From Aeromonadaceae bacterium (GTDB lineage: Bacteria; Pseudomonadota; Gammaproteobacteria; Enterobacterales; Aeromonadaceae), in assembly GCA_021209335.1 (NCBI GenBank), contig JAJOIN010000062.1, positions 1-51,239 of the forward strand: DNA of 51,239 nucleotides. The letters run 5' to 3'. A program made the translations under genes and the position numbers. Below the pieces are notes generated by a model that saw nothing but the letters and a program-made list of their open reading frames with translations, was not told the origin of the DNA and made no database searches. Below, piece after piece: positions 1 to 51,239 of the stretch (its first letter is position 1; each line of letters opens with the position of its first letter).

Positions 1-969
1 CAACGGCGCTGGCCCTGGCTGCTGCTGCCCCTGGGGCTGTTTGGCCTCGGCGCCCTGCTCAAACCCATAGCCTGGACCCAGGAGGGCAAGCCCCTCAAGT
101 TCGCCCTGATGCAGGGCAACATTCCCCAAGCCATGAAGTGGGATCCGGCCATGGTGCGCCCCACCCTGCTGCGCTACATGGACATGAGCCGCCTGAATCA
201 GGATGCCGATGTCATCATCTGGCCCGAGTCCGCCATCCCGGCGCTGGAGAACGAGGTGCCCGAGTTCCTGGTGAACGTGGACAAGGCGATGCGCTTCAAC
301 AACACCGGCTTCATCACCGGCATTCAGGTGATGGAACCGGACACCGAGCGCTTCTACAACGCCCTGCTGGGGCTGGGGCAGATGGATCAGGACGAGCTGG
401 AGGAGTATCACTTCGGCCACGCCAACCGCTACTACAAGCACCACCTGCTGCCCATCGGCGAGTTCGTGCCCTTCGGCGATCTGCTGCGGCCCCTGGCACC
501 CTTCTTCAACCTGCCCATGTCGTCGTTTTCCCGCGGTGAGGCGGTGCAGCCCAACCTGCTGGTGCAGGGTCACCACTTCGCCCCGGCCATCTGCTACGAG
601 ATCGCCTTCTCCGACGAGCTGCGCCGCAACGTCAACGCCGACACCCACTACCTGGTGACCGTCTCTAACGACACCTGGTTCGGCACCAGCATAGGCCCCT
701 GGCAGCACATGAGCATCGCCCGCATGCGGGCCCTGGAGCTGGGCAAGCCGGTGCTGCGCGCCACCAACAGCGGGGTCACCGTGGCCATCGACGCCAAGGG
801 AGAGGTGATGAAGACGCTGCCGCAATTTGAAGAAGGCGTGCTGCGAGTGGCGGTGGCACCGGCCCAAGGGCAAACGCCCTACAACCGCCTGGGCTCGGCG
901 CCCCTGCTGTTGCTGTTGGCCCTGGGCTGGCTGCTGGGCCGCTGGCGGCGGCCGCAGGACAAAGCCTAG
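1..969 (+). CDS. lnt: Apolipoprotein N-acyltransferase, C-terminal part (5' truncated by window edge)
   Basis: The reading frame is open from the first base, so this is the 3' two thirds of lnt (322 residues visible). Lnt transfers the third acyl chain from a phospholipid to the N-terminal cysteine of diacylated lipoproteins on the periplasmic face of the inner membrane. The nitrilase-fold catalytic triad is visible: Glu in WPESA (codon at 226), Lys in YYKHH (codon at 436) and Cys in ICYE (codon at 592), matching E267, K335 and C387 of the E. coli enzyme. A final hydrophobic helix near the C-terminus (LLLLLALGWLLG) and a short basic tail follow. A strong intrinsic terminator lies just after the stop codon. 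Confidence 0.95.
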   Translation, partial: QRRWPWLLLPLGLFGLGALLKPIAWTQEGKPLKFALMQGNIPQAMKWDPAMVRPTLLRYMDMSRLNQDADVIIWPESAIPALENEVPEFLVNVDKAMRFNNTGFITGIQVMEPDTERFYNALLGLGQMDQDELEEYHFGHANRYYKHHLLPIGEFVPFGDLLRPLAPFFNLPMSSFSRGEAVQPNLLVQGHHFAPAICYEIAFSDELRRNVNADTHYLVTVSNDTWFGTSIGPWQHMSIARMRALELGKPVLRATNSGVTVAIDAKGEVMKTLPQFEEGVLRVAVAPAQGQTPYNRLGSAPLLLLLALGWLLGRWRRPQDKA

Positions 970-976
970 TGCGGAG

Positions 977-1002
977 CGGGCGCCTGACGGCGCCCGTTTT
1001 TA
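977..1002 (+). terminator. Intrinsic terminator of lnt
   Basis: A perfect 8-bp stem (CGGGCGCC / GGCGCCCG) with a TGAC loop is followed by TTTTTATT, eight bases after the lnt stop codon. Confidence 0.85.
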
Positions 1003-1012
1003 TTGGCGCGGA

Positions 1013-1495
1013 TCAGGGCGCCAGTGGCTCACGGCGAAATTCCGTGCCCTCACACTGGCGGCAGCTGGCCAGCTTCTCCGGGTGCAGCAGCAGGCGGCGA
1101 TAACCGCAGCCCTCGCACACCAGGACGCCCAGCCCCACCCTATCCCCCGCCCGGTAGTGGCCCTGGTGCTGGATGTCTTGCAACATCTCCACCCACTGCA
1201 GCTGACTGCGATCCGACAGCTCCAGTAGCCAGCCCCAGATGGACTCTTTGAGTGACTGATAGAAGGCGCTGTCGGCATAGCCGCCCGGCGTCTGCTCGAA
1301 CTGCCGCAGATCCTCCCGCACATACTCGGCCACCAGGGCCCACTCGTCCTGGGTCAGCTCGCCGGCAGCTTCCAGATACGCCTGGGTCTGTTCGATCAGT
1401 TCCTCCAGCCGCTGGGACTGGACGGTTTCGGTGTCGTGGATCTCCTGCTTGAGGCGCAGGATGAAGGTCTCGTAGGCGTGCTGCAGTTTGGACAT
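1013..1495 (-). CDS. ybeL: YbeL-like zinc-ribbon protein (DUF1451)
   Basis: A 160-residue protein with a long helical N-terminal part rich in Glu, Gln and Leu, ending in a zinc ribbon with two CxxC knuckles (C127/C130 and C145/C148). This is the layout of the YbeL / DUF1451 family, whose function is unknown; a zinc-binding structural or nucleic-acid role is only inferred. It is transcribed divergently from leuS, as in enteric bacteria, which supports the family call. The ATG start has a short purine-rich stretch upstream (GGAGGCCC on the minus strand). Confidence 0.85.
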
Positions 1496-1553
1496 AGGGC
1501 CTCCGGGTCATGGATGGCCGCACCGGGCAACGGCTGCCCCGGCACCGCCGGTA

Positions 1554-1582
1554 TTGTTGCTCCCTGCCATTACAAGTATTCT
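1554..1582 (+). promoter_or_regulatory. Candidate sigma-70 promoter of leuS
   Basis: TTGTTG (1554-1559), a 17-bp spacer and TATTCT (1577-1582) lie in the ybeL-leuS divergent gap, about 64 bases before the leuS start. Spacing is ideal and both hexamers are partial matches. Confidence 0.45.
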
Positions 1583-1645
1583 ATGGCGATTTTCCAGCGG
1601 GATTGCCAATCCAATTCACACATATCGGATAGCCAGATGTCAGCC

Positions 1646-4225
1646 ATGCAAGAACAGTATCAACCCCAGATCCTCGAGCAGGACGTTCAGCGTCACTGGG
1701 AACAGCGCCAGACCTTCAAAGCCGTAGAGAAAGTGGACAAGGAGAAGTTCTACTGCCTCTCCATGTTCCCCTACCCGTCTGGCCGCCTGCACATGGGGCA
1801 CGTTCGTAACTACACCATCGGCGACGTCATCTCCCGCTATCAGCGTCTGAACGGCAAGAACGTGCTGCAGCCCATCGGCTGGGACGCCTTCGGCCTGCCG
1901 GCGGAAAACGCCGCCATCAAGAACAACACGGCGCCGGCCAAGTGGACCTACGAGAACATCGAATACATGAAGGGCCAGCTGAAGATGCTGGGCCTGGGCT
2001 ACGACTGGGATCGCGAGCTGGCCACCTGCACCCCGGATTACTACCGCTGGGAACAGTGGTTCTTCACCGAGCTGTACAAGAAGGGGCTGGTCTACAAGAA
2101 GACCTCCTCCGTCAACTGGTGCCCGAATGACCAGACGGTGCTGGCCAACGAGCAGGTGCAGGACGGCTGCTGCTGGCGCTGCGATACCCCGGTAGAGCAA
2201 AAAGAGATCCCCCAGTGGTTCATCAAGATCACCGCCTACGCCGAAGAGCTGCTCACCGATCTGGACAAGCTGGATGGCTGGCCGGAGATGGTCAAGACCA
2301 TGCAGCGCAACTGGATCGGCCGCTCCGAAGGCCTGACCATGACCTTCGCGGTGGACGGCAGCGACCAGCACTTTGACATCTACACCACCCGCCCGGACAC
2401 CCTGATGGGCGTCACCTACGTGGCGGTGGCCGCCGGTCACCCCCTGGCCCGTCAGGCTGCCGAAGGCAACCCGGCCCTGGCCGACTTCCTGGACGAGTGC
2501 AAGAACACCAAGGTGGCCGAAGCCGAGCTCGCCACCATGGAGAAGAAGGGCATGGCCACCGGCCTGTACGCCCTGCACCCCATCGATGGCCGTCGCGTGC
2601 CCATCATGGTGGCCAACTTCGTGCTGATGGATTACGGCACCGGCGCCGTGATGGCGGTACCGGCCCACGATCAGCGGGACTTTGAATTCGCCCAGAAATA
2701 CGGTCTGGAGATCCGCCCGGTGATCCTGGCTGCCGACGGCAACGAGCCGGATGTCAGCGCCGCCGCCCACACCGACAAGGGCCTGCTGTTCAACTCCGGC
2801 GACTTCGACGGCCTGGACTTCCAGGGCGCCTTCGACGCCATCTGCGCCCGCCTGGAAGCCGCCGGCAAGGGCAAGCGCACCGTCAACTACCGCCTGCGCG
2901 ACTGGGGTGTCTCCCGTCAGCGCTACTGGGGCGCGCCTATCCCCATGCTCACCACCGAAGACGGCGCCGTGGTGCCGGCGCCGGCGGAGCAGCTGCCGGT
3001 GATCCTGCCCGAAGACGTGGTGATGGACGGCGTGCAGAGCCCCATCAAGGCCGATGCCGAGTGGGCCAAGACCCAGATCGACGGTCAGCCGGCCCTGCGG
3101 GAAACCGACACCTTCGACACCTTCATGGAGTCCTCCTGGTACTTCGCCCGCTACTGCTGCCCGGACTATCAGGAAGGCATGCTGGATCCGGTGCGCGCCA
3201 ACCACTGGCTGCCGGTGGATCAGTACATCGGCGGTATCGAACACGCCTGTATGCACCTGCTGTACGCCCGCTTCTTCCACAAGCTGCTGCGGGATGCCGG
3301 CATGGTGAACAGCGACGAGCCCTTCACCCGCCTGCTGTGCCAGGGCATGGTGCTGGCCGACGCCTTCTACTACACCGACAACGGCGCCCGCGTCTGGGTC
3401 AGCCCGGTGGACGTCAAGGTGGAACGGGATGCCAAGGGCGCCATCATCAAGGCGGTGGATAACGCCGGTCACGAGCTGGTGCACGCCGGCATGACCAAGA
3501 TGTCCAAGTCCAAGAACAACGGCATCGACCCCCAGCTGATGGTGGAGCGCTACGGCGCCGATACGGTGCGACTGTTCATGATGTTCGCCTCCCCCGCCGA
3601 CATGACCCTGGAATGGCAGGAGTCCGGCGTGGAAGGGGCCCAGCGCTTCCTGCGCCGGCTGTGGAAGGCGGTGGCCGAGCATGTGGCCCGCGGCCCGGTG
3701 GCGCCGCTGGATGTCACCAGCCTGTCCAGCGAGCAGAAGGCCCTGCGCCGCGAGCTGCACAAGACCATTGCCAAGGTGTCCGACGACATAGGCCGTCGCC
3801 AGACCTTCAACACCGCCATCGCCGCCATCATGGAGCTGATGAACCGCCTGACCAAGGCGCCGCAGGAGTCTGACTCCGATCGCGCCCTGACCCAGGAGGT
3901 GCTGCGCAACGTGGTGCTGATGCTCTACCCCATCACCCCTCACACCGCCTTTGGCCTGTGGCAGGCCCTGGGTGTCGAAGGTGACGTGGACGAGGCCCAA
4001 TGGCCCACCGCCGATGCCGCCGCCATGGTGGAAGACGAGAAGCTGATCGTGGTGCAGGTCAACGGCAAGGTGCGGGGCAAGATCACGGTCGCCGCCGACG
4101 CCAGCGAAGAATCGGTCAAGGCCCTGGCCTTCGCCGACGCCAGCGTGGCCAAGTTCACCGAGGGCAAGGAAGTGCGCAAGGCCATCTATGTGCCGGGCAA
4201 GCTGCTGAACCTGGTGGTGGCCTGA
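1646..4225 (+). CDS. leuS: Leucyl-tRNA synthetase
   Basis: Class I aminoacyl-tRNA synthetase that charges tRNA-Leu in the cytoplasm. From ATG 1646 it is 859 residues, almost exactly the length of E. coli LeuS, and the N-terminus MQEQY matches that family. The HIGH motif appears as HMGH (residues 49-52) and KMSKS at about residue 618. The CP1 editing insertion and the zinc-binding cysteine region (DGCCWRCD) lie between them. The frame is open further upstream; ATG 1637 is an alternative start with a GGA Shine-Dalgarno-like element eight bases before it. The stop overlaps the lptE start (TGATG), indicating translational coupling. Confidence 0.97.
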
Positions 4226-4710
4226 TGCGAGGCCTGGGGCTCGTCCTCACTTGCCTGCTGGGGCTGCTGCTGGCCGGTTGCGGCTATCATCTGCGGGGTG
4301 GCAGCCAGCTGCTGCCCCCGGAACTCTCCCGTCTCCAGCTCATCGGCGATACCCGCAGCGACCTCTACCGGGAGCTGGCCCTGCGCCTGCGCCGGGCCAA
4401 CGTCCAGCTGGTGACCGCCGATGAGTCGGCGGCCGTGCTGACCCTGGGCGACATCAAGGTGCACAACGAGGCCGCCTCGGTGGACAGCCGCAGCCAGGTG
4501 GTGGAATACCTGATGCTGTTCAACACCCAGGTCACCCTGACGGTGCCCGAGCATGAGCCGCAACAGTTCAACGTCAGCTTCAACCGCAGCTTTCTGAACA
4601 AGTCGAACCAGGCCCTGGCCTCCAGCCGGGAGCAGGAGCAGCTCAAGGAAGAGATGCTGACCCTGACGGCGGATCAGATCCTCCTGCAGCTCAGCCGCCT
4701 CCAGTTCTGA
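4225..4710 (+). CDS. lptE: LPS-assembly lipoprotein LptE
   Basis: Outer-membrane lipoprotein (161 residues) that plugs and assembles the LptD barrel for lipopolysaccharide insertion. It begins with a lipoprotein signal peptide ending in a clear lipobox LLAGC (Cys19), followed by GYHLRGG, the characteristic LptE opening. The start ATG overlaps the leuS stop by one base and its own stop overlaps the next gene's ATG, so leuS-lptE-holA is a tightly coupled unit, as in other gammaproteobacteria. Confidence 0.93.
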   Translation: MRGLGLVLTCLLGLLLAGCGYHLRGGSQLLPPELSRLQLIGDTRSDLYRELALRLRRANVQLVTADESAAVLTLGDIKVHNEAASVDSRSQVVEYLMLFNTQVTLTVPEHEPQQFNVSFNRSFLNKSNQALASSREQEQLKEEMLTLTADQILLQLSRLQF

Positions 4711-5752
4711 TGCGCCTGTACCCGGAGCAAGTCGCCGATCACCTGAAGAAGGGGCTCGCCCCCTGTTATCTGGTGTTCGGCGATGACCCCCTGATCAAGC
4801 TCGAAACCCTGGATCGGCTGCGCCACACCGCCGCCGAGCAGGGCTTCACCGAACGCCACCGCTTTGCCACCGACGACGGCCTGGACTGGACTGTGCTGCT
4901 GGAGACCTGCCAGGCGCTGAGCCTGTTTGCCAGCCGCCAGATCATCGAGCTGGAGCTGGGCGCCAAGCCCCCCAAGGAGTGGGCCGAGCGCATCCGCGAG
5001 CTCAGGAGCGCCTGCACCCGGATCTGCTGCTGCTGCTGCACGGCCCCCGGCTGTCCGCCGCCCAGAGCAAGAGCAAGTGGTTCGAGGCCTTAAGCCGGCT
5101 CGGCGTCCATGTGCCGGTAGCGACGCCGGAGGCCAAACAGTTTCCCCGCTGGATGCAGCAACGGGCCCAGCAGTGCGGCATCCAGTTACAGCCCGAAGCA
5201 GTGCAGCTGATGTGCCATGCCTTTGAAGGCAACCTGCTGGCCGCCGCCCAGGAGCTGGAGAAGCTGGCCCTGCTGGCCCTGCCCCAGCCCATCAGCCTGG
5301 CGGTACTGCAGGAGAACATCACCCAGCACAACCACTTTACCCCCTTCCAGCTCGTCGACGCCCTGCTGGCCGGCAAGGTCAATCGCGCCAGCCGCATCCT
5401 GCAGCAGCTGCGCGAAGAAGGGGTGGAGGCCGGCCTGCTGGCCTGGACCCTGGCCCGGGAAATCGAGCAACTGCTGGCGCTACAGTTGGCGGCCCGCCAG
5501 GGGCAAGCCCTGGCCCAGCTGTTTGCCCAGGCCCGCATCTGGCAGAGCCGTCAGGCCCTCTACCAGCAGGCCCTGCAGCGCCTGCCACTGCCCAAGCTGC
5601 GCCAACTGCTGCACGGCGCCAGCCAGCTCAACCGCCTGCTGGGGCGCTTCGAGCAGGAGGCCGCCTGGCTCTTGTTGCAGGGGATCTGCCTGGGCTTTAA
5701 GGATGCGATCCCCTTGCCCCCTTGCCTGCTGAGTGTGCCTGAGGCACCCTAG
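4710..5752 (+). CDS. holA: DNA polymerase III delta subunit (frameshifted in this sequence)
   Basis: HolA is the clamp-loader subunit that opens the beta sliding clamp. The N-terminal third (MRLYPEQV to about ERIRELR) is read in one frame and the rest (ERLHPDLLLLLHGP to the stop) in another. Restoring one base at about 5004-5007, where CTCAGGAG would be expected as CTCAAGGAG, gives 347 residues, the usual length (E. coli 343). Conserved family stretches on both sides are intact, such as SLFASRQ and HFTPFQLVDALL. The gene is essential, so the shift is probably a sequence error rather than a real loss. It overlaps the lptE stop. nadD, which usually follows, is not here. Confidence 0.85.
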
Positions 5753-5771
5753 CAAGCCCGCGGGGCCAGCA

Positions 5772-5780
5772 TGCTATACT
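5772..5780 (+). promoter_or_regulatory. Extended -10 promoter element before rsfS
   Basis: TGCTATACT is a perfect extended -10 (TGn-TATACT). No good -35 is seen 17 bp upstream. It is placed 71 bases before the rsfS start and after holA, so it probably gives rsfS-rlmH-mrdAB their own transcription start. Confidence 0.5.
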
Positions 5781-5850
5781 GCCGGACGTTTTTTCGTCAC
5801 CATGACCGTTGTTCGCCAACCGTTTTTAACCAACATAAGGAGGCCGCCTC

Positions 5851-6189
5851 TTGCAGGGTCAAGCACTTCACGCATTCATCATCGACAAGATTGACGATCT
5901 CAAGGGCCGCGACATCATCAGCCTGGACGTGCGGGGCAAGTCCAGCATGACCGACTGCATGATCATCTGCAGCGGCAACTCCAGCCGGCATGTCATCTCC
6001 ATCGCCGAGCACGTGGAGGAGGAGGTACGCCATGCCGGCCTGCTGCCCCTGGGGATAGAGGGACGGGATACCGGTGAATGGGTGCTGCTGGATCTGGGTG
6101 AGGTGGTGGTGCATGTGATGCAGGACGAGACCCGCAACCTCTACCAGTTGGAGAAGCTGTGGAGCGGCAGCCTGGGCGCCGCGGCCTGA
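5851..6189 (+). CDS. rsfS: Ribosomal silencing factor RsfS
   Basis: RsfS binds ribosomal protein L14 and blocks subunit joining when nutrients are scarce. The 112-residue protein matches the family along its length ([39 protein letters not shown]). The start is a TTG: translation from it gives MQGQAL, equivalent to MQGKAL in E. coli, and a strong AAGGAGG lies upstream at about 5837-5843. It is the first gene of an apparent rsfS-rlmH-mrdA-mrdB run. Chance of misidentification is very low. Confidence 0.95.
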
Positions 6190-6191
6190 GC

Positions 6192-6662
6192 ATGAAGATC
6201 CAGCTGATTGCGGTGGGCACCAAGATGCCCGACTGGGTGGAGACCGCCTTTACCGAATACCAGCGGCGCTTTCCCAAGGACCTGCCCCTGGAGCTCATCG
6301 AGATACCGGCGGGCAAGCGGGGCAAGAATGCCGACATTCCCCGCATCCTGCACAAGGAGGGCGAGTTGACCCTGGCCGCCCTGGCCAAGGGGGCGCGGGT
6401 GGTCACCCTGGATATCCCAGGCAAGCCCTGGACCACGCCCCAGTTGGCCCAGCAGCTGGAGAGCTGGAAGCAGGATGGCCGGGATGTGGCCCTGCTGATC
6501 GGTGGCCCCGAAGGGCTGGCGCCCGAGTGCAAGGCCGCCGCCGAACAGAGCTGGTCGCTCTCGCCCCTGACCCTGCCCCATCCGCTGGTGCGGGTGCTGG
6601 TGGCCGAGAGCCTCTACCGGGCCTGGAGCATCACCGCCAACCACCCCTACCATCGGGAATAA
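6192..6662 (+). CDS. rlmH: 23S rRNA pseudouridine-1915 N3-methyltransferase RlmH
   Basis: A SPOUT-class methyltransferase of 156 residues (E. coli 155) that methylates pseudouridine 1915 in helix 69 of 23S rRNA. Visible family marks are the N-terminal MKIQLIAVG, the SAM-pocket LLIGGPEG and the C-terminal [10 protein letters not shown]...HPYHRE. ATG 6192 is chosen by family alignment; it begins two bases after the rsfS stop codon. The rsfS-rlmH pairing is the common one. Confidence 0.96.
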
Positions 6663-6665
6663 CTC

Positions 6666-8558
6666 ATGCTCAAGCAGCGCATCTCGTTAAAGGACAACGG
6701 CGCCGAAGCCGCCCTCTTCCAGCGCCGCGCCCTGGTGGCGGCCATCGGCATGGCGCTGCTGGCCTGCCTGCTGCTGGCCAACCTCTACTGGCTGCAGGTG
6801 GTGAACCACGACACCTATCAGACCCGCTCCAACGACAACCGCATCAAGGTGGTGCCGGTGGCGCCGCCCCGCGGCCTGATCTTTGACCGTAACGGCGTGC
6901 TGCTGGCGGAAAACCGTCCCGTGTTCAGCCTGGAGATAGTGCCGGAGCAGACCCAGGATCTGCATGGCATGGTCAAGGCGTTGATCGCCCTGCTTGAGCT
7001 GGATCCCGACACGGAGGCGCAATTTTACCGGGAGGTAAAACGCACCCGCCGCTTCAATCCCGTGCCCCTGGTAGAGCAGCTCACCGACGAGCAGGTGGCG
7101 CGCTTCTCGGTGAACCAGCATCGCTACCCCGGTGCCGACATCGAAGCCTATCTCAAGCGTTACTACCCCTATGGCGAGACCCTGACCCATGCCCTGGGTT
7201 ATGTGGCGCGCATCAACGTCAAGGATCTGCAACGGCTGGAGGAGGCCGGCAAGCTGGCTAACTACGCCGCCACCCGCGACATCGGCAAGCTGGGGGTGGA
7301 GAAGTATTACGAAGACCAGCTGCACGGCCAGGCCGGCTACCAGGAGGTGGAGGTCAACAACCGGGGCCGGGTGATCCGCACCCTCAAGTACCAGCCGCCG
7401 GTCGCGGGCAAGGACATCTATCTCAACGTCGACATCCGCCTGCAGCAAAAGGCCCAGCGCCTGCTGGCGGGGCGGCGCGGCGGTATCGTGCTGATGGATC
7501 CCAGAGATGGCAGTGTGCTGGCCCTGGAGTCCTCCCCCAGCTACGACCCCAACCTGTTCGTGCGCGGCATCAGCAGCCGGGACTATTCGGCCCTGCTCAA
7601 CGATCCGGCCCGGCCGCTCATCAACCGCACCAGCCAGGGGGGCTATGCCCCGGCCTCCACCGTCAAGCCCCTGCTCTCCATCATGGGGCTCAACGAAGGG
7701 CTCATCACCCCCCAGACCCGCTTCTTCGGCGGCCCCACCTTCCAGATCCCCGGGGTGGCGCGCAAGTGGCGGGACTGGAAGCGCTGGGGCCATGGCTGGA
7801 TGGACATGCACAGGGCCATCGCCGTGTCGGCGGACACCTTCTTCTACGATCTGGCGTTTCGCGCCGGCATCGACACCCTGCACGACTACATGAGCCGCTT
7901 TGGCTTTGGCAGCTTCTCGGGCCTCGACATCTATGAGGAGTCCACCGGCATCATGCCGTCGCGGCAGTGGAAGCAGAGCCGCTGGCGCCAGCCCTGGTAC
8001 CAGGGCGACACCATCTCGGTAGGCATAGGCCAGGGCTACTGGACCGCCACCCCCATCCAGCTGGCCCGCGCCCACAGCATACTCACCCAGCATGGCCGCA
8101 ACATAGTGCCGCACCTGCTGCGTTCGATCGGCGCCCCGGACGGGGAGCAGACGCCCTACCAGGTGACCCAGGAGCCGGCCTTGACGGTGAAGAACGATGG
8201 CTTCTGGCAGGAGGCCATGGAGGGCATGTACCTGGTGGTCAACGGCCCGGAAGGCACGGCGCGCCGGGCCTTTGCCGGCACGCCCTACCTGGCCGCCGGC
8301 AAGTCCGGCACCGCCCAGGTGGTAAACATGAAGGAGAACGAGAAATACGACGCCAGCCGCCTCAAGGAGGAGCACAGGGATAACGCCCTGTTCGTCGCCT
8401 TCGCCCCCTACGAGGCCCCCACCGCCGTGGTGGCCCTGATCCTGGAGAATGCCGGCGGCGGCAGCGCCAACGCCGCCCCGGTGGCCCGCGCCCTGCTGGA
8501 CGCCTATCTGCTGGGCAAGTATGACGACGAGCCCGCCGAAGAGGAGAAGAAACCATGA
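6666..8558 (+). CDS. mrdA: Penicillin-binding protein 2 (cell-elongation transpeptidase)
   Basis: Inner-membrane class B PBP of 630 residues that crosslinks peptidoglycan during rod elongation together with RodA. It has an N-terminal cytoplasmic stretch, one membrane helix (about 22-44), the PBP dimerisation domain with PPRGLIFDRNG, and the transpeptidase domain. The catalytic motif STVK has Ser at residue 331 (E. coli S330) and KSGT is at 546-549. The start ATG is three bases after the rlmH stop. Its stop codon overlaps the mrdB start (ATGATGA), so the elongasome pair is translationally coupled. Confidence 0.97.
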   Translation: MLKQRISLKDNGAEAALFQRRALVAAIGMALLACLLLANLYWLQVVNHDTYQTRSNDNRIKVVPVAPPRGLIFDRNGVLLAENRPVFSLEIVPEQTQDLHGMVKALIALLELDPDTEAQFYREVKRTRRFNPVPLVEQLTDEQVARFSVNQHRYPGADIEAYLKRYYPYGETLTHALGYVARINVKDLQRLEEAGKLANYAATRDIGKLGVEKYYEDQLHGQAGYQEVEVNNRGRVIRTLKYQPPVAGKDIYLNVDIRLQQKAQRLLAGRRGGIVLMDPRDGSVLALESSPSYDPNLFVRGISSRDYSALLNDPARPLINRTSQGGYAPASTVKPLLSIMGLNEGLITPQTRFFGGPTFQIPGVARKWRDWKRWGHGWMDMHRAIAVSADTFFYDLAFRAGIDTLHDYMSRFGFGSFSGLDIYEESTGIMPSRQWKQSRWRQPWYQGDTISVGIGQGYWTATPIQLARAHSILTQHGRNIVPHLLRSIGAPDGEQTPYQVTQEPALTVKNDGFWQEAMEGMYLVVNGPEGTARRAFAGTPYLAAGKSGTAQVVNMKENEKYDASRLKEEHRDNALFVAFAPYEAPTAVVALILENAGGGSANAAPVARALLDAYLLGKYDDEPAEEEKKP

Positions 8559-9659
8559 TGAGCCACGGCCGCCCCACCACCCTCTGGCAGCGCCTGCACA
8601 TCGATCTGCCCCTGCTGCTGGGCCTGCTCTCCTTGCTGGGGGTCAGCCTGGTGGTGCTCTACTCCGCCTCCGGCATGCACCCTGAGATGCTGGTACGCCA
8701 GGTGATCCGCACCAGCCTGGCCTTTGCGGTCATGATTGGCCTGGCCCAGCTGCCGCCCAGCTTCTACGCCCGTTGGGCACCCCCGGTGTTTGCCCTGGGG
8801 GTGGTGCTGCTGATCTGTGTGCTGTCCTTCGGTCACGTCGGCAAGGGGGCCCAGCGCTGGCTGGATCTGGGGGTGATCAAGTTCCAGCCCTCGGAGATCC
8901 TCAAGCTGGTGATGCCCATGACCATCGCCGCCTACCTGGCCCGCCATCCGCTGCCCCCCCCGCCTCAGGCAGGTGAGCATCGCCCTGGTGATGGTGCTGG
9001 TGCCCACCCTGCTCATCGCCAAGCAGCCGGATCTGGGCACCTCCATTCTGGTGGCCGTCTCCGGCCTGTTCGTCATCTTCCTGGGCGGCATCAGCTGGAC
9101 CCTGATCCTGACCGCCGCCGCCCTGCTCGGCGCCTTCGTACCGGTGATCTGGTTCTTCCTGATGCACGACTACCAGCGCCAGCGGGTGCTCACCTTCATC
9201 AACCCCGAGTCCGACCCCTTGGGCAGCGGCTATCACATCATACAGTCGAAGATCGCCATCGGCTCCGGCGGCCTGTTCGGCAAGGGGTGGCTCAACGGCA
9301 CCCAGTCCCAGCTGGAGTTTCTGCCAGAGCGCCACACCGACTTCATCTTTGCCGTGTTCAGTGAGGAGTTCGGCCTCATCGGCTTCTGCCTGCTGCTGGC
9401 CCTCTACCTGTACGTGATCACCCGCTGCATGATCATCAGCGTCAACGCCCAGGGCAGCTTCGAGCGGCTGCTGGGCGGCGCCCTGACCCTGACCTTCTTC
9501 GTCTATGTGTTCGTCAACATCGGCATGGTGAGCGGCCTGCTGCCGGTAGTGGGGGTGCCCCTGCCGCTGGTGAGCTATGGCGGCACCTCCATGGTGACAC
9601 TGGCGGCCGGTTTTGGCATCCTGATGTCCATTCAAACCCACAGACGGCTGCTGGCTTAA
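8555..9659 (+). CDS. mrdB: RodA, elongasome peptidoglycan glycosyltransferase (frameshifted in this sequence)
   Basis: SEDS-family polytopic membrane protein that polymerises lipid II, working with PBP2. The first part ends in a run of eight C (8954-8961); removing one C restores [15 protein letters not shown] and a 367-residue protein (E. coli 370). Downstream family motifs are intact: [21 protein letters not shown] and PLVSYGGTS near the C-terminus. Either the base call in the C-run is wrong or the gene is interrupted; the first is more likely since the product is needed for rod shape. An alternative start is ATG 8558. Confidence 0.88.
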
Positions 9660-9692
9660 ATTGCCGCAGTCAACAGACGAGTATTTCGAACC

Positions 9693-10676
9693 ATGGGACT
9701 GTTTCGCCCCTTTAGCCTGCTGAGCCTCTGCCTGGGGCTCAGCCTCGGCGCCACCGCGGCCCCCATCCGGCCTGACGATTTTTCCCGCCTGCAGGCCCTG
9801 AGCCAGGAGCTCAAGATACCGGTGAGCCAACTGCAACTGGGCCTGGTGAAGGCCCAGTTCCGCCAGCCGGTGCTGGATGCCATCCAACGTCCTTGGGAGG
9901 CCAAGCCCTGGTCACAGTACAGACCCATCTTCCTCACCCCTGAGCGCATCGCCGCCGGTGCCGCCTTCTGGCAGCAACATGCCGACCTGCTGGCCCGCGC
10001 CGAGGCCCAGCTGCAGGTGCCCGCCGAGATGATAGTCGCCATCCTGGGGGTGGAGACCTATTTTGGCACCCGCATGGGGGATCACCCGGTGCTGGACGCC
10101 CTCTACACCCTGGGCTTCCACTACCCGCCGCGCGGCGCCTTCTTCAGCAAGGAGTTCGCCCACTATGTGCGCCTGGCGGCCGAGCAGGGCTGGGAGATGA
10201 GCGAGCCAAAAGGCTCCTATGCCGGCGCCATGGGCATGGGCCAGTTCATACCGTCGAGCTATTTGCACTATGCCATCGACTTCGACGGTGACGGCCACCG
10301 GGATCTGTTCCACAGCCCCGCCGATGCCATCGGCAGCGTGGCCAACTACTTCCATGAGCACAAGTGGCGCCTGGGCGCCCCCGTGGCCCACCCGGTCAAG
10401 GTGGCGGATGAGAGCCGGGTGCAGGCGCTGCTGAGCGACAAGCTGGAGATTGCCACCGATTGGCAGCAGCTGCAGGCCGCCGGGGTCAGCGCCGACACCG
10501 AGCTGGCGGCACAGACGCCGGTGAAGCTGATTCGGCTGGAGGGCGCCGAGGGCACCGAATACTGGGCGGTGGAGCATAACTTCTATGTCATCACCCGCTA
10601 CAACCGCAGCCCGCTGTACGCCATGGCGGTGTACCAGCTGAGCCAGGCCATCGCCCAGGAGTATCATGGCCGCTAA
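9693..10676 (+). CDS. mltB: Membrane-bound lytic murein transglycosylase B-type
   Basis: Family 3 lytic transglycosylase (327 residues) that cleaves the MurNAc-GlcNAc bond to form 1,6-anhydroMurNAc. It has an N-terminal signal peptide (LLSLCLGLSLGATAA). The catalytic glutamate sits in ILGVETYFGT (E121), followed by the family motif YAGAMGMGQFIPSSY. The signal peptide has no cysteine at a lipobox position, so unlike E. coli MltB this one looks soluble and periplasmic. It follows mrdB by 33 bases and overlaps rlpA by 11 bases, placing it in the wall-remodelling cluster. Confidence 0.92.
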   Translation: MGLFRPFSLLSLCLGLSLGATAAPIRPDDFSRLQALSQELKIPVSQLQLGLVKAQFRQPVLDAIQRPWEAKPWSQYRPIFLTPERIAAGAAFWQQHADLLARAEAQLQVPAEMIVAILGVETYFGTRMGDHPVLDALYTLGFHYPPRGAFFSKEFAHYVRLAAEQGWEMSEPKGSYAGAMGMGQFIPSSYLHYAIDFDGDGHRDLFHSPADAIGSVANYFHEHKWRLGAPVAHPVKVADESRVQALLSDKLEIATDWQQLQAAGVSADTELAAQTPVKLIRLEGAEGTEYWAVEHNFYVITRYNRSPLYAMAVYQLSQAIAQEYHGR

Positions 10677-11437
10677 TCGCCTGCCCCTGCTGGGGCTGAC
10701 GCTGCTCGGGTTACTGCTCAGTGCCTGTAGCCAGAAGCCGACGCCGACCGCCAGACCGGCCCAGCCGAGTCAGCCCGCCTATCAGGCGGTGGACGGCGTG
10801 GTGCCGCGCTTTGAGCCCTACAGCCGCATCGGCAACAAGGATTACGAGGTGCTGGGGCGCCGTTACCAGGTGTGGAACGACATCGACAGCTACACCGAAG
10901 AGGGCATCGCCTCCTGGTACGGGCCGGGGTTTCACGGCCTCAACACCTCCAACGGCGAGCGCTACGATCAGGCCAGCCTGTCCGCCGCCCACAAGAACCT
11001 GCCGCTGCCCTCCTATGTCAAGGTCACCAACCTGGATAACGGCAAGGCGCTGATAGTGCGGGTCAACGATCGGGGCCCCTTCCACGGCAACCGCATTTTG
11101 GATCTGTCGTTTGGCGCCGCCACCAAGCTGGGGGTCGTCGCCCCCCGGCACCGCCCGGGTGCGGCTGGAACTGATCAAGGTACCGGCGCCGGCCAACGCC
11201 GCCGACATCCTGGCCCGCCATGAGGCGCGCACCATACAGCTGATGGCCACCGCCTCCCCGGACAAGGCCAAGGCCACCGCCGCCCAGCTGCAACGCCAGT
11301 ACGGCATGGACTTCAAGGTGGTCAGTGCCGAGCCCGTCTACCGCCTGCAGCTGGGTCCGCTGGAGCGGGCCCAGGCAGAGAAGATGCTCAGCACACTACG
11401 GCAGGATGGCTACCGCCAGGCCTTCTTTATCAACTAG
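10666..11437 (+). CDS. rlpA: RlpA septal-ring lytic transglycosylase (frameshifted in this sequence)
   Basis: Outer-membrane lipoprotein with a lipobox LLSAC (Cys21), a double-psi beta-barrel domain (GIASWYGPGFHG, RVNDRGPFH) and a C-terminal SPOR domain that binds denuded glycan strands (about the last 75 residues). The frame breaks in a run of six C at 11141-11146. Taking one C out gives VVAPGTARVRLELIKV, a normal family sequence, and a full protein of 256 residues. The SPOR domain is intact in the second frame, so the reading error is more likely than a true loss. The start overlaps the mltB stop. Confidence 0.87.
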
Positions 11438-11457
11438 CCGCCCGCGGCGGCGACGCA

Positions 11458-11488
11458 CAGGGGCTGCCAGGGGCGGCCCCTGTTTGTT
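11458..11488 (+). terminator. Probable terminator of the mrdAB-mltB-rlpA run
   Basis: CAGGGGC (11458-11464) pairs with GCCCCTG (11476-11482), followed by TTTGTT. The stem has an internal bulge and the T tract is broken, so strength is moderate. Confidence 0.6.
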
Positions 11489-11493
11489 ATAGT
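11485..11493 (+). promoter_or_regulatory. Extended -10 promoter element before dacA
   Basis: TGTTATAGT is an extended -10 (TGn-TATAGT), 48 bases before the dacA ATG. It overlaps the T-tract of the preceding terminator. No convincing -35 is visible. Confidence 0.45.
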
Positions 11494-11541
11494 ATTGGCC
11501 CGTCGCCCCAGCCCGGGCACTCATTCACCACACAGATAAGG

Positions 11542-12774
11542 ATGATGACGTTGAAACTGGCGAAAACCCTGCTGCTGAGCGTCGCCGTGACCGTTAGCGG
11601 CGCCGTGCTGGCCGAATCTCCCACAGCGCCGACCCCGGATCCTGCCCCGCGGCCGGATCCCACACCGACAATCCCGGTGGCCATACCGGCCCCCCCGCAA
11701 CTGGCTGCCAAGGCCTATCTGCTGATGGACTACCATACCGGCCAGGTGTTGTTTGGTGCCAACGAACACGAACGTCTGCCACCGGCCAGCCTGACCAAGA
11801 TGATGACCTCCTACCTCATCGGCCAGGAGCTCAAGTCCGGCAACATCAAGCCCACTGACATGGTGACCATCAGCCAGAACGCCTGGTCGAAGAACTACTC
11901 CGACTCTTCCAAGATGTTCATCGAGGTGGGCAAGCAGGTGAGTGTGGATAACCTGAACAAGGGCATCATCATCCAATCCGGCAACGACGCCTGCATCGCC
12001 ATGGCCGAGCACATCGCCGGCTCCGAAGACTCCTTCGCCAGCCTGATGAACCAATGGGCCGCCAAGCTGGGTATGAAGGAGAGTCACTTCGTCAACTCCC
12101 ATGGCCTGCACAACGAGAACCACTACTCCAGCGCCTACGACATGGCCCTGCTGGGCCGCGCCCTGATCCGGGATCTGCCCGAGGAGTACGCCATCTACGC
12201 CCAGAAGGAGTTCACCTTCAACGGCATCCGGCAGCACAACCGCAACAAGCTGCTGTGGGACAAGAGCCTGCCGGTGGACGGCATCAAGACCGGCCACGTC
12301 AGCGAGGTGGGCTACAACCTGGTGGCCTCCGCCCCCGGCCCGGACAACATGCGCCTGATCTCAGTGGTGCTGGGTGCCAACTCAGAGCGGGAGCGGGCCG
12401 AAGACAGCAAGAAACTGCTGACCTACGGCTTCCGTTTCTACCAGAACCTCACCCCCTATAAGGCCGGCGCCGAGCTGACCAGCCAGCGCATCTGGATGGG
12501 TGACAAGAGCGAGATCAAGCTGGGTACTGCCCAGGAGATCAGTGTGATAGTGCCCCGCGGTCAGGCCAGCAATATGAAGGCGGAGTTCCAGTTGAATGGC
12601 CAGCTCAACGCCCCCATCCAGCAGGGTGACGTGGTGGGCACCATCTACCTAAAAACCGACGACAAGGAGTTGGCCAGCTACCCGCTGGTGGCCCTGGAGA
12701 GCGTAGAGGAAGGCAGCCTGTTCAGCCGGCTGTGGGATTACCTGCTGCTGCTTGTCCAGCGACTGTTCAGCTAA
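11542..12774 (+). CDS. dacA: D-alanyl-D-alanine carboxypeptidase (PBP5/6 type)
   Basis: Low-molecular-mass PBP that removes the terminal D-Ala from pentapeptides. The 410-residue precursor has a signal peptide, an unusual Pro-rich linker (TPDPAPRPDPTPTIP), then the catalytic motifs SLTK (Ser83), SGN and KTG (Lys249). After the PBP5 C-terminal domain it ends in an amphipathic anchor helix (LFSRLWDYLLLLVQRLF) that tethers it to the outer face of the inner membrane. ATG 11545 is an equally possible start; AGGAT lies upstream. It is flanked by its own promoter-like element and terminator. Confidence 0.95.
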   Translation: MMTLKLAKTLLLSVAVTVSGAVLAESPTAPTPDPAPRPDPTPTIPVAIPAPPQLAAKAYLLMDYHTGQVLFGANEHERLPPASLTKMMTSYLIGQELKSGNIKPTDMVTISQNAWSKNYSDSSKMFIEVGKQVSVDNLNKGIIIQSGNDACIAMAEHIAGSEDSFASLMNQWAAKLGMKESHFVNSHGLHNENHYSSAYDMALLGRALIRDLPEEYAIYAQKEFTFNGIRQHNRNKLLWDKSLPVDGIKTGHVSEVGYNLVASAPGPDNMRLISVVLGANSERERAEDSKKLLTYGFRFYQNLTPYKAGAELTSQRIWMGDKSEIKLGTAQEISVIVPRGQASNMKAEFQLNGQLNAPIQQGDVVGTIYLKTDDKELASYPLVALESVEEGSLFSRLWDYLLLLVQRLFS

Positions 12775-12780
12775 CCCCCA

Positions 12781-12812
12781 GGCGCCTGCGGCCGCCCCCG
12801 CAGGCGCCCTGT
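12781..12812 (+). terminator. Intrinsic terminator after dacA
   Basis: A perfect 11-bp GC-rich stem (GGCGCCTGCGG pairing with CCGCAGGCGCC) with a six-base loop, followed by CTGTTTA, directly after the dacA stop. Confidence 0.75.
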
Positions 12813-12828
12813 TTACAGAAGAACCGCT

Positions 12829-13098
12829 ATGTCTTTGAATACCAAATTTGACGAACTGCTCGAATTTCCCTGCCAGTTTCCCTTCAAGGTGCTGGGCCTG
12901 GCCGATCCCGCCCTGGTGGAGCAGGTGATCGCCGTGCTGCAGCAACACGCCCCTGGCGACTACAGCCCTACCATCAAACCCAGCGCCAAGGGCAACTACC
13001 ATTCGGTCAGCGTTACCGTTACCGCCACCAGCAAGGCTCAGCTGGAAACCCTCTACACCGAACTGGGCAAGCTGGAGCTGGTCCGTTACGTGCTGTGA
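12829..13098 (+). CDS. ybeD: YbeD / DUF493 family protein
   Basis: An 89-residue alpha/beta protein of the DUF493 family, resembling small ACT-like regulatory folds. The family-typical stretches [14 protein letters not shown] and [12 protein letters not shown] are present. Its function is not established; its constant position between dacA and lipB has led to suggestions of a link with lipoate metabolism, which is inference. It has its own upstream terminator boundary, so it may be transcribed from a start between the dacA terminator and 12829. Confidence 0.9.
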
Positions 13099-13109
13099 TC
13101 CGCTTCACG

Positions 13110-13138
13110 CTGGCAATATGACAGGCCCTGGCTATAAT
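13110..13138 (+). promoter_or_regulatory. Sigma-70 promoter of lipB-lipA
   Basis: CTGGCA (13110-13115), a 17-bp spacer and the perfect consensus TATAAT (13133-13138), 33 bases before the lipB start. The -35 matches four of six positions. Confidence 0.6.
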
Positions 13139-13170
13139 GGCCGCTCAGCGTTAACACAGGGGTAACATTC

Positions 13171-13818
13171 TTGCAGCAGGATCTCATAGTGCGCTACCTG
13201 GGACGGCGTCCTTACCTCGACACCTGGCAGGCGATGCAGCGTTTCACCAATGAGCGCGACGGCGACACGCCGGACGAGATCTGGCTGCTGGAACATGAGC
13301 CCGTCTACACCCAGGGGCAGGCCGGCAAGGCCGAGCACCTGCTGCAGCGCACCCAGATCCCCGTGATCCAGAGCGACCGCGGCGGCCAGATCACCTATCA
13401 CGGCCCGGGCCAACTCATCGCCTACCTGCTGCTGGATGTCCGCCGCCAGGCGTACGGCGTGCGCCATCTGGTGACCTGCATGGAGCAGGCGGTGATCAGC
13501 TTGCTGGCCGAACAGGGTATCCAGGCCGCCGCCAAACCCGACGCCCCTGGCGTCTACGTGAAAGGCGCCAAGATCGCCTCTGTGGGGCTGCGCATCCGGC
13601 GCGGCTGCTCCTTCCATGGTCTGGCACTCAACGTCAACATGGATCTGCGCCCCTTCCAAGACATCAACCCCTGTGGCTACGCCGGCCTGGCCATGACCCA
13701 ATGCGCGGATCTGGGCGGGCCTCAGAGTGTGAGCGAGGCAGCCCCCCGGCTGCTCAAGGCCCTGAGCCAGCAACTGGCCCGGCCCCGTTGGACTGAACTG
13801 CACGAGGAAACCCCATGA
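13171..13818 (+). CDS. lipB: Octanoyl-[acyl carrier protein]:protein octanoyltransferase LipB
   Basis: Transfers octanoate from acyl carrier protein to the lipoyl domains of 2-oxoacid dehydrogenases and GcvH, the first step of de novo lipoylation. The 215-residue protein shows the family signature [14 protein letters not shown], the catalytic Lys134 (GAKIAS) and the thioether-forming Cys168 (NPCGYAG). The start is a TTG at 13171, supported by alignment to LipB N-termini and an AGGGG upstream. The lipA ATG overlaps its stop (ATGA), so the two are coupled. Confidence 0.95.
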
Positions 13819-14780
13819 GCAAACCCACCCGCATGGAGCCCGGCGTCAAGCTGCGCGACGCCGACAAGATGGCCCTGATCCCGGTCAAGTTCATGCCTGA
13901 CGCCGACGAGCCCCTGCTGCCCAAGCCGGACTGGATGCGCATCCGCCTGCCCGCCAGCAGCGACAAGATACAGCACGTCAAAAACATCATGCGCAAGAAC
14001 AAGTTGCACTCGGTCTGCGAGGAGGCCTCCTGCCCCAACCTGGCCGAATGCTTCAACCACGGCACCGCCACCTTCATGATTTTGGGTGCCATCTGCACTC
14101 GGCGCTGCCCCTTCTGCGACGTGGCCCACGGCCGGCCATTGGCGCCGGATGCAGAAGAGCCGCAAAAGCTGGCCAAGACCATCGCCGAGATGGGGCTCAA
14201 ATACGTGGTGATCACCTCGGTGGACCGGGACGATCTGCGGGACGGCGGTGCCCAGCACTTTGCCGACTGCATCAACGCCATCCGCCGTGAATCCCCCAAC
14301 ACCCGCATCGAGACCCTGACGCCCGATTTTCGCGGTCGCATGGACACGGCCCTCGACATCCTCAAGGACAATCCGCCGGATGTGTTTAACCACAACCTGG
14401 AAACCGCCCCGCGCCTGTATCGCATGGCGCGCCCGGGTGCCGACTACCAGTGGTCGCTGGACTTGCTCAAGCGCATGGGCGAGCTGCATCCCAACATGCC
14501 CACCAAGTCCGGTCTGATGATGGGCCTGGGGGAGACCAACGAGGAGATAGTGCAAGTGCTCAAGGATCTGCGGGCCCATGGCGTCACCATGCTGACCCTG
14601 GGCCAGTATCTGCAGCCCAGCCGCCACCACCTGCCGGTGAAGCGCTATGTGCCGCCCCATGAGTTTGACGAGCTCAAGCAGATCGCCCTGGATCTGGGCT
14701 TCACCCACGCCGCCTGCGGCCCCTTCGTCCGCTCCTCCTACCATGCGGATCTGCAGGCCCAGGGCAAAGAGGTGAAGTAA
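13815..14780 (+). CDS. lipA: Lipoyl synthase (radical SAM)
   Basis: Inserts two sulfur atoms into octanoyl groups on lipoyl domains. The 321-residue protein carries the auxiliary cluster cysteines C68, C73, C79 and the radical-SAM cluster C94, C98, C101 in CTRRCPFC, at the same residue numbers as in the E. coli enzyme. The C-terminal RSSY motif, whose serine ligates the auxiliary cluster, is at 306-309. It overlaps lipB by four bases and is followed by a strong terminator. Confidence 0.98.
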
Positions 14781-14801
14781 GCCACCAGCGCCGGATAACC
14801 C

Positions 14802-14830
14802 GCGCAAGGCCCAGGCCTTGCGCTTTTTTT
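14802..14830 (+). terminator. Intrinsic terminator after lipA
   Basis: Perfect 8-bp stem GCGCAAGG / CCTTGCGC, a six-base loop, then seven T. It closes the lip operon. Confidence 0.9.
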
Positions 14831-14923
14831 GCCGGCTCGTCGTTTTGGCAGCCTAGCCTGTGGCTGCCTATGCTCAGATCACCTCTGATCACGGGCCTGG
14901 CCCGACTGGCAAGGACGCTGCCG

Positions 14924-17248
14924 ATGAGCCTGATCCCCGACAGTCTGCGCACTCGAAGCCTGCTTTACCTGCTGCTGCTGGTGGCGCTGGCGGCCGGCTT
15001 AAGCTACTGGAGCAGCAGCCAGCTATTGCAGCACAGCGCCCGTGAGTACGAACACCACAGCCTGGCTGCGGATCTGGAGCGGGCCCGGCTGCTGCTGGAG
15101 ACGGAACAACGCAGCCTGCTGCGCCATGTGGTGGACTATGCGATCTGGGACGACACCTGGGAGTTTATGGCCACCGCCGCTCCCGCTTATCTGACCGACA
15201 ACTATCAGCCGGATTACCTGGCGAACCTCTCGGTGGACTATGTGCTGTTTGTCGATGCACAACAGCAGCTGATGCACAGCCTGGATTATCAGGGGGAAGC
15301 CAAGGCGCTACAGCCGCTGCCGGCCAACAGTCCGCTCTGGCTACAGATACAGCGCCTGCTCGTCCGCTATTTTGCGCTGAGCCCCACGCAGGGCGGCATG
15401 CTCAGCGGCTGGGTTGAGGATCTCCCGGTACTGCTTGCCATCCATCCCATCCTCGACAGCCAGAGTCAGTCACCAGCCCGCGGCTGGCTGGTGATGGGGC
15501 AACGTCTGACGCCGGCGCGCCAGGACGCCTTGCGCCAGCAGCTCAGGCTGCCGCTCCAGCTCACCCGGCCCGCTCTGCCCGTGCAGACGCCGAGCGGCTG
15601 GCTGTTCAGCCATCAGGGCCTATCGGATCGCTACAATCCGGGACAGATTGACCTGCGCCTGCAACAGCCACCGCAACTGTCGGCCCAGCTGAGCCTGTGG
15701 CAACAACTGCTGATCGGCAACTCCATCCTCTTGTCGCTGGTGGCCTGCGGCATGTCCGCCCTGCTGTTTGATCGGCTGGTGATGCGGCGCCTGAGCCAGT
15801 TTGCTCAGCTGGCCCGACGCAGAGGCATGGAGCAGGGCAGCCGCCTGCCCCGTTGGCCGGTGCAGGGTAACGATGAGCTGGATCACCTGGCCATCTCGTT
15901 GAACCACATGGTCAGCCAGATCCATCACGCCCATCGGGATCTCTACGATGAGGCACGGCACGACCCGCTTACCGGCCTGGGCAACCGCAAATACTTCAGC
16001 GAGGTGCTGCAACGCTACGGCGAACTGTTGCAGCACCACCCTGAGTTGCAAGTGGCCCTGCTGATGCTGGATCTGGATGGCTTTAAGCTGATCAATGACA
16101 GCCTGGGGCACCATCAGGGTGACGCCCTGCTCATCACAGTCGCCCAACGGCTGCGCAGTGTCGCCCGCACCTCAGATGTGCTGGTTCGCCTGGGGGGCGA
16201 TGAATTCGCCTTTGTCTGCCTGCTGCCGGAGGGCGGCGGTCGTGCCGAGCATCTGGCCGAGCGGCTGTTGCAACAGATCGCCTTACCCATCCACCTGGGG
16301 GCCTCGCCCCTGCGCATCAGTGGCTCCATCGGCATCGCCTACCAGCAAACACAGCTGCGCGCCGAGGAGCTGATCCGCAACGCGGATCTGGCCATGTACC
16401 AGGCCAAACGCCAGCGCAAGGGCAGCTGCCACACCTTTGACCCCAGCCTGCATCAGGCCATCAGCCAACGGCTGAGCCTGGAGCAGGCCTTACGGCAGGC
16501 GATCAAGGAGGAAGCGCTGGAGGTCTGGTATCAGCCAATTGTGGATGCCCAAAGCGGTGAGCCCCTGATGGTGGAAGCCCTGGCCCGCTGGCCCCGTGCC
16601 GAGGGGTATTGCCCACCGGCTGAATTCATCCCCATCGCCGAGGAGGCAGGCCTCATCGGCGAGCTGGGCATGTGGATTGCCGAACAGGCGATCGCCACCC
16701 TGCCACGCCTGCGCCGTCAATCTCCCCACCTGACCCTCAACATCAATCTCTCTGTGCTGCAACTGCTGCAAGAGGATCTGGTGGACATCCTGGCCCGGCG
16801 CTGCGATGCGGCCGGCCTACCACGGCAAGCCATTCACATGGAGCTGACCGAGAGCCTGTTTGCCAACGACCATGACAAGGTAAAGCGGCAGTTGCTGCGC
16901 CTGGTGGCGGCCGGGTTTGCCATTCATCTGGATGACTTCGGCACCGGCTACTCCTCCTTGCAGCGCTTGCAGGAGATGCCGGTGACCAGCCTGAAGATGG
17001 ATCGCTGCTTTCTGGCACGGCTCGATGAGGGCGATGAGCGGATTGTCCGCGCCATCCTCTCCCTGGGGCAAACCCTCCAGATGGAGGTCATCGTCGAAGG
17101 GGTGGAGACTCAGGCCCAGCGCCAGCGGTTACAGGAGCTGGGGGCCAGGCTGATGCAAGGCTTCCTGTTTTCGCCGCCCCGGCCCTTGCCACAACTGCTG
17201 GCCTGGCTGGCGGCGCCGAAAATGGCAGCAGATGAATCTGAGTCATGA
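14924..17248 (+). CDS. CHASE4-type periplasmic sensor with GGDEF and EAL domains
   Basis: A membrane c-di-GMP turnover protein of 774 residues. It has a helix at about 11-29, a periplasmic domain with DYAIWDDTWEF (71-81), typical of CHASE4, a second helix at about 262-283, a HAMP-like linker, then GGDEF and EAL. Both output motifs are intact: GGDEF at 424-428, EAL at 551-553 and DDFGTGYSS at 670-678, so both cyclase and phosphodiesterase activity are possible. ATG 14924 is preferred because AAGGA lies eight bases before it; ATG 14870 is in frame but has no ribosome-binding site. The ligand is unknown. Confidence 0.9.
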   Translation: MSLIPDSLRTRSLLYLLLLVALAAGLSYWSSSQLLQHSAREYEHHSLAADLERARLLLETEQRSLLRHVVDYAIWDDTWEFMATAAPAYLTDNYQPDYLANLSVDYVLFVDAQQQLMHSLDYQGEAKALQPLPANSPLWLQIQRLLVRYFALSPTQGGMLSGWVEDLPVLLAIHPILDSQSQSPARGWLVMGQRLTPARQDALRQQLRLPLQLTRPALPVQTPSGWLFSHQGLSDRYNPGQIDLRLQQPPQLSAQLSLWQQLLIGNSILLSLVACGMSALLFDRLVMRRLSQFAQLARRRGMEQGSRLPRWPVQGNDELDHLAISLNHMVSQIHHAHRDLYDEARHDPLTGLGNRKYFSEVLQRYGELLQHHPELQVALLMLDLDGFKLINDSLGHHQGDALLITVAQRLRSVARTSDVLVRLGGDEFAFVCLLPEGGGRAEHLAERLLQQIALPIHLGASPLRISGSIGIAYQQTQLRAEELIRNADLAMYQAKRQRKGSCHTFDPSLHQAISQRLSLEQALRQAIKEEALEVWYQPIVDAQSGEPLMVEALARWPRAEGYCPPAEFIPIAEEAGLIGELGMWIAEQAIATLPRLRRQSPHLTLNINLSVLQLLQEDLVDILARRCDAAGLPRQAIHMELTESLFANDHDKVKRQLLRLVAAGFAIHLDDFGTGYSSLQRLQEMPVTSLKMDRCFLARLDEGDERIVRAILSLGQTLQMEVIVEGVETQAQRQRLQELGARLMQGFLFSPPRPLPQLLAWLAAPKMAADESES

Positions 17249-17275
17249 CGCAGCCCCTTGGCGCCACGCCCTGGC

Positions 17276-18052
17276 ATGCTACACTGGCGCTTCGTCAGTC
17301 GCCCAAGTGTCTTGCCCTTGTTCACGAGTCCATCCCGTCTGCTCTCCTGTCTGCTGTGCCGGCCGCTGCGTTGGGGTCTGGCCGGGCTGCTGTTGATCCT
17401 GGGCGTCCTGCTGGCCTTCTCTTACTACCAGGTGGGACTCAGCGACCGCTACACCTACGATGATGTCCGCCAGATCCCCTACAACAAGGTGGCCCTGGTG
17501 CTGGGGACGGCCCGCTACCTGGCGCCAGGCAAGCCCAACCCCTACTTCGAGAACCGCATCCGAGCCGCCGGGGAACTCTACCGACATGGCAAGGTGACCT
17601 ATTTCCTGGTCTCCGGCGATAACGCCACCTTGCGTTACAATGAGCCGCGAGAGATGCGCCGCGCCCTGCTCAAGGAGGGGATCCCGGCCCGCTTCATCTA
17701 TAGCGACTATGCCGGTTTTCGGACCCTGGACTCGGTGGTCCGCGCCTTTGAGGTGTTCGGTCAGCGTCGTTTCACCGTGGTCTCCCAGTCCTTTCACAAC
17801 GAAAGAGCCATCTATCTGGCCCGCCATCATGGCCTGGAGGTGATCGGCTATAACGCCCAGGATGTGGCCACCCGCCTGGATCTGCGTACCCGGCTGCGGG
17901 AAGTGCTGGCCCGCTTCAAGTGTCTGCTAGATGTCTATGTGCTGGAGAAGGAACCCAAGTTCCTCGGCGAGGCCATCCTGATCGGCGAGCCGGCCAGTGC
18001 CGGCTCGCCAACCGAGGAGGAAGAGGCGCCAGAGCGTCAGCCCGGAGACTGA
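17276..18052 (+). CDS. sanA: SanA-like membrane protein (DUF218, YdcF superfamily)
   Basis: SanA is an inner-membrane protein linked to envelope barrier function and vancomycin exclusion at high temperature; its biochemical activity is unproven. One helix near the N-terminus (GLAGLLLILGVLLAFSYY) is followed by the DUF218 domain with VLGTARY, LVSGDN, YAGFRTLDSVVRA, SQSFHNERA and EPKFLGE, all close to E. coli SanA. The start is uncertain: ATG 17276 lies inside a possible extended -10 (TGCTACACT, 17277-17285), and in-frame TTG codons at 17312 and 17318 are alternatives. The 3' end overlaps the convergent lipoprotein gene by 16 bases. Confidence 0.87.
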   Translation: MLHWRFVSRPSVLPLFTSPSRLLSCLLCRPLRWGLAGLLLILGVLLAFSYYQVGLSDRYTYDDVRQIPYNKVALVLGTARYLAPGKPNPYFENRIRAAGELYRHGKVTYFLVSGDNATLRYNEPREMRRALLKEGIPARFIYSDYAGFRTLDSVVRAFEVFGQRRFTVVSQSFHNERAIYLARHHGLEVIGYNAQDVATRLDLRTRLREVLARFKCLLDVYVLEKEPKFLGEAILIGEPASAGSPTEEEEAPERQPGD

Positions 18053-19173
18053 CAGCGCTCGGCCGCCTCACTGGGATTGAGCTGACGGATACTCTGGTAA
18101 AACTGCTCACAGACGGCCGTTGACCCTGCCGGCCAACGCTGTTGACACTGCAGCAATTGCGCAGCCGGATCCGTGCCCAACTTGGCCCCCATCTCCGCCT
18201 GCCAGCAAGAGGCCACCAGATCCTGGCCCATCACCTGGATGCCAACCTTGTCCGCCTTGCCGGTATCGCCACCATACTCATCAGGATCGGCGGCATACCA
18301 GATCTGACTGGGGTGATTGGCGCCCAGCACAGCCACCTGACGCCCACCCAGCTCCAGAGTCCCCAGGTCCAGGGTGGCAAAGGCCTTGCCCTTGGCGGCC
18401 CCGGCATACTGGAACTGCGCCCCGTAGCTTTGCACCAGCCACTGACGGACCGGCTGGCCAAAGGCCACCATGGGGTAACTCTGCCCCGTCTGCGCGGCCT
18501 GACTCCACAGCGCTATCATGCCTTTGACATAGGGGGTGAAGGCCGCGTAGGTGGGCGCCAGCTTGCTGCCGACATTGGCCGGGGCCGCCACCGGAGCCAG
18601 ATCAATGATGGTCTGGTAGGCCGGGGTCTGCTCCTTGGGTACCCCGTTCAAGTTCAGCAAGGCCGCCCAGCGATCCGTGGTCTTGGACTCGAGGTAGTCC
18701 TGCGCCTTCATCAGGGAGTCGTCAGGCGGGAAATGGAGCAACTGCACCGAATAGTGGTTGGCCAGAGCCATGCCATGGGGCAGGAAGAAGCGCCAGTTGT
18801 AGGCCCAGACATGGGTCTGATTAAGCTGCTGGGCGGCACTGAAGGCGGATTGCCCCAAGCCCAGAAACGCCATCACGCGGGTACCGTAATCTGCCGGCAC
18901 CCCATCGGGAAACTGCACCTTGACGTGACCATCCTCCAGGCGTACCGCAACCTGACCGGCATAACCATCCCGTTGCAGACTCTGGTTGAGATAATGTGCC
19001 ACCGTCTGCTCCAGTGTCATCTGCTCGTAGCAGATCTCGCTGCAGTTATTGGGATAGGAGTAAAGCTGACTGACCCCTGTGATGGGACCCAACACCAGCT
19101 CGCTCGACGAAGACCAGATGCAGCCGGAGGAGACCAAACCCAGAAGACAGATCATTCCCTTCACTTTATTCAT
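18037..19173 (-). CDS. Orphan putative lipoprotein, unrecognised family
   Basis: A 378-residue secreted protein with a short basic N-terminus, a hydrophobic core and a probable lipobox VSSGC (Cys18). The serine at -3 is unusual, so lipidation is likely rather than certain. The mature part is rich in aromatic residues and has a few scattered cysteines. No domain was recognised. It lies 48 bases downstream of the hybrid kinase gene on the same strand, so the two could be cotranscribed and it may be an envelope partner of that sensor (inference). Its end overlaps the convergent sanA gene. Confidence 0.7.
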   Translation of the reverse strand: MNKVKGMICLLGLVSSGCIWSSSSELVLGPITGVSQLYSYPNNCSEICYEQMTLEQTVAHYLNQSLQRDGYAGQVAVRLEDGHVKVQFPDGVPADYGTRVMAFLGLGQSAFSAAQQLNQTHVWAYNWRFFLPHGMALANHYSVQLLHFPPDDSLMKAQDYLESKTTDRWAALLNLNGVPKEQTPAYQTIIDLAPVAAPANVGSKLAPTYAAFTPYVKGMIALWSQAAQTGQSYPMVAFGQPVRQWLVQSYGAQFQYAGAAKGKAFATLDLGTLELGGRQVAVLGANHPSQIWYAADPDEYGGDTGKADKVGIQVMGQDLVASCWQAEMGAKLGTDPAAQLLQCQQRWPAGSTAVCEQFYQSIRQLNPSEAAERCQSPG

Positions 19174-19221
19174 CTAATGCACACTCCCTGCGACCTTGAA
19201 GAGGAAACAAACGAATCCCAA

Positions 19222-22200
19222 CTACACCACAAGCTGCACCGCTTGCCAAGCCACTTGATCCCGTCCGCCTTGCTTGGCCTGATACAACATGCGATCTGCC
19301 TCCTCCAGCAGGCTGCCATAGGCCTGGCTGGCATCGGGAATTTGCGTCGCCCCGCCTATGCTGACCGTCACCGCCATCGACGGTTCCGAGGAGGCCCCTT
19401 CCGGCCCGCTGGCCACCAGGGCCCGCAGCTGCTCCGTCAGTTGCCGCGCCCCTTGGGCGTCGGTCTGCGGCATCACCAGCACAAACTCCTCACCACCATA
19501 GCGCGCCACCAGGTCCCCAGGGCGATGCAGCAGCTGCCGCATCTGTTCCGCCACCCGCCGCAGCACATCGTCCCCCCGGGCGTGACCGAAGCTGTCGTTG
19601 ATCCGCTTGAAGTAATCTATGTCCACCACCGCCACCGACAGGGGCACCTGCAACCGGGCACAGCGCAACCACTCCTCCTCCAGCACCGTCTCGCAGCGCC
19701 GTCGATTGGGTAACTGGGTCAGGCTGTCCACGTGAGCCAACTGCTCCAGCAGCGCCCGTTGCTGGGCCATGCGCAGGGCGTTGCGAACCCGGGCACAGAC
19801 GATGTTGGGATGGAACGGCTTGATGATGTAATCACAGGCCCCCAGGGCCAGCCCCTGCTCCTCATCTTCGATGGCATCCAGCCCCGAGATGATGATCACC
19901 GGGATAGCCCGGGTCAGCGGGTGCTCCTTGAGCTGCTTGAGCAAGTCGGCGCCGTTCATATCCGGCATCATCATGTCCAACAGTATGAGATCCGGTTGCT
20001 GGCTCTGGGCCAGCGCCATGGCCCGGGTGCCATCACTGGCCAGCAGCAGCTCCCCTTCACCGGAGAGCAGATCCGCCAGCACTTCCCGGTGCACCGCCTC
20101 GTCATCCACGATCAGCAGACGCGCTCCATGGCATGCCGAACCCGTCACCCGGGCCGGCGTCTCGCCCGACAAGGGGCACAGGCTGCGCAGCACCCCCATG
20201 GCCTTCTCCAGATGACGGGAAAGCAGCTCCAGTTGCACACCAAGCTCCCCTTCAAACAGCTGACCGGCGCGCAACTGGCCCTCCAGCTCGGCACTGCGGC
20301 TTTGCAAGCCGTCCGCCCCCAGATAGCCCGCCAGGGACTTAAGGTTGTGTAACCGCTGCTGCAGGGCGTCACGTCGCTGCTGCCGGGCCAGGAAGCGTAG
20401 CTGCTCCGCCAGACCGGCTTCTTCCTGAATGAACCGCTCCACCACCCGGCGATACAGGTGGCGCCGCTGGCCGACACGCCGCAGCCCCAGCTTGGGATCG
20501 ACGCCGACACTGCGCAAGGCCGCCAGCGCCGCCGGCTGCTCGAACCAGTCCTGCGCCGAGGACGCATCCAGGGACTCGGCGCCCACGCTCGTCTGGGGTT
20601 GGGACTGGGGCAACCAGCGCTGCAACAGGCGGTTGAGCTGTTCCGGCTCAAAGGGCTTGGCCAGGTGATCGTTCATGCCCGCATCCAGGCAGATGAGCCG
20701 GTCTTCGGCCATGGCGTGGGCGGTCATGGCAATGATGGGCGCGGCAAAGCCTCGCTCGCGCAATAGCCGGGTGGCCGTCAAGCCATCCATGCCCGGCATC
20801 TGCACGTCCATCAACACCAGATCCACCGGCTGCTCGGCCAGCAGTCTGAGCGCCTCCTCGCCGCCGCCGGCGGACAGCAGGCTGGCGCCCTCCCCTTGCA
20901 GCAGCTCCTCGACTATCTGGCGATTGATGGCGTTGTCGTCCACCACCAGGATGCGTTGACCCTGCAACTGTGGCCCCTGGGTCGGCGCGGGGGCATCCTG
21001 GCGCATGGCACGCATATCACATAGGGCCTCCTGCAATACATCCAACAGCACGGAGAGGTTGACCGGCTTGAGCAGGAAATGACGGATCGCCAGGCGTTCG
21101 GCCTCCTTAAGCAGGCTCTCCCGGCCCGAGATGGAAACCAGCATCACCACCGGCAACCAGGCCCCCTGGGGACAAGCGCGGATCTGGCGCAACAGGGTAT
21201 GGCCCGGTACGCCATTGACCTGCTCTGCCAACAGCAAAAGATCACACCTTGGCAGCTCGCCATCTGTCATCCTGGCCAATACCTCAGCCGGTTCCGTCAG
21301 GTGCTCCACCACCAGCCCCAGACGCTGCAGCATGGATTGCATCAGCCGGGGCCCCAGGACACCGTCCTGTACCAGCAGCACCCGCTTGCCACGCAGTTGC
21401 GGCAGCAGGGGCGGGGCCGGCTCGCTGGCGTCATCGGTGCGAAACGGCAACTCGAAATAGAAGCAGCTGCCCTGGCCTGCCTGACTGGAGACACCGATAC
21501 GGCCATCCATTTTTTCTACCAGGTATTTACAGATAGACAGCCCCAGGCCGGTGCCGCCATGGCGGCGATCCATGCTCTCGTTGAGCTGGCTGAAGGGGCG
21601 AAACAAGCGCGGCAGCTCCGCCTCCCGGATACCAATTCCCTTATCCCGCACCTCAAACCGCAGGGTGACAGCATCAGGTTGCCGCAACAGGGCATGAATG
21701 CTCAGCACCACCTCGCCCTCATCGCTGAACTTGATGGCGTTGTTGAGCAGGTTGATCATCACCTGCCCCAGCCGGAAGCCATCGCCATACAGAGTGGTAG
21801 GCAGGCCCGGCTCCACATCGAACAACAGCTCCAGTTGCTTCTCATCCGCCCGGGCGGCCATGATGGCGCTGACCCGCTGCAACACCTCCTGCAGCTCAAA
21901 AGGGGCGTTTTCCAGCGACATCTCACCCGCCTCTATCTTGGAAAAATCCAAGAGATCATTCACCACTCCCAGCAACAGCTCGCCGGAGAGCCGCACCTTA
22001 TCCAGGTAATCCCGCTGGGTACGGGTGAGTATGGTGCGCAGTGCCAGGCGGGTCAGGCCAATGATGGCATTGAGCGGTGTACGGATCTCGTGACTCATAC
22101 GAGCCAGGAACTGGGACTTGGCGGCATTGGCCTGGCGCGCCTCTTCGGCAGCCTGCTCCAGGTGAGCGGTCCAGTAGCCGAAAAACTGATAGGCGATGAC

Positions 22201-23058
22201 GCTCAAGCCCAGCAGCAACAGGCCCAGGGCGCAATACACCACCAGGACGGACTCCGACATCTGTTGCAAGGCGTAAGACCAGACGGGATCGATGGGCGGG
22301 GTGGTGGGAATGATGGCGCGGCGGCTTAAGGCATAGGAGAAGTAGAGGAACAGATAGACACCGCCGGCCATGGTGGCCAGGCTCACCACCACCTGTCGGC
22401 GATTCGGAACCTGTCGTGCCGGGCAGGGGAAGTGGCCGGTGCGCCAGCCCATCACCGCCTGGGTGCCCAACCAGAGCAGGGGGGCCACCAACAGCAGGTT
22501 TTGCAACAGAGCCCCCAGCCACCAGCCCTGCCAGATGGCGAAAAATTGCACCGATGGCAGGTGATTGGCATAGACCCAGATAAAGGCGCCGATGGAGCTG
22601 AACACAGCCGCCAGGAAGGCGGCCAGGATAAACAGCAGCACAGACTGGACACTGCGCAGGTGATAGGGCACCTGACTGGCACGAAACACCATCAGTTGCA
22701 CCATGAAGCCAATCACATCCGAGCAGGCAAACGCCAGGGCCCACCAGACCGGCATGCCGGCAAACAACGCCAGCACCAGGGTCGCCAGGTAGGTGGGGAT
22801 GGCCGCCCACCAGAAGCCAAACCAGAACAACCAGAGGGTGTTGATGATAAGCGGCGGATAGAGGGTCAGATACAGCTCGGCCCCCCCCAGGCGCAGGGGC
22901 AAACCAGACCAGTTTTGCGCCACGCAGGCCACCCCCAGGCCGACACTGGCCAGCAGGCTGAGCAGCCAAAGGCCCGACAACAGCACAGGGTGACGCCCTT
23001 TTAAGGCCGCCGCCAACGGCAGGGGATGGTAGGTTTTCAGCGGTATGGTGGAGGGCAT
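19222..23058 (-). CDS. MASE1 hybrid histidine kinase with three receivers, HPt and terminal GGDEF
   Basis: A 1278-residue multi-domain signalling protein. In order: MASE1-like integral membrane sensor (about 25-295), HisKA with the H-box SHEIRTPL (His323), ATPase domain (N-box near 437-441, G-box GGTGLGL at 501-507), a first receiver (about 558-680), a second receiver (ILVVDD, phosphoacceptor Asp751), an HPt domain ([12 protein letters not shown], His904), a third receiver (LLIVDD, Asp1028) and GGDEF seen as GGEEF (1188-1192). The first receiver has Ala611 where the phosphoacceptor aspartate should be, so it is probably a pseudo-receiver. ATG 23058 is preferred because AGGGA precedes it by eight bases. 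Transcribed divergently from norR. Confidence 0.92.
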
Positions 23059-23291
23059 AGCTACTGTCCCTAACTTTACAGGCATCCAGCCGGTTTTTGT
23101 TTTTATGATGTTTTCTTTTCGATAATGCCGTGAATAGCAGGCTTCTACCACACACAGATGACAGCAGCTTGGCAAGCCTTGATCCCATTCGCAAAATCGT
23201 AAGAGAAGACTTTCATCCGTCGCCGGCACAGGCAAAAGATGCCTTTGTCAGTCACTTTTTGTACCATGAGCTTTTACCTGTACTGACTGCC

Positions 23292-24841
23292 ATGACACTT
23301 GCCCCTCTACGCGACCACGCCTGGCTTAAAATCGCCGTCGGTCTGTCCACCTCCATGCCCGGTGAGCTGCAATATCGCCGACTGGTGCAAGCCATCTGCG
23401 AGGTGTTGCCTTGCGACGCCGTCGCCCTGCTCCAGCTGCGGGACGGCGTGCTGGTGCCCGTCGCCCTGCATGGTCTGGCACCGGAGCTCATCGGCCATCA
23501 CTTCCGCCCCGCCGACCATCCCCGGCTGGCCGCCATCCTCGCCAGCCGGGAGCCGGTGCGCTTTGCCGATGCCGCTGACCTGCCCGACCCCTTTGATGGC
23601 TGGCTGGCCATCGATCCGGAACGACGGGCGGATGTGCATGCCTGCATGGGTTGCAGCCTCTATGTGGATCACCAGCTGGTGGGCGTCCTGACGCTGGATG
23701 CCCTGACCCCGGGGGTGTTCGACCCGGTGGACGACATGACGGTGGCCGCCTTTGCCGCCCTGGCGGCGGCCACCTTGCGAAACGTGGCCCTGCTGCAGAG
23801 TCTGGAGCGGGCCAAGGCACAGCAGCAGGCGCTGGCCCAGGAGCTGGTGCAAGAAGCCCGCCAGCGCGAAGGGGAACTGGTGGGACAGAGTCCCGAATTG
23901 CAGCGGCTGCGCCAGGAGATACGCCTGGTGGCCAGTACCGACCTGGCGGTGCTCATCACGGGTGAAACCGGCACCGGCAAGGAGCTGGTGGCCCGCACCC
24001 TGCATGCCCAGTCCCGGCGCGCCGACCAGGCCCTGGTGCACCTCAATTGTGCGGCCCTGCCTGAGTCTATTGCCGAGAGTGAACTGTTTGGCCATATCAA
24101 GGGTGCCTTCACCGGTGCAGTGAGTGACAGGGCAGGCAAGTTTGAGCTGGCCGACGGCGGCAGCCTGTTTCTCGACGAAATCGGTGAGCTGCCGCTGGCG
24201 TTGCAGGCCAAGTTGTTGCGAGCCCTGCAACAGGGCGAGATACAGAGGGTGGGCGCCGACAAGCTCAAGCGGGTGAATGTCCGACTGATCGCCGCCACCA
24301 ACCGGGATCTGGCGCAGGAGGTTGCTGACGGCCGGTTTCGCGCCGACCTCTACCACAGGCTCAAGGTCTACCCCATAGTGGTGCCGCCCCTGCGCGCCCA
24401 CCTGCAGGATCTGGATCATCTGTGCGGCTACTTCCTACAGCAGGCGCGCAGCCGCTTGGGGGTAGCGCCAGTGGGCTTGCATCCGGAGGCACTGGCGGCC
24501 CTGCATCAATATGACTGGCCAGGCAATGTGCGGGAACTCGAGCACCTGCTGCTGCGCGCCAGCCTTAAGGCAGCCCAGCAGACGCCGGCCCGCCCGCTGA
24601 TCCGAGTGCACCATCTGGGGCTGCCCGCCGAGGCGCCTCCCCCCCGCCCCCCCTGCCCGACACCGAGCCCAGTGCGGCGGCAGTCAGCGGATTGCGCGAG
24701 GCGGTGGAGCGCTATCAACGCCACCTGATAGCGCAAGCCCTGGCCGGCCACGAGGGCAACTGGAGCGCCGCCGCCCGGGCCTTACAGCTGGACAGGGCCA
24801 ACCTGCAACGCCTGGCCAAGCGCCTGGGACTGGTCACTTAA
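23292..24841 (+). CDS. norR: Nitric oxide-responsive sigma-54 activator NorR (frameshifted near the 3' end)
   Basis: NorR senses NO at a mononuclear iron in its GAF domain and activates sigma-54 promoters. All five iron-ligand positions known from E. coli (R75, D96, D99, C113, D131) have counterparts: R90, D99, D102, C118, D136. The AAA+ domain has Walker A GETGTGKE (224-231) and the sigma-54 contact loop GAFTGA (271-276). The frame is lost in two adjacent C7 runs at 24639-24653. With one base restored, the helix-turn-helix ([20 protein letters not shown]) is recovered and the protein is 516 residues. ATG 23292 is chosen by alignment; no clear ribosome-binding site is seen. Confidence 0.9.
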
Positions 24842-24882
24842 CCGACAAGGCGTTGGCACCCCGGCCCGCACCGCTGGCGGCC

Positions 24883-25857
24883 TCACAGGCAAGCCAGCCG
24901 GTAGCCCCGTTTGCCCTGCTGCTTGGCCTGATACATGGCCCGATCCGCGGCAGCCAGCGCCAGTTCGAATCCCGGCACCCGCTGCCAGCAGCAGCCGCCT
25001 ATGCTCAGCCCCACCGGGCGACAATCCCCCTGTGCCACCTGATACTGGGGCCGCTCCGCCAGCAGGCGCGACATCAAGGCCTCAGCCTCGCTCGCCGTCA
25101 CACCAGGCACATAGGCGACAAACTCGTCGCCGCCATAGCGGCCATACAGGGAGCCGGCCGGCAGGCGACAGCAGAGCCACTGCCCCACCTGACCGAGTAC
25201 CGCATCGCCACAGAGGTGACCGAAGCGGTCATTGATGGCCTTGAAATCATCCAGGTCGATAAACAGCAGGGCACCACAGGTGCCCTGGGCCAGGCGCTGA
25301 CGGGTCAGGCGGGTGAAGGTATGGCGGTTGTACAAACCGGTGAGCTGATCCAGCTGCGCCTGCTCTTCGAGCTGCGCCTGCTGGGCCATCTGCTCCGTGA
25401 TGTCGATATGAGACCCAATGATGCGATAGGGCCGCCCTTGGGCGTCCCACTCCACCACGCGACCATGATCCCATAACCAGGTGACCTCCCCCTGGGGGCC
25501 CAGGGTGCGGTAACGGGCTTCATAGCTGGGATAACGGCCATCCAGGTGACCGAAGTAACGCTCGAGGGCAAGGGCCTTGTCCTCCGGGTGCAGCTTGGCC
25601 TGCCAGAGATCAAAATGGGGGGCCATCTGTCCCTGGGTAAAATTCTGCAAGTTGAACACCGTCAGCTCGCCGCTTTGCACCAGCCCCTGCCACAGACAAA
25701 TGCCGGTGCCATCCAGGGCGGCGTTAAGCTTCTCCAACAGGCGGCGGTTCTCCTGGCGCAGGTGGGTCAGCTCGGCACACACCCGGGCCAGCTCGTGCTC
25801 CAGCTGCGCCTCCCTGCTCCTGGCCTCAGGGCTCCCCCATGTGGGCATGCCATTCAT
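24883..25857 (-). CDS. PAS-GGDEF diguanylate cyclase, cytoplasmic
   Basis: A 324-residue soluble protein with an N-terminal coiled-coil stretch (about 12-46), a PAS fold of the PAS_3 type ending in IIGSHIDITEQ (about 50-155) and a GGDEF domain with the intact signature YGGDEF (241-246). It likely makes c-di-GMP in response to a signal bound by the PAS domain; the signal is unknown. There are no membrane segments. ATG 25857 has AGGTG six bases upstream and is preferred to GTG 25866. It is convergent with norR, with about 40 bases between stops and no visible terminator. Confidence 0.9.
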   Translation of the reverse strand: MNGMPTWGSPEARSREAQLEHELARVCAELTHLRQENRRLLEKLNAALDGTGICLWQGLVQSGELTVFNLQNFTQGQMAPHFDLWQAKLHPEDKALALERYFGHLDGRYPSYEARYRTLGPQGEVTWLWDHGRVVEWDAQGRPYRIIGSHIDITEQMAQQAQLEEQAQLDQLTGLYNRHTFTRLTRQRLAQGTCGALLFIDLDDFKAINDRFGHLCGDAVLGQVGQWLCCRLPAGSLYGRYGGDEFVAYVPGVTASEAEALMSRLLAERPQYQVAQGDCRPVGLSIGGCCWQRVPGFELALAAADRAMYQAKQQGKRGYRLACL

Positions 25858-26041
25858 CTGTGCCACCTATCCTTTTGTTTTTGTCAGATCCAACCCCGCT
25901 TTGGGTGCGCTATTTTTACAAAACTGATGTTTTTTTCAACTATTTCGTCACAAATTGAAACCCTTCTCAAAGTCCATGACTCAGGCCAAGCCGGCGCGGC
26001 CATGGCTATACTCAAGACTCTCATTTCGCGGAGCCGACGCC

Positions 26042-26802
26042 ATGGCCATACTGCCCCGCCTGGGTGGCCTCTGCCTGTTGCTGCTCTCCTCGCCCCTGCT
26101 GGCACAGGAGTGCTGGCTGACCATCGCCTACAATGACGAACCCATACCCCCCTATATAGAGCGCAATGTGCCCAGCGCCGGCCCCCAGGGTGAGAGCTTT
26201 GCCCTGGTGGATCTGGCGGCCCACCAGATTGGCTGCCAGATCCACTGGCAACGGCTGCCAACCCTGCGGGTGCTGCGGGATCTCACCCAGGGCAGCGTGG
26301 ATGCGGCCCTCTTCTACTCCTGGACGCCGGCACGCGACCAGGTGCTGCGCTATCCCCGGCAACAGGGCAAGCTGGATCCGTCGCGTCGCCTGGCCCGCCT
26401 CAACTATGTGCTGTATCGCAAACTGGGCACGGCCGTGAGCTGGGACGGTGAGCAGCTGTGGCCGGCTCATTGCCGGGTCGGCTACAACGCCGGCTGGTCC
26501 ATCAGCCTGTATCTGGAGGAGCGGCAGTTGAACCTGCACCCCGGAGACGGAGCCATGCAACTGCTCAGACTGGTACACAAAGAGCGGCTGTGCGCCTATG
26601 CCACCCTGGACGCCGCAGGCGATGCCGCCATCGCCGCCTGGCCGGGGCAGTTTGAAAAAATGCAGCCCCCCCCCTGCTGACCAAGGACTATTACCTGCCG
26701 TTTAATCCAGGCTATTACCAGCGCCATCCCGAACGGGTCGAGGCACTCTGGCAACAGATAGGCGTGCTGCGGGAGGCGGGCGCCAACACTGTGTCACATT
26801 GA
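26042..26802 (+). CDS. Periplasmic solute-binding-like protein (frameshifted in a C9 run)
   Basis: A secreted protein resembling the family 3 (amino-acid type) periplasmic binding fold, with signal peptide LCLLLLSSPLLAQ. The frame closes early after QPPPC because of a C9 run at 26666-26674; adding one C restores LLTKDYYLPFNPGYY and a 253-residue protein. No permease or ATPase gene is adjacent, so it may be a stand-alone sensor or a small-ligand binder rather than a transporter subunit (inference). The corrected stop codon overlaps the first NorR site of the hcp promoter. Confidence 0.7.
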
Positions 26803-26803
26803 C
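26793..26803 (+). promoter_or_regulatory. NorR binding site 1
   Basis: GTCACATTGAC fits the NorR core GTCA-N3-TGAC exactly. It is the most upstream of three GT-N7-AC sites ahead of hcp, centred at 26798. Confidence 0.75.
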
Positions 26804-26808
26804 TCGCA

Positions 26809-26849
26809 GCGTCCATCTGACACAGGCATAGGGTGTGTCAGATGGACGC
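26809..26849. repeat. Perfect 16-bp inverted repeat containing NorR sites 2 and 3
   Basis: GCGTCCATCTGACACA (26809-26824) and its exact reverse complement (26834-26849) are separated by nine bases. Each arm holds one GT-N7-AC site: GTCCATCTGAC (26811-26821) and GTCAGATGGAC (26837-26847). These are likely two NorR sites placed symmetrically, centred at 26816 and 26842. No T-tract follows, so a terminator is less likely. Confidence 0.75.
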
Positions 26850-26870
26850 ACACCATGGCCAAACCAACAC

Positions 26871-26883
26871 TAAGCAATTGATT
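26871..26883 (-). promoter_or_regulatory. IHF binding site in the hcp promoter
   Basis: On the minus strand AATCAATTGCTTA fits the IHF consensus WATCAANNNNTTR at every position. It lies between the NorR sites and the -24 element, where DNA bending would bring the activator to the polymerase. Confidence 0.7.
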
Positions 26884-26902
26884 TTTTAATTAAAACAAAA
26901 GC

Positions 26903-26918
26903 TGGCACACCCCTTGTA
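26903..26918 (+). promoter_or_regulatory. Sigma-54 (-24/-12) promoter of hcp
   Basis: TGGCACACCCCTTGTA matches TGGCACRNNNNTTGCW except for T in place of C at one position, with correct GG to G spacing. The predicted transcript start is near 26929, about 50 bases before hcp. Confidence 0.85.
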
Positions 26919-26978
26919 ATAACGATTTCTGTCTACGGGTTCAGCTCCGTCTTAATCGTCTTATCGCAAGGAGTCGCC

Positions 26979-28640
26979 ATGTTTTGCGTGCAATGTGAAC
27001 ACACCATCCGTACCCCGGTCGCCACCGGTTGCAGCTATGCCATGGGCATGTGTGGCAAGACCAGCGAAGTCTCCGATCTGCAGGATGTGCTCATCTATCT
27101 GCTGCAGGGTGTCAGCGCCTATGCGCTCAAAGCCCGCACCTTCGGCATCATCGACCGCGACATCGATGCCTATGTCTGCCAGGCTTTCTTCGCCACCCTG
27201 ACCAACGTCAACTTCGACAGCGAGCGCATCCTGGCCTTCATCAGCGAGGCCCAACAAGCCCGCGCCAGCTTGAAAGAGCGTTACGAAGCCGCCTGTGTCG
27301 CCGCCGGTCAACTGCCGGAGCTGGCCACCGGGCCAGCCGCCGTCGAGCTGACCAGCGAGAAGGCCGCGCTGCTGGCCTGGGCGCCAACGGCCGCCGTCAA
27401 CCGCGGTGCGGCGGAGGTAGGGGCCGATATTCTCGGCCTGCGTCTGCTCTGCCTGTATGGCCTCAAGGGCGCCGCCGCCTACATGGAGCACGCCCGCGTG
27501 CTCGGCGAGCAGGATGATGCCATCGGCGCCGAATTCCACGAGATCATGGCCTGGCTGGGCACGGATCCCAGCGACATGCACGAGCTGCTCGGCTGCGCGA
27601 TGCGCATCGGCCAGATGAACTTCAAGGTGATGGCGATGCTGGACAAGGGCGAGACCGACACCTTCGGCCACCCCGAGCCGGTCCAGGTCAACGTCAAGGC
27701 GGTTAAGGGCAAGGCGATCCTGGTCTCCGGCCACGACCTGCATGATCTGCAGAAGATCCTCGAACAGACCGCGGGTACCGGCATCAATGTCTACACCCAC
27801 GGCGAGATGCTGCCGGCCCACGGCTACCCTGAGCTGAAGAAGTACCCGCATCTGGTCGGTAACTACGGTACCGCCTGGCAGAACCAGCAGAAGGAGTTTG
27901 CCGCCTTCCCCGGCGCCATCGTCATGACCTCCAACTGCATCATCAATCCCGATGTGGGCAACTACAAGGATCGCATCTACACCCGCAGCATCGTCGGCTG
28001 GCCGGGCGCGACCCACCTCATCGGGGACGACTTCTCTGAGGTGATCGCCAAGGCGCAGGCACTGGACGGTTTCCCCTATGACGAGATCCCGGCCTACACC
28101 AGCACCGGCTTTGCCCGCAATGCGCTGATGGCGGCCGCCCCGGCGGTGATCGAGCAGGTGAAGGCCGGCAACATCAAGCACTTCTTCCTGATCGGCGGCT
28201 GTGATGGCGACAAATCCGAACGCAGCTACTACACCGACATGGCCAAGGCGGTGCCGGAGGATTGCGTGATCCTGACCCTGGCCTGCGGCAAGTTCCGTTT
28301 CAACACCTTCGAATACGGCGACATCAACGGCATCCCGCGTTTCCTCGATGTCGGTCAGTGCAACGATGCCTACTCGGCGATCCAGCTGGCCATCGCCCTG
28401 GCTAACGAGTTCGGCTGTGGCGTCAACGAACTGCCGCTGTCGCTGGTGCTCTCCTGGTTCGAACAGAAGGCCATCGTCATCCTGCTGACCCTGCTCTCGC
28501 TAGGCATCAAGGGCATCCGCGTCGGCCCGACGGTACCGGGCTTCCTGACCCCGAACCTGCTGGCCTACCTGCAGGAGAACTTCGATCTGAAGCTCATCGA
28601 CAACGTGGAGCAGGATCTGGCCGACATGCTGGCCGCCTGA
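26979..28640 (+). CDS. hcp: Hybrid-cluster protein (NO / hydroxylamine reductase)
   Basis: Hcp reduces NO to N2O at low concentrations and, in vitro, hydroxylamine to ammonia, using an Fe-S-O hybrid cluster. The 553-residue protein has N-terminal cysteines C3, C6, C18 and C25 (CX2C-X11-C-X6-C), the spacing of the [2Fe-2S] class found in facultative anaerobes such as E. coli. [13 protein letters not shown] and [12 protein letters not shown] mark the C-terminal cluster domain. AAGGAG precedes the ATG. It is preceded by a NorR/IHF/sigma-54 promoter and followed by its reductase gene hcr. Confidence 0.97.
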
Positions 28641-28769
28641 TGCGTTTTGGCGGTGCTGCGCGGCCGGGACAACCCGCTCCGGCCACGCACGCCGCCCTGT
28701 TCTGCGTTTGCCCTGTTTTTCATTCGCCAACGTTGTCCTGGATGGCATCGCCATCCAGCGAGGGATCCG

Positions 28770-29879
28770 ATGACCGAATTAGCCCCCCTGTTGCAGGCTC
28801 CCTACTGGAGCCACGGTGAGCGCCAGCTGATCTGCACGGCGCGTCACGACGAGACCCGCGACGGCGATACCGTCACGGCGACCACCTTCACCTTCCAGAC
28901 CGCCCCCCAGGCCAGCCGTTTTCATTACCTGCCGGGCCAGTTCCTGCTGATTAATGTGCCCATCGATGGCCAGACGCACAGCCGCGCCTATTCGCTCTGC
29001 TCGGCGCCGACCCGCCCCCATGCCCTGGCCATCACGGTCAAGCGCGTCGCCGGTGGCCGGGTTTCCAACTACCTGCTCGACACGCTGCAACCGGGCATGA
29101 CGCTGACCGCCTTGCCGCCCCAGGGGCAGTTCCACCTGCCGGCCAAGTTGCCGTCGGCACTACTGCTGTTATCCGCCGGTAGCGGCGTCACGCCGATGAT
29201 GTCCATCACCCGCACGCTGCGCGATCTGGGGCTCAACACCCAGATCCATTTTGTCTACAGCGCCCGTCATGCCGGCGATCTGATCTTCCGCGACGAGCTG
29301 CTGGCGCTGGCAGCTACAGACCCGCACTTTCACCTGACACTGCTGCTGGAAAGCCTGCCGGACGAGCCCATACCGCCGGGCTCGGGACGGCTGGTGGCGG
29401 GTCGCCTGCAGGCCGGGCTGTTGGCCGAGATCAGCGCCGGGCTGGCCGATTATCAGATTTACCTGTGTGGCCCCTCCGGTTACATTGATGCCGTACACAG
29501 CCTGCTCGCCGACCCACGCTACGCCTGCGTGCCCCTGTACGAGGAGCGTTTCAGCGCCGCGGCGCCGACGTCCAATGCGGCGGCGACAGCGCCCAACGCC
29601 GAGCAGGCTGACGCCAATTTCGCCCTGCGCGTCCCGGCCTTTGGCACTGACAGCACCATCGCCGCCGACGAGACCCTGCTCGACGCGCTGGAGCGTGAAG
29701 GGTTGCCGATCATCGGCGCCTGCCGTGCCGGCGTCTGCGGAAGCTGCAAGTGCAAGGTCGAGGCTGGCAGCGTCGAGAGCAGCAGCACGCTGGCACTGAC
29801 GCCTGACCAGGTGGCCGCGGGCTATGTGCTGGCCTGCTCGAGCAAGGCCAGGAGCGATCTGCAACTGGCGCTTGGTTAA
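28770..29879 (+). CDS. hcr: NADH oxidoreductase Hcr (electron donor to Hcp)
   Basis: A 369-residue FAD and [2Fe-2S] reductase that passes electrons from NADH to Hcp. In order it has a ferredoxin-reductase FAD domain (RAYSLCSAP), an NAD domain (LLSAGSGVTPMMS, YLCGPSGY), an Ala-rich linker and a plant-type ferredoxin domain with CRAGVCGSC and a final Cys. ATG 28770 has GAGGGA upstream; the longer open frame before it is not supported by the family. It lies 129 bases after hcp, with no terminator between. Confidence 0.94.
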   Translation: MTELAPLLQAPYWSHGERQLICTARHDETRDGDTVTATTFTFQTAPQASRFHYLPGQFLLINVPIDGQTHSRAYSLCSAPTRPHALAITVKRVAGGRVSNYLLDTLQPGMTLTALPPQGQFHLPAKLPSALLLLSAGSGVTPMMSITRTLRDLGLNTQIHFVYSARHAGDLIFRDELLALAATDPHFHLTLLLESLPDEPIPPGSGRLVAGRLQAGLLAEISAGLADYQIYLCGPSGYIDAVHSLLADPRYACVPLYEERFSAAAPTSNAAATAPNAEQADANFALRVPAFGTDSTIAADETLLDALEREGLPIIGACRAGVCGSCKCKVEAGSVESSSTLALTPDQVAAGYVLACSSKARSDLQLALG

Positions 29880-29931
29880 TCCCGGTTAAGCATTTCGCCT
29901 GCCGTGAACCGCAGGCTCTCACAAGGACTTT

Positions 29932-32493
29932 ATGATGGGACATGAGACTAAACACCGCCTCGTCGTTGTCGGCAACGGCATGGTCGGCCATCGCTTTCTC
30001 GAGGAGCTGTGCGACCGCGCCGACAGCCGCGACTACCAGATCACCGTCTTCTGCGCGGAGCCGCGCCTGGCCTACGACCGGGTGCACCTCTCCTCTTACT
30101 TTTCGCACCACACCAGCGAAGAGCTCAGCCTGGTCAAACCCGGCTTCTACGAGCGCCATGGCATTGAGGTGCGCTTGGGCGAGGCGGTTAAACAGATCGA
30201 TCGCGCGACCCAGCAGGTGCACTCCAACAAGGGCAGCACGGTCGGCTACGACACCCTGATCCTCGCCACCGGCTCCTACCCCTGGGTGCCGCCGATCAGC
30301 GGCGCCCAGCACCACGAATGCTTCGTTTACCGCACCATAGAGGATCTTAAGGCGATCCGCGCCGCGGCCAAGCAGGGCAAATCCGGCGTCGTCATCGGCG
30401 GCGGCCTGCTGGGGCTGGAAGCCGCCGGCGCGCTCAAAGCACTCGGCCTGCAGACCCATGTCGTCGAATTCGCTCCGGTACTGATGGCCGAGCAACTCGA
30501 TCGCCTCGGCGGCGAGATGCTGCGTCGCAAGATTGAAGCCATGGGCGTGCAGGTGCATACCAGCAAGCAGACCCAAGCGATCCAGATGCATGCGGGCAAG
30601 ACAGCGGCCCATCGGCTGGAGTTTGCCGACGGCAGCGCGTTGGAGGTGGATGTGGTGGTCTTCTCCACCGGTATCCGGCCGCAGGATACGCTGGCGCGCT
30701 ATGGTGATTTGGCCATCGCCGAGCGCGGCGGCATCGTGATTGATGATCACTGCCGCACCGCCGATCCGCACATCTACGCCATCGGCGAGTGTGCTGCCTG
30801 GCACGGTCGCTTCTTCGGCCTGGTCGCCCCCGGCTACAAGATGGCGCAGGTCGCCGTCGATCATCTGCTCGGTGGCGAAACGCCGTTCACCGGGGCAGAC
30901 ATGAGCGCCAAGCTCAAGCTGCTCGGCGTCTCCGTCGGCTCCATCGGTGATGCCCACGGCCGCACGCCCGGCAGCCGCAGCTACCTGTTCCAGGATGAGC
31001 AGGCCGGGATCTACAAGAAGATCGTGGTCAGCGAAGATGGCAGTACGCTGCTCGGTGCCGTACTGGTCGGCGATGTCGAGGACTACGGCAACCTGCTGCA
31101 GATGACCCTCAACGCCATACCGTTGCCGGAGCACCCCGACAGCCTGATCCTGCCGGCCTATGCCGGTGCCAAGCCGGCCCTCGGCGTCGATGCGCTACCC
31201 GAGAGCGCCCAGATCTGCTCCTGCTTTGACGTCACCAAGGGCAAGATCGCCGCCGCCGTCGCCGCCGGTCACCACACGCTCGCCGCGATCAAGAGCGAGA
31301 CCAAGGCCGGTACCGGCTGCGGCGGCTGTGTGCCGCTGATCACCCAGGTGCTCAACAGCGAGCTGAGCAAGCAAGGCATCGAGGTGAAAAACCACCTCTG
31401 CGCCCACTTCCCCTACTCCCGTCAGGAGCTGTTCCACCTGATCCAGGTCGGCCAGATCAAGAGCTTTGACGAGGCGATTGCCCAGCACGGCCACGGTTAC
31501 GGCTGTGAGGTGTGCAAGCCAACGGTGGGCTCGATCCTCGCCTCCTGCTGGAATGAGTATGTGCTGGAGCCGACGCTGACCGGCCTGCAGGATACCAACG
31601 ACATTTTCCTCGGCAACATGCAAAAAGACGGCACCTACTCGGTGATCCCACGCATGGCCGGTGGCGAGGTGACCCCCGAAGGGCTGTTGGCGGTGGCCGA
31701 GGTGGCCCGCGACTATCGCCTCTATACCAAGATCACCGGTGCCCAGCGCATCGGCCTGTTCGGGGCACACAAGGATGATCTGCCGGCCATCTGGGCCCGC
31801 CTCATCGATGCTGGATTCGAGACCGGTCAAGCCTATGCCAAGGCGCTGCGCATGGTGAAGACCTGCGTTGGCAGCACCTGGTGCCGCTTCGGCGTGCAGG
31901 ACAGCGTCGGCCTCGGCGTCGAGCTGGAGCACCGCTACAAGGGCATCCGTTCGCCACACAAGATGAAGTTCGGGGTCTCCGGTTGCACCCGCGAGTGCGC
32001 CGAGGCGCAAGGCAAGGATGTCGGCATCATCGCCACCGACAAGGGGTGGAACCTGTATGTCGGCGGCAACGGCGGCATGAAGCCGCGCCACGCCGACTTG
32101 CTGGCCAGCGATCTGGATAAAGAAACCCTGATCCGCACCATCGATCGCTTCTTGATGTTCTACATCCGCACCGCCGACAAGCTGCAGCGCACCGCCAGCT
32201 GGCTCGACAACCTCGAAGGCGGCATCGATTACCTGCGCGGTGTCATCCTCGACGACAAGCTGGGACTGGGCGCCACGCTGGAGGCCGATCTGGCCGCCCT
32301 GCGCGACCGTTACGCCTGCGAATGGCAACAGACGGTGCAGGATGTGCAGCAGCACGCCCGTTTCGCCCACTTCATCAACTCGCCGGCGCGGGATCCGAAC
32401 GTGCAGTTCGTACCGGAACGCGCCCAACACAGACCCGCTACCCCGGCCGAACGCATCCCGGTCTATACAGTCCATCTGGAGGAAAACGCATGA
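29932..32493 (+). CDS. nirB: Assimilatory-type NADH nitrite reductase, large subunit
   Basis: Cytoplasmic enzyme that reduces nitrite to ammonium with NADH. The 853-residue protein has an FAD domain (VVVGNGMVG), an NAD domain (VVIGGGLLGLEAAG), two BFD-like [2Fe-2S] regions (CSCFDV with GCGGC; GYGCEVCKP), a ferredoxin-like half domain and the sirohaem/[4Fe-4S] domain with cysteines C645, C651, C685, C689 (CX5C and CX3C). AAGGAC precedes ATG 29932; ATG 29935 is also possible. It follows hcr by 52 bases, so cotranscription with hcp-hcr is likely. It needs sirohaem, supplied by CysG. Confidence 0.97.
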   Translation: MMGHETKHRLVVVGNGMVGHRFLEELCDRADSRDYQITVFCAEPRLAYDRVHLSSYFSHHTSEELSLVKPGFYERHGIEVRLGEAVKQIDRATQQVHSNKGSTVGYDTLILATGSYPWVPPISGAQHHECFVYRTIEDLKAIRAAAKQGKSGVVIGGGLLGLEAAGALKALGLQTHVVEFAPVLMAEQLDRLGGEMLRRKIEAMGVQVHTSKQTQAIQMHAGKTAAHRLEFADGSALEVDVVVFSTGIRPQDTLARYGDLAIAERGGIVIDDHCRTADPHIYAIGECAAWHGRFFGLVAPGYKMAQVAVDHLLGGETPFTGADMSAKLKLLGVSVGSIGDAHGRTPGSRSYLFQDEQAGIYKKIVVSEDGSTLLGAVLVGDVEDYGNLLQMTLNAIPLPEHPDSLILPAYAGAKPALGVDALPESAQICSCFDVTKGKIAAAVAAGHHTLAAIKSETKAGTGCGGCVPLITQVLNSELSKQGIEVKNHLCAHFPYSRQELFHLIQVGQIKSFDEAIAQHGHGYGCEVCKPTVGSILASCWNEYVLEPTLTGLQDTNDIFLGNMQKDGTYSVIPRMAGGEVTPEGLLAVAEVARDYRLYTKITGAQRIGLFGAHKDDLPAIWARLIDAGFETGQAYAKALRMVKTCVGSTWCRFGVQDSVGLGVELEHRYKGIRSPHKMKFGVSGCTRECAEAQGKDVGIIATDKGWNLYVGGNGGMKPRHADLLASDLDKETLIRTIDRFLMFYIRTADKLQRTASWLDNLEGGIDYLRGVILDDKLGLGATLEADLAALRDRYACEWQQTVQDVQQHARFAHFINSPARDPNVQFVPERAQHRPATPAERIPVYTVHLEENA

Positions 32494-32822
32494 GTCACGC
32501 CCCCTGGCATCACGTCTGTGCCCTCGACGCCATCCTGCCCGGCACCGGTGTCTGCGCGCTGGTTGAAGGCCACCAGATAGCACTGTTTCGCCCGACGGCG
32601 GAGGCGCAGATCTACGCCCTCGACAATATCGATCCGTTTGCCCAGGCCAGCGTGCTCTCCCGCGGCCTGATTGGTGAGCACGGCGGTGAACTGTGGGTCG
32701 CCAGCCCGTTGAAGAAACAACATTTTCGTCTCAGCGACGGCCACTGCCTGGAGAACGCCGACTTCTCGGTACGCGCCTATCCGGTACGGATCGACGGCGA
32801 TCAAGTGGCTATCGGGCTGTGA
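32490..32822 (+). CDS. nirD: NADH nitrite reductase, small subunit
   Basis: A 110-residue Rieske-like small subunit of NirBD. NirD proteins of this type keep the Rieske fold but lack the cluster-binding Cys-His pairs, and none is seen here (only single Cys and His residues in loop positions). NirD is needed for full activity of NirB. Its ATG overlaps the nirB stop (ATGA), with GGAGGA upstream, giving translational coupling. Confidence 0.94.
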   Translation: MSHAPWHHVCALDAILPGTGVCALVEGHQIALFRPTAEAQIYALDNIDPFAQASVLSRGLIGEHGGELWVASPLKKQHFRLSDGHCLENADFSVRAYPVRIDGDQVAIGL

Positions 32823-32828
32823 AAACGC

Positions 32829-32856
32829 AACGGCATCCGGATGGGATGCCGTTTTT
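32829..32856 (+). terminator. Intrinsic terminator between nirD and nirC
   Basis: Perfect 10-bp stem AACGGCATCC / GGATGCCGTT with a five-base loop and a run of T. It ends the hcp-hcr-nirBD transcript or reduces read-through into nirC. Confidence 0.88.
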
Positions 32857-32900
32857 CGTTGAATCACTCTCTTTCTATCGAGCAAGTTCAAGGAGCAAGC

Positions 32901-33713
32901 ATGTTTACGGAAACCATCAACAAGTGCGCCGCCACCGCCGAGCGCATCGTCAAACTCGACCGCGACAACCCGTTCGGCTTCTGGGTAGCCTCGATGATGG
33001 CCGGCGCCTATGTTGGCCTCGGCATCATCCTCATCTTCACCCTGGGCAATCTGGTGGCTCCCGAGCTGCGCCCGCTGGTGATGGGCGCCACCTTCGGCAT
33101 CGCCTTGACCCTGGTGATCAACGCCGGCGCCGAGCTGTTTACCGGCCATACCATGTTTTTAACCTTCGGTATCAAGGCCGGGCGCATCGGCACCGGCAGT
33201 GCGCTGCGCGCCGGCCTGCAGAGCTGGGGCGGTAACCTGTTGGGTTCGGTCCTGGTGGCCTGGCTGTTCTGGCAGACCGGCGGCGGCAAGCTGCTGCCCG
33301 ATGGCACCAGCCTGCTGCACAGCGCCGCACTGGCAAAAACCCAATTGCCCATCGGCGCGCTGATCGCCAAGGGCATGCTCTGTAACTGGCTGGTCTGTCT
33401 GGCGATCTGGATGTGCCAGCGTGTCGAAGGCAGTGCCAAGTTCATCGCCATCTGGTGGTGCCTGCTGGCGTTTATTGCCTCCGGCTACGAGCACTCCATT
33501 GCCAACATGACGCTGTTTGCCCTCTCCTGGTTTGGCGCCCACAACCCGGACTTCACCCTCACCGGCATCGGCTACAACCTGTTGTGGGTGACGCTCGGCA
33601 ACACCCTCTCCGGCGTCGTTTTCATGGGCCTGGGCTACTGGTATGCCACCCCGGCGGCCCAGCGTCCGGAGGCCAGCCGGGTTAGGCTCGCCGAGCCAGC
33701 CAAGGCGGCCTGA
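32901..33713 (+). CDS. nirC: Nitrite channel NirC (formate/nitrite transporter family)
   Basis: Inner-membrane nitrite channel of 270 residues with six hydrophobic segments. FNT family stretches are visible, such as [20 protein letters not shown] and GYEHSIANM, the last holding the conserved central-gate histidine. AAGGAG lies six bases before ATG 32901. It follows nirD after a terminator, so its level may be set by read-through or an own start. It would import nitrite for NirBD or export it to limit NO formation. Confidence 0.95.
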
Positions 33714-33835
33714 CACCTGGCCAGGGTTGGCCACTGCCGGCCCTGGCCTTGCCTGGCCCCCCTGGGGCCTTGCCAACCGCCCTCACCGGCTCGCTTGCTC
33801 TGTACCTGCCCGGGCCCGACTGCTACCCTGCGGCC

Positions 33836-34246
33836 ATGCTACCTATTTCTCATCACATCCAGCTGCCCGACAGCGAGATCGAACTGACTGCCATCCGTGC
33901 CCAGGGCGCCGGCGGCCAGAACGTCAACAAGGTGGCCAGCGCCATCCACCTGCGCTTTGACATCCGCGCCTCCTCCCTGCCCGAGATCTACAAGGAGCGG
34001 CTGCTGGCCCTGTCGGATCAGCGCATCAGCCGTGATGGCATCATCATCATCAAGGCGCAGACTCACCGAGTGCAGGAGCAGAACCGCCAGGAGGCCCTCG
34101 ACCGCTTGCAGGCCCTCATTCAGAGCGTGGCCCAGGTGCAAAAGGCCCGCCGGGCGACCCGCCCCACCCGTGCCTCGCAGCAGCGTCGCCTGGACGGTAA
34201 GGCCCGCCGCAGCGATACCAAGGCCCTGCGCGGCAAGGTGCGCTAA
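33836..34246 (+). CDS. arfB: Ribosome rescue hydrolase ArfB
   Basis: ArfB (YaeJ) releases ribosomes stalled on truncated mRNA by hydrolysing peptidyl-tRNA. The 136-residue protein has the catalytic GGQ motif (26-28, in [10 protein letters not shown]) and the long basic C-terminal tail ([20 protein letters not shown]) that enters the empty mRNA channel. The start is set by alignment. No Shine-Dalgarno sequence is visible, and a possible extended -10 (TGCTACCCT, 33820-33828) ends only seven bases before the ATG, so the mRNA could be leaderless or nearly so. Confidence 0.94.
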
Positions 34247-34381
34247 GCCCTGCCCTTTGCGGCCCCCCAGAGCCCTGGGAAGCGGAGTCCAAAATGTCCA
34301 TTTACACCCTGAAACAGTTATGACAGCGTAAGCCAAGGCGCCTCATCGCCCCCAGCCTTAGTCCCAGGGAGGGAGCCAGCC

Positions 34382-36322
34382 ATGGAACAGGAGAAGACTC
34401 TACTGCATCAGCGGGATATGGCCCAGTTGCTGTACGGCAACAGCTACCCCGGTCTCTTCATCTCCACCCTGGCCTCCTGGGTGCTGGCGTTTGGCTTTGC
34501 GCCACAGGCGATGGCGTTGAGCAAGGCCCACTGGGGGTACCTGATGCTCGGCCTGCTGGGCCTGCGCCTGCTGCTGAGTCACTACTGGCGGGGGAGGTTG
34601 AAGCTGGAGCCCGCCTGTGCCCCTTGCGCCATCCGTCATTTTGCCATCGGCCTGCTGCTCACCGCCCTGATGTGGTGTTTCTTCTGCCTCTACTACTATC
34701 CGGGGGCGAGCCAGCCGCAGCTGACCAGCAGCATCATAGTGATGGCCGCCCTGGCCGGCGGCGGCGCCAATGTGCTCTCCGGCCACAAGGGGCTGGCCCT
34801 GAGCTATGCCTTTATCCTGCTGTGCCCCTACTCCCTCTTGTTGATGCGCTCCCCCCTGCCCCATGAACACCTACTGGGCAGCATAGGCCTGTTCTTTTGC
34901 GGCATCTTGATGTACACCGCCAAGCAGTCCGCCGACTTTACCGCCAATGCCATCGCCCTCAAGCACCAGCATGAGCGGCTGCTGGGGGAGCTGGAGGAGA
35001 AGGTGGCCCACCGCACCCGGGAGATCTACCTGCTCTCCAATCGGGACCCCCTCACCGGCCTGCTTAACCGTGGCGCCTTCCTGGAGAGCCTGCGGGCCCT
35101 GTTGCAGTGGCATAACGTGCGCCAGGCACCGCTGGCGGTGCTGTTTGTGGATCTGGACGGCTTCAAGAAGATCAACGACACCCTGGGGCACGATCTGGGG
35201 GATCTGGCGCTCCAGGAGGTGGCCAAGCGGCTGCGCGAGCAGGCTGACGGTGCCCAGCTTGGCCGCTGGGGTGGCGATGAATTTATCCTGGCCATTCCCT
35301 ATGTCTCACTGCCGGCACTGGAGCAGTTTGTCACCCGGCTGATCGGTCGGCTCAAGGATCCCAGCCTCACGCAGGGGCACAGCCTCAAGCTGGGTGCCAC
35401 CGTCGGCACGGCCCTGTTTCCCGAACACGGGGTGACGGCCCAGGGGCTGATCCAACTGGCCGACATGGCCATGTACGAACAAAAGCGCCAGGCCCGTGGC
35501 CGGCTGGGGCTGTTCAATGATGTGCTGGCCGAGCAGATCCGGCGCGAACACAGGTTGCGCAGTCGGTTGGAGGAGGCGGCCGTGCGGCAGGAGCTGCTGC
35601 TGAACTACCAACCCCTGATAGCCGCCCGCAGCGAACAGGTAGCCGGCGTGGAGGCCCTGCTGCGCTGGCAACTCGATGGCGAGGAGATACCGCCGGATGT
35701 GTTTATCCCCCTGGCGGAGCAGAGCGGCCAGATCCGCCATCTGGGTCACTGGGTGTTGCAGCAGGCCTGTGACTTTGCCCAGCGCCGACTGCCGCAGACA
35801 CTGTCATTGAGCGTCAACGTCTCTGTAGTGCAGTTGCAGGAGGAGTCCTTCATGGAACGCTTGAGCCACATCCTGGCCAACAGTCGGTTGGCGCCGGCCC
35901 GGCTGCATCTGGAGATCACCGAGTCCCTGCTGGCATCCGACCCCGCTCTGCTGCCTCGGACACTCAACCAGTTGCACAACCTGGGCGTCCGGGTCTGCAT
36001 TGACGACTTCGGCACCGGCTACTCCTCCTTGTCCATGATGCAGCACCTGGCGGTGGATCTGGTGAAGATCGACCGCTCCTTCATCGGCAACCTGGAAAGC
36101 AGCGGCCGGGTCATCATCCGCGCCGTGATGCAGATGGCCGACAGCCTGGGCTATCAGGTGGTGGCCGAAGGGGTGGAGAGCAGCGCCCAGGCCCAGGCCC
36201 TCAAGGACCTGGGGGTACACTACCTGCAGGGCTTCTACTATGCCCAACCCCTGACCGAGCCCTGCCTGCTGGCCCTGCTGCAAGCCCAGACACCTGAGCC
36301 CCTGGACGCACCGCTGGCCTGA
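34382..36322 (+). CDS. Membrane GGDEF-EAL c-di-GMP protein
   Basis: A 646-residue protein with about five hydrophobic segments in the first 185 residues (no recognised sensor family), a short coiled coil, then GGDEF (297-301, intact) and EAL (424-426, intact; IDDFGTGYSS later). Both enzymatic activities are possible. A strong AGGGAGGGAG precedes ATG 34382. It converges on the chemoreceptor gene with only ten bases between stop codons. The inducing signal cannot be read from the sequence. Confidence 0.9.
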   Translation: MEQEKTLLHQRDMAQLLYGNSYPGLFISTLASWVLAFGFAPQAMALSKAHWGYLMLGLLGLRLLLSHYWRGRLKLEPACAPCAIRHFAIGLLLTALMWCFFCLYYYPGASQPQLTSSIIVMAALAGGGANVLSGHKGLALSYAFILLCPYSLLLMRSPLPHEHLLGSIGLFFCGILMYTAKQSADFTANAIALKHQHERLLGELEEKVAHRTREIYLLSNRDPLTGLLNRGAFLESLRALLQWHNVRQAPLAVLFVDLDGFKKINDTLGHDLGDLALQEVAKRLREQADGAQLGRWGGDEFILAIPYVSLPALEQFVTRLIGRLKDPSLTQGHSLKLGATVGTALFPEHGVTAQGLIQLADMAMYEQKRQARGRLGLFNDVLAEQIRREHRLRSRLEEAAVRQELLLNYQPLIAARSEQVAGVEALLRWQLDGEEIPPDVFIPLAEQSGQIRHLGHWVLQQACDFAQRRLPQTLSLSVNVSVVQLQEESFMERLSHILANSRLAPARLHLEITESLLASDPALLPRTLNQLHNLGVRVCIDDFGTGYSSLSMMQHLAVDLVKIDRSFIGNLESSGRVIIRAVMQMADSLGYQVVAEGVESSAQAQALKDLGVHYLQGFYYAQPLTEPCLLALLQAQTPEPLDAPLA

Positions 36323-36332
36323 CCACGCGCCC

Positions 36333-38333
36333 CTAGTGCAGCCGGGTCAACCGGCTGGCCACCTCCGCCAGCAGGTCGCTCATGCGCTTGAGTTCGGCCG
36401 AATTGTCGGCGTTACCGTCGGTCAGCTGGTTGAGGTTGCTCAGTTGCAGACTCATCTCCTGGGTCACCCTGTCCTGCTCTTCGGCCGCCACGGCGATCTG
36501 GGTCACCCGCTCGCTGATCTGACCGAAGTCGGCCACCACAGACTGCAGGTGTTGGTGGGTCTGCTGCGCACCGCTCACCGCCTTGTCGGTCTCCGCCTGC
36601 CCCTGGCTCATGGCGCTGACCGATTGGCGGGAGGTGGCCTGCAGGCGGGCGATCACCGCCTCTATCTCCACCGCCGACTGCTGGCTCTTGGCCGCCAGGC
36701 TGCGCACCTCGTCGGCCACCACGGCAAAGCCCCGGCCGGACTCGCCCGCCCGGGCGGCCTCAATGGCGGCATTGAGGGCCAGCAGGTTGGTCTGCTCGGC
36801 GATGCTGCGGATCATCTCCAGCATGCCACTTACCTGACCACTGTCCTGCTCCAGCTGCACTATGGCCCGCTGGGCCTGGCCTATCACCTCGGCCAGCTGC
36901 TGCATGGTGACGATCACCTGGCTCATCTCCTGGCCACTGCGCCGCACCTCATCGTGGATCTGGGACACGGTGGCCTGGGTGTCGTGGGCATGGCGCGCCA
37001 CTTCCTGGGCGGTGGCGCCCATCTGGTGGGCGCCGGTGGCCAACATGGTGTTCTCATCCCGCAGCTCCTGGGCCTTCTCCATGAAGCGGCTGCTGAAGCC
37101 CTTGAGCTCGCCCGCCTCACCCTGCAGGTCACTGGCCGCCTCCTGCACCCGTTGCAGCAGCTGCTTGAGCTTGTCGGCATAGTCGTTCACCGCCTGGCGC
37201 AGGGCCCCCACCTCGTCGTGGCGCAGCACAGACAGCCGCTCGTTGAGATCGGCACTGCCGCTGGCCAGGGCGCGGATCTGACTGGTGGTGCGCCCCAGGC
37301 TATAGAGGATGCCGCGAAAGAACACCAGCCCCAACAACAGCATCACCGCCAGGGTGGCCCCCACGCTCAGCTGCAAGAAGAGCCCCATCTGCCGGGCCAC
37401 CTGGGTCATCTGGGTCTTGGGCACCGCCAGCCCCAGCACCCAACCTGTCTGTGGCAGCCGGCTGAGGCGGACAAACACGGGTTCATGCAGCACACCATCG
37501 TCGTTGAGCTCCAGCGTGGCCCCCTGGGTCAGGCCGTCGATCTGGCTGGCCAGCGGCGCCAGCCAGGGCTGTTGCCCCGCCAGTTGCGCCAGCCGCACCA
37601 TGCTGCCGTCGGCGGCGGGTTTGGCCAGCTCGCCAGGGAAGCTGATGAGCTGACCGGCCTGATCGATGGCAAAGGCATAGCCGCCCTGGCTCTGACCATA
37701 GCGCTGCAGCAGGCCGCGAATGCCATCGAGCATCATGTCCACCGTGCTGACGCCCATGAAGCGCCCCTGGGAGAGCATGGGCACGGTACAGGTGATCATG
37801 GGGGTCTTGGAGTAGGGGTCCGTGTAAGCCTCAGACCAACTGCATTGCCCCGCCTTGCCCTGACGTCCGACCTGATACCAGCTCTCGTTGTGATAGCCGC
37901 TGCCCTGGGGATCGTTATAGTCATCCAGATAGGTCAGCTGCCCCTGGTTCCGCCCCCAGAAGAAGCTGCGTCTGGCCACCCCAGGGGTAAAGGTCTCGGG
38001 CTCCGGCCAGATACCGCCGCCGGCGATGGTGGCATCGCCATGGTTGTCGATCACCGGAGCAAACAGGCGCTTGAACAGGGCCTCGTCTTTGGGCAGCAAC
38101 TGGCTCTGGGTGGCCAGGCCGGCGGTGAGCTGCTGGATCTGGTCCAGCTTGGCGCCCAGCAGGCTCAGCATGTCCTCCTGACTGGCCAGTATCATGGCCT
38201 GGCGCTCCTGGATCAGCGCCGGTTTGACCTTCAGTTCCACCACCAGGTAGATGCTCAGTAACGCCAATAAAAACGCCAGCGCGGCGCCGGCGTAGATCTT
38301 GCGGGCAATGGTCCAGCCCTGTCTGTGTTGCAT
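36333..38333 (-). CDS. Methyl-accepting chemotaxis protein with dCache sensor
   Basis: A 666-residue transmembrane chemoreceptor. Helices at about 14-33 and 316-339 flank a periplasmic double-Cache-like domain (features [15 protein letters not shown] and [11 protein letters not shown]). A HAMP region (about 340-395) leads to the cytoplasmic signalling hairpin with the nearly invariant [19 protein letters not shown] at its tip (513-531). No CheR/CheB-tethering pentapeptide is at the C-terminus. The ligand is unknown; dCache domains often bind amino acids or other small organic compounds. AGGGAG precedes the start on the minus strand. Confidence 0.94.
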
Positions 38334-38649
38334 AACCGCTCCCTATGGTACGGCCTCGCAAAAGAGGCGCAGTGCCTGTGACCTAAGCAACAAGCAGGCC
38401 AATCTCCCTCCAGCGCCAGGGCCTTGCGCCAAAGCGGGGCAGCGGCTGAGGGCAAGCGGCACTGACGCCGCCCGCACCGTATGCGGGCCCCGGATTGGAG
38501 CGCAACAGGGCTGGGCTAGCCAAGCGATGCAAAGGGAGTATGCTGACAGGCCCGGCTTAACGCAGCGACTGCGCCACCGGGAGCGGAATACCCAGGCGCC
38601 AAGGAGCCGGCGTCTTGCCCGGTCGGCCCTGGGGCTATTGAACCACCAC
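38334..38649. other. Intergenic region between chemoreceptor and Nramp-like gene
   Basis: About 316 bases between divergent genes. A frame is open across it on the plus strand, but its composition looks non-coding. It holds a 7-bp hairpin (GCCCGCA at 38470-38476 pairing with TGCGGGC at 38482-38488) and no recognised riboswitch. No convincing promoter hexamer pair was found. Confidence 0.5.
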
Positions 38650-39939
38650 ATGAGGGAACACAGTTTGGAAAGCACACTCAGCAAGGCGGCACCCAGCCAC
38701 TGGGACACTCTGATGCAACGGCTGCGCACCCTGGGCCCAGGGGTGCTGATGGCCTCGGCTGCCATCGGCGGCAGTCACCTGGTGGCCTCTACCCAGGCCG
38801 GCGCCCAATATGGCTGGTCCCTGGCCGGCCTCATACTGCTCATCAACCTGTTCAAGTACCCCTTCTTCCGCGCCGGGGTCAGCTACACCATGGCCACTGG
38901 CCACACCCTGCAGCACGGTTACTGCCAGATGGGGCGCGGTTACCTGGCCCTGGCCTTCGCCCTCAACCTCTTCTCCGCCGTGGTGAACACCGCCGCCCTG
39001 ACCCTGTTTTCTGCCAGCCTGCTGGGCTACTTCCTGCCGGTGCAGCTGGACATGACGGTGCTGTGCGGCATAGTCCTGGCCCTGAGCCTGCTCATAGTGC
39101 TGGCCGGTCACTTCGCCATGCTCAACAAGGTCTCCAAGGTCATCGTCTCCACCCTGGCCGTCGCCACCGTGCTGGCCACCTGCATCGCCTGGCAACAGGG
39201 GCCGGTGGCCCCGGCTGAGTTCGTTTCCCCCTCCCCCTGGCAGCTGGCGGCGGTGGGCTTTTTGGTGGTAACCATGGGCTGGATGCCGGCCCCCATCGAG
39301 ATCTCCTGCATCACCTCCTTGTGGCTGGCCCAACAGCGCCGTGAGCAGCTGGTCACCCCGCAAAGTGCCCTGTTTGACTTCAACCTGGGTTACCTGGTGA
39401 CCGCCGTGCTGGCGCTGATGTTCCTGGCCCTCGGCGTGCTGGTGCTGCATGGCAGCGGTGAAGCGGTGCAACAAGGCGGTATCGGCTTCTCCCAGCAGCT
39501 GGTGAGCATGTACGCCGGCACCATAGGCGAATGGTCCCGCTACCTCATCGCCCTGATCGCCTTCTTCTGCATCTTCGGCTCCACCATCACGGTGATCGAC
39601 GGTTACAGCCGGGCGCTGGCCGAGGCCCAGGCCTTGCTGCGCCAGCAGGCGGACTTCTCCAACCGCAGCCTGACCCTGTGGATCCTGCTGGTCACGGCGG
39701 TGAGCCTGGGGCTGTTGCTGTTTTTCAAGGCCGCCCTGCTGCCCATGTTGGGCTTTGCCATGACCCTCTCCTTCATGACCACCCCGGCCTTCGCCCTGCT
39801 CAACTACCTGCTAGTGCAGCGCTCCGCCATGCCCGCCGCGCTCAAACCCAGCAAGGCCCTGCAGGCGTTGACCCACCTGGGTCTGGTCTACCTGTTTGGC
39901 TTCCTTGGCTTCTTCATCTGGTGGAAATGGTTTTTATAA
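38650..39939 (+). CDS. Atypical Nramp-family transporter lacking the DPGN metal motif
   Basis: An integral membrane protein of 429 residues with about eleven hydrophobic segments and the general Nramp layout. Helix 1, normally GPGFL...DPGN, reads GPGVLMASAAIGGSHLV: the metal-binding Asp and Asn are replaced by IGGSHLV (39-45). Helix 6, normally MPH, reads WMPAPIEI (211-218), keeping the Met but not the His. It is therefore a distant Nramp relative whose substrate is unknown and may not be manganese or iron. Start is uncertain: ATG 38650, TTG 38665 (AGGGA seven bases before it) or ATG 38713. Confidence 0.8.
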   Translation: MREHSLESTLSKAAPSHWDTLMQRLRTLGPGVLMASAAIGGSHLVASTQAGAQYGWSLAGLILLINLFKYPFFRAGVSYTMATGHTLQHGYCQMGRGYLALAFALNLFSAVVNTAALTLFSASLLGYFLPVQLDMTVLCGIVLALSLLIVLAGHFAMLNKVSKVIVSTLAVATVLATCIAWQQGPVAPAEFVSPSPWQLAAVGFLVVTMGWMPAPIEISCITSLWLAQQRREQLVTPQSALFDFNLGYLVTAVLALMFLALGVLVLHGSGEAVQQGGIGFSQQLVSMYAGTIGEWSRYLIALIAFFCIFGSTITVIDGYSRALAEAQALLRQQADFSNRSLTLWILLVTAVSLGLLLFFKAALLPMLGFAMTLSFMTTPAFALLNYLLVQRSAMPAALKPSKALQALTHLGLVYLFGFLGFFIWWKWFL

Positions 39940-39949
39940 TCCGCCGCCG

Positions 39950-39972
39950 ACGGCCCTGCGGGGCCGTTTTTT
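39950..39972 (+). terminator. Intrinsic terminator after Nramp-like gene
   Basis: Perfect 7-bp stem ACGGCCC / GGGCCGT with a TGCG loop and six T. Confidence 0.9.
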
Positions 39973-40052
39973 CTCAGACCCGGCACTGGCCTGCGCCGGC
40001 TGTGCCACAATGGCAACCATGAAGCCCATGCTGTCACGCTAAGGAGAGTGGA

Positions 40053-40967
40053 GTGAAGAGTGGAGTGAAAGGCTGTTGTCTGCGTCTTTTGCTGCTGTGG
40101 TGCCTGGCACCGGCCTGCCAGGCCGTCACCCTGTTTACCTATCGCCCCGGTGAAACCGCCAGCGATGTCCGCACCGCCTTCACCACGGCCCTGCTTGAGC
40201 TGGCCCTGGAGAAGACCCGACCCCAGTACGGCGACTTTCAGCTGGTCTCCGCCCCGGCCATGAACACGGCCCGCGCCCTGGCGGAGCTCAAAAAAGGCAG
40301 TCAGCCGAACTTCATGCTCAAGATGAGCTATGACCCCAAACTGGAAGCCAGCGGCCTGCTGCGCAGCAAGCTGGATGTGGATCTGGACATCATCGGCTAC
40401 CGGGCCTGCTTCACCCGCACCAGCCTGCTGCCCAGCCTGGCCCAGGTGCACAACCTGACGCAGCTGCAGCAATTTAGCCACGGCCAGGGCTCTGGCTGGG
40501 TAGATAGCCAGATACTGGCGGCCAACGGCTTCAAGGTGGTGACGGTGGGGCAGTACGAGAGCCTGTTTCGCATGGTGGCCACCGGCCGCTTCGATCTCTT
40601 CTGCCGCGGCATCAACGAGCTGCAAGGCGAATGGCAGGCCCATCGCCAGCTGGCCGGCCTGGCGGTGGAGCCCAGCCTGCTGCTCTACTACCCTTTGCCA
40701 CGCTTCTTTTACGCCAACCCGCGGGATGCTGCTGGTCTCCAGCGGGTGGAGGAAGGCGTGCGGCTGGCCCTGGCTGATGGCAGCCTGCAGCACCTGTGGC
40801 TCAGCCACTATGGCCCCAGTGTGACCTTTGCCCAGCCGGCCCAGCGCCGCCTGTTTCGCCTGCATAACCCCCTGCTGCCGCCGGATCTGCTGCCCGCCGA
40901 GCAGCCCCGCTTCGATCCCCTGCTGGGGGATTTCATCACGCCCCAGCCACCGCCGCGCCTGCCATAA
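40053..40967 (+). CDS. Periplasmic solute-binding-like protein
   Basis: A 304-residue protein with a signal peptide (LRLLLLWCLAPACQA) and a fold resembling type 3 periplasmic binding proteins (TLFTYRPGE at the mature N-terminus; GWVDSQILAANGF in the middle). There is no ABC permease or ATPase nearby, so it may act as a stand-alone sensor or scavenger. The start is GTG 40053, with AAGGAG six bases upstream. It resembles the protein at 26042 in layout but the sequences are clearly different. Confidence 0.75.
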   Translation: MKSGVKGCCLRLLLLWCLAPACQAVTLFTYRPGETASDVRTAFTTALLELALEKTRPQYGDFQLVSAPAMNTARALAELKKGSQPNFMLKMSYDPKLEASGLLRSKLDVDLDIIGYRACFTRTSLLPSLAQVHNLTQLQQFSHGQGSGWVDSQILAANGFKVVTVGQYESLFRMVATGRFDLFCRGINELQGEWQAHRQLAGLAVEPSLLLYYPLPRFFYANPRDAAGLQRVEEGVRLALADGSLQHLWLSHYGPSVTFAQPAQRRLFRLHNPLLPPDLLPAEQPRFDPLLGDFITPQPPPRLP

Positions 40968-41027
40968 GCCGCCTCGCCCCCTGGCCCCCGCTGGCCCTGA
41001 CATAACCCGATGAGCTTGATCTGTCGC

Positions 41028-41043
41028 AGGTAAACGTTTCGCT
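41028..41043 (+). promoter_or_regulatory. PurR-like operator candidate upstream of xanP
   Basis: AGGTAAACGTTTCGCT matches 11 of 16 positions of the PurR box, including the central AAACGTTT, about 94 bases before xanP. A purine permease is a plausible target, but the outer positions are poor. Confidence 0.3.
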
Positions 41044-41136
41044 CTGGCGTTTTTTATCCAAAAAGTTGACCGGTCAGTCTGGATTTTGCACAGGGAGCCC
41101 CTAGAATACCGCCATTTTTTGCCACCGAGGTACACC

Positions 41137-42501
41137 ATGGATAGCCAAGCTCACGCCCAGGATCTGGTCTACAAGCTCAACGATCGCCCCCCCTTGCCAC
41201 ACACACTGTTCGCCGCCTTGCAACACATGCTGGCCATGTTCGTCGGCATCATAACGCCGCCGCTCATCATCACCAGCACCCTGGGCCTCAATGCCGATGA
41301 CACCCGCTATATCGTCTCCATGTCCCTGCTGATGTCCGGCATCGCCTCCTTCATCCAGACCCGGCGTTTTGGCCCGGTGGGCTCCGGCCTGCTGTCGGTG
41401 CAGGGCACCAGCTTCAACTTTCTGGGCCCCATCATCGCCTCCGGTCTGGCCCTGAAACAGGCGGCCATGCCGGAGTCGCAGATGCTGGGCACCCTGTTCG
41501 GCACCCTGTTGATTTCCGCCGTCAGCATGGTGGTGGTGAGCCGCTGCCTGCACCTGGTCAAACGGGTCATCACGCCGCTGGTCACCGGCATAGTGGTACT
41601 GCTCATCGGCCTGACCCTGATCAAGGTGGGGCTCATCAGCATGGGTGGCGGCTTTGCCGCCATGCAGGATGGCAGCTTCGGCAGCGGTGAGAACCTGCTG
41701 CTCTCCGGCGTGGTGCTGCTGAGCATAGTGCTGCTGCAACGCAGCAAAAATGGCTGGCTGCGGCTGTCCGCCATCGTGCTGGCCATGCTGGTGGGCTATG
41801 GGGTGGCCTTCTTCATGGGCCGCCTCAACGCGGTGCAGCCCGCCGAGCACTTCTTCGCCCTGCCCCGCCTGCTGCCCTTTGGTCTGGGCTTTGACTGGCA
41901 GCTGTGCATCCCCATCATCATCATCTTCGTGGTCACCGCCCTGGAGGCCATCGGCGACATGACCGCCACCTCGGATGTCTCCGGCGAACCGGTGGAGGGC
42001 CCCGTTTACCTGGCCCGCATCAAGGGTGGCGTGCTGTCCGACGGTCTCAACTCCATGCTGGCGGCCCTGGTGGGCACCTTCCCCATGTCGGTGTTCGCCC
42101 AGAACAACGGCGTCATCCAGCTCACCGGGGTGGCCAGCCGCTATGTCGGCCTGTTTATCGCCGGCATGCTGGTGCTGTTGGGCCTGCTGCCGGGGGTGGC
42201 GGTGTTTATCCAGCAGATCCCCGAGCCCGTGCTGGGCGGCGCCACCGTGGTGATGTTCGGCACCATAGCCGCCGCCGGGGTGCGCATCATAGCCCGGGAG
42301 CCCTTGGATCGCCGGGCCCTGATGATACTGGCGGTCTCCCTGGCCATGGGCCTGGGGGTCGCCCAGGTGCCCGAGGTGCTGCAACACCTGCCGGAGCTGC
42401 TCAAGAGCGTGCTCTCCTTTGGCGTGGCCACCGGCGGCATCACCGCCATACTGCTGAACCTGCTGCTGCCCAAGCCCAACCGCCAGCCCCAGGCGGCCTG
42501 A
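41137..42501 (+). CDS. xanP: Xanthine permease (NCS2 family), XanP-like
   Basis: A 454-residue proton symporter for xanthine with about 14 transmembrane segments. It aligns closely with E. coli XanP: QH at 29-30 (functional His30), the substrate-binding Glu270 in TALEAIGD, and the NCS2 signature QNNGVIQLTG (Asn323). CGAGG lies upstream of ATG 41137. Other NCS2 members take uracil or uric acid, but the match over the signature regions favours xanthine. A long hairpin follows the stop. Confidence 0.9.
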   Translation: MDSQAHAQDLVYKLNDRPPLPHTLFAALQHMLAMFVGIITPPLIITSTLGLNADDTRYIVSMSLLMSGIASFIQTRRFGPVGSGLLSVQGTSFNFLGPIIASGLALKQAAMPESQMLGTLFGTLLISAVSMVVVSRCLHLVKRVITPLVTGIVVLLIGLTLIKVGLISMGGGFAAMQDGSFGSGENLLLSGVVLLSIVLLQRSKNGWLRLSAIVLAMLVGYGVAFFMGRLNAVQPAEHFFALPRLLPFGLGFDWQLCIPIIIIFVVTALEAIGDMTATSDVSGEPVEGPVYLARIKGGVLSDGLNSMLAALVGTFPMSVFAQNNGVIQLTGVASRYVGLFIAGMLVLLGLLPGVAVFIQQIPEPVLGGATVVMFGTIAAAGVRIIAREPLDRRALMILAVSLAMGLGVAQVPEVLQHLPELLKSVLSFGVATGGITAILLNLLLPKPNRQPQAA

Positions 42502-42534
42502 AAAACATGAAGCCGGCCGCTTGGCCGGCTTCAT
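42501..42534 (-). terminator. Terminator between xanP and glgX (strong for glgX)
   Basis: Perfect 12-bp stem ATGAAGCCGGCC / GGCCGGCTTCAT with a GCTT loop. The A-run at 42501-42505 becomes a T-tract on the minus strand, so it ends glgX; it may also stop xanP transcripts. Confidence 0.85.
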
Positions 42535-42556
42535 GCCTGCTCTCTTAGCGCCGGGG

Positions 42557-44626
42557 CTACTCGGTGGGACTCACCAGCACCAACACGGAGCGGGCGGTCA
42601 CCTGGTAGCGCCGCCCCACCGGCACCAGGGCCCGGCCATGGGAGCTGATGTCATCCGGGGACGGCAAGCCGGTATCCAGCATGCGGTACCAGTGGCCATC
42701 CGGATTGTGGGGCGGATCCGGCAGCTCTATCTCCAGATCCTCCCAATAGGCGTTGAAGAAGGCGTAGTAATCCACCTGATGCCCGCTACCGTAGGCGGTG
42801 AGCCCCAGGCTGCGGGAGTCCTTACCCCAGTCCGGCGCATAGGGCTGGATGCCGTGCCAGCGGATGCGTACCTGCTCCAGGGCCAGGGAGAGGCTGATGA
42901 GATCGGGCATGGAATCGGCTCGCAGCGCCCGGTAGCTCAACAGCTCCCGGGTGAAGCGCAGCATCTCCTGGCCCTCGGCGTTGGGCTGCCAGTTCATCCA
43001 GCTTAAGGGGTTGTCCTGGCAGTAGGCGTTGTTGTTGCCCTGCTGGGTGCGCAACACCTCGTCGCCCATCAGCAGCATGGGGGTACCCACCGCCAGCAGG
43101 TTGATGGTCATCAGGTTCTTGGCCTGACGCAGGCGCAGGGCGCGGATGGCCGGGTCATCCGTCTCCCCTTCCACCCCATGGTTCCAGCTGAGGTTATCGT
43201 TTACCCCGTCGCGGTTTTCCTCACCGTTGTCCAGATTGTGCTTGTGGTTGTAGCTCACCAGATCCCACAGGGTGAAACCATCGTGGCAGGTGATGAAGTT
43301 GAGGCTCTTGTGGGGATCGGCGTAAGGCGCATGGTAGATGTCCGGGCTGCCGCACAAGCGGGTCGCCAGACGGGAGACCATGTTCTCGTCGCCCTTGACG
43401 AAGGCCCGCACGTCATCGCGGAAGTGGCCGTTCCACTCCCGCCAACGGGCACCGGCCATGCGGCCCACCTGGTTGAGGCCGCTGGCATCCCAGGCCTCGG
43501 CAAAGATCTTGGTATCCGCCAGGTTGTAGTCGCTGTCGATGGCCAGCAGGGTGGGCGGATCATTGAGGGGGTGGCCGTTCTTGTCCCGAGAGAGGATGGC
43601 CGCCAGGTCGAAGCGGAAGCCGTCCACGTGCATCTCCTCCTTCCAAAAACGCAGGCTGTCGGTGATCATCCGCTTGGTCATGGGGTGGGAGGCGTTCAAG
43701 GTATTGCCGCAACCGGAGTAGTTGGTGTTGTGCTCCCGGCTCTCATCCAGGATATAGAAGGCGGAGTTGTCCAGCCCGCGATAGCAGAGGGTGGGGCCCT
43801 GATCGTTGCCTTCGGCGGTGTGGTTGTACACCACGTCGAGGATCACCTCTATGCCGGCCTTGTGCAGCGCCTTGACCATGTCGCGAAACTCGTCCAAGGC
43901 GCCGGTGACCCGCTTGTCACAGGCAAATTCACCGTGGGGCGCGAAGAAACCGATGGGACTGTAACCCCAGTAGTTGCTCTTGCCAGGGCGGGCGTCCTGC
44001 GGATCAAACTGGAAGATCGGCATCAGTTCCACCGCCGTCACACCCAGCGACACCAGGTGCGGGATCTTGTCGATCACCCCGGCATAGGTGCCGCGCTTGG
44101 GCGCCGGCAGGCCGGAGCTGGGATCCTTGGTGAAGCCGGCGACATGCATCTCATAGACCACGGAGGCGGAGAGGGAATGGCGGGGCCGCTCGTCACCCTC
44201 CCAGTCATAGTCCGCCATGTCGATGACGGCACTCTTGGGGCAGCCCTGCAGATTGGAGCCCGGCACGGCCGCCCGGCGGCGGTCATAGTTGGGCGGCAGC
44301 ACGATCCGCTTGGCGTAAGGATCCAGCAGCACCTTGTCGGCGTCCCAACGATTGCCGGGCATGGCCAGCAGCAGGCTGGGAATGCGCCAGCCGTACAACT
44401 GGCCGGCCTTGAGCCCGGCCACATGCACATGCCAGTAGTAGCCGGAGCGGTGCAGCGGCGCCGTCAGCCGGATCACCTCCGGCTGTTCGTCCTGCTCGTG
44501 GGCGAACAGCAACAGCTCCATCTCCTTGGCATAGCGCCCCCAGATGGCAAAATTGACGCCGCCCGCTTCTACCTGGGCCCCCAGTTGCTGGCAGTGCCCC
44601 GCCGAAATCCGTTTGCTGACACTCAT
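42557..44626 (-). CDS. glgX: Glycogen debranching enzyme / isoamylase, GlgX-type
   Basis: A glycoside hydrolase family 13 enzyme (689 residues) that cleaves alpha-1,6 branches of glycogen. It has an N-terminal CBM48 domain (about 10-110) and the catalytic barrel with DVVYNHT (264-270), nucleophile Asp340 (GFRFD), acid/base Glu377 (IFAEAWD) and Asp449 (ITCHDG). E. coli GlgX is a little shorter (657), so a related isoamylase or trehalose-synthesis TreX role is possible. No other glycogen genes are in the window, so it stands alone here. AGGGGATC precedes the start on the minus strand. Confidence 0.92.
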   Translation of the reverse strand: MSVSKRISAGHCQQLGAQVEAGGVNFAIWGRYAKEMELLLFAHEQDEQPEVIRLTAPLHRSGYYWHVHVAGLKAGQLYGWRIPSLLLAMPGNRWDADKVLLDPYAKRIVLPPNYDRRRAAVPGSNLQGCPKSAVIDMADYDWEGDERPRHSLSASVVYEMHVAGFTKDPSSGLPAPKRGTYAGVIDKIPHLVSLGVTAVELMPIFQFDPQDARPGKSNYWGYSPIGFFAPHGEFACDKRVTGALDEFRDMVKALHKAGIEVILDVVYNHTAEGNDQGPTLCYRGLDNSAFYILDESREHNTNYSGCGNTLNASHPMTKRMITDSLRFWKEEMHVDGFRFDLAAILSRDKNGHPLNDPPTLLAIDSDYNLADTKIFAEAWDASGLNQVGRMAGARWREWNGHFRDDVRAFVKGDENMVSRLATRLCGSPDIYHAPYADPHKSLNFITCHDGFTLWDLVSYNHKHNLDNGEENRDGVNDNLSWNHGVEGETDDPAIRALRLRQAKNLMTINLLAVGTPMLLMGDEVLRTQQGNNNAYCQDNPLSWMNWQPNAEGQEMLRFTRELLSYRALRADSMPDLISLSLALEQVRIRWHGIQPYAPDWGKDSRSLGLTAYGSGHQVDYYAFFNAYWEDLEIELPDPPHNPDGHWYRMLDTGLPSPDDISSHGRALVPVGRRYQVTARSVLVLVSPTE

Positions 44627-44865
44627 CCTGATCCCCTTCGTCTGATCCCTACGTTCTTATCCGTTATGCCGGGTCGCGCCCAATGGCTGACCGGCTGTTG
44701 CACAGCATACCCTGTGCGGGCCACGAGTCAAAAAGGCCGCAACAAACAGCGTTTTATGACCCCAGGAAAGGCTTTTCATCCTCCAGAGTGGCCGTCGGAC
44801 TTGCATCCCACCCGCCCCGATTGCAAGCTAGCCAACCTTGAGCAGGCAGCCGTCAGGAAGGCAAC

Positions 44866-46224
44866 ATGGACTATTTTCCCCTCTTTTGTCAGATGAAAGA
44901 CCGTCAGGTGCTGGTGGTGGGCGGCGGCGAGGTGGCCGAGCGCAAGCTGCGGCTGCTGTTGCAGGCCGGCGCCCGGATCCGGCTGGTGGGACGAGAACTG
45001 GCCCCCGAGGTGGCGAACTGGGTAACAGAGGGCCGGCTGAACTGGCAGGCCCAGGAGTTTGACGAGCACCAGCTGGCCGGCTGCTGGTTGACCATAGCCG
45101 CCACCGATGATCCGCAGCTCAACGAGCGCATTCTGGCCGCCTGTAATGCCCGGCAGATCTGGTGCAATGCGGTGGACGATCCGGACAACGCCAGCGCCAT
45201 ACTGCCTGCCATCATCGACAGATCCCCGCTGCTGGTGGCCATCTCCTCGGCCGGTCAGGCGCCGGTGCTGGCCCGCCTGCTGCGCGAGCAGCTCGAGGCC
45301 AACCTGCCGCAAAAACTTGGCGAGCTGGCCCGCCTGGCCGGCCGCCTGCGTACCCGGGTCAAACAACGCTTTGCCACCCTCAAGGCCCGGCGCCGCTTCT
45401 GGGAGCGCTTCATGGTGCACCCGCCCCTGCTGGCTGCCTTCGAGCAAGGCGGTGACGCAGAAGCCATCGCCGATGCCCTGCTGGCCGAGGATGACAGTGC
45501 GGCGCTGGCCGGCAGCGTCACCCTGGTGGGGGCCGGCCCCGGGGATCCGGGCCTGCTGACCTTAAAAGCCCTGCAGGTGATCCAGTCCGCCGAGGCGGTG
45601 GTGTACGACAAGCTGGTGTCCGACGAAGTGATGAACCTGGTGCGCCGGGATGCCGACCGCCACTTTGTCGGCAAGCAGCGCGGCTTTCACAGCCTGCCCC
45701 AGGAGGAGATCAACGCCCTGCTGATCCGCCTGGCCCGGCAAGGCCTGCGGGTGGTGCGGCTCAAGGGCGGCGACCCCTTCATCTTCGGCCGCGGCGGCGA
45801 AGAGGTGGAGGCCCTGCAACAGGCGGGGATCCCGGTCAACGTGGTGCCTGGCGTCACCGCCGCCATCGGCTGCGCCGCCGCCACCCGCTTGCCGCTGACC
45901 CACAGGGGCGTGGCCCAAAGCGTGCGCTTCATCACCGCCACCCACAAGCCCGGCGATCCCGAACCCGACTGGTCGCACTTTCGTCCCGGCCCCGAAACCC
46001 TGGTGTTCTACATGGGCTTGAGCCTGCGAGAGCGCATCAGCCGCCTGCTGCTGGCCCAGGGCTTTGCCCCCCAGTTGCCGGTGGCCCTCATCAGCTGCGG
46101 CACCACACCGCAGCAGCAGGTGCGCCACACCACATTGGCCGAGCTGCCCCAGGTGGGGGACGATCTGCCCTCGCCCACCCTGGTGATCGTCGGCGAGTCC
46201 AGCGGCCTGCCCATGGTGGAGTAA
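44866..46224 (+). CDS. cysG: Sirohaem synthase CysG (trifunctional)
   Basis: Converts uroporphyrinogen III to sirohaem. The 452-residue protein joins the dehydrogenase/ferrochelatase half (VVGGGEVAERK at 17-27; catalytic Asp104 in NAVDD; Ser128 in AISSAG, all at E. coli positions) to the SAM-dependent methyltransferase half (VGAGPGDPGLLT at about 221-232, GGDPFIFGRGG). Sirohaem is the cofactor of NirB and of sulfite reductase, so the gene links functionally to nirBD 12 kb away. GGAAGG precedes the ATG. Confidence 0.97.
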   Translation: MDYFPLFCQMKDRQVLVVGGGEVAERKLRLLLQAGARIRLVGRELAPEVANWVTEGRLNWQAQEFDEHQLAGCWLTIAATDDPQLNERILAACNARQIWCNAVDDPDNASAILPAIIDRSPLLVAISSAGQAPVLARLLREQLEANLPQKLGELARLAGRLRTRVKQRFATLKARRRFWERFMVHPPLLAAFEQGGDAEAIADALLAEDDSAALAGSVTLVGAGPGDPGLLTLKALQVIQSAEAVVYDKLVSDEVMNLVRRDADRHFVGKQRGFHSLPQEEINALLIRLARQGLRVVRLKGGDPFIFGRGGEEVEALQQAGIPVNVVPGVTAAIGCAAATRLPLTHRGVAQSVRFITATHKPGDPEPDWSHFRPGPETLVFYMGLSLRERISRLLLAQGFAPQLPVALISCGTTPQQQVRHTTLAELPQVGDDLPSPTLVIVGESSGLPMVE

Positions 46225-46237
46225 GGATCCCTTCCCC

Positions 46238-46278
46238 TTGGGGCAGTGTCTCGCATCGATGGCGAGACACTGCCCCAA
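46238..46278. repeat. 17-bp perfect inverted repeat after cysG
   Basis: TTGGGGCAGTGTCTCGC and its exact reverse complement, separated by seven bases (ATCGATG). The 17-bp stem is very stable but has no T-tract on either side. It may be a terminator aided by other factors, an mRNA-stabilising stem or a protein site. Confidence 0.7.
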
Positions 46279-46341
46279 CGGCGACAAGTGACCCCGCTTT
46301 CGCTAAGCTAGCGTCTCTAGACCGCCGTTGCCGGGATCCCC

Positions 46342-47646
46342 ATGACTGACACCCATTTTTATCTGTTGCTGCTCATAGTACTGAGCGCCTTCTTCTCCGT
46401 CTCTGAAATTGCCCTGGCCGCCGCCCGTCGTCTGCGATTGCAGCAGTGGGCCGACGAGGGCAACCTGGCCGCCCGCCAGGTACTGGCCCTGCAGGCTCAG
46501 CCGGGTCATTTTTTTACTGCCGTGCAGATCGGCCTCAACGGCGTGGCCATACTGGCGGGTATCCTGGGGGAGCCAGCCTTCACCGCCACCTTCTCCGAGC
46601 TGCTGGCGCCCTGGGTACCGGCCGCCCGCCTGCCACAGCTGAGCTTCGTGCTCTCGTTTGTCACCGTCACCGCCCTCTTCATTCTGCTGGCGGATCTCAT
46701 CCCCAAGCGCTTGGCCATGATGCTGCCCGAGGAGATCGCCATCCGGGTCGTGGGCCCCATGCGGCTGTGTCTGCTGCTGTTCAAACCCCTGGTGTGGCTG
46801 TTTGATGCCCTGGCCAACAGCTTGCTGCGCCTGCTGCGCCTGCCCACCGAGCGGCAGGATCAGATCACGCCGGATGATGTGTTTGCCATGGTCAGCGCCG
46901 GTGCCCAGGCCGGTGTGGTACGCCAGCAGGAGCACCACCTGATCGAAAACGTGTTCGAGCTGGACACCCGTACCGTACCCTCGGCCATGACGGCCCGGGA
47001 CAGCATCGTCTACTTCGAGCGCCACGATGACGAGCAGACCATACAGCAGAAGATCGCCTCCCATCCCCACGCCAAGTTCCTGGTGTGCGATGGCAGTATC
47101 GATGCACTGCTGGGCTATGTGGACACCAAAGACATACTGCTGCGCATGATCAACCGCCAGCCGCTGGTGCTGGAGGCACAACTGGTCAAGAGCCCACTGA
47201 TCATCCCCGATACCCTGACCCTCTCCGAGGCGCTGGAGAGCTTTCGCGCCTCCCGCCAGGATTTTGCGGTGATCCTCAACGAATATGCCCTGGTGGTGGG
47301 CATCATCACCCTCAACGATGTGATGAGCACCCTGATGGGCGACCTGGTACACCAGTTTATGGAAGATCAGATAGTGCAGCGGGATGAGCAAAGCTGGCTG
47401 GTCGAAGGCGGCACCCCCATAGAAGATGTGATGCGCGCCCTCAATATCGAGCACTTCCCGGAATGGGAGAACTACGAAACCATCGCCGGCTTCATGATGT
47501 ACATGCTGCGCAAGATCCCCAAACGCACCGATGCGGTGAGCTTTGCCGGCTACAAGTTTGAGGTGGTGGACATAGACAACTACAAGATTGACCAACTGCT
47601 GGTCACCCGCCTGGAACCCAGCCGGTCGGAGGAAACCGCCAGCTAG
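46342..47646 (+). CDS. paeA: CNNM/CBS-domain membrane protein, PaeA (YtfL)-like
   Basis: An inner-membrane protein of 434 residues with a DUF21/CNNM transmembrane domain (about 1-180), a paired CBS domain (PSAMTARDSI, GYVDTKDIL, YALVVGIITLND) and a CorC/HlyC C-terminal domain (WLVEGGTPIEDVM, FEVVDIDNYKIDQL). The match to E. coli YtfL, reported as a polyamine exporter and renamed PaeA, runs through the whole length. The family is often mislabelled hemolysin. Its stop codon overlaps that of the convergent HD-GYP gene. Confidence 0.9.
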   Translation: MTDTHFYLLLLIVLSAFFSVSEIALAAARRLRLQQWADEGNLAARQVLALQAQPGHFFTAVQIGLNGVAILAGILGEPAFTATFSELLAPWVPAARLPQLSFVLSFVTVTALFILLADLIPKRLAMMLPEEIAIRVVGPMRLCLLLFKPLVWLFDALANSLLRLLRLPTERQDQITPDDVFAMVSAGAQAGVVRQQEHHLIENVFELDTRTVPSAMTARDSIVYFERHDDEQTIQQKIASHPHAKFLVCDGSIDALLGYVDTKDILLRMINRQPLVLEAQLVKSPLIIPDTLTLSEALESFRASRQDFAVILNEYALVVGIITLNDVMSTLMGDLVHQFMEDQIVQRDEQSWLVEGGTPIEDVMRALNIEHFPEWENYETIAGFMMYMLRKIPKRTDAVSFAGYKFEVVDIDNYKIDQLLVTRLEPSRSEETAS

Positions 47647-48860
47647 CCGGCGGCGGGCTGGCTGGCTATCTCGACCGCCAGGGGCAGATCCTGGGCCAGG
47701 CAGGCCACCACCCGGCGGTCCAGCTTCTGCTGCTGCACCCTGTGTTGCAGTTGCGCCAGGGCGTCGCCGGCCGGCATGGCCGCCCGGTAGGGCCTGTCCT
47801 GCACCAGGGCCTGGAAGATGTCCGCCACGGCGATGATGCGCGCCGCCAGGGGAATGGCCGCCCCCTTGAGCCGATAGGGATACCCCAAGCCATCCAGGGT
47901 CTCATGGTGCATGGCGGCCAGGGTGGCTATCTCGCCAAAGCCGCTCACCCGCTTGAGCACCTGGGCCGAATCAAAGCTGTGCTGGCGCATGTAGCGCCAC
48001 TCCAGCTCACTCAAGGGGCCCGGCTTGGCCAGTATGCCATCCTCCACCCGCAGCTTGCCCAGATCGTGCAGCAGGCCCGCCAGCTCCAAGATCTCTAGCT
48101 CCCGCGCCGAGAGGGCCAGCCGCTCGCCCAGCCACAGACTCAGCGCCGCCACCCCACGCGAGTGGCTGGCGGTGTAAGGGCTCTTGGCATCCACCACGTC
48201 GGCGAACATCTGGCCCAAGCTCTTGAGACTGGCAAAACTCACCGCCTGACGCCGGCCTTGTTGCAGCCAGGGCTGAAACTTGTCCTCCAGCACCCAGGGT
48301 TCAAGCTGAAACCAGAAGGCATCGGAGGCCGCCACCTGGCAAAACAGCGCCATCAGCTCGGGACAGAAGAAGCTGCCGCTATGCTGGGTCAGCCGGCGCA
48401 AGATCCCCTCCTGCCCTTCCTGATAGAAATGCTTGGCCCGCAGCACATCGGCGCGATCCACGAGATAGATCAGATTGGTGGCCAACGCCTGTGCCTCAGG
48501 CAACCCCGCCTGCTGCAGCTGTGGCCAGTGGGTATGGTGATAACGTACCAAGGGTGCCAGATGCGCCAATAAGGGCACCCGGCTCAAGAGTTCAGCGCCA
48601 CGTTCGGCATGGGCCTGGGAGCCCTCCCAATCCAGCTCCGCCACCAGGCGATGGTGCTGCAGTGTGGTGGAGACGCCGCAATCGTGCAGCAAGCCGCCGA
48701 ACATCAGTTCCTGACAGCGGGCCGCCGACCAGCCGCCATGACGGGCGCAGTCCGCCGCCATCAGGGCCACCCGCTGGCCATGCTGCACATCATCTATGCC
48801 CACCAGATCCAACGCCGAGGCCAGGGCATAGGCCACCTCTTCCAGAACGATTTCGTGCAT
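47643..48860 (-). CDS. HD-GYP protein with an additional N-terminal HD domain
   Basis: A soluble 405-residue protein with two HD-type domains. The first (about 25-150) has HD at 59-60 and HHTHW but no GYP. The second has HDLGKL (265-270), HHETLDGLGYP (318-328) with intact GYP, so it should be a c-di-GMP phosphodiesterase. ATG 48860 is preceded by a near-perfect AGGAGG. The first HD domain may be regulatory or a second phosphohydrolase. No sensor or receiver domain is present. It shares the palindromic CTAG stop with paeA. Confidence 0.9.
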   Translation of the reverse strand: MHEIVLEEVAYALASALDLVGIDDVQHGQRVALMAADCARHGGWSAARCQELMFGGLLHDCGVSTTLQHHRLVAELDWEGSQAHAERGAELLSRVPLLAHLAPLVRYHHTHWPQLQQAGLPEAQALATNLIYLVDRADVLRAKHFYQEGQEGILRRLTQHSGSFFCPELMALFCQVAASDAFWFQLEPWVLEDKFQPWLQQGRRQAVSFASLKSLGQMFADVVDAKSPYTASHSRGVAALSLWLGERLALSARELEILELAGLLHDLGKLRVEDGILAKPGPLSELEWRYMRQHSFDSAQVLKRVSGFGEIATLAAMHHETLDGLGYPYRLKGAAIPLAARIIAVADIFQALVQDRPYRAAMPAGDALAQLQHRVQQQKLDRRVVACLAQDLPLAVEIASQPAAG

Positions 48861-49099
48861 GAGATACCTCCTACCCCTGCTTCCTTCAAGTGTAGGGTAG
48901 GTAGACGGCCCGGCAGGCCGACGCCAGATCCCCTGACAGATCTGACACCAAGCCTGATCTGCGGCGGCGAAATGGCCAAGGGATGTGATAGAAACCGCAC
49001 TCTTGCCATTGGCCACTGGAGTTTGTGCTCCAACTTGCTAGTTTGGCCACAGCCTTATTGCGACAGACACTACTTATCCTTTTTCATCAAGGAATTGCC

Positions 49100-49504
49100 A
49101 TGAGTTCTACCCTGCATTACCTGCTGCTTGGCCTGACCCTGGCCGGCGTGCCCCTGCTGGCGGAAGCCGATTCCGCCTCCCAAGGATCCGCCTTGTCGGT
49201 GGAAGGCAGCACCATCATGGTGGAAGGATCCGCCACCGTATTTGAAGGCGCCAAGGAACTGGTGGTGGACGGCGTGGAGGCCAGTGCCGAGGGCACCGTC
49301 ATCCTGGTCAAGAACAGCGTCACCGGCGCCACGGCCTCTGTACTGGCGGTGGGTGACGTGGCCGGTGCCAGCGCCCTGGTGGCCGGTTCCACCGTCGAGG
49401 TGGTGGCCGAAGGCAGTGGCTGGGCCCTGACCCAGGCCGGCAAGCTGATCGCCTTCGTCCCCAACAAGGTTGGCGAAGCCCTGCTGCACCACAACAAGCA
49501 CTGA
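49100..49504 (+). CDS. Small secreted protein with repeated Val/Ala/Gly/Ser motifs, unknown function
   Basis: A 134-residue protein with a signal peptide (LLLGLTLAGVPLLAEA). The mature part has many short beta-like repeats of the form VEGS or VxxG (SVEGSTIMVEGS, VVDGVEAS, VLAVGDVAG), then an amphipathic end with HHNKH. No enzymatic motif is visible and no family was recognised with certainty. AAGGAA precedes ATG 49100. The next gene (DUF2145) begins three bases after its stop, so the two are surely cotranscribed and may function together. Confidence 0.75.
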   Translation: MSSTLHYLLLGLTLAGVPLLAEADSASQGSALSVEGSTIMVEGSATVFEGAKELVVDGVEASAEGTVILVKNSVTGATASVLAVGDVAGASALVAGSTVEVVAEGSGWALTQAGKLIAFVPNKVGEALLHHNKH

Positions 49505-49507
49505 GCC

Positions 49508-50350
49508 GTGTCCAGACAGCACCTACTCGCCCTGCTGCTGAGTCTCTGGCTGGGAACCGCCTGGGCTGGCCAGGGCTGCAATCAAACGCCCATCCAGGCC
49601 AGCGACCTGGCCCACGCCAGCCGCAATGCCCTACGGCTATATGAACGGCTGCAAGCCAGCCCCTGGCAGGCGGTGTTATTGGCTCGGGAGGGCTCGGATC
49701 TCTCCCCCTACGGCCTGCACTACAGCCATGTGGGCGTGGCCCTGCGGGACAGTCCCAAGGGCCCTTGGACCGTGTTCCACCTGCTCAACGAGTGCGGTAC
49801 GGCTCACTCCAGCCTGTATGACGAAGGCCTGACCAACTTCTATCTGGATGATCTGCAAAGCGATGACACCCTGATCCTGATCCCGGATCCCGCCTTGCAG
49901 GAGGCCATGGTGCGTCAGGCCAGCACACCGCAGCCGGCCAAGCTGCATGAACCCAACTACAACATGATCGCCCGCCCCGGCTCGCCACAGTTCCAAAACA
50001 GCAACCAGTGGGTACTGGAGTGGCTGGCCAGCCTGGATGGCGACTCGCCGGCCCTCAGCCGGGAAGCCGCGCGTACGCGCCCCCTCTACCTGGCCTTCAC
50101 TCCGGATGTGATTGAGATAGACAGGCTGACCCGTCTGGGTGCCGGCCTGTTCAAGGCCAATGTGGACTTCCACGACCACCCCTTCGCCGATCGGGTCGCC
50201 GGCCGTTACCAGGTGGTATCGGTGCGCAGCGTGGCACGGGCCCTGCTCGACAGCCGCCGGTTGGCCGGGCTGCTGGAGTACCGCCAGGGTCGCTGGCAGG
50301 CACTTAAGCAGCAGGCCAGCGAGCAGCAGGCGGCCGTCGCCGGCTTATAG
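49508..50350 (+). CDS. DUF2145 family secreted protein
   Basis: A 280-residue protein with a signal peptide (LALLLSLWLGTAWA). It appears to belong to DUF2145, whose members have conserved stretches like HYSHVGVALR, HLLNECGT and LHEPNYNMIARPGSPQFQNSNQW. The nearby His and Cys residues are compatible with a papain/NlpC-like hydrolase fold, but this is inferred. The start is GTG 49508. A long palindrome that also serves the convergent GNAT gene follows it. Confidence 0.78.
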   Translation: MSRQHLLALLLSLWLGTAWAGQGCNQTPIQASDLAHASRNALRLYERLQASPWQAVLLAREGSDLSPYGLHYSHVGVALRDSPKGPWTVFHLLNECGTAHSSLYDEGLTNFYLDDLQSDDTLILIPDPALQEAMVRQASTPQPAKLHEPNYNMIARPGSPQFQNSNQWVLEWLASLDGDSPALSREAARTRPLYLAFTPDVIEIDRLTRLGAGLFKANVDFHDHPFADRVAGRYQVVSVRSVARALLDSRRLAGLLEYRQGRWQALKQQASEQQAAVAGL

Positions 50351-50396
50351 CAGCTGAATAAAGAAGGCGCCAGGTGGCGCCTTCTTTATTCAGCTG
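50351..50396. terminator. Bidirectional terminator between DUF2145 and GNAT genes
   Basis: A perfect 21-bp inverted repeat with an AGGT loop. The core GAAGGCGCC / GGCGCCTTC is flanked by AT-rich arms giving T-rich tails on both strands (TTCTTTATT), a classic bidirectional terminator of convergent genes. Confidence 0.88.
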
Positions 50397-50411
50397 TATT
50401 CAGCAGTCAGC

Positions 50412-50897
50412 TCACTCGAGCTTTTTTTGCCAGAACAGGGCCTGCCCCATGGCCGGATCCAGCTCATAACCGGCGTAACCGGCCCGCCGATAGGCCCCCT
50501 GGGCTCGCTCATTCCCCGATAACACCTCCAAGGTCAGCTTGCAGCAGCCGAGCCGCCGCGCCTGGGCCTCCACCTCTGCCAGCATGGCTTGGATCAGTCC
50601 CTGCCCGCGATAAGTCGGCAACACCACCACATCGTGCAGATTGAGCAGTGGCCGCGCCTGAAAACTGGAGAAGCCCTCCAGACAGTTGACGAGCCCTGCC
50701 GGCTCACCCTCCACATACGCCAGCAGGCTGTGCGCATAAGGCAGTTTGGCCAGACGGGCCGGCAGCTGGCGCTTCACCTCCTCGCTCAGGGGCTCGCCGC
50801 CGCCAGCCGCCTCCCGGGCATAGGCGTCCAACAGGGCCACCAGCTGGGCACCTTGCTCCGGCTGATTGAAATCGACCCAGACAAGCTCGATAGACAT
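50412..50897 (-). CDS. GNAT-family N-acetyltransferase
   Basis: A 161-residue acetyl-CoA-dependent acyltransferase. The GNAT core is seen as LHDVVVLPTYRGQGLIQAML (acetyl-CoA pyrophosphate loop RGQGL), followed by LTLEVLSGNERAQGAYRRAGY. The substrate cannot be inferred. ATG 50897 has AGGAG seven bases upstream and is preferred to the more upstream start. It ends at the shared palindromic terminator. Confidence 0.9.
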   Translation of the reverse strand: MSIELVWVDFNQPEQGAQLVALLDAYAREAAGGGEPLSEEVKRQLPARLAKLPYAHSLLAYVEGEPAGLVNCLEGFSSFQARPLLNLHDVVVLPTYRGQGLIQAMLAEVEAQARRLGCCKLTLEVLSGNERAQGAYRRAGYAGYELDPAMGQALFWQKKLE

Positions 50898-50956
50898 AGC
50901 ATCTCCTTTTGGCAATGAAACCCGACCCTACCCCAAGGACCCAGACAGGACAAGCC

Positions 50957-51112
50957 TCAGGAGGCACGCCGCGCCAACCAGCGGGCCAGCCAATGTTGGC
51001 GCGCCACTGGCGGCTGACCAGCCTGGGCAGCCGATGCATCCGGCGGCGGCAACCGGGCCGGCGGCGCTTCATACCAGGGGATGCGGTGGGGATCAAAGCC
51101 CCGCTCAAGCAC
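50957..51112 (-). pseudogene. Possible 3' end of a gene cut by the insertion element
   Basis: On the minus strand a frame reads VLERGFDPHRIPWYEAPP... and ends in WLARRAS-stop at 50957. It looks protein-like but has no start in the window and abuts a possible IS end at 51113. It could also be a chance frame. Confidence 0.25.
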
Positions 51113-51239
51113 CAGGGCGGGATCGCACTTTGTTAATGAAATTTGAACAGGCAGATCGTCTGTGATCTAATCGCGTCTCCATGCAGGAGGCACGCGCTAT
51201 GACGTTGATTGAACACCTTACCCTTGTCGAAGAAACCCG
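51113..51239 (+). mobile_element. Probable left end of an ISAs1-family insertion sequence
   Basis: A candidate left end beginning CAGGGCGGGATCGCACTTTG lies 86 bases before an ORF whose first residues look like ISAs1-family transposases. The other end and any target duplication lie outside the window, so the call is tentative. Confidence 0.4.
51199..51239 (+). CDS. Transposase, 5' fragment (ISAs1-like), cut by window edge
   Basis: Only MTLIEHLTLVEET is complete before the window ends. This opening (LIEHLxxVEETR) is typical of ISAs1-family DDE transposases. A near-perfect AGGAGG (51185-51190) sits eight bases upstream, so the frame is a real gene start; the family assignment rests on a few residues only. 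Confidence 0.5.
   Translation, partial: MTLIEHLTLVEET

Follow-up and report, generated by a model that had tools for sequence, protein, structure and literature searches.

An intact gene at the border of the Nramp family

The window (the whole stretch of DNA analysed here, 51,239 nucleotides in length) contains, at positions 38650 to 39939 of the forward strand, a gene that raises the question of what a relative of the Nramp metal transporters carries when the residues that hold the metal are no longer there. The reading frame is intact, running from an ATG at 38650 to a TAA stop at 39937 to 39939 through 429 codons without an internal stop, and the encoded protein of 429 amino acids (P0001) can be assigned to what we call the GxSH branch of Nramp-related carriers on the basis of the open frame, a match to NCBIfam, an AlphaFold2 model and matches in the PDB. 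An earlier note had recognized at this place an Nramp-like gene devoid of the DPGN and MPH motifs, and both its coordinates and the replacement of the two motifs are confirmed. In particular, the first transmembrane segment (TM1), LGPGVLMASAAIGGSHLVASTQAGAQYGW, carries IGGSHLV, and the sixth (TM6), TMGWMPAPIEISCITSLW, carries GWMPAPIE.

The membership of P0001 in the Nramp family is remote, as far as sequence comparison goes. No Pfam match was obtained at E≤1, and the NCBIfam model NF037982 ("Nramp family divalent metal transporter") is reached with 52.1 bits against a cut-off of 50, a margin of 2 bits. One relative, 62% identical to P0001 (L002), scores above the PF01566 cut-off (35.6 versus 29.8 bits), and another (L028) gives no Pfam match at E≤0.1. 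In its own genome, an assembly that is 65.8% complete, neither a second GxSH copy nor a PF01566 match was found. The label "divalent metal transporter" that derives from NF037982 may well be wrong for P0001, since the metal-holding residues are absent, the protein belongs to a separate branch, and some of the sister branches resemble carriers of organic molecules.

The predicted fold

The AlphaFold2 model of P0001 (45 sequences; pLDDT, 90.0; pTM, 0.88) retrieves Nramp chains first in a Foldseek search against the PDB, with DraNramp at the top (E=6e-9). DraNramp is also the best entry according to VIA-align (Z, 39.0; root mean square deviation, 2.7; 367 residues), followed at lower scores by EleNRMT (37.4), AdiC (34.5), SLC7A10 (34.1) and YcsG (33.6), the last represented solely by the PDB model 9a52; certain other Nramp chains score below AdiC. 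The likeness to Slc11/MntH extends over residues 23 to 429 of the predicted fold, with Z scores of 38.1 to 39.0 to the DraNramp entries 6c3i, 6d91 and 8e5s and of 31.9 to ScaDMT (5m95), and it includes the GPG start of TM1 and the Asp of TM7; the structure-based identity is, however, 14 to 15%, and P0001 lacks D56, N59, H232 and the acidic residues of TM3 and falls in a separate clade. The amino acid-polyamine-organocation (APC) carriers AdiC (3l1l) and SLC7A10 (8wnt) share the LeuT fold with P0001 (Z, 34.1 to 34.5), but they rank below the best Nramp chains and are 7 to 12% identical to it. By prediction, P0001 thus has the Nramp LeuT-like fold, which bears out the claim that the rest of the fold is kept.

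The family sequence profile weakly finds the structure of a plant NRAT (E=1e-5) and DraNramp (E=0.001), placing GGSH over DPSN/DPGN. The model breaks the helix of TM6 at residues 212 to 217; in TM1, DSSP assigns an unbroken helix from residue 30 to residue 83, a feature of the model to which we attach no interpretation.

Residues fixed in the branch and loss of the Slc11 metal residues

Conservation was evaluated on 117 aligned members, near-copies counted, which comprise P0001, 80 loci from the collection of named genomes, 26 from near genomes and the phylum survey, and 10 from class genomes, the latter drawn from the 13 loci L243 to L255 with L243, L251 and L252 left out. At the place of DPGN in TM1 stands G40-G41-S42-H43 (38767 to 38778, forward strand), of which G40 is found in all members and S42 and H43 each in 116 of 117, the exception at H43 being L253 of genome G355, with the motif GGAN. 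The place of the A/CxxM-P-H stretch in TM6 is taken, according to the alignment and the helix break of the model, by the unwound G210-W-M-P-A-P-I-E217 (39277 to 39300, forward strand), in which G210, W211, M212 and P213 are, like G40, S42 and H43, retained in 116 or 117 members and position 217 is Glu or Asp in all of them. Furthermore, a Lys in TM2 (K69; 38854 to 38856), an Asp in TM7 (D243; 39376 to 39378) and both the Asp and the Arg of D317-x-Y-x-R321 in TM8 (39598 to 39612), all on the forward strand, occur in 117 of 117 members. Over the 30 columns examined, the invariant set is G40, T48, K69, Y70, P71, G210, W211, P213, D243, F244, G247, D317 and R321; G41 (93/117), A214 (109/117), P215 (113/117) and I216 (108/117) are less constant.

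For comparison with Slc11 we use the DraNramp numbering, which is anchored at D56 of DPGN through locus L118 and the literature, L118 being one position off in TM6. In this frame the branch is without the Slc11 residues corresponding to D56, N59, E124, D131, E134 and H232. The DxxN pattern of Slc11 TM1 is replaced in P0001 by G40 and H43; at the three TM3 places (E124, D131 and E134), no Asp or Glu appears among the residues listed for the 117 members; and the A/CxxM and P-H pattern of TM6 gives way to GWMPAPIE, with His absent whichever register is adopted. The Gln of Slc11 TM10 is Met or Thr in the GxSH branch. Of the two Arg places of TM9, the first is Arg in P0001 and Arg or Lys in 65 of 117 members, and the second is Ser in P0001 and not conserved among the 117 members.

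The register of TM6 deserves attention, as the earlier note had opposed MPAP to MPH. The residues that it reported in TM1 and TM6 are indeed present, but MPAP and MPH probably do not occupy corresponding positions. The many-row alignment and the profile comparisons with NRAT (8ont) and with the GPGT group align GWMPAPIE with GATVMPHN without gaps, so that Met corresponds to A214, His to I216, and W211 occupies the place of a small Ala or Cys. A weaker profile comparison with Slc11 (probability, 91.6) pairs MP with MP by means of added gaps, in which case Met is kept and His is replaced by Ala. The break of the model at 212 to 217 fits that of TM6 in known Nramp proteins; given this fit and the agreement of three of the four comparisons, we prefer the gapless register as the more probable one. 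The counterpart of DraNramp M230 is lost in the gapless register only; in either register, neither the Asp of TM1 nor the His of TM6 remains.

Phylogeny and distribution

The superfamily tree splits in two, with support of 100/99 in a tree of 59 rows and 99/99 in a tree of 55 rows; the former consists of the 55-row set plus nine plasmid-borne members minus five doubtful ones, namely four rows with the TQTATF motif and L161, omitted for long branches or doubtful alignment. One half (half A) contains Slc11 with DPGN, NRMT and the DDPSG, GPGT, GPGS and GPGA groups, and the other (half B) the GAGD, GSGE and GxSH groups. In the 59-row tree, the GxSH core forms one clade (100/100), which is joined by the GASH, GSSH and GGSH proteins of Azospirillum, Skermanella and haloarchaea in a clade supported at 100/98. 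When all 21 GxSH rows, including the distant ones and those of haloarchaea (L213 and L214), were forced together with Slc11, the topology was rejected (approximately unbiased [AU] test, P=5.3e-7), and the NRMT rows lie across the 100/99 branch from GxSH. In profile comparisons the nearest group to GxSH is GAGD (E=1e-24), followed by GPGT (1e-8) and Slc11 (8e-7). Moreover, the TM2 Lys occurs in 35 of 36 rows of half B versus 0 of 24 rows of half A, with the four TQTATF rows set aside, and in the alignment it marks the second half of the PF01566 superfamily.

The earlier note had named a placement inside a group with known manganese transport as the phylogenetic outcome that would speak against its proposal of a further functional branch. 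Since the GxSH rows lie outside Slc11, NRMT and GPGT in the trees and the AU test agrees, no such placement was obtained; NRAT was compared solely as PDB 8ont and has no row in the tree. The proposal is upheld in part, insofar as the branch is separate from those rows and its residue losses are branch-wide, but the replacement of DPGN and MPH is no rarity, several PF01566 branches being without them.

In the collection of named genomes, at least 591 stretches matched the pattern and at least 561 of these encode a relative. Considering this number together with the near constancy of the motif residues, the GxSH pattern is more than the product of chance or assembly error. The best 80 of the at least 561 relatives, 48 to 72% identical, belong mostly to Vibrio, Photobacterium, Alteromonadaceae, Pseudoalteromonas, Shewanella, Rheinheimera, Pasteurellaceae and Neisseria. 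Relatives were found in 14 of 61 near genomes, the own genome included and G056 excluded, whose match (E=9.5e-9) is a GAGD protein; in 21 of 299 genomes of the phylum survey, 5 of which have only remote PF01566 kin; and in 19 of 369 genomes of the class survey (family profile, E≤1e-30). Judged from its aligned members, GxSH is a real, conserved variant of the Nramp superfamily.

Some single occurrences can be recorded here. Among the matches listed, the nearest relative (72%; L038) comes from a metagenome-assembled genome labelled Malonomonas rubra (Thermodesulfobacteriota), and two genomes of the own genus (G001 and G002, one only 71% complete) show no match; transfer, loss and binning are alternative explanations. 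One copy (G544:C116:34891-35914) is broken into two frames, and genome G130 has a tandem pair of GxSH genes (L151:6150-8831) near genes that by eye look to be of propionate type. The plasmid collection includes two entries under the name Neisseria gonorrhoeae that, at about 2.17 Mb, are probably chromosomes, and each has a GxSH homologue (45%).

Gene neighbourhood of the GxSH branch

The GxSH gene has no constant companion: neither the 40 largest neighbour clusters listed for the 80 named loci nor 26 further loci (23 with the target gene) yielded a partner shared across the branch, and inspection of the latter by eye recognized no shared catabolic neighbour; the recurring neighbours among the 40 clusters are specific to lineages. 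The five distant GxSH loci (L167, L168, L171, L213 and L214) have no common partner, and in L167 katG and a peroxide regulator lie farther downstream. No metal gene was recognized by eye among the recurring neighbours, and the eight loci scanned whole gave no Rfam match at the gathering score, which means that they contain no known metal riboswitch.

Three clusters on the same strand recur just downstream of the GxSH gene: in Shewanella, a gene that by eye resembles a serine hydrolase (8/80 loci); in Rheinheimera and Alishewanella types, an antiporter-like gene, also by eye (6/80); and in some alteromonads, whose proteins are 64 to 66% identical to P0001 where measured, a putative nucleosidase gene (6/80; L042, L044, L050, L051, L054 and L067). 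Of these neighbours, only the alteromonad one may bear on function. The proteins encoded downstream in the six alteromonad loci have, by eye, a signal-peptide-like start, and the only one scanned (L054:9326-10201) matches PNP_UDP_1 with 141 bits and exceeds the cut-off of the MTA/SAH nucleosidase model TIGR01704 (88.4 versus 73.8). In the window itself, P0001 is followed at a distance of about 1.2 kb, and not directly, by a Xan_ur_permease gene. The frame at 40053 to 40967 of the forward strand, which encodes a secreted-looking protein of 304 amino acids that by eye resembles a periplasmic binding protein and has no Pfam or NCBIfam match, was considered as a partner and dropped, being without counterpart in the other loci compared.

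Sister branches and systems already known

The GAGD and GSGE branches, which fall under NF037982, are the nearest to P0001 (profile E=1e-24 for GAGD) and share with it the TM2 Lys and the Gly in place of the TM1 Asp; they differ in their glycine-rich TM6 and in the last place of the four-residue motif, which is Asp or Glu where P0001 has His. Fourteen of their loci were examined, L262, L263, L264 and L266 having been put in their branch by tblastn alone, and five lie in organic catabolic clusters: GSGE is found in two Streptomyces plasmids beside a four-carbon acid sugar kinase, PdxA, an aldolase and phosphoglycerate dehydrogenase and in Rubrobacter beside a hydrolase of the UxaA family, and GAGD in Mesobacillus beside a CoA transferase and a thiolase and in Rhodococcus beside an amidase. 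The GSGE genes of sugar-acid catabolic clusters L216:4935-6362, L263:4956-6377 and L217:4908-6332 are annotated as divalent metal transporters. The other nine loci (L169, L172, L215, L218, L219, L220, L221, L262 and L266) have no clear organic cluster, and metal-related genes lie near three of them: L218, L169, with an iron ABC transporter on the opposite strand, and L266, with MgtC/SapB nearby. In L218 (Roseomonas marmotae; L218:3232-6350), GSGE comes directly after a nonribosomal peptide synthetase and a 2,3-dihydroxybenzoate dehydrogenase, a siderophore-type arrangement.

In half A, one of three GPGT rows (L138) is directly followed by pxpA. Like P0001, the GPGT group has Gly for the TM1 Asp and neither Met nor His in TM6, but it has the motifs GPGT and TT[VI]VPY, no TM2 Lys and a position in half A; from the motif and one gene neighbour, we infer that it corresponds to the "orphan" outgroup of Cellier and to the PxpT/MntG type. 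A GPGA protein stands in two genera beside a gene of the DHDPS family and a LacI-type regulator (L147:4218-7777 and L265:2686-6269; the regulator of L147 by eye). Remote PF01566 members with GPGF[IL]TQTATFT in TM1 adjoin genes of the pxpA family PF03746 in L182, L184, L200 and L207; these TQTATF proteins add a second type to the transporters associated with 5-oxoprolinase.

The NRMT proteins resemble P0001 in fold (EleNRMT 7qia and 7qji; Z, 37.2 to 37.4) and, in the gapless register, in having Ala-Pro at the place of Met-Pro; they differ in keeping the TM1 Asp and in belonging to half A. Their motif, DxxG-TxxA/T (PMC8806188), is GGSH-WMPA in P0001. Aligned with 8ont, P0001 has neither the D nor the N of the NRAT motif DxxN-AxxT.

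That odd Nramp-related branches exist is already known. The available portion of a 2026 preprint (PMC12873925) treats the Nramp-related proteins as a paraphyletic assemblage in which DPGN and MPH are replaced in various ways, distinguishes an NRMT-like group and G-motif 3, and calls the remaining groups uncharacterized; the outgroup replacements given in the accessible parts of PMC9606685 and PMC10606218 fit the GPGT rows and not GxSH. In the portions of the literature that we found, the GxSH/WMPAP branch, its fixed residues and the split marked by the TM2 Lys are seemingly not named, and a figure of PMC12873925 may already draw GxSH. The word "Nramp" has 0 occurrences in the main text of PMC9007349 and PMC3219624.

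What the GxSH carriers may transport

The reading we favour, with about an even chance of being right, is that P0001 uses its LeuT fold to carry a small organic solute. P0001 would be a stand-alone secondary transporter within the Nramp superfamily (PF01566), without the canonical divalent-metal site, and would import the solute, possibly an anion or a zwitterion, through alternating access of the usual rocking-bundle type. It is possible to hypothesize that the solute is held at the break of TM1 and TM6 by H43, the acidic residue 217 and the Asp/Arg pair of TM8, residues that the alignment and the helix limits would place in the site, and that the TM2 Lys stands in for the coupling cation. 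We count in favour the predicted fold, the lost metal residues, the tree, the profiles, the organic context of sister branches and the case of PxpT, which according to the available text of PMC13274462 is required by Corynebacterium glutamicum for growth on 5-oxoproline. Against it we count the lack of a shared catabolic neighbour, the nine of 14 sister loci without an organic cluster, three of which have metal-related genes close by, the five distant GxSH loci with no common partner, and the manganese import reported, in the accessible parts of the respective papers, for YcsG/MntG of Bacillus subtilis (PMC10448178) and MumT of Acinetobacter baumannii (PMC5050338).

These reports bring in the main rival, according to which P0001 transports a metal by means of other ligands: H43, the acidic residue 217 and backbone carbonyls would replace Asp, Asn and Met around Mn, Mg or another ion. 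We consider this rival possible but doubtful. YcsG/MntG and MumT are outside the canonical Nramps and are said in those partial sources to raise cellular Mn, although MumT has no branch assigned here and the claim for YcsG is at odds with studies of YcsG and PxpT in relation to 5-oxoproline, as far as the available text of PMC13274462 goes. EleNRMT carries Mg with an altered site; the near-constant H43 (116/117) and the constant acidity of position 217 (117/117) would suit a metal, as would the Met retained in one of the two TM6 registers and the metal-related genes near three half-B loci. On the other hand, the TM1 break has no acidic residue, W211 takes the place of Ala or Cys in the gapless register, TM6 has no His and TM3 no Glu, and the neighbourhoods gave neither an Rfam match in eight loci nor, by eye, a recurring metal gene. 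The least credible explanation, favoured by the automatic NF037982 label, is that P0001 imports manganese as MntH does and that its motifs have drifted; it is contradicted by the tree, by the AU test (P=5.3e-7) and by the absence of the TM1 Asp and Asn, the TM6 His and the acidic residues of TM3.

Two more specific organic substrates can be weighed in the same manner. The import of a nucleobase or nucleoside product is suggested by the nucleosidase-like gene directly downstream in the six alteromonad loci (of which L054 alone was scanned) and by the Xan_ur_permease gene about 1.2 kb downstream in the window, but the latter is not adjacent and the former is confined to one related group, none of the remaining 74 loci having such a gene at that place, so that the link perhaps reflects one event; we regard this substrate as unlikely. 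Even less probable, to the point of being very unlikely, is that P0001 is the missing 5-oxoproline carrier of genomes whose pxpABC genes have no linked transporter. It is true that the GPGT and TQTATF relatives are linked to pxpA and that, in the own genome, no Nramp was seen next to the pxpABC genes of contig C5. However, pxpA was seen in four of eight GxSH genomes, a co-occurrence that led us to reject the pxpA link as the main reading, and none of 30 pxpA loci, inspected over about 1.5 kb on each side, has a GxSH protein. The PxpT/MntG type combines the GPGT motif with linkage to pxpABC; P0001 differs in motif, and its own pxpABC lies on another contig. In that locus (L212:6567-8910), pxpA, pxpC and pxpB, the last two named by eye, stand in a row with no Nramp-like neighbour.

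Implications for the family

Returning to the carriage of a small organic solute, a broader proposal can be advanced tentatively, with somewhat less than an even chance: the GxSH proteins, whose range extends from Gammaproteobacteria and Neisseria to haloarchaea, would form an organic-solute subfamily built on the Nramp scaffold, in which the TM2 Lys shared with GAGD and GSGE replaces the coupling cation; the metal-carrying Nramps would make up one part of the superfamily and carriers of organic acids its other half, and many "Nramp divalent metal transporters" would carry no metal. The fixed set of GxSH, K, W, [ED], D and DxYxR offers direct targets for mutants. If the proposal is true, the NF037982 label, which is widely used and of the equivalog type, would be wrong for the whole branch, including the relatives in Vibrio, Shewanella, Neisseria and Pasteurellaceae; the metal-uptake models of those bacteria would include importers that import no metal; and a related group with another substrate would be at hand for testing how Nramp metal selectivity arose.
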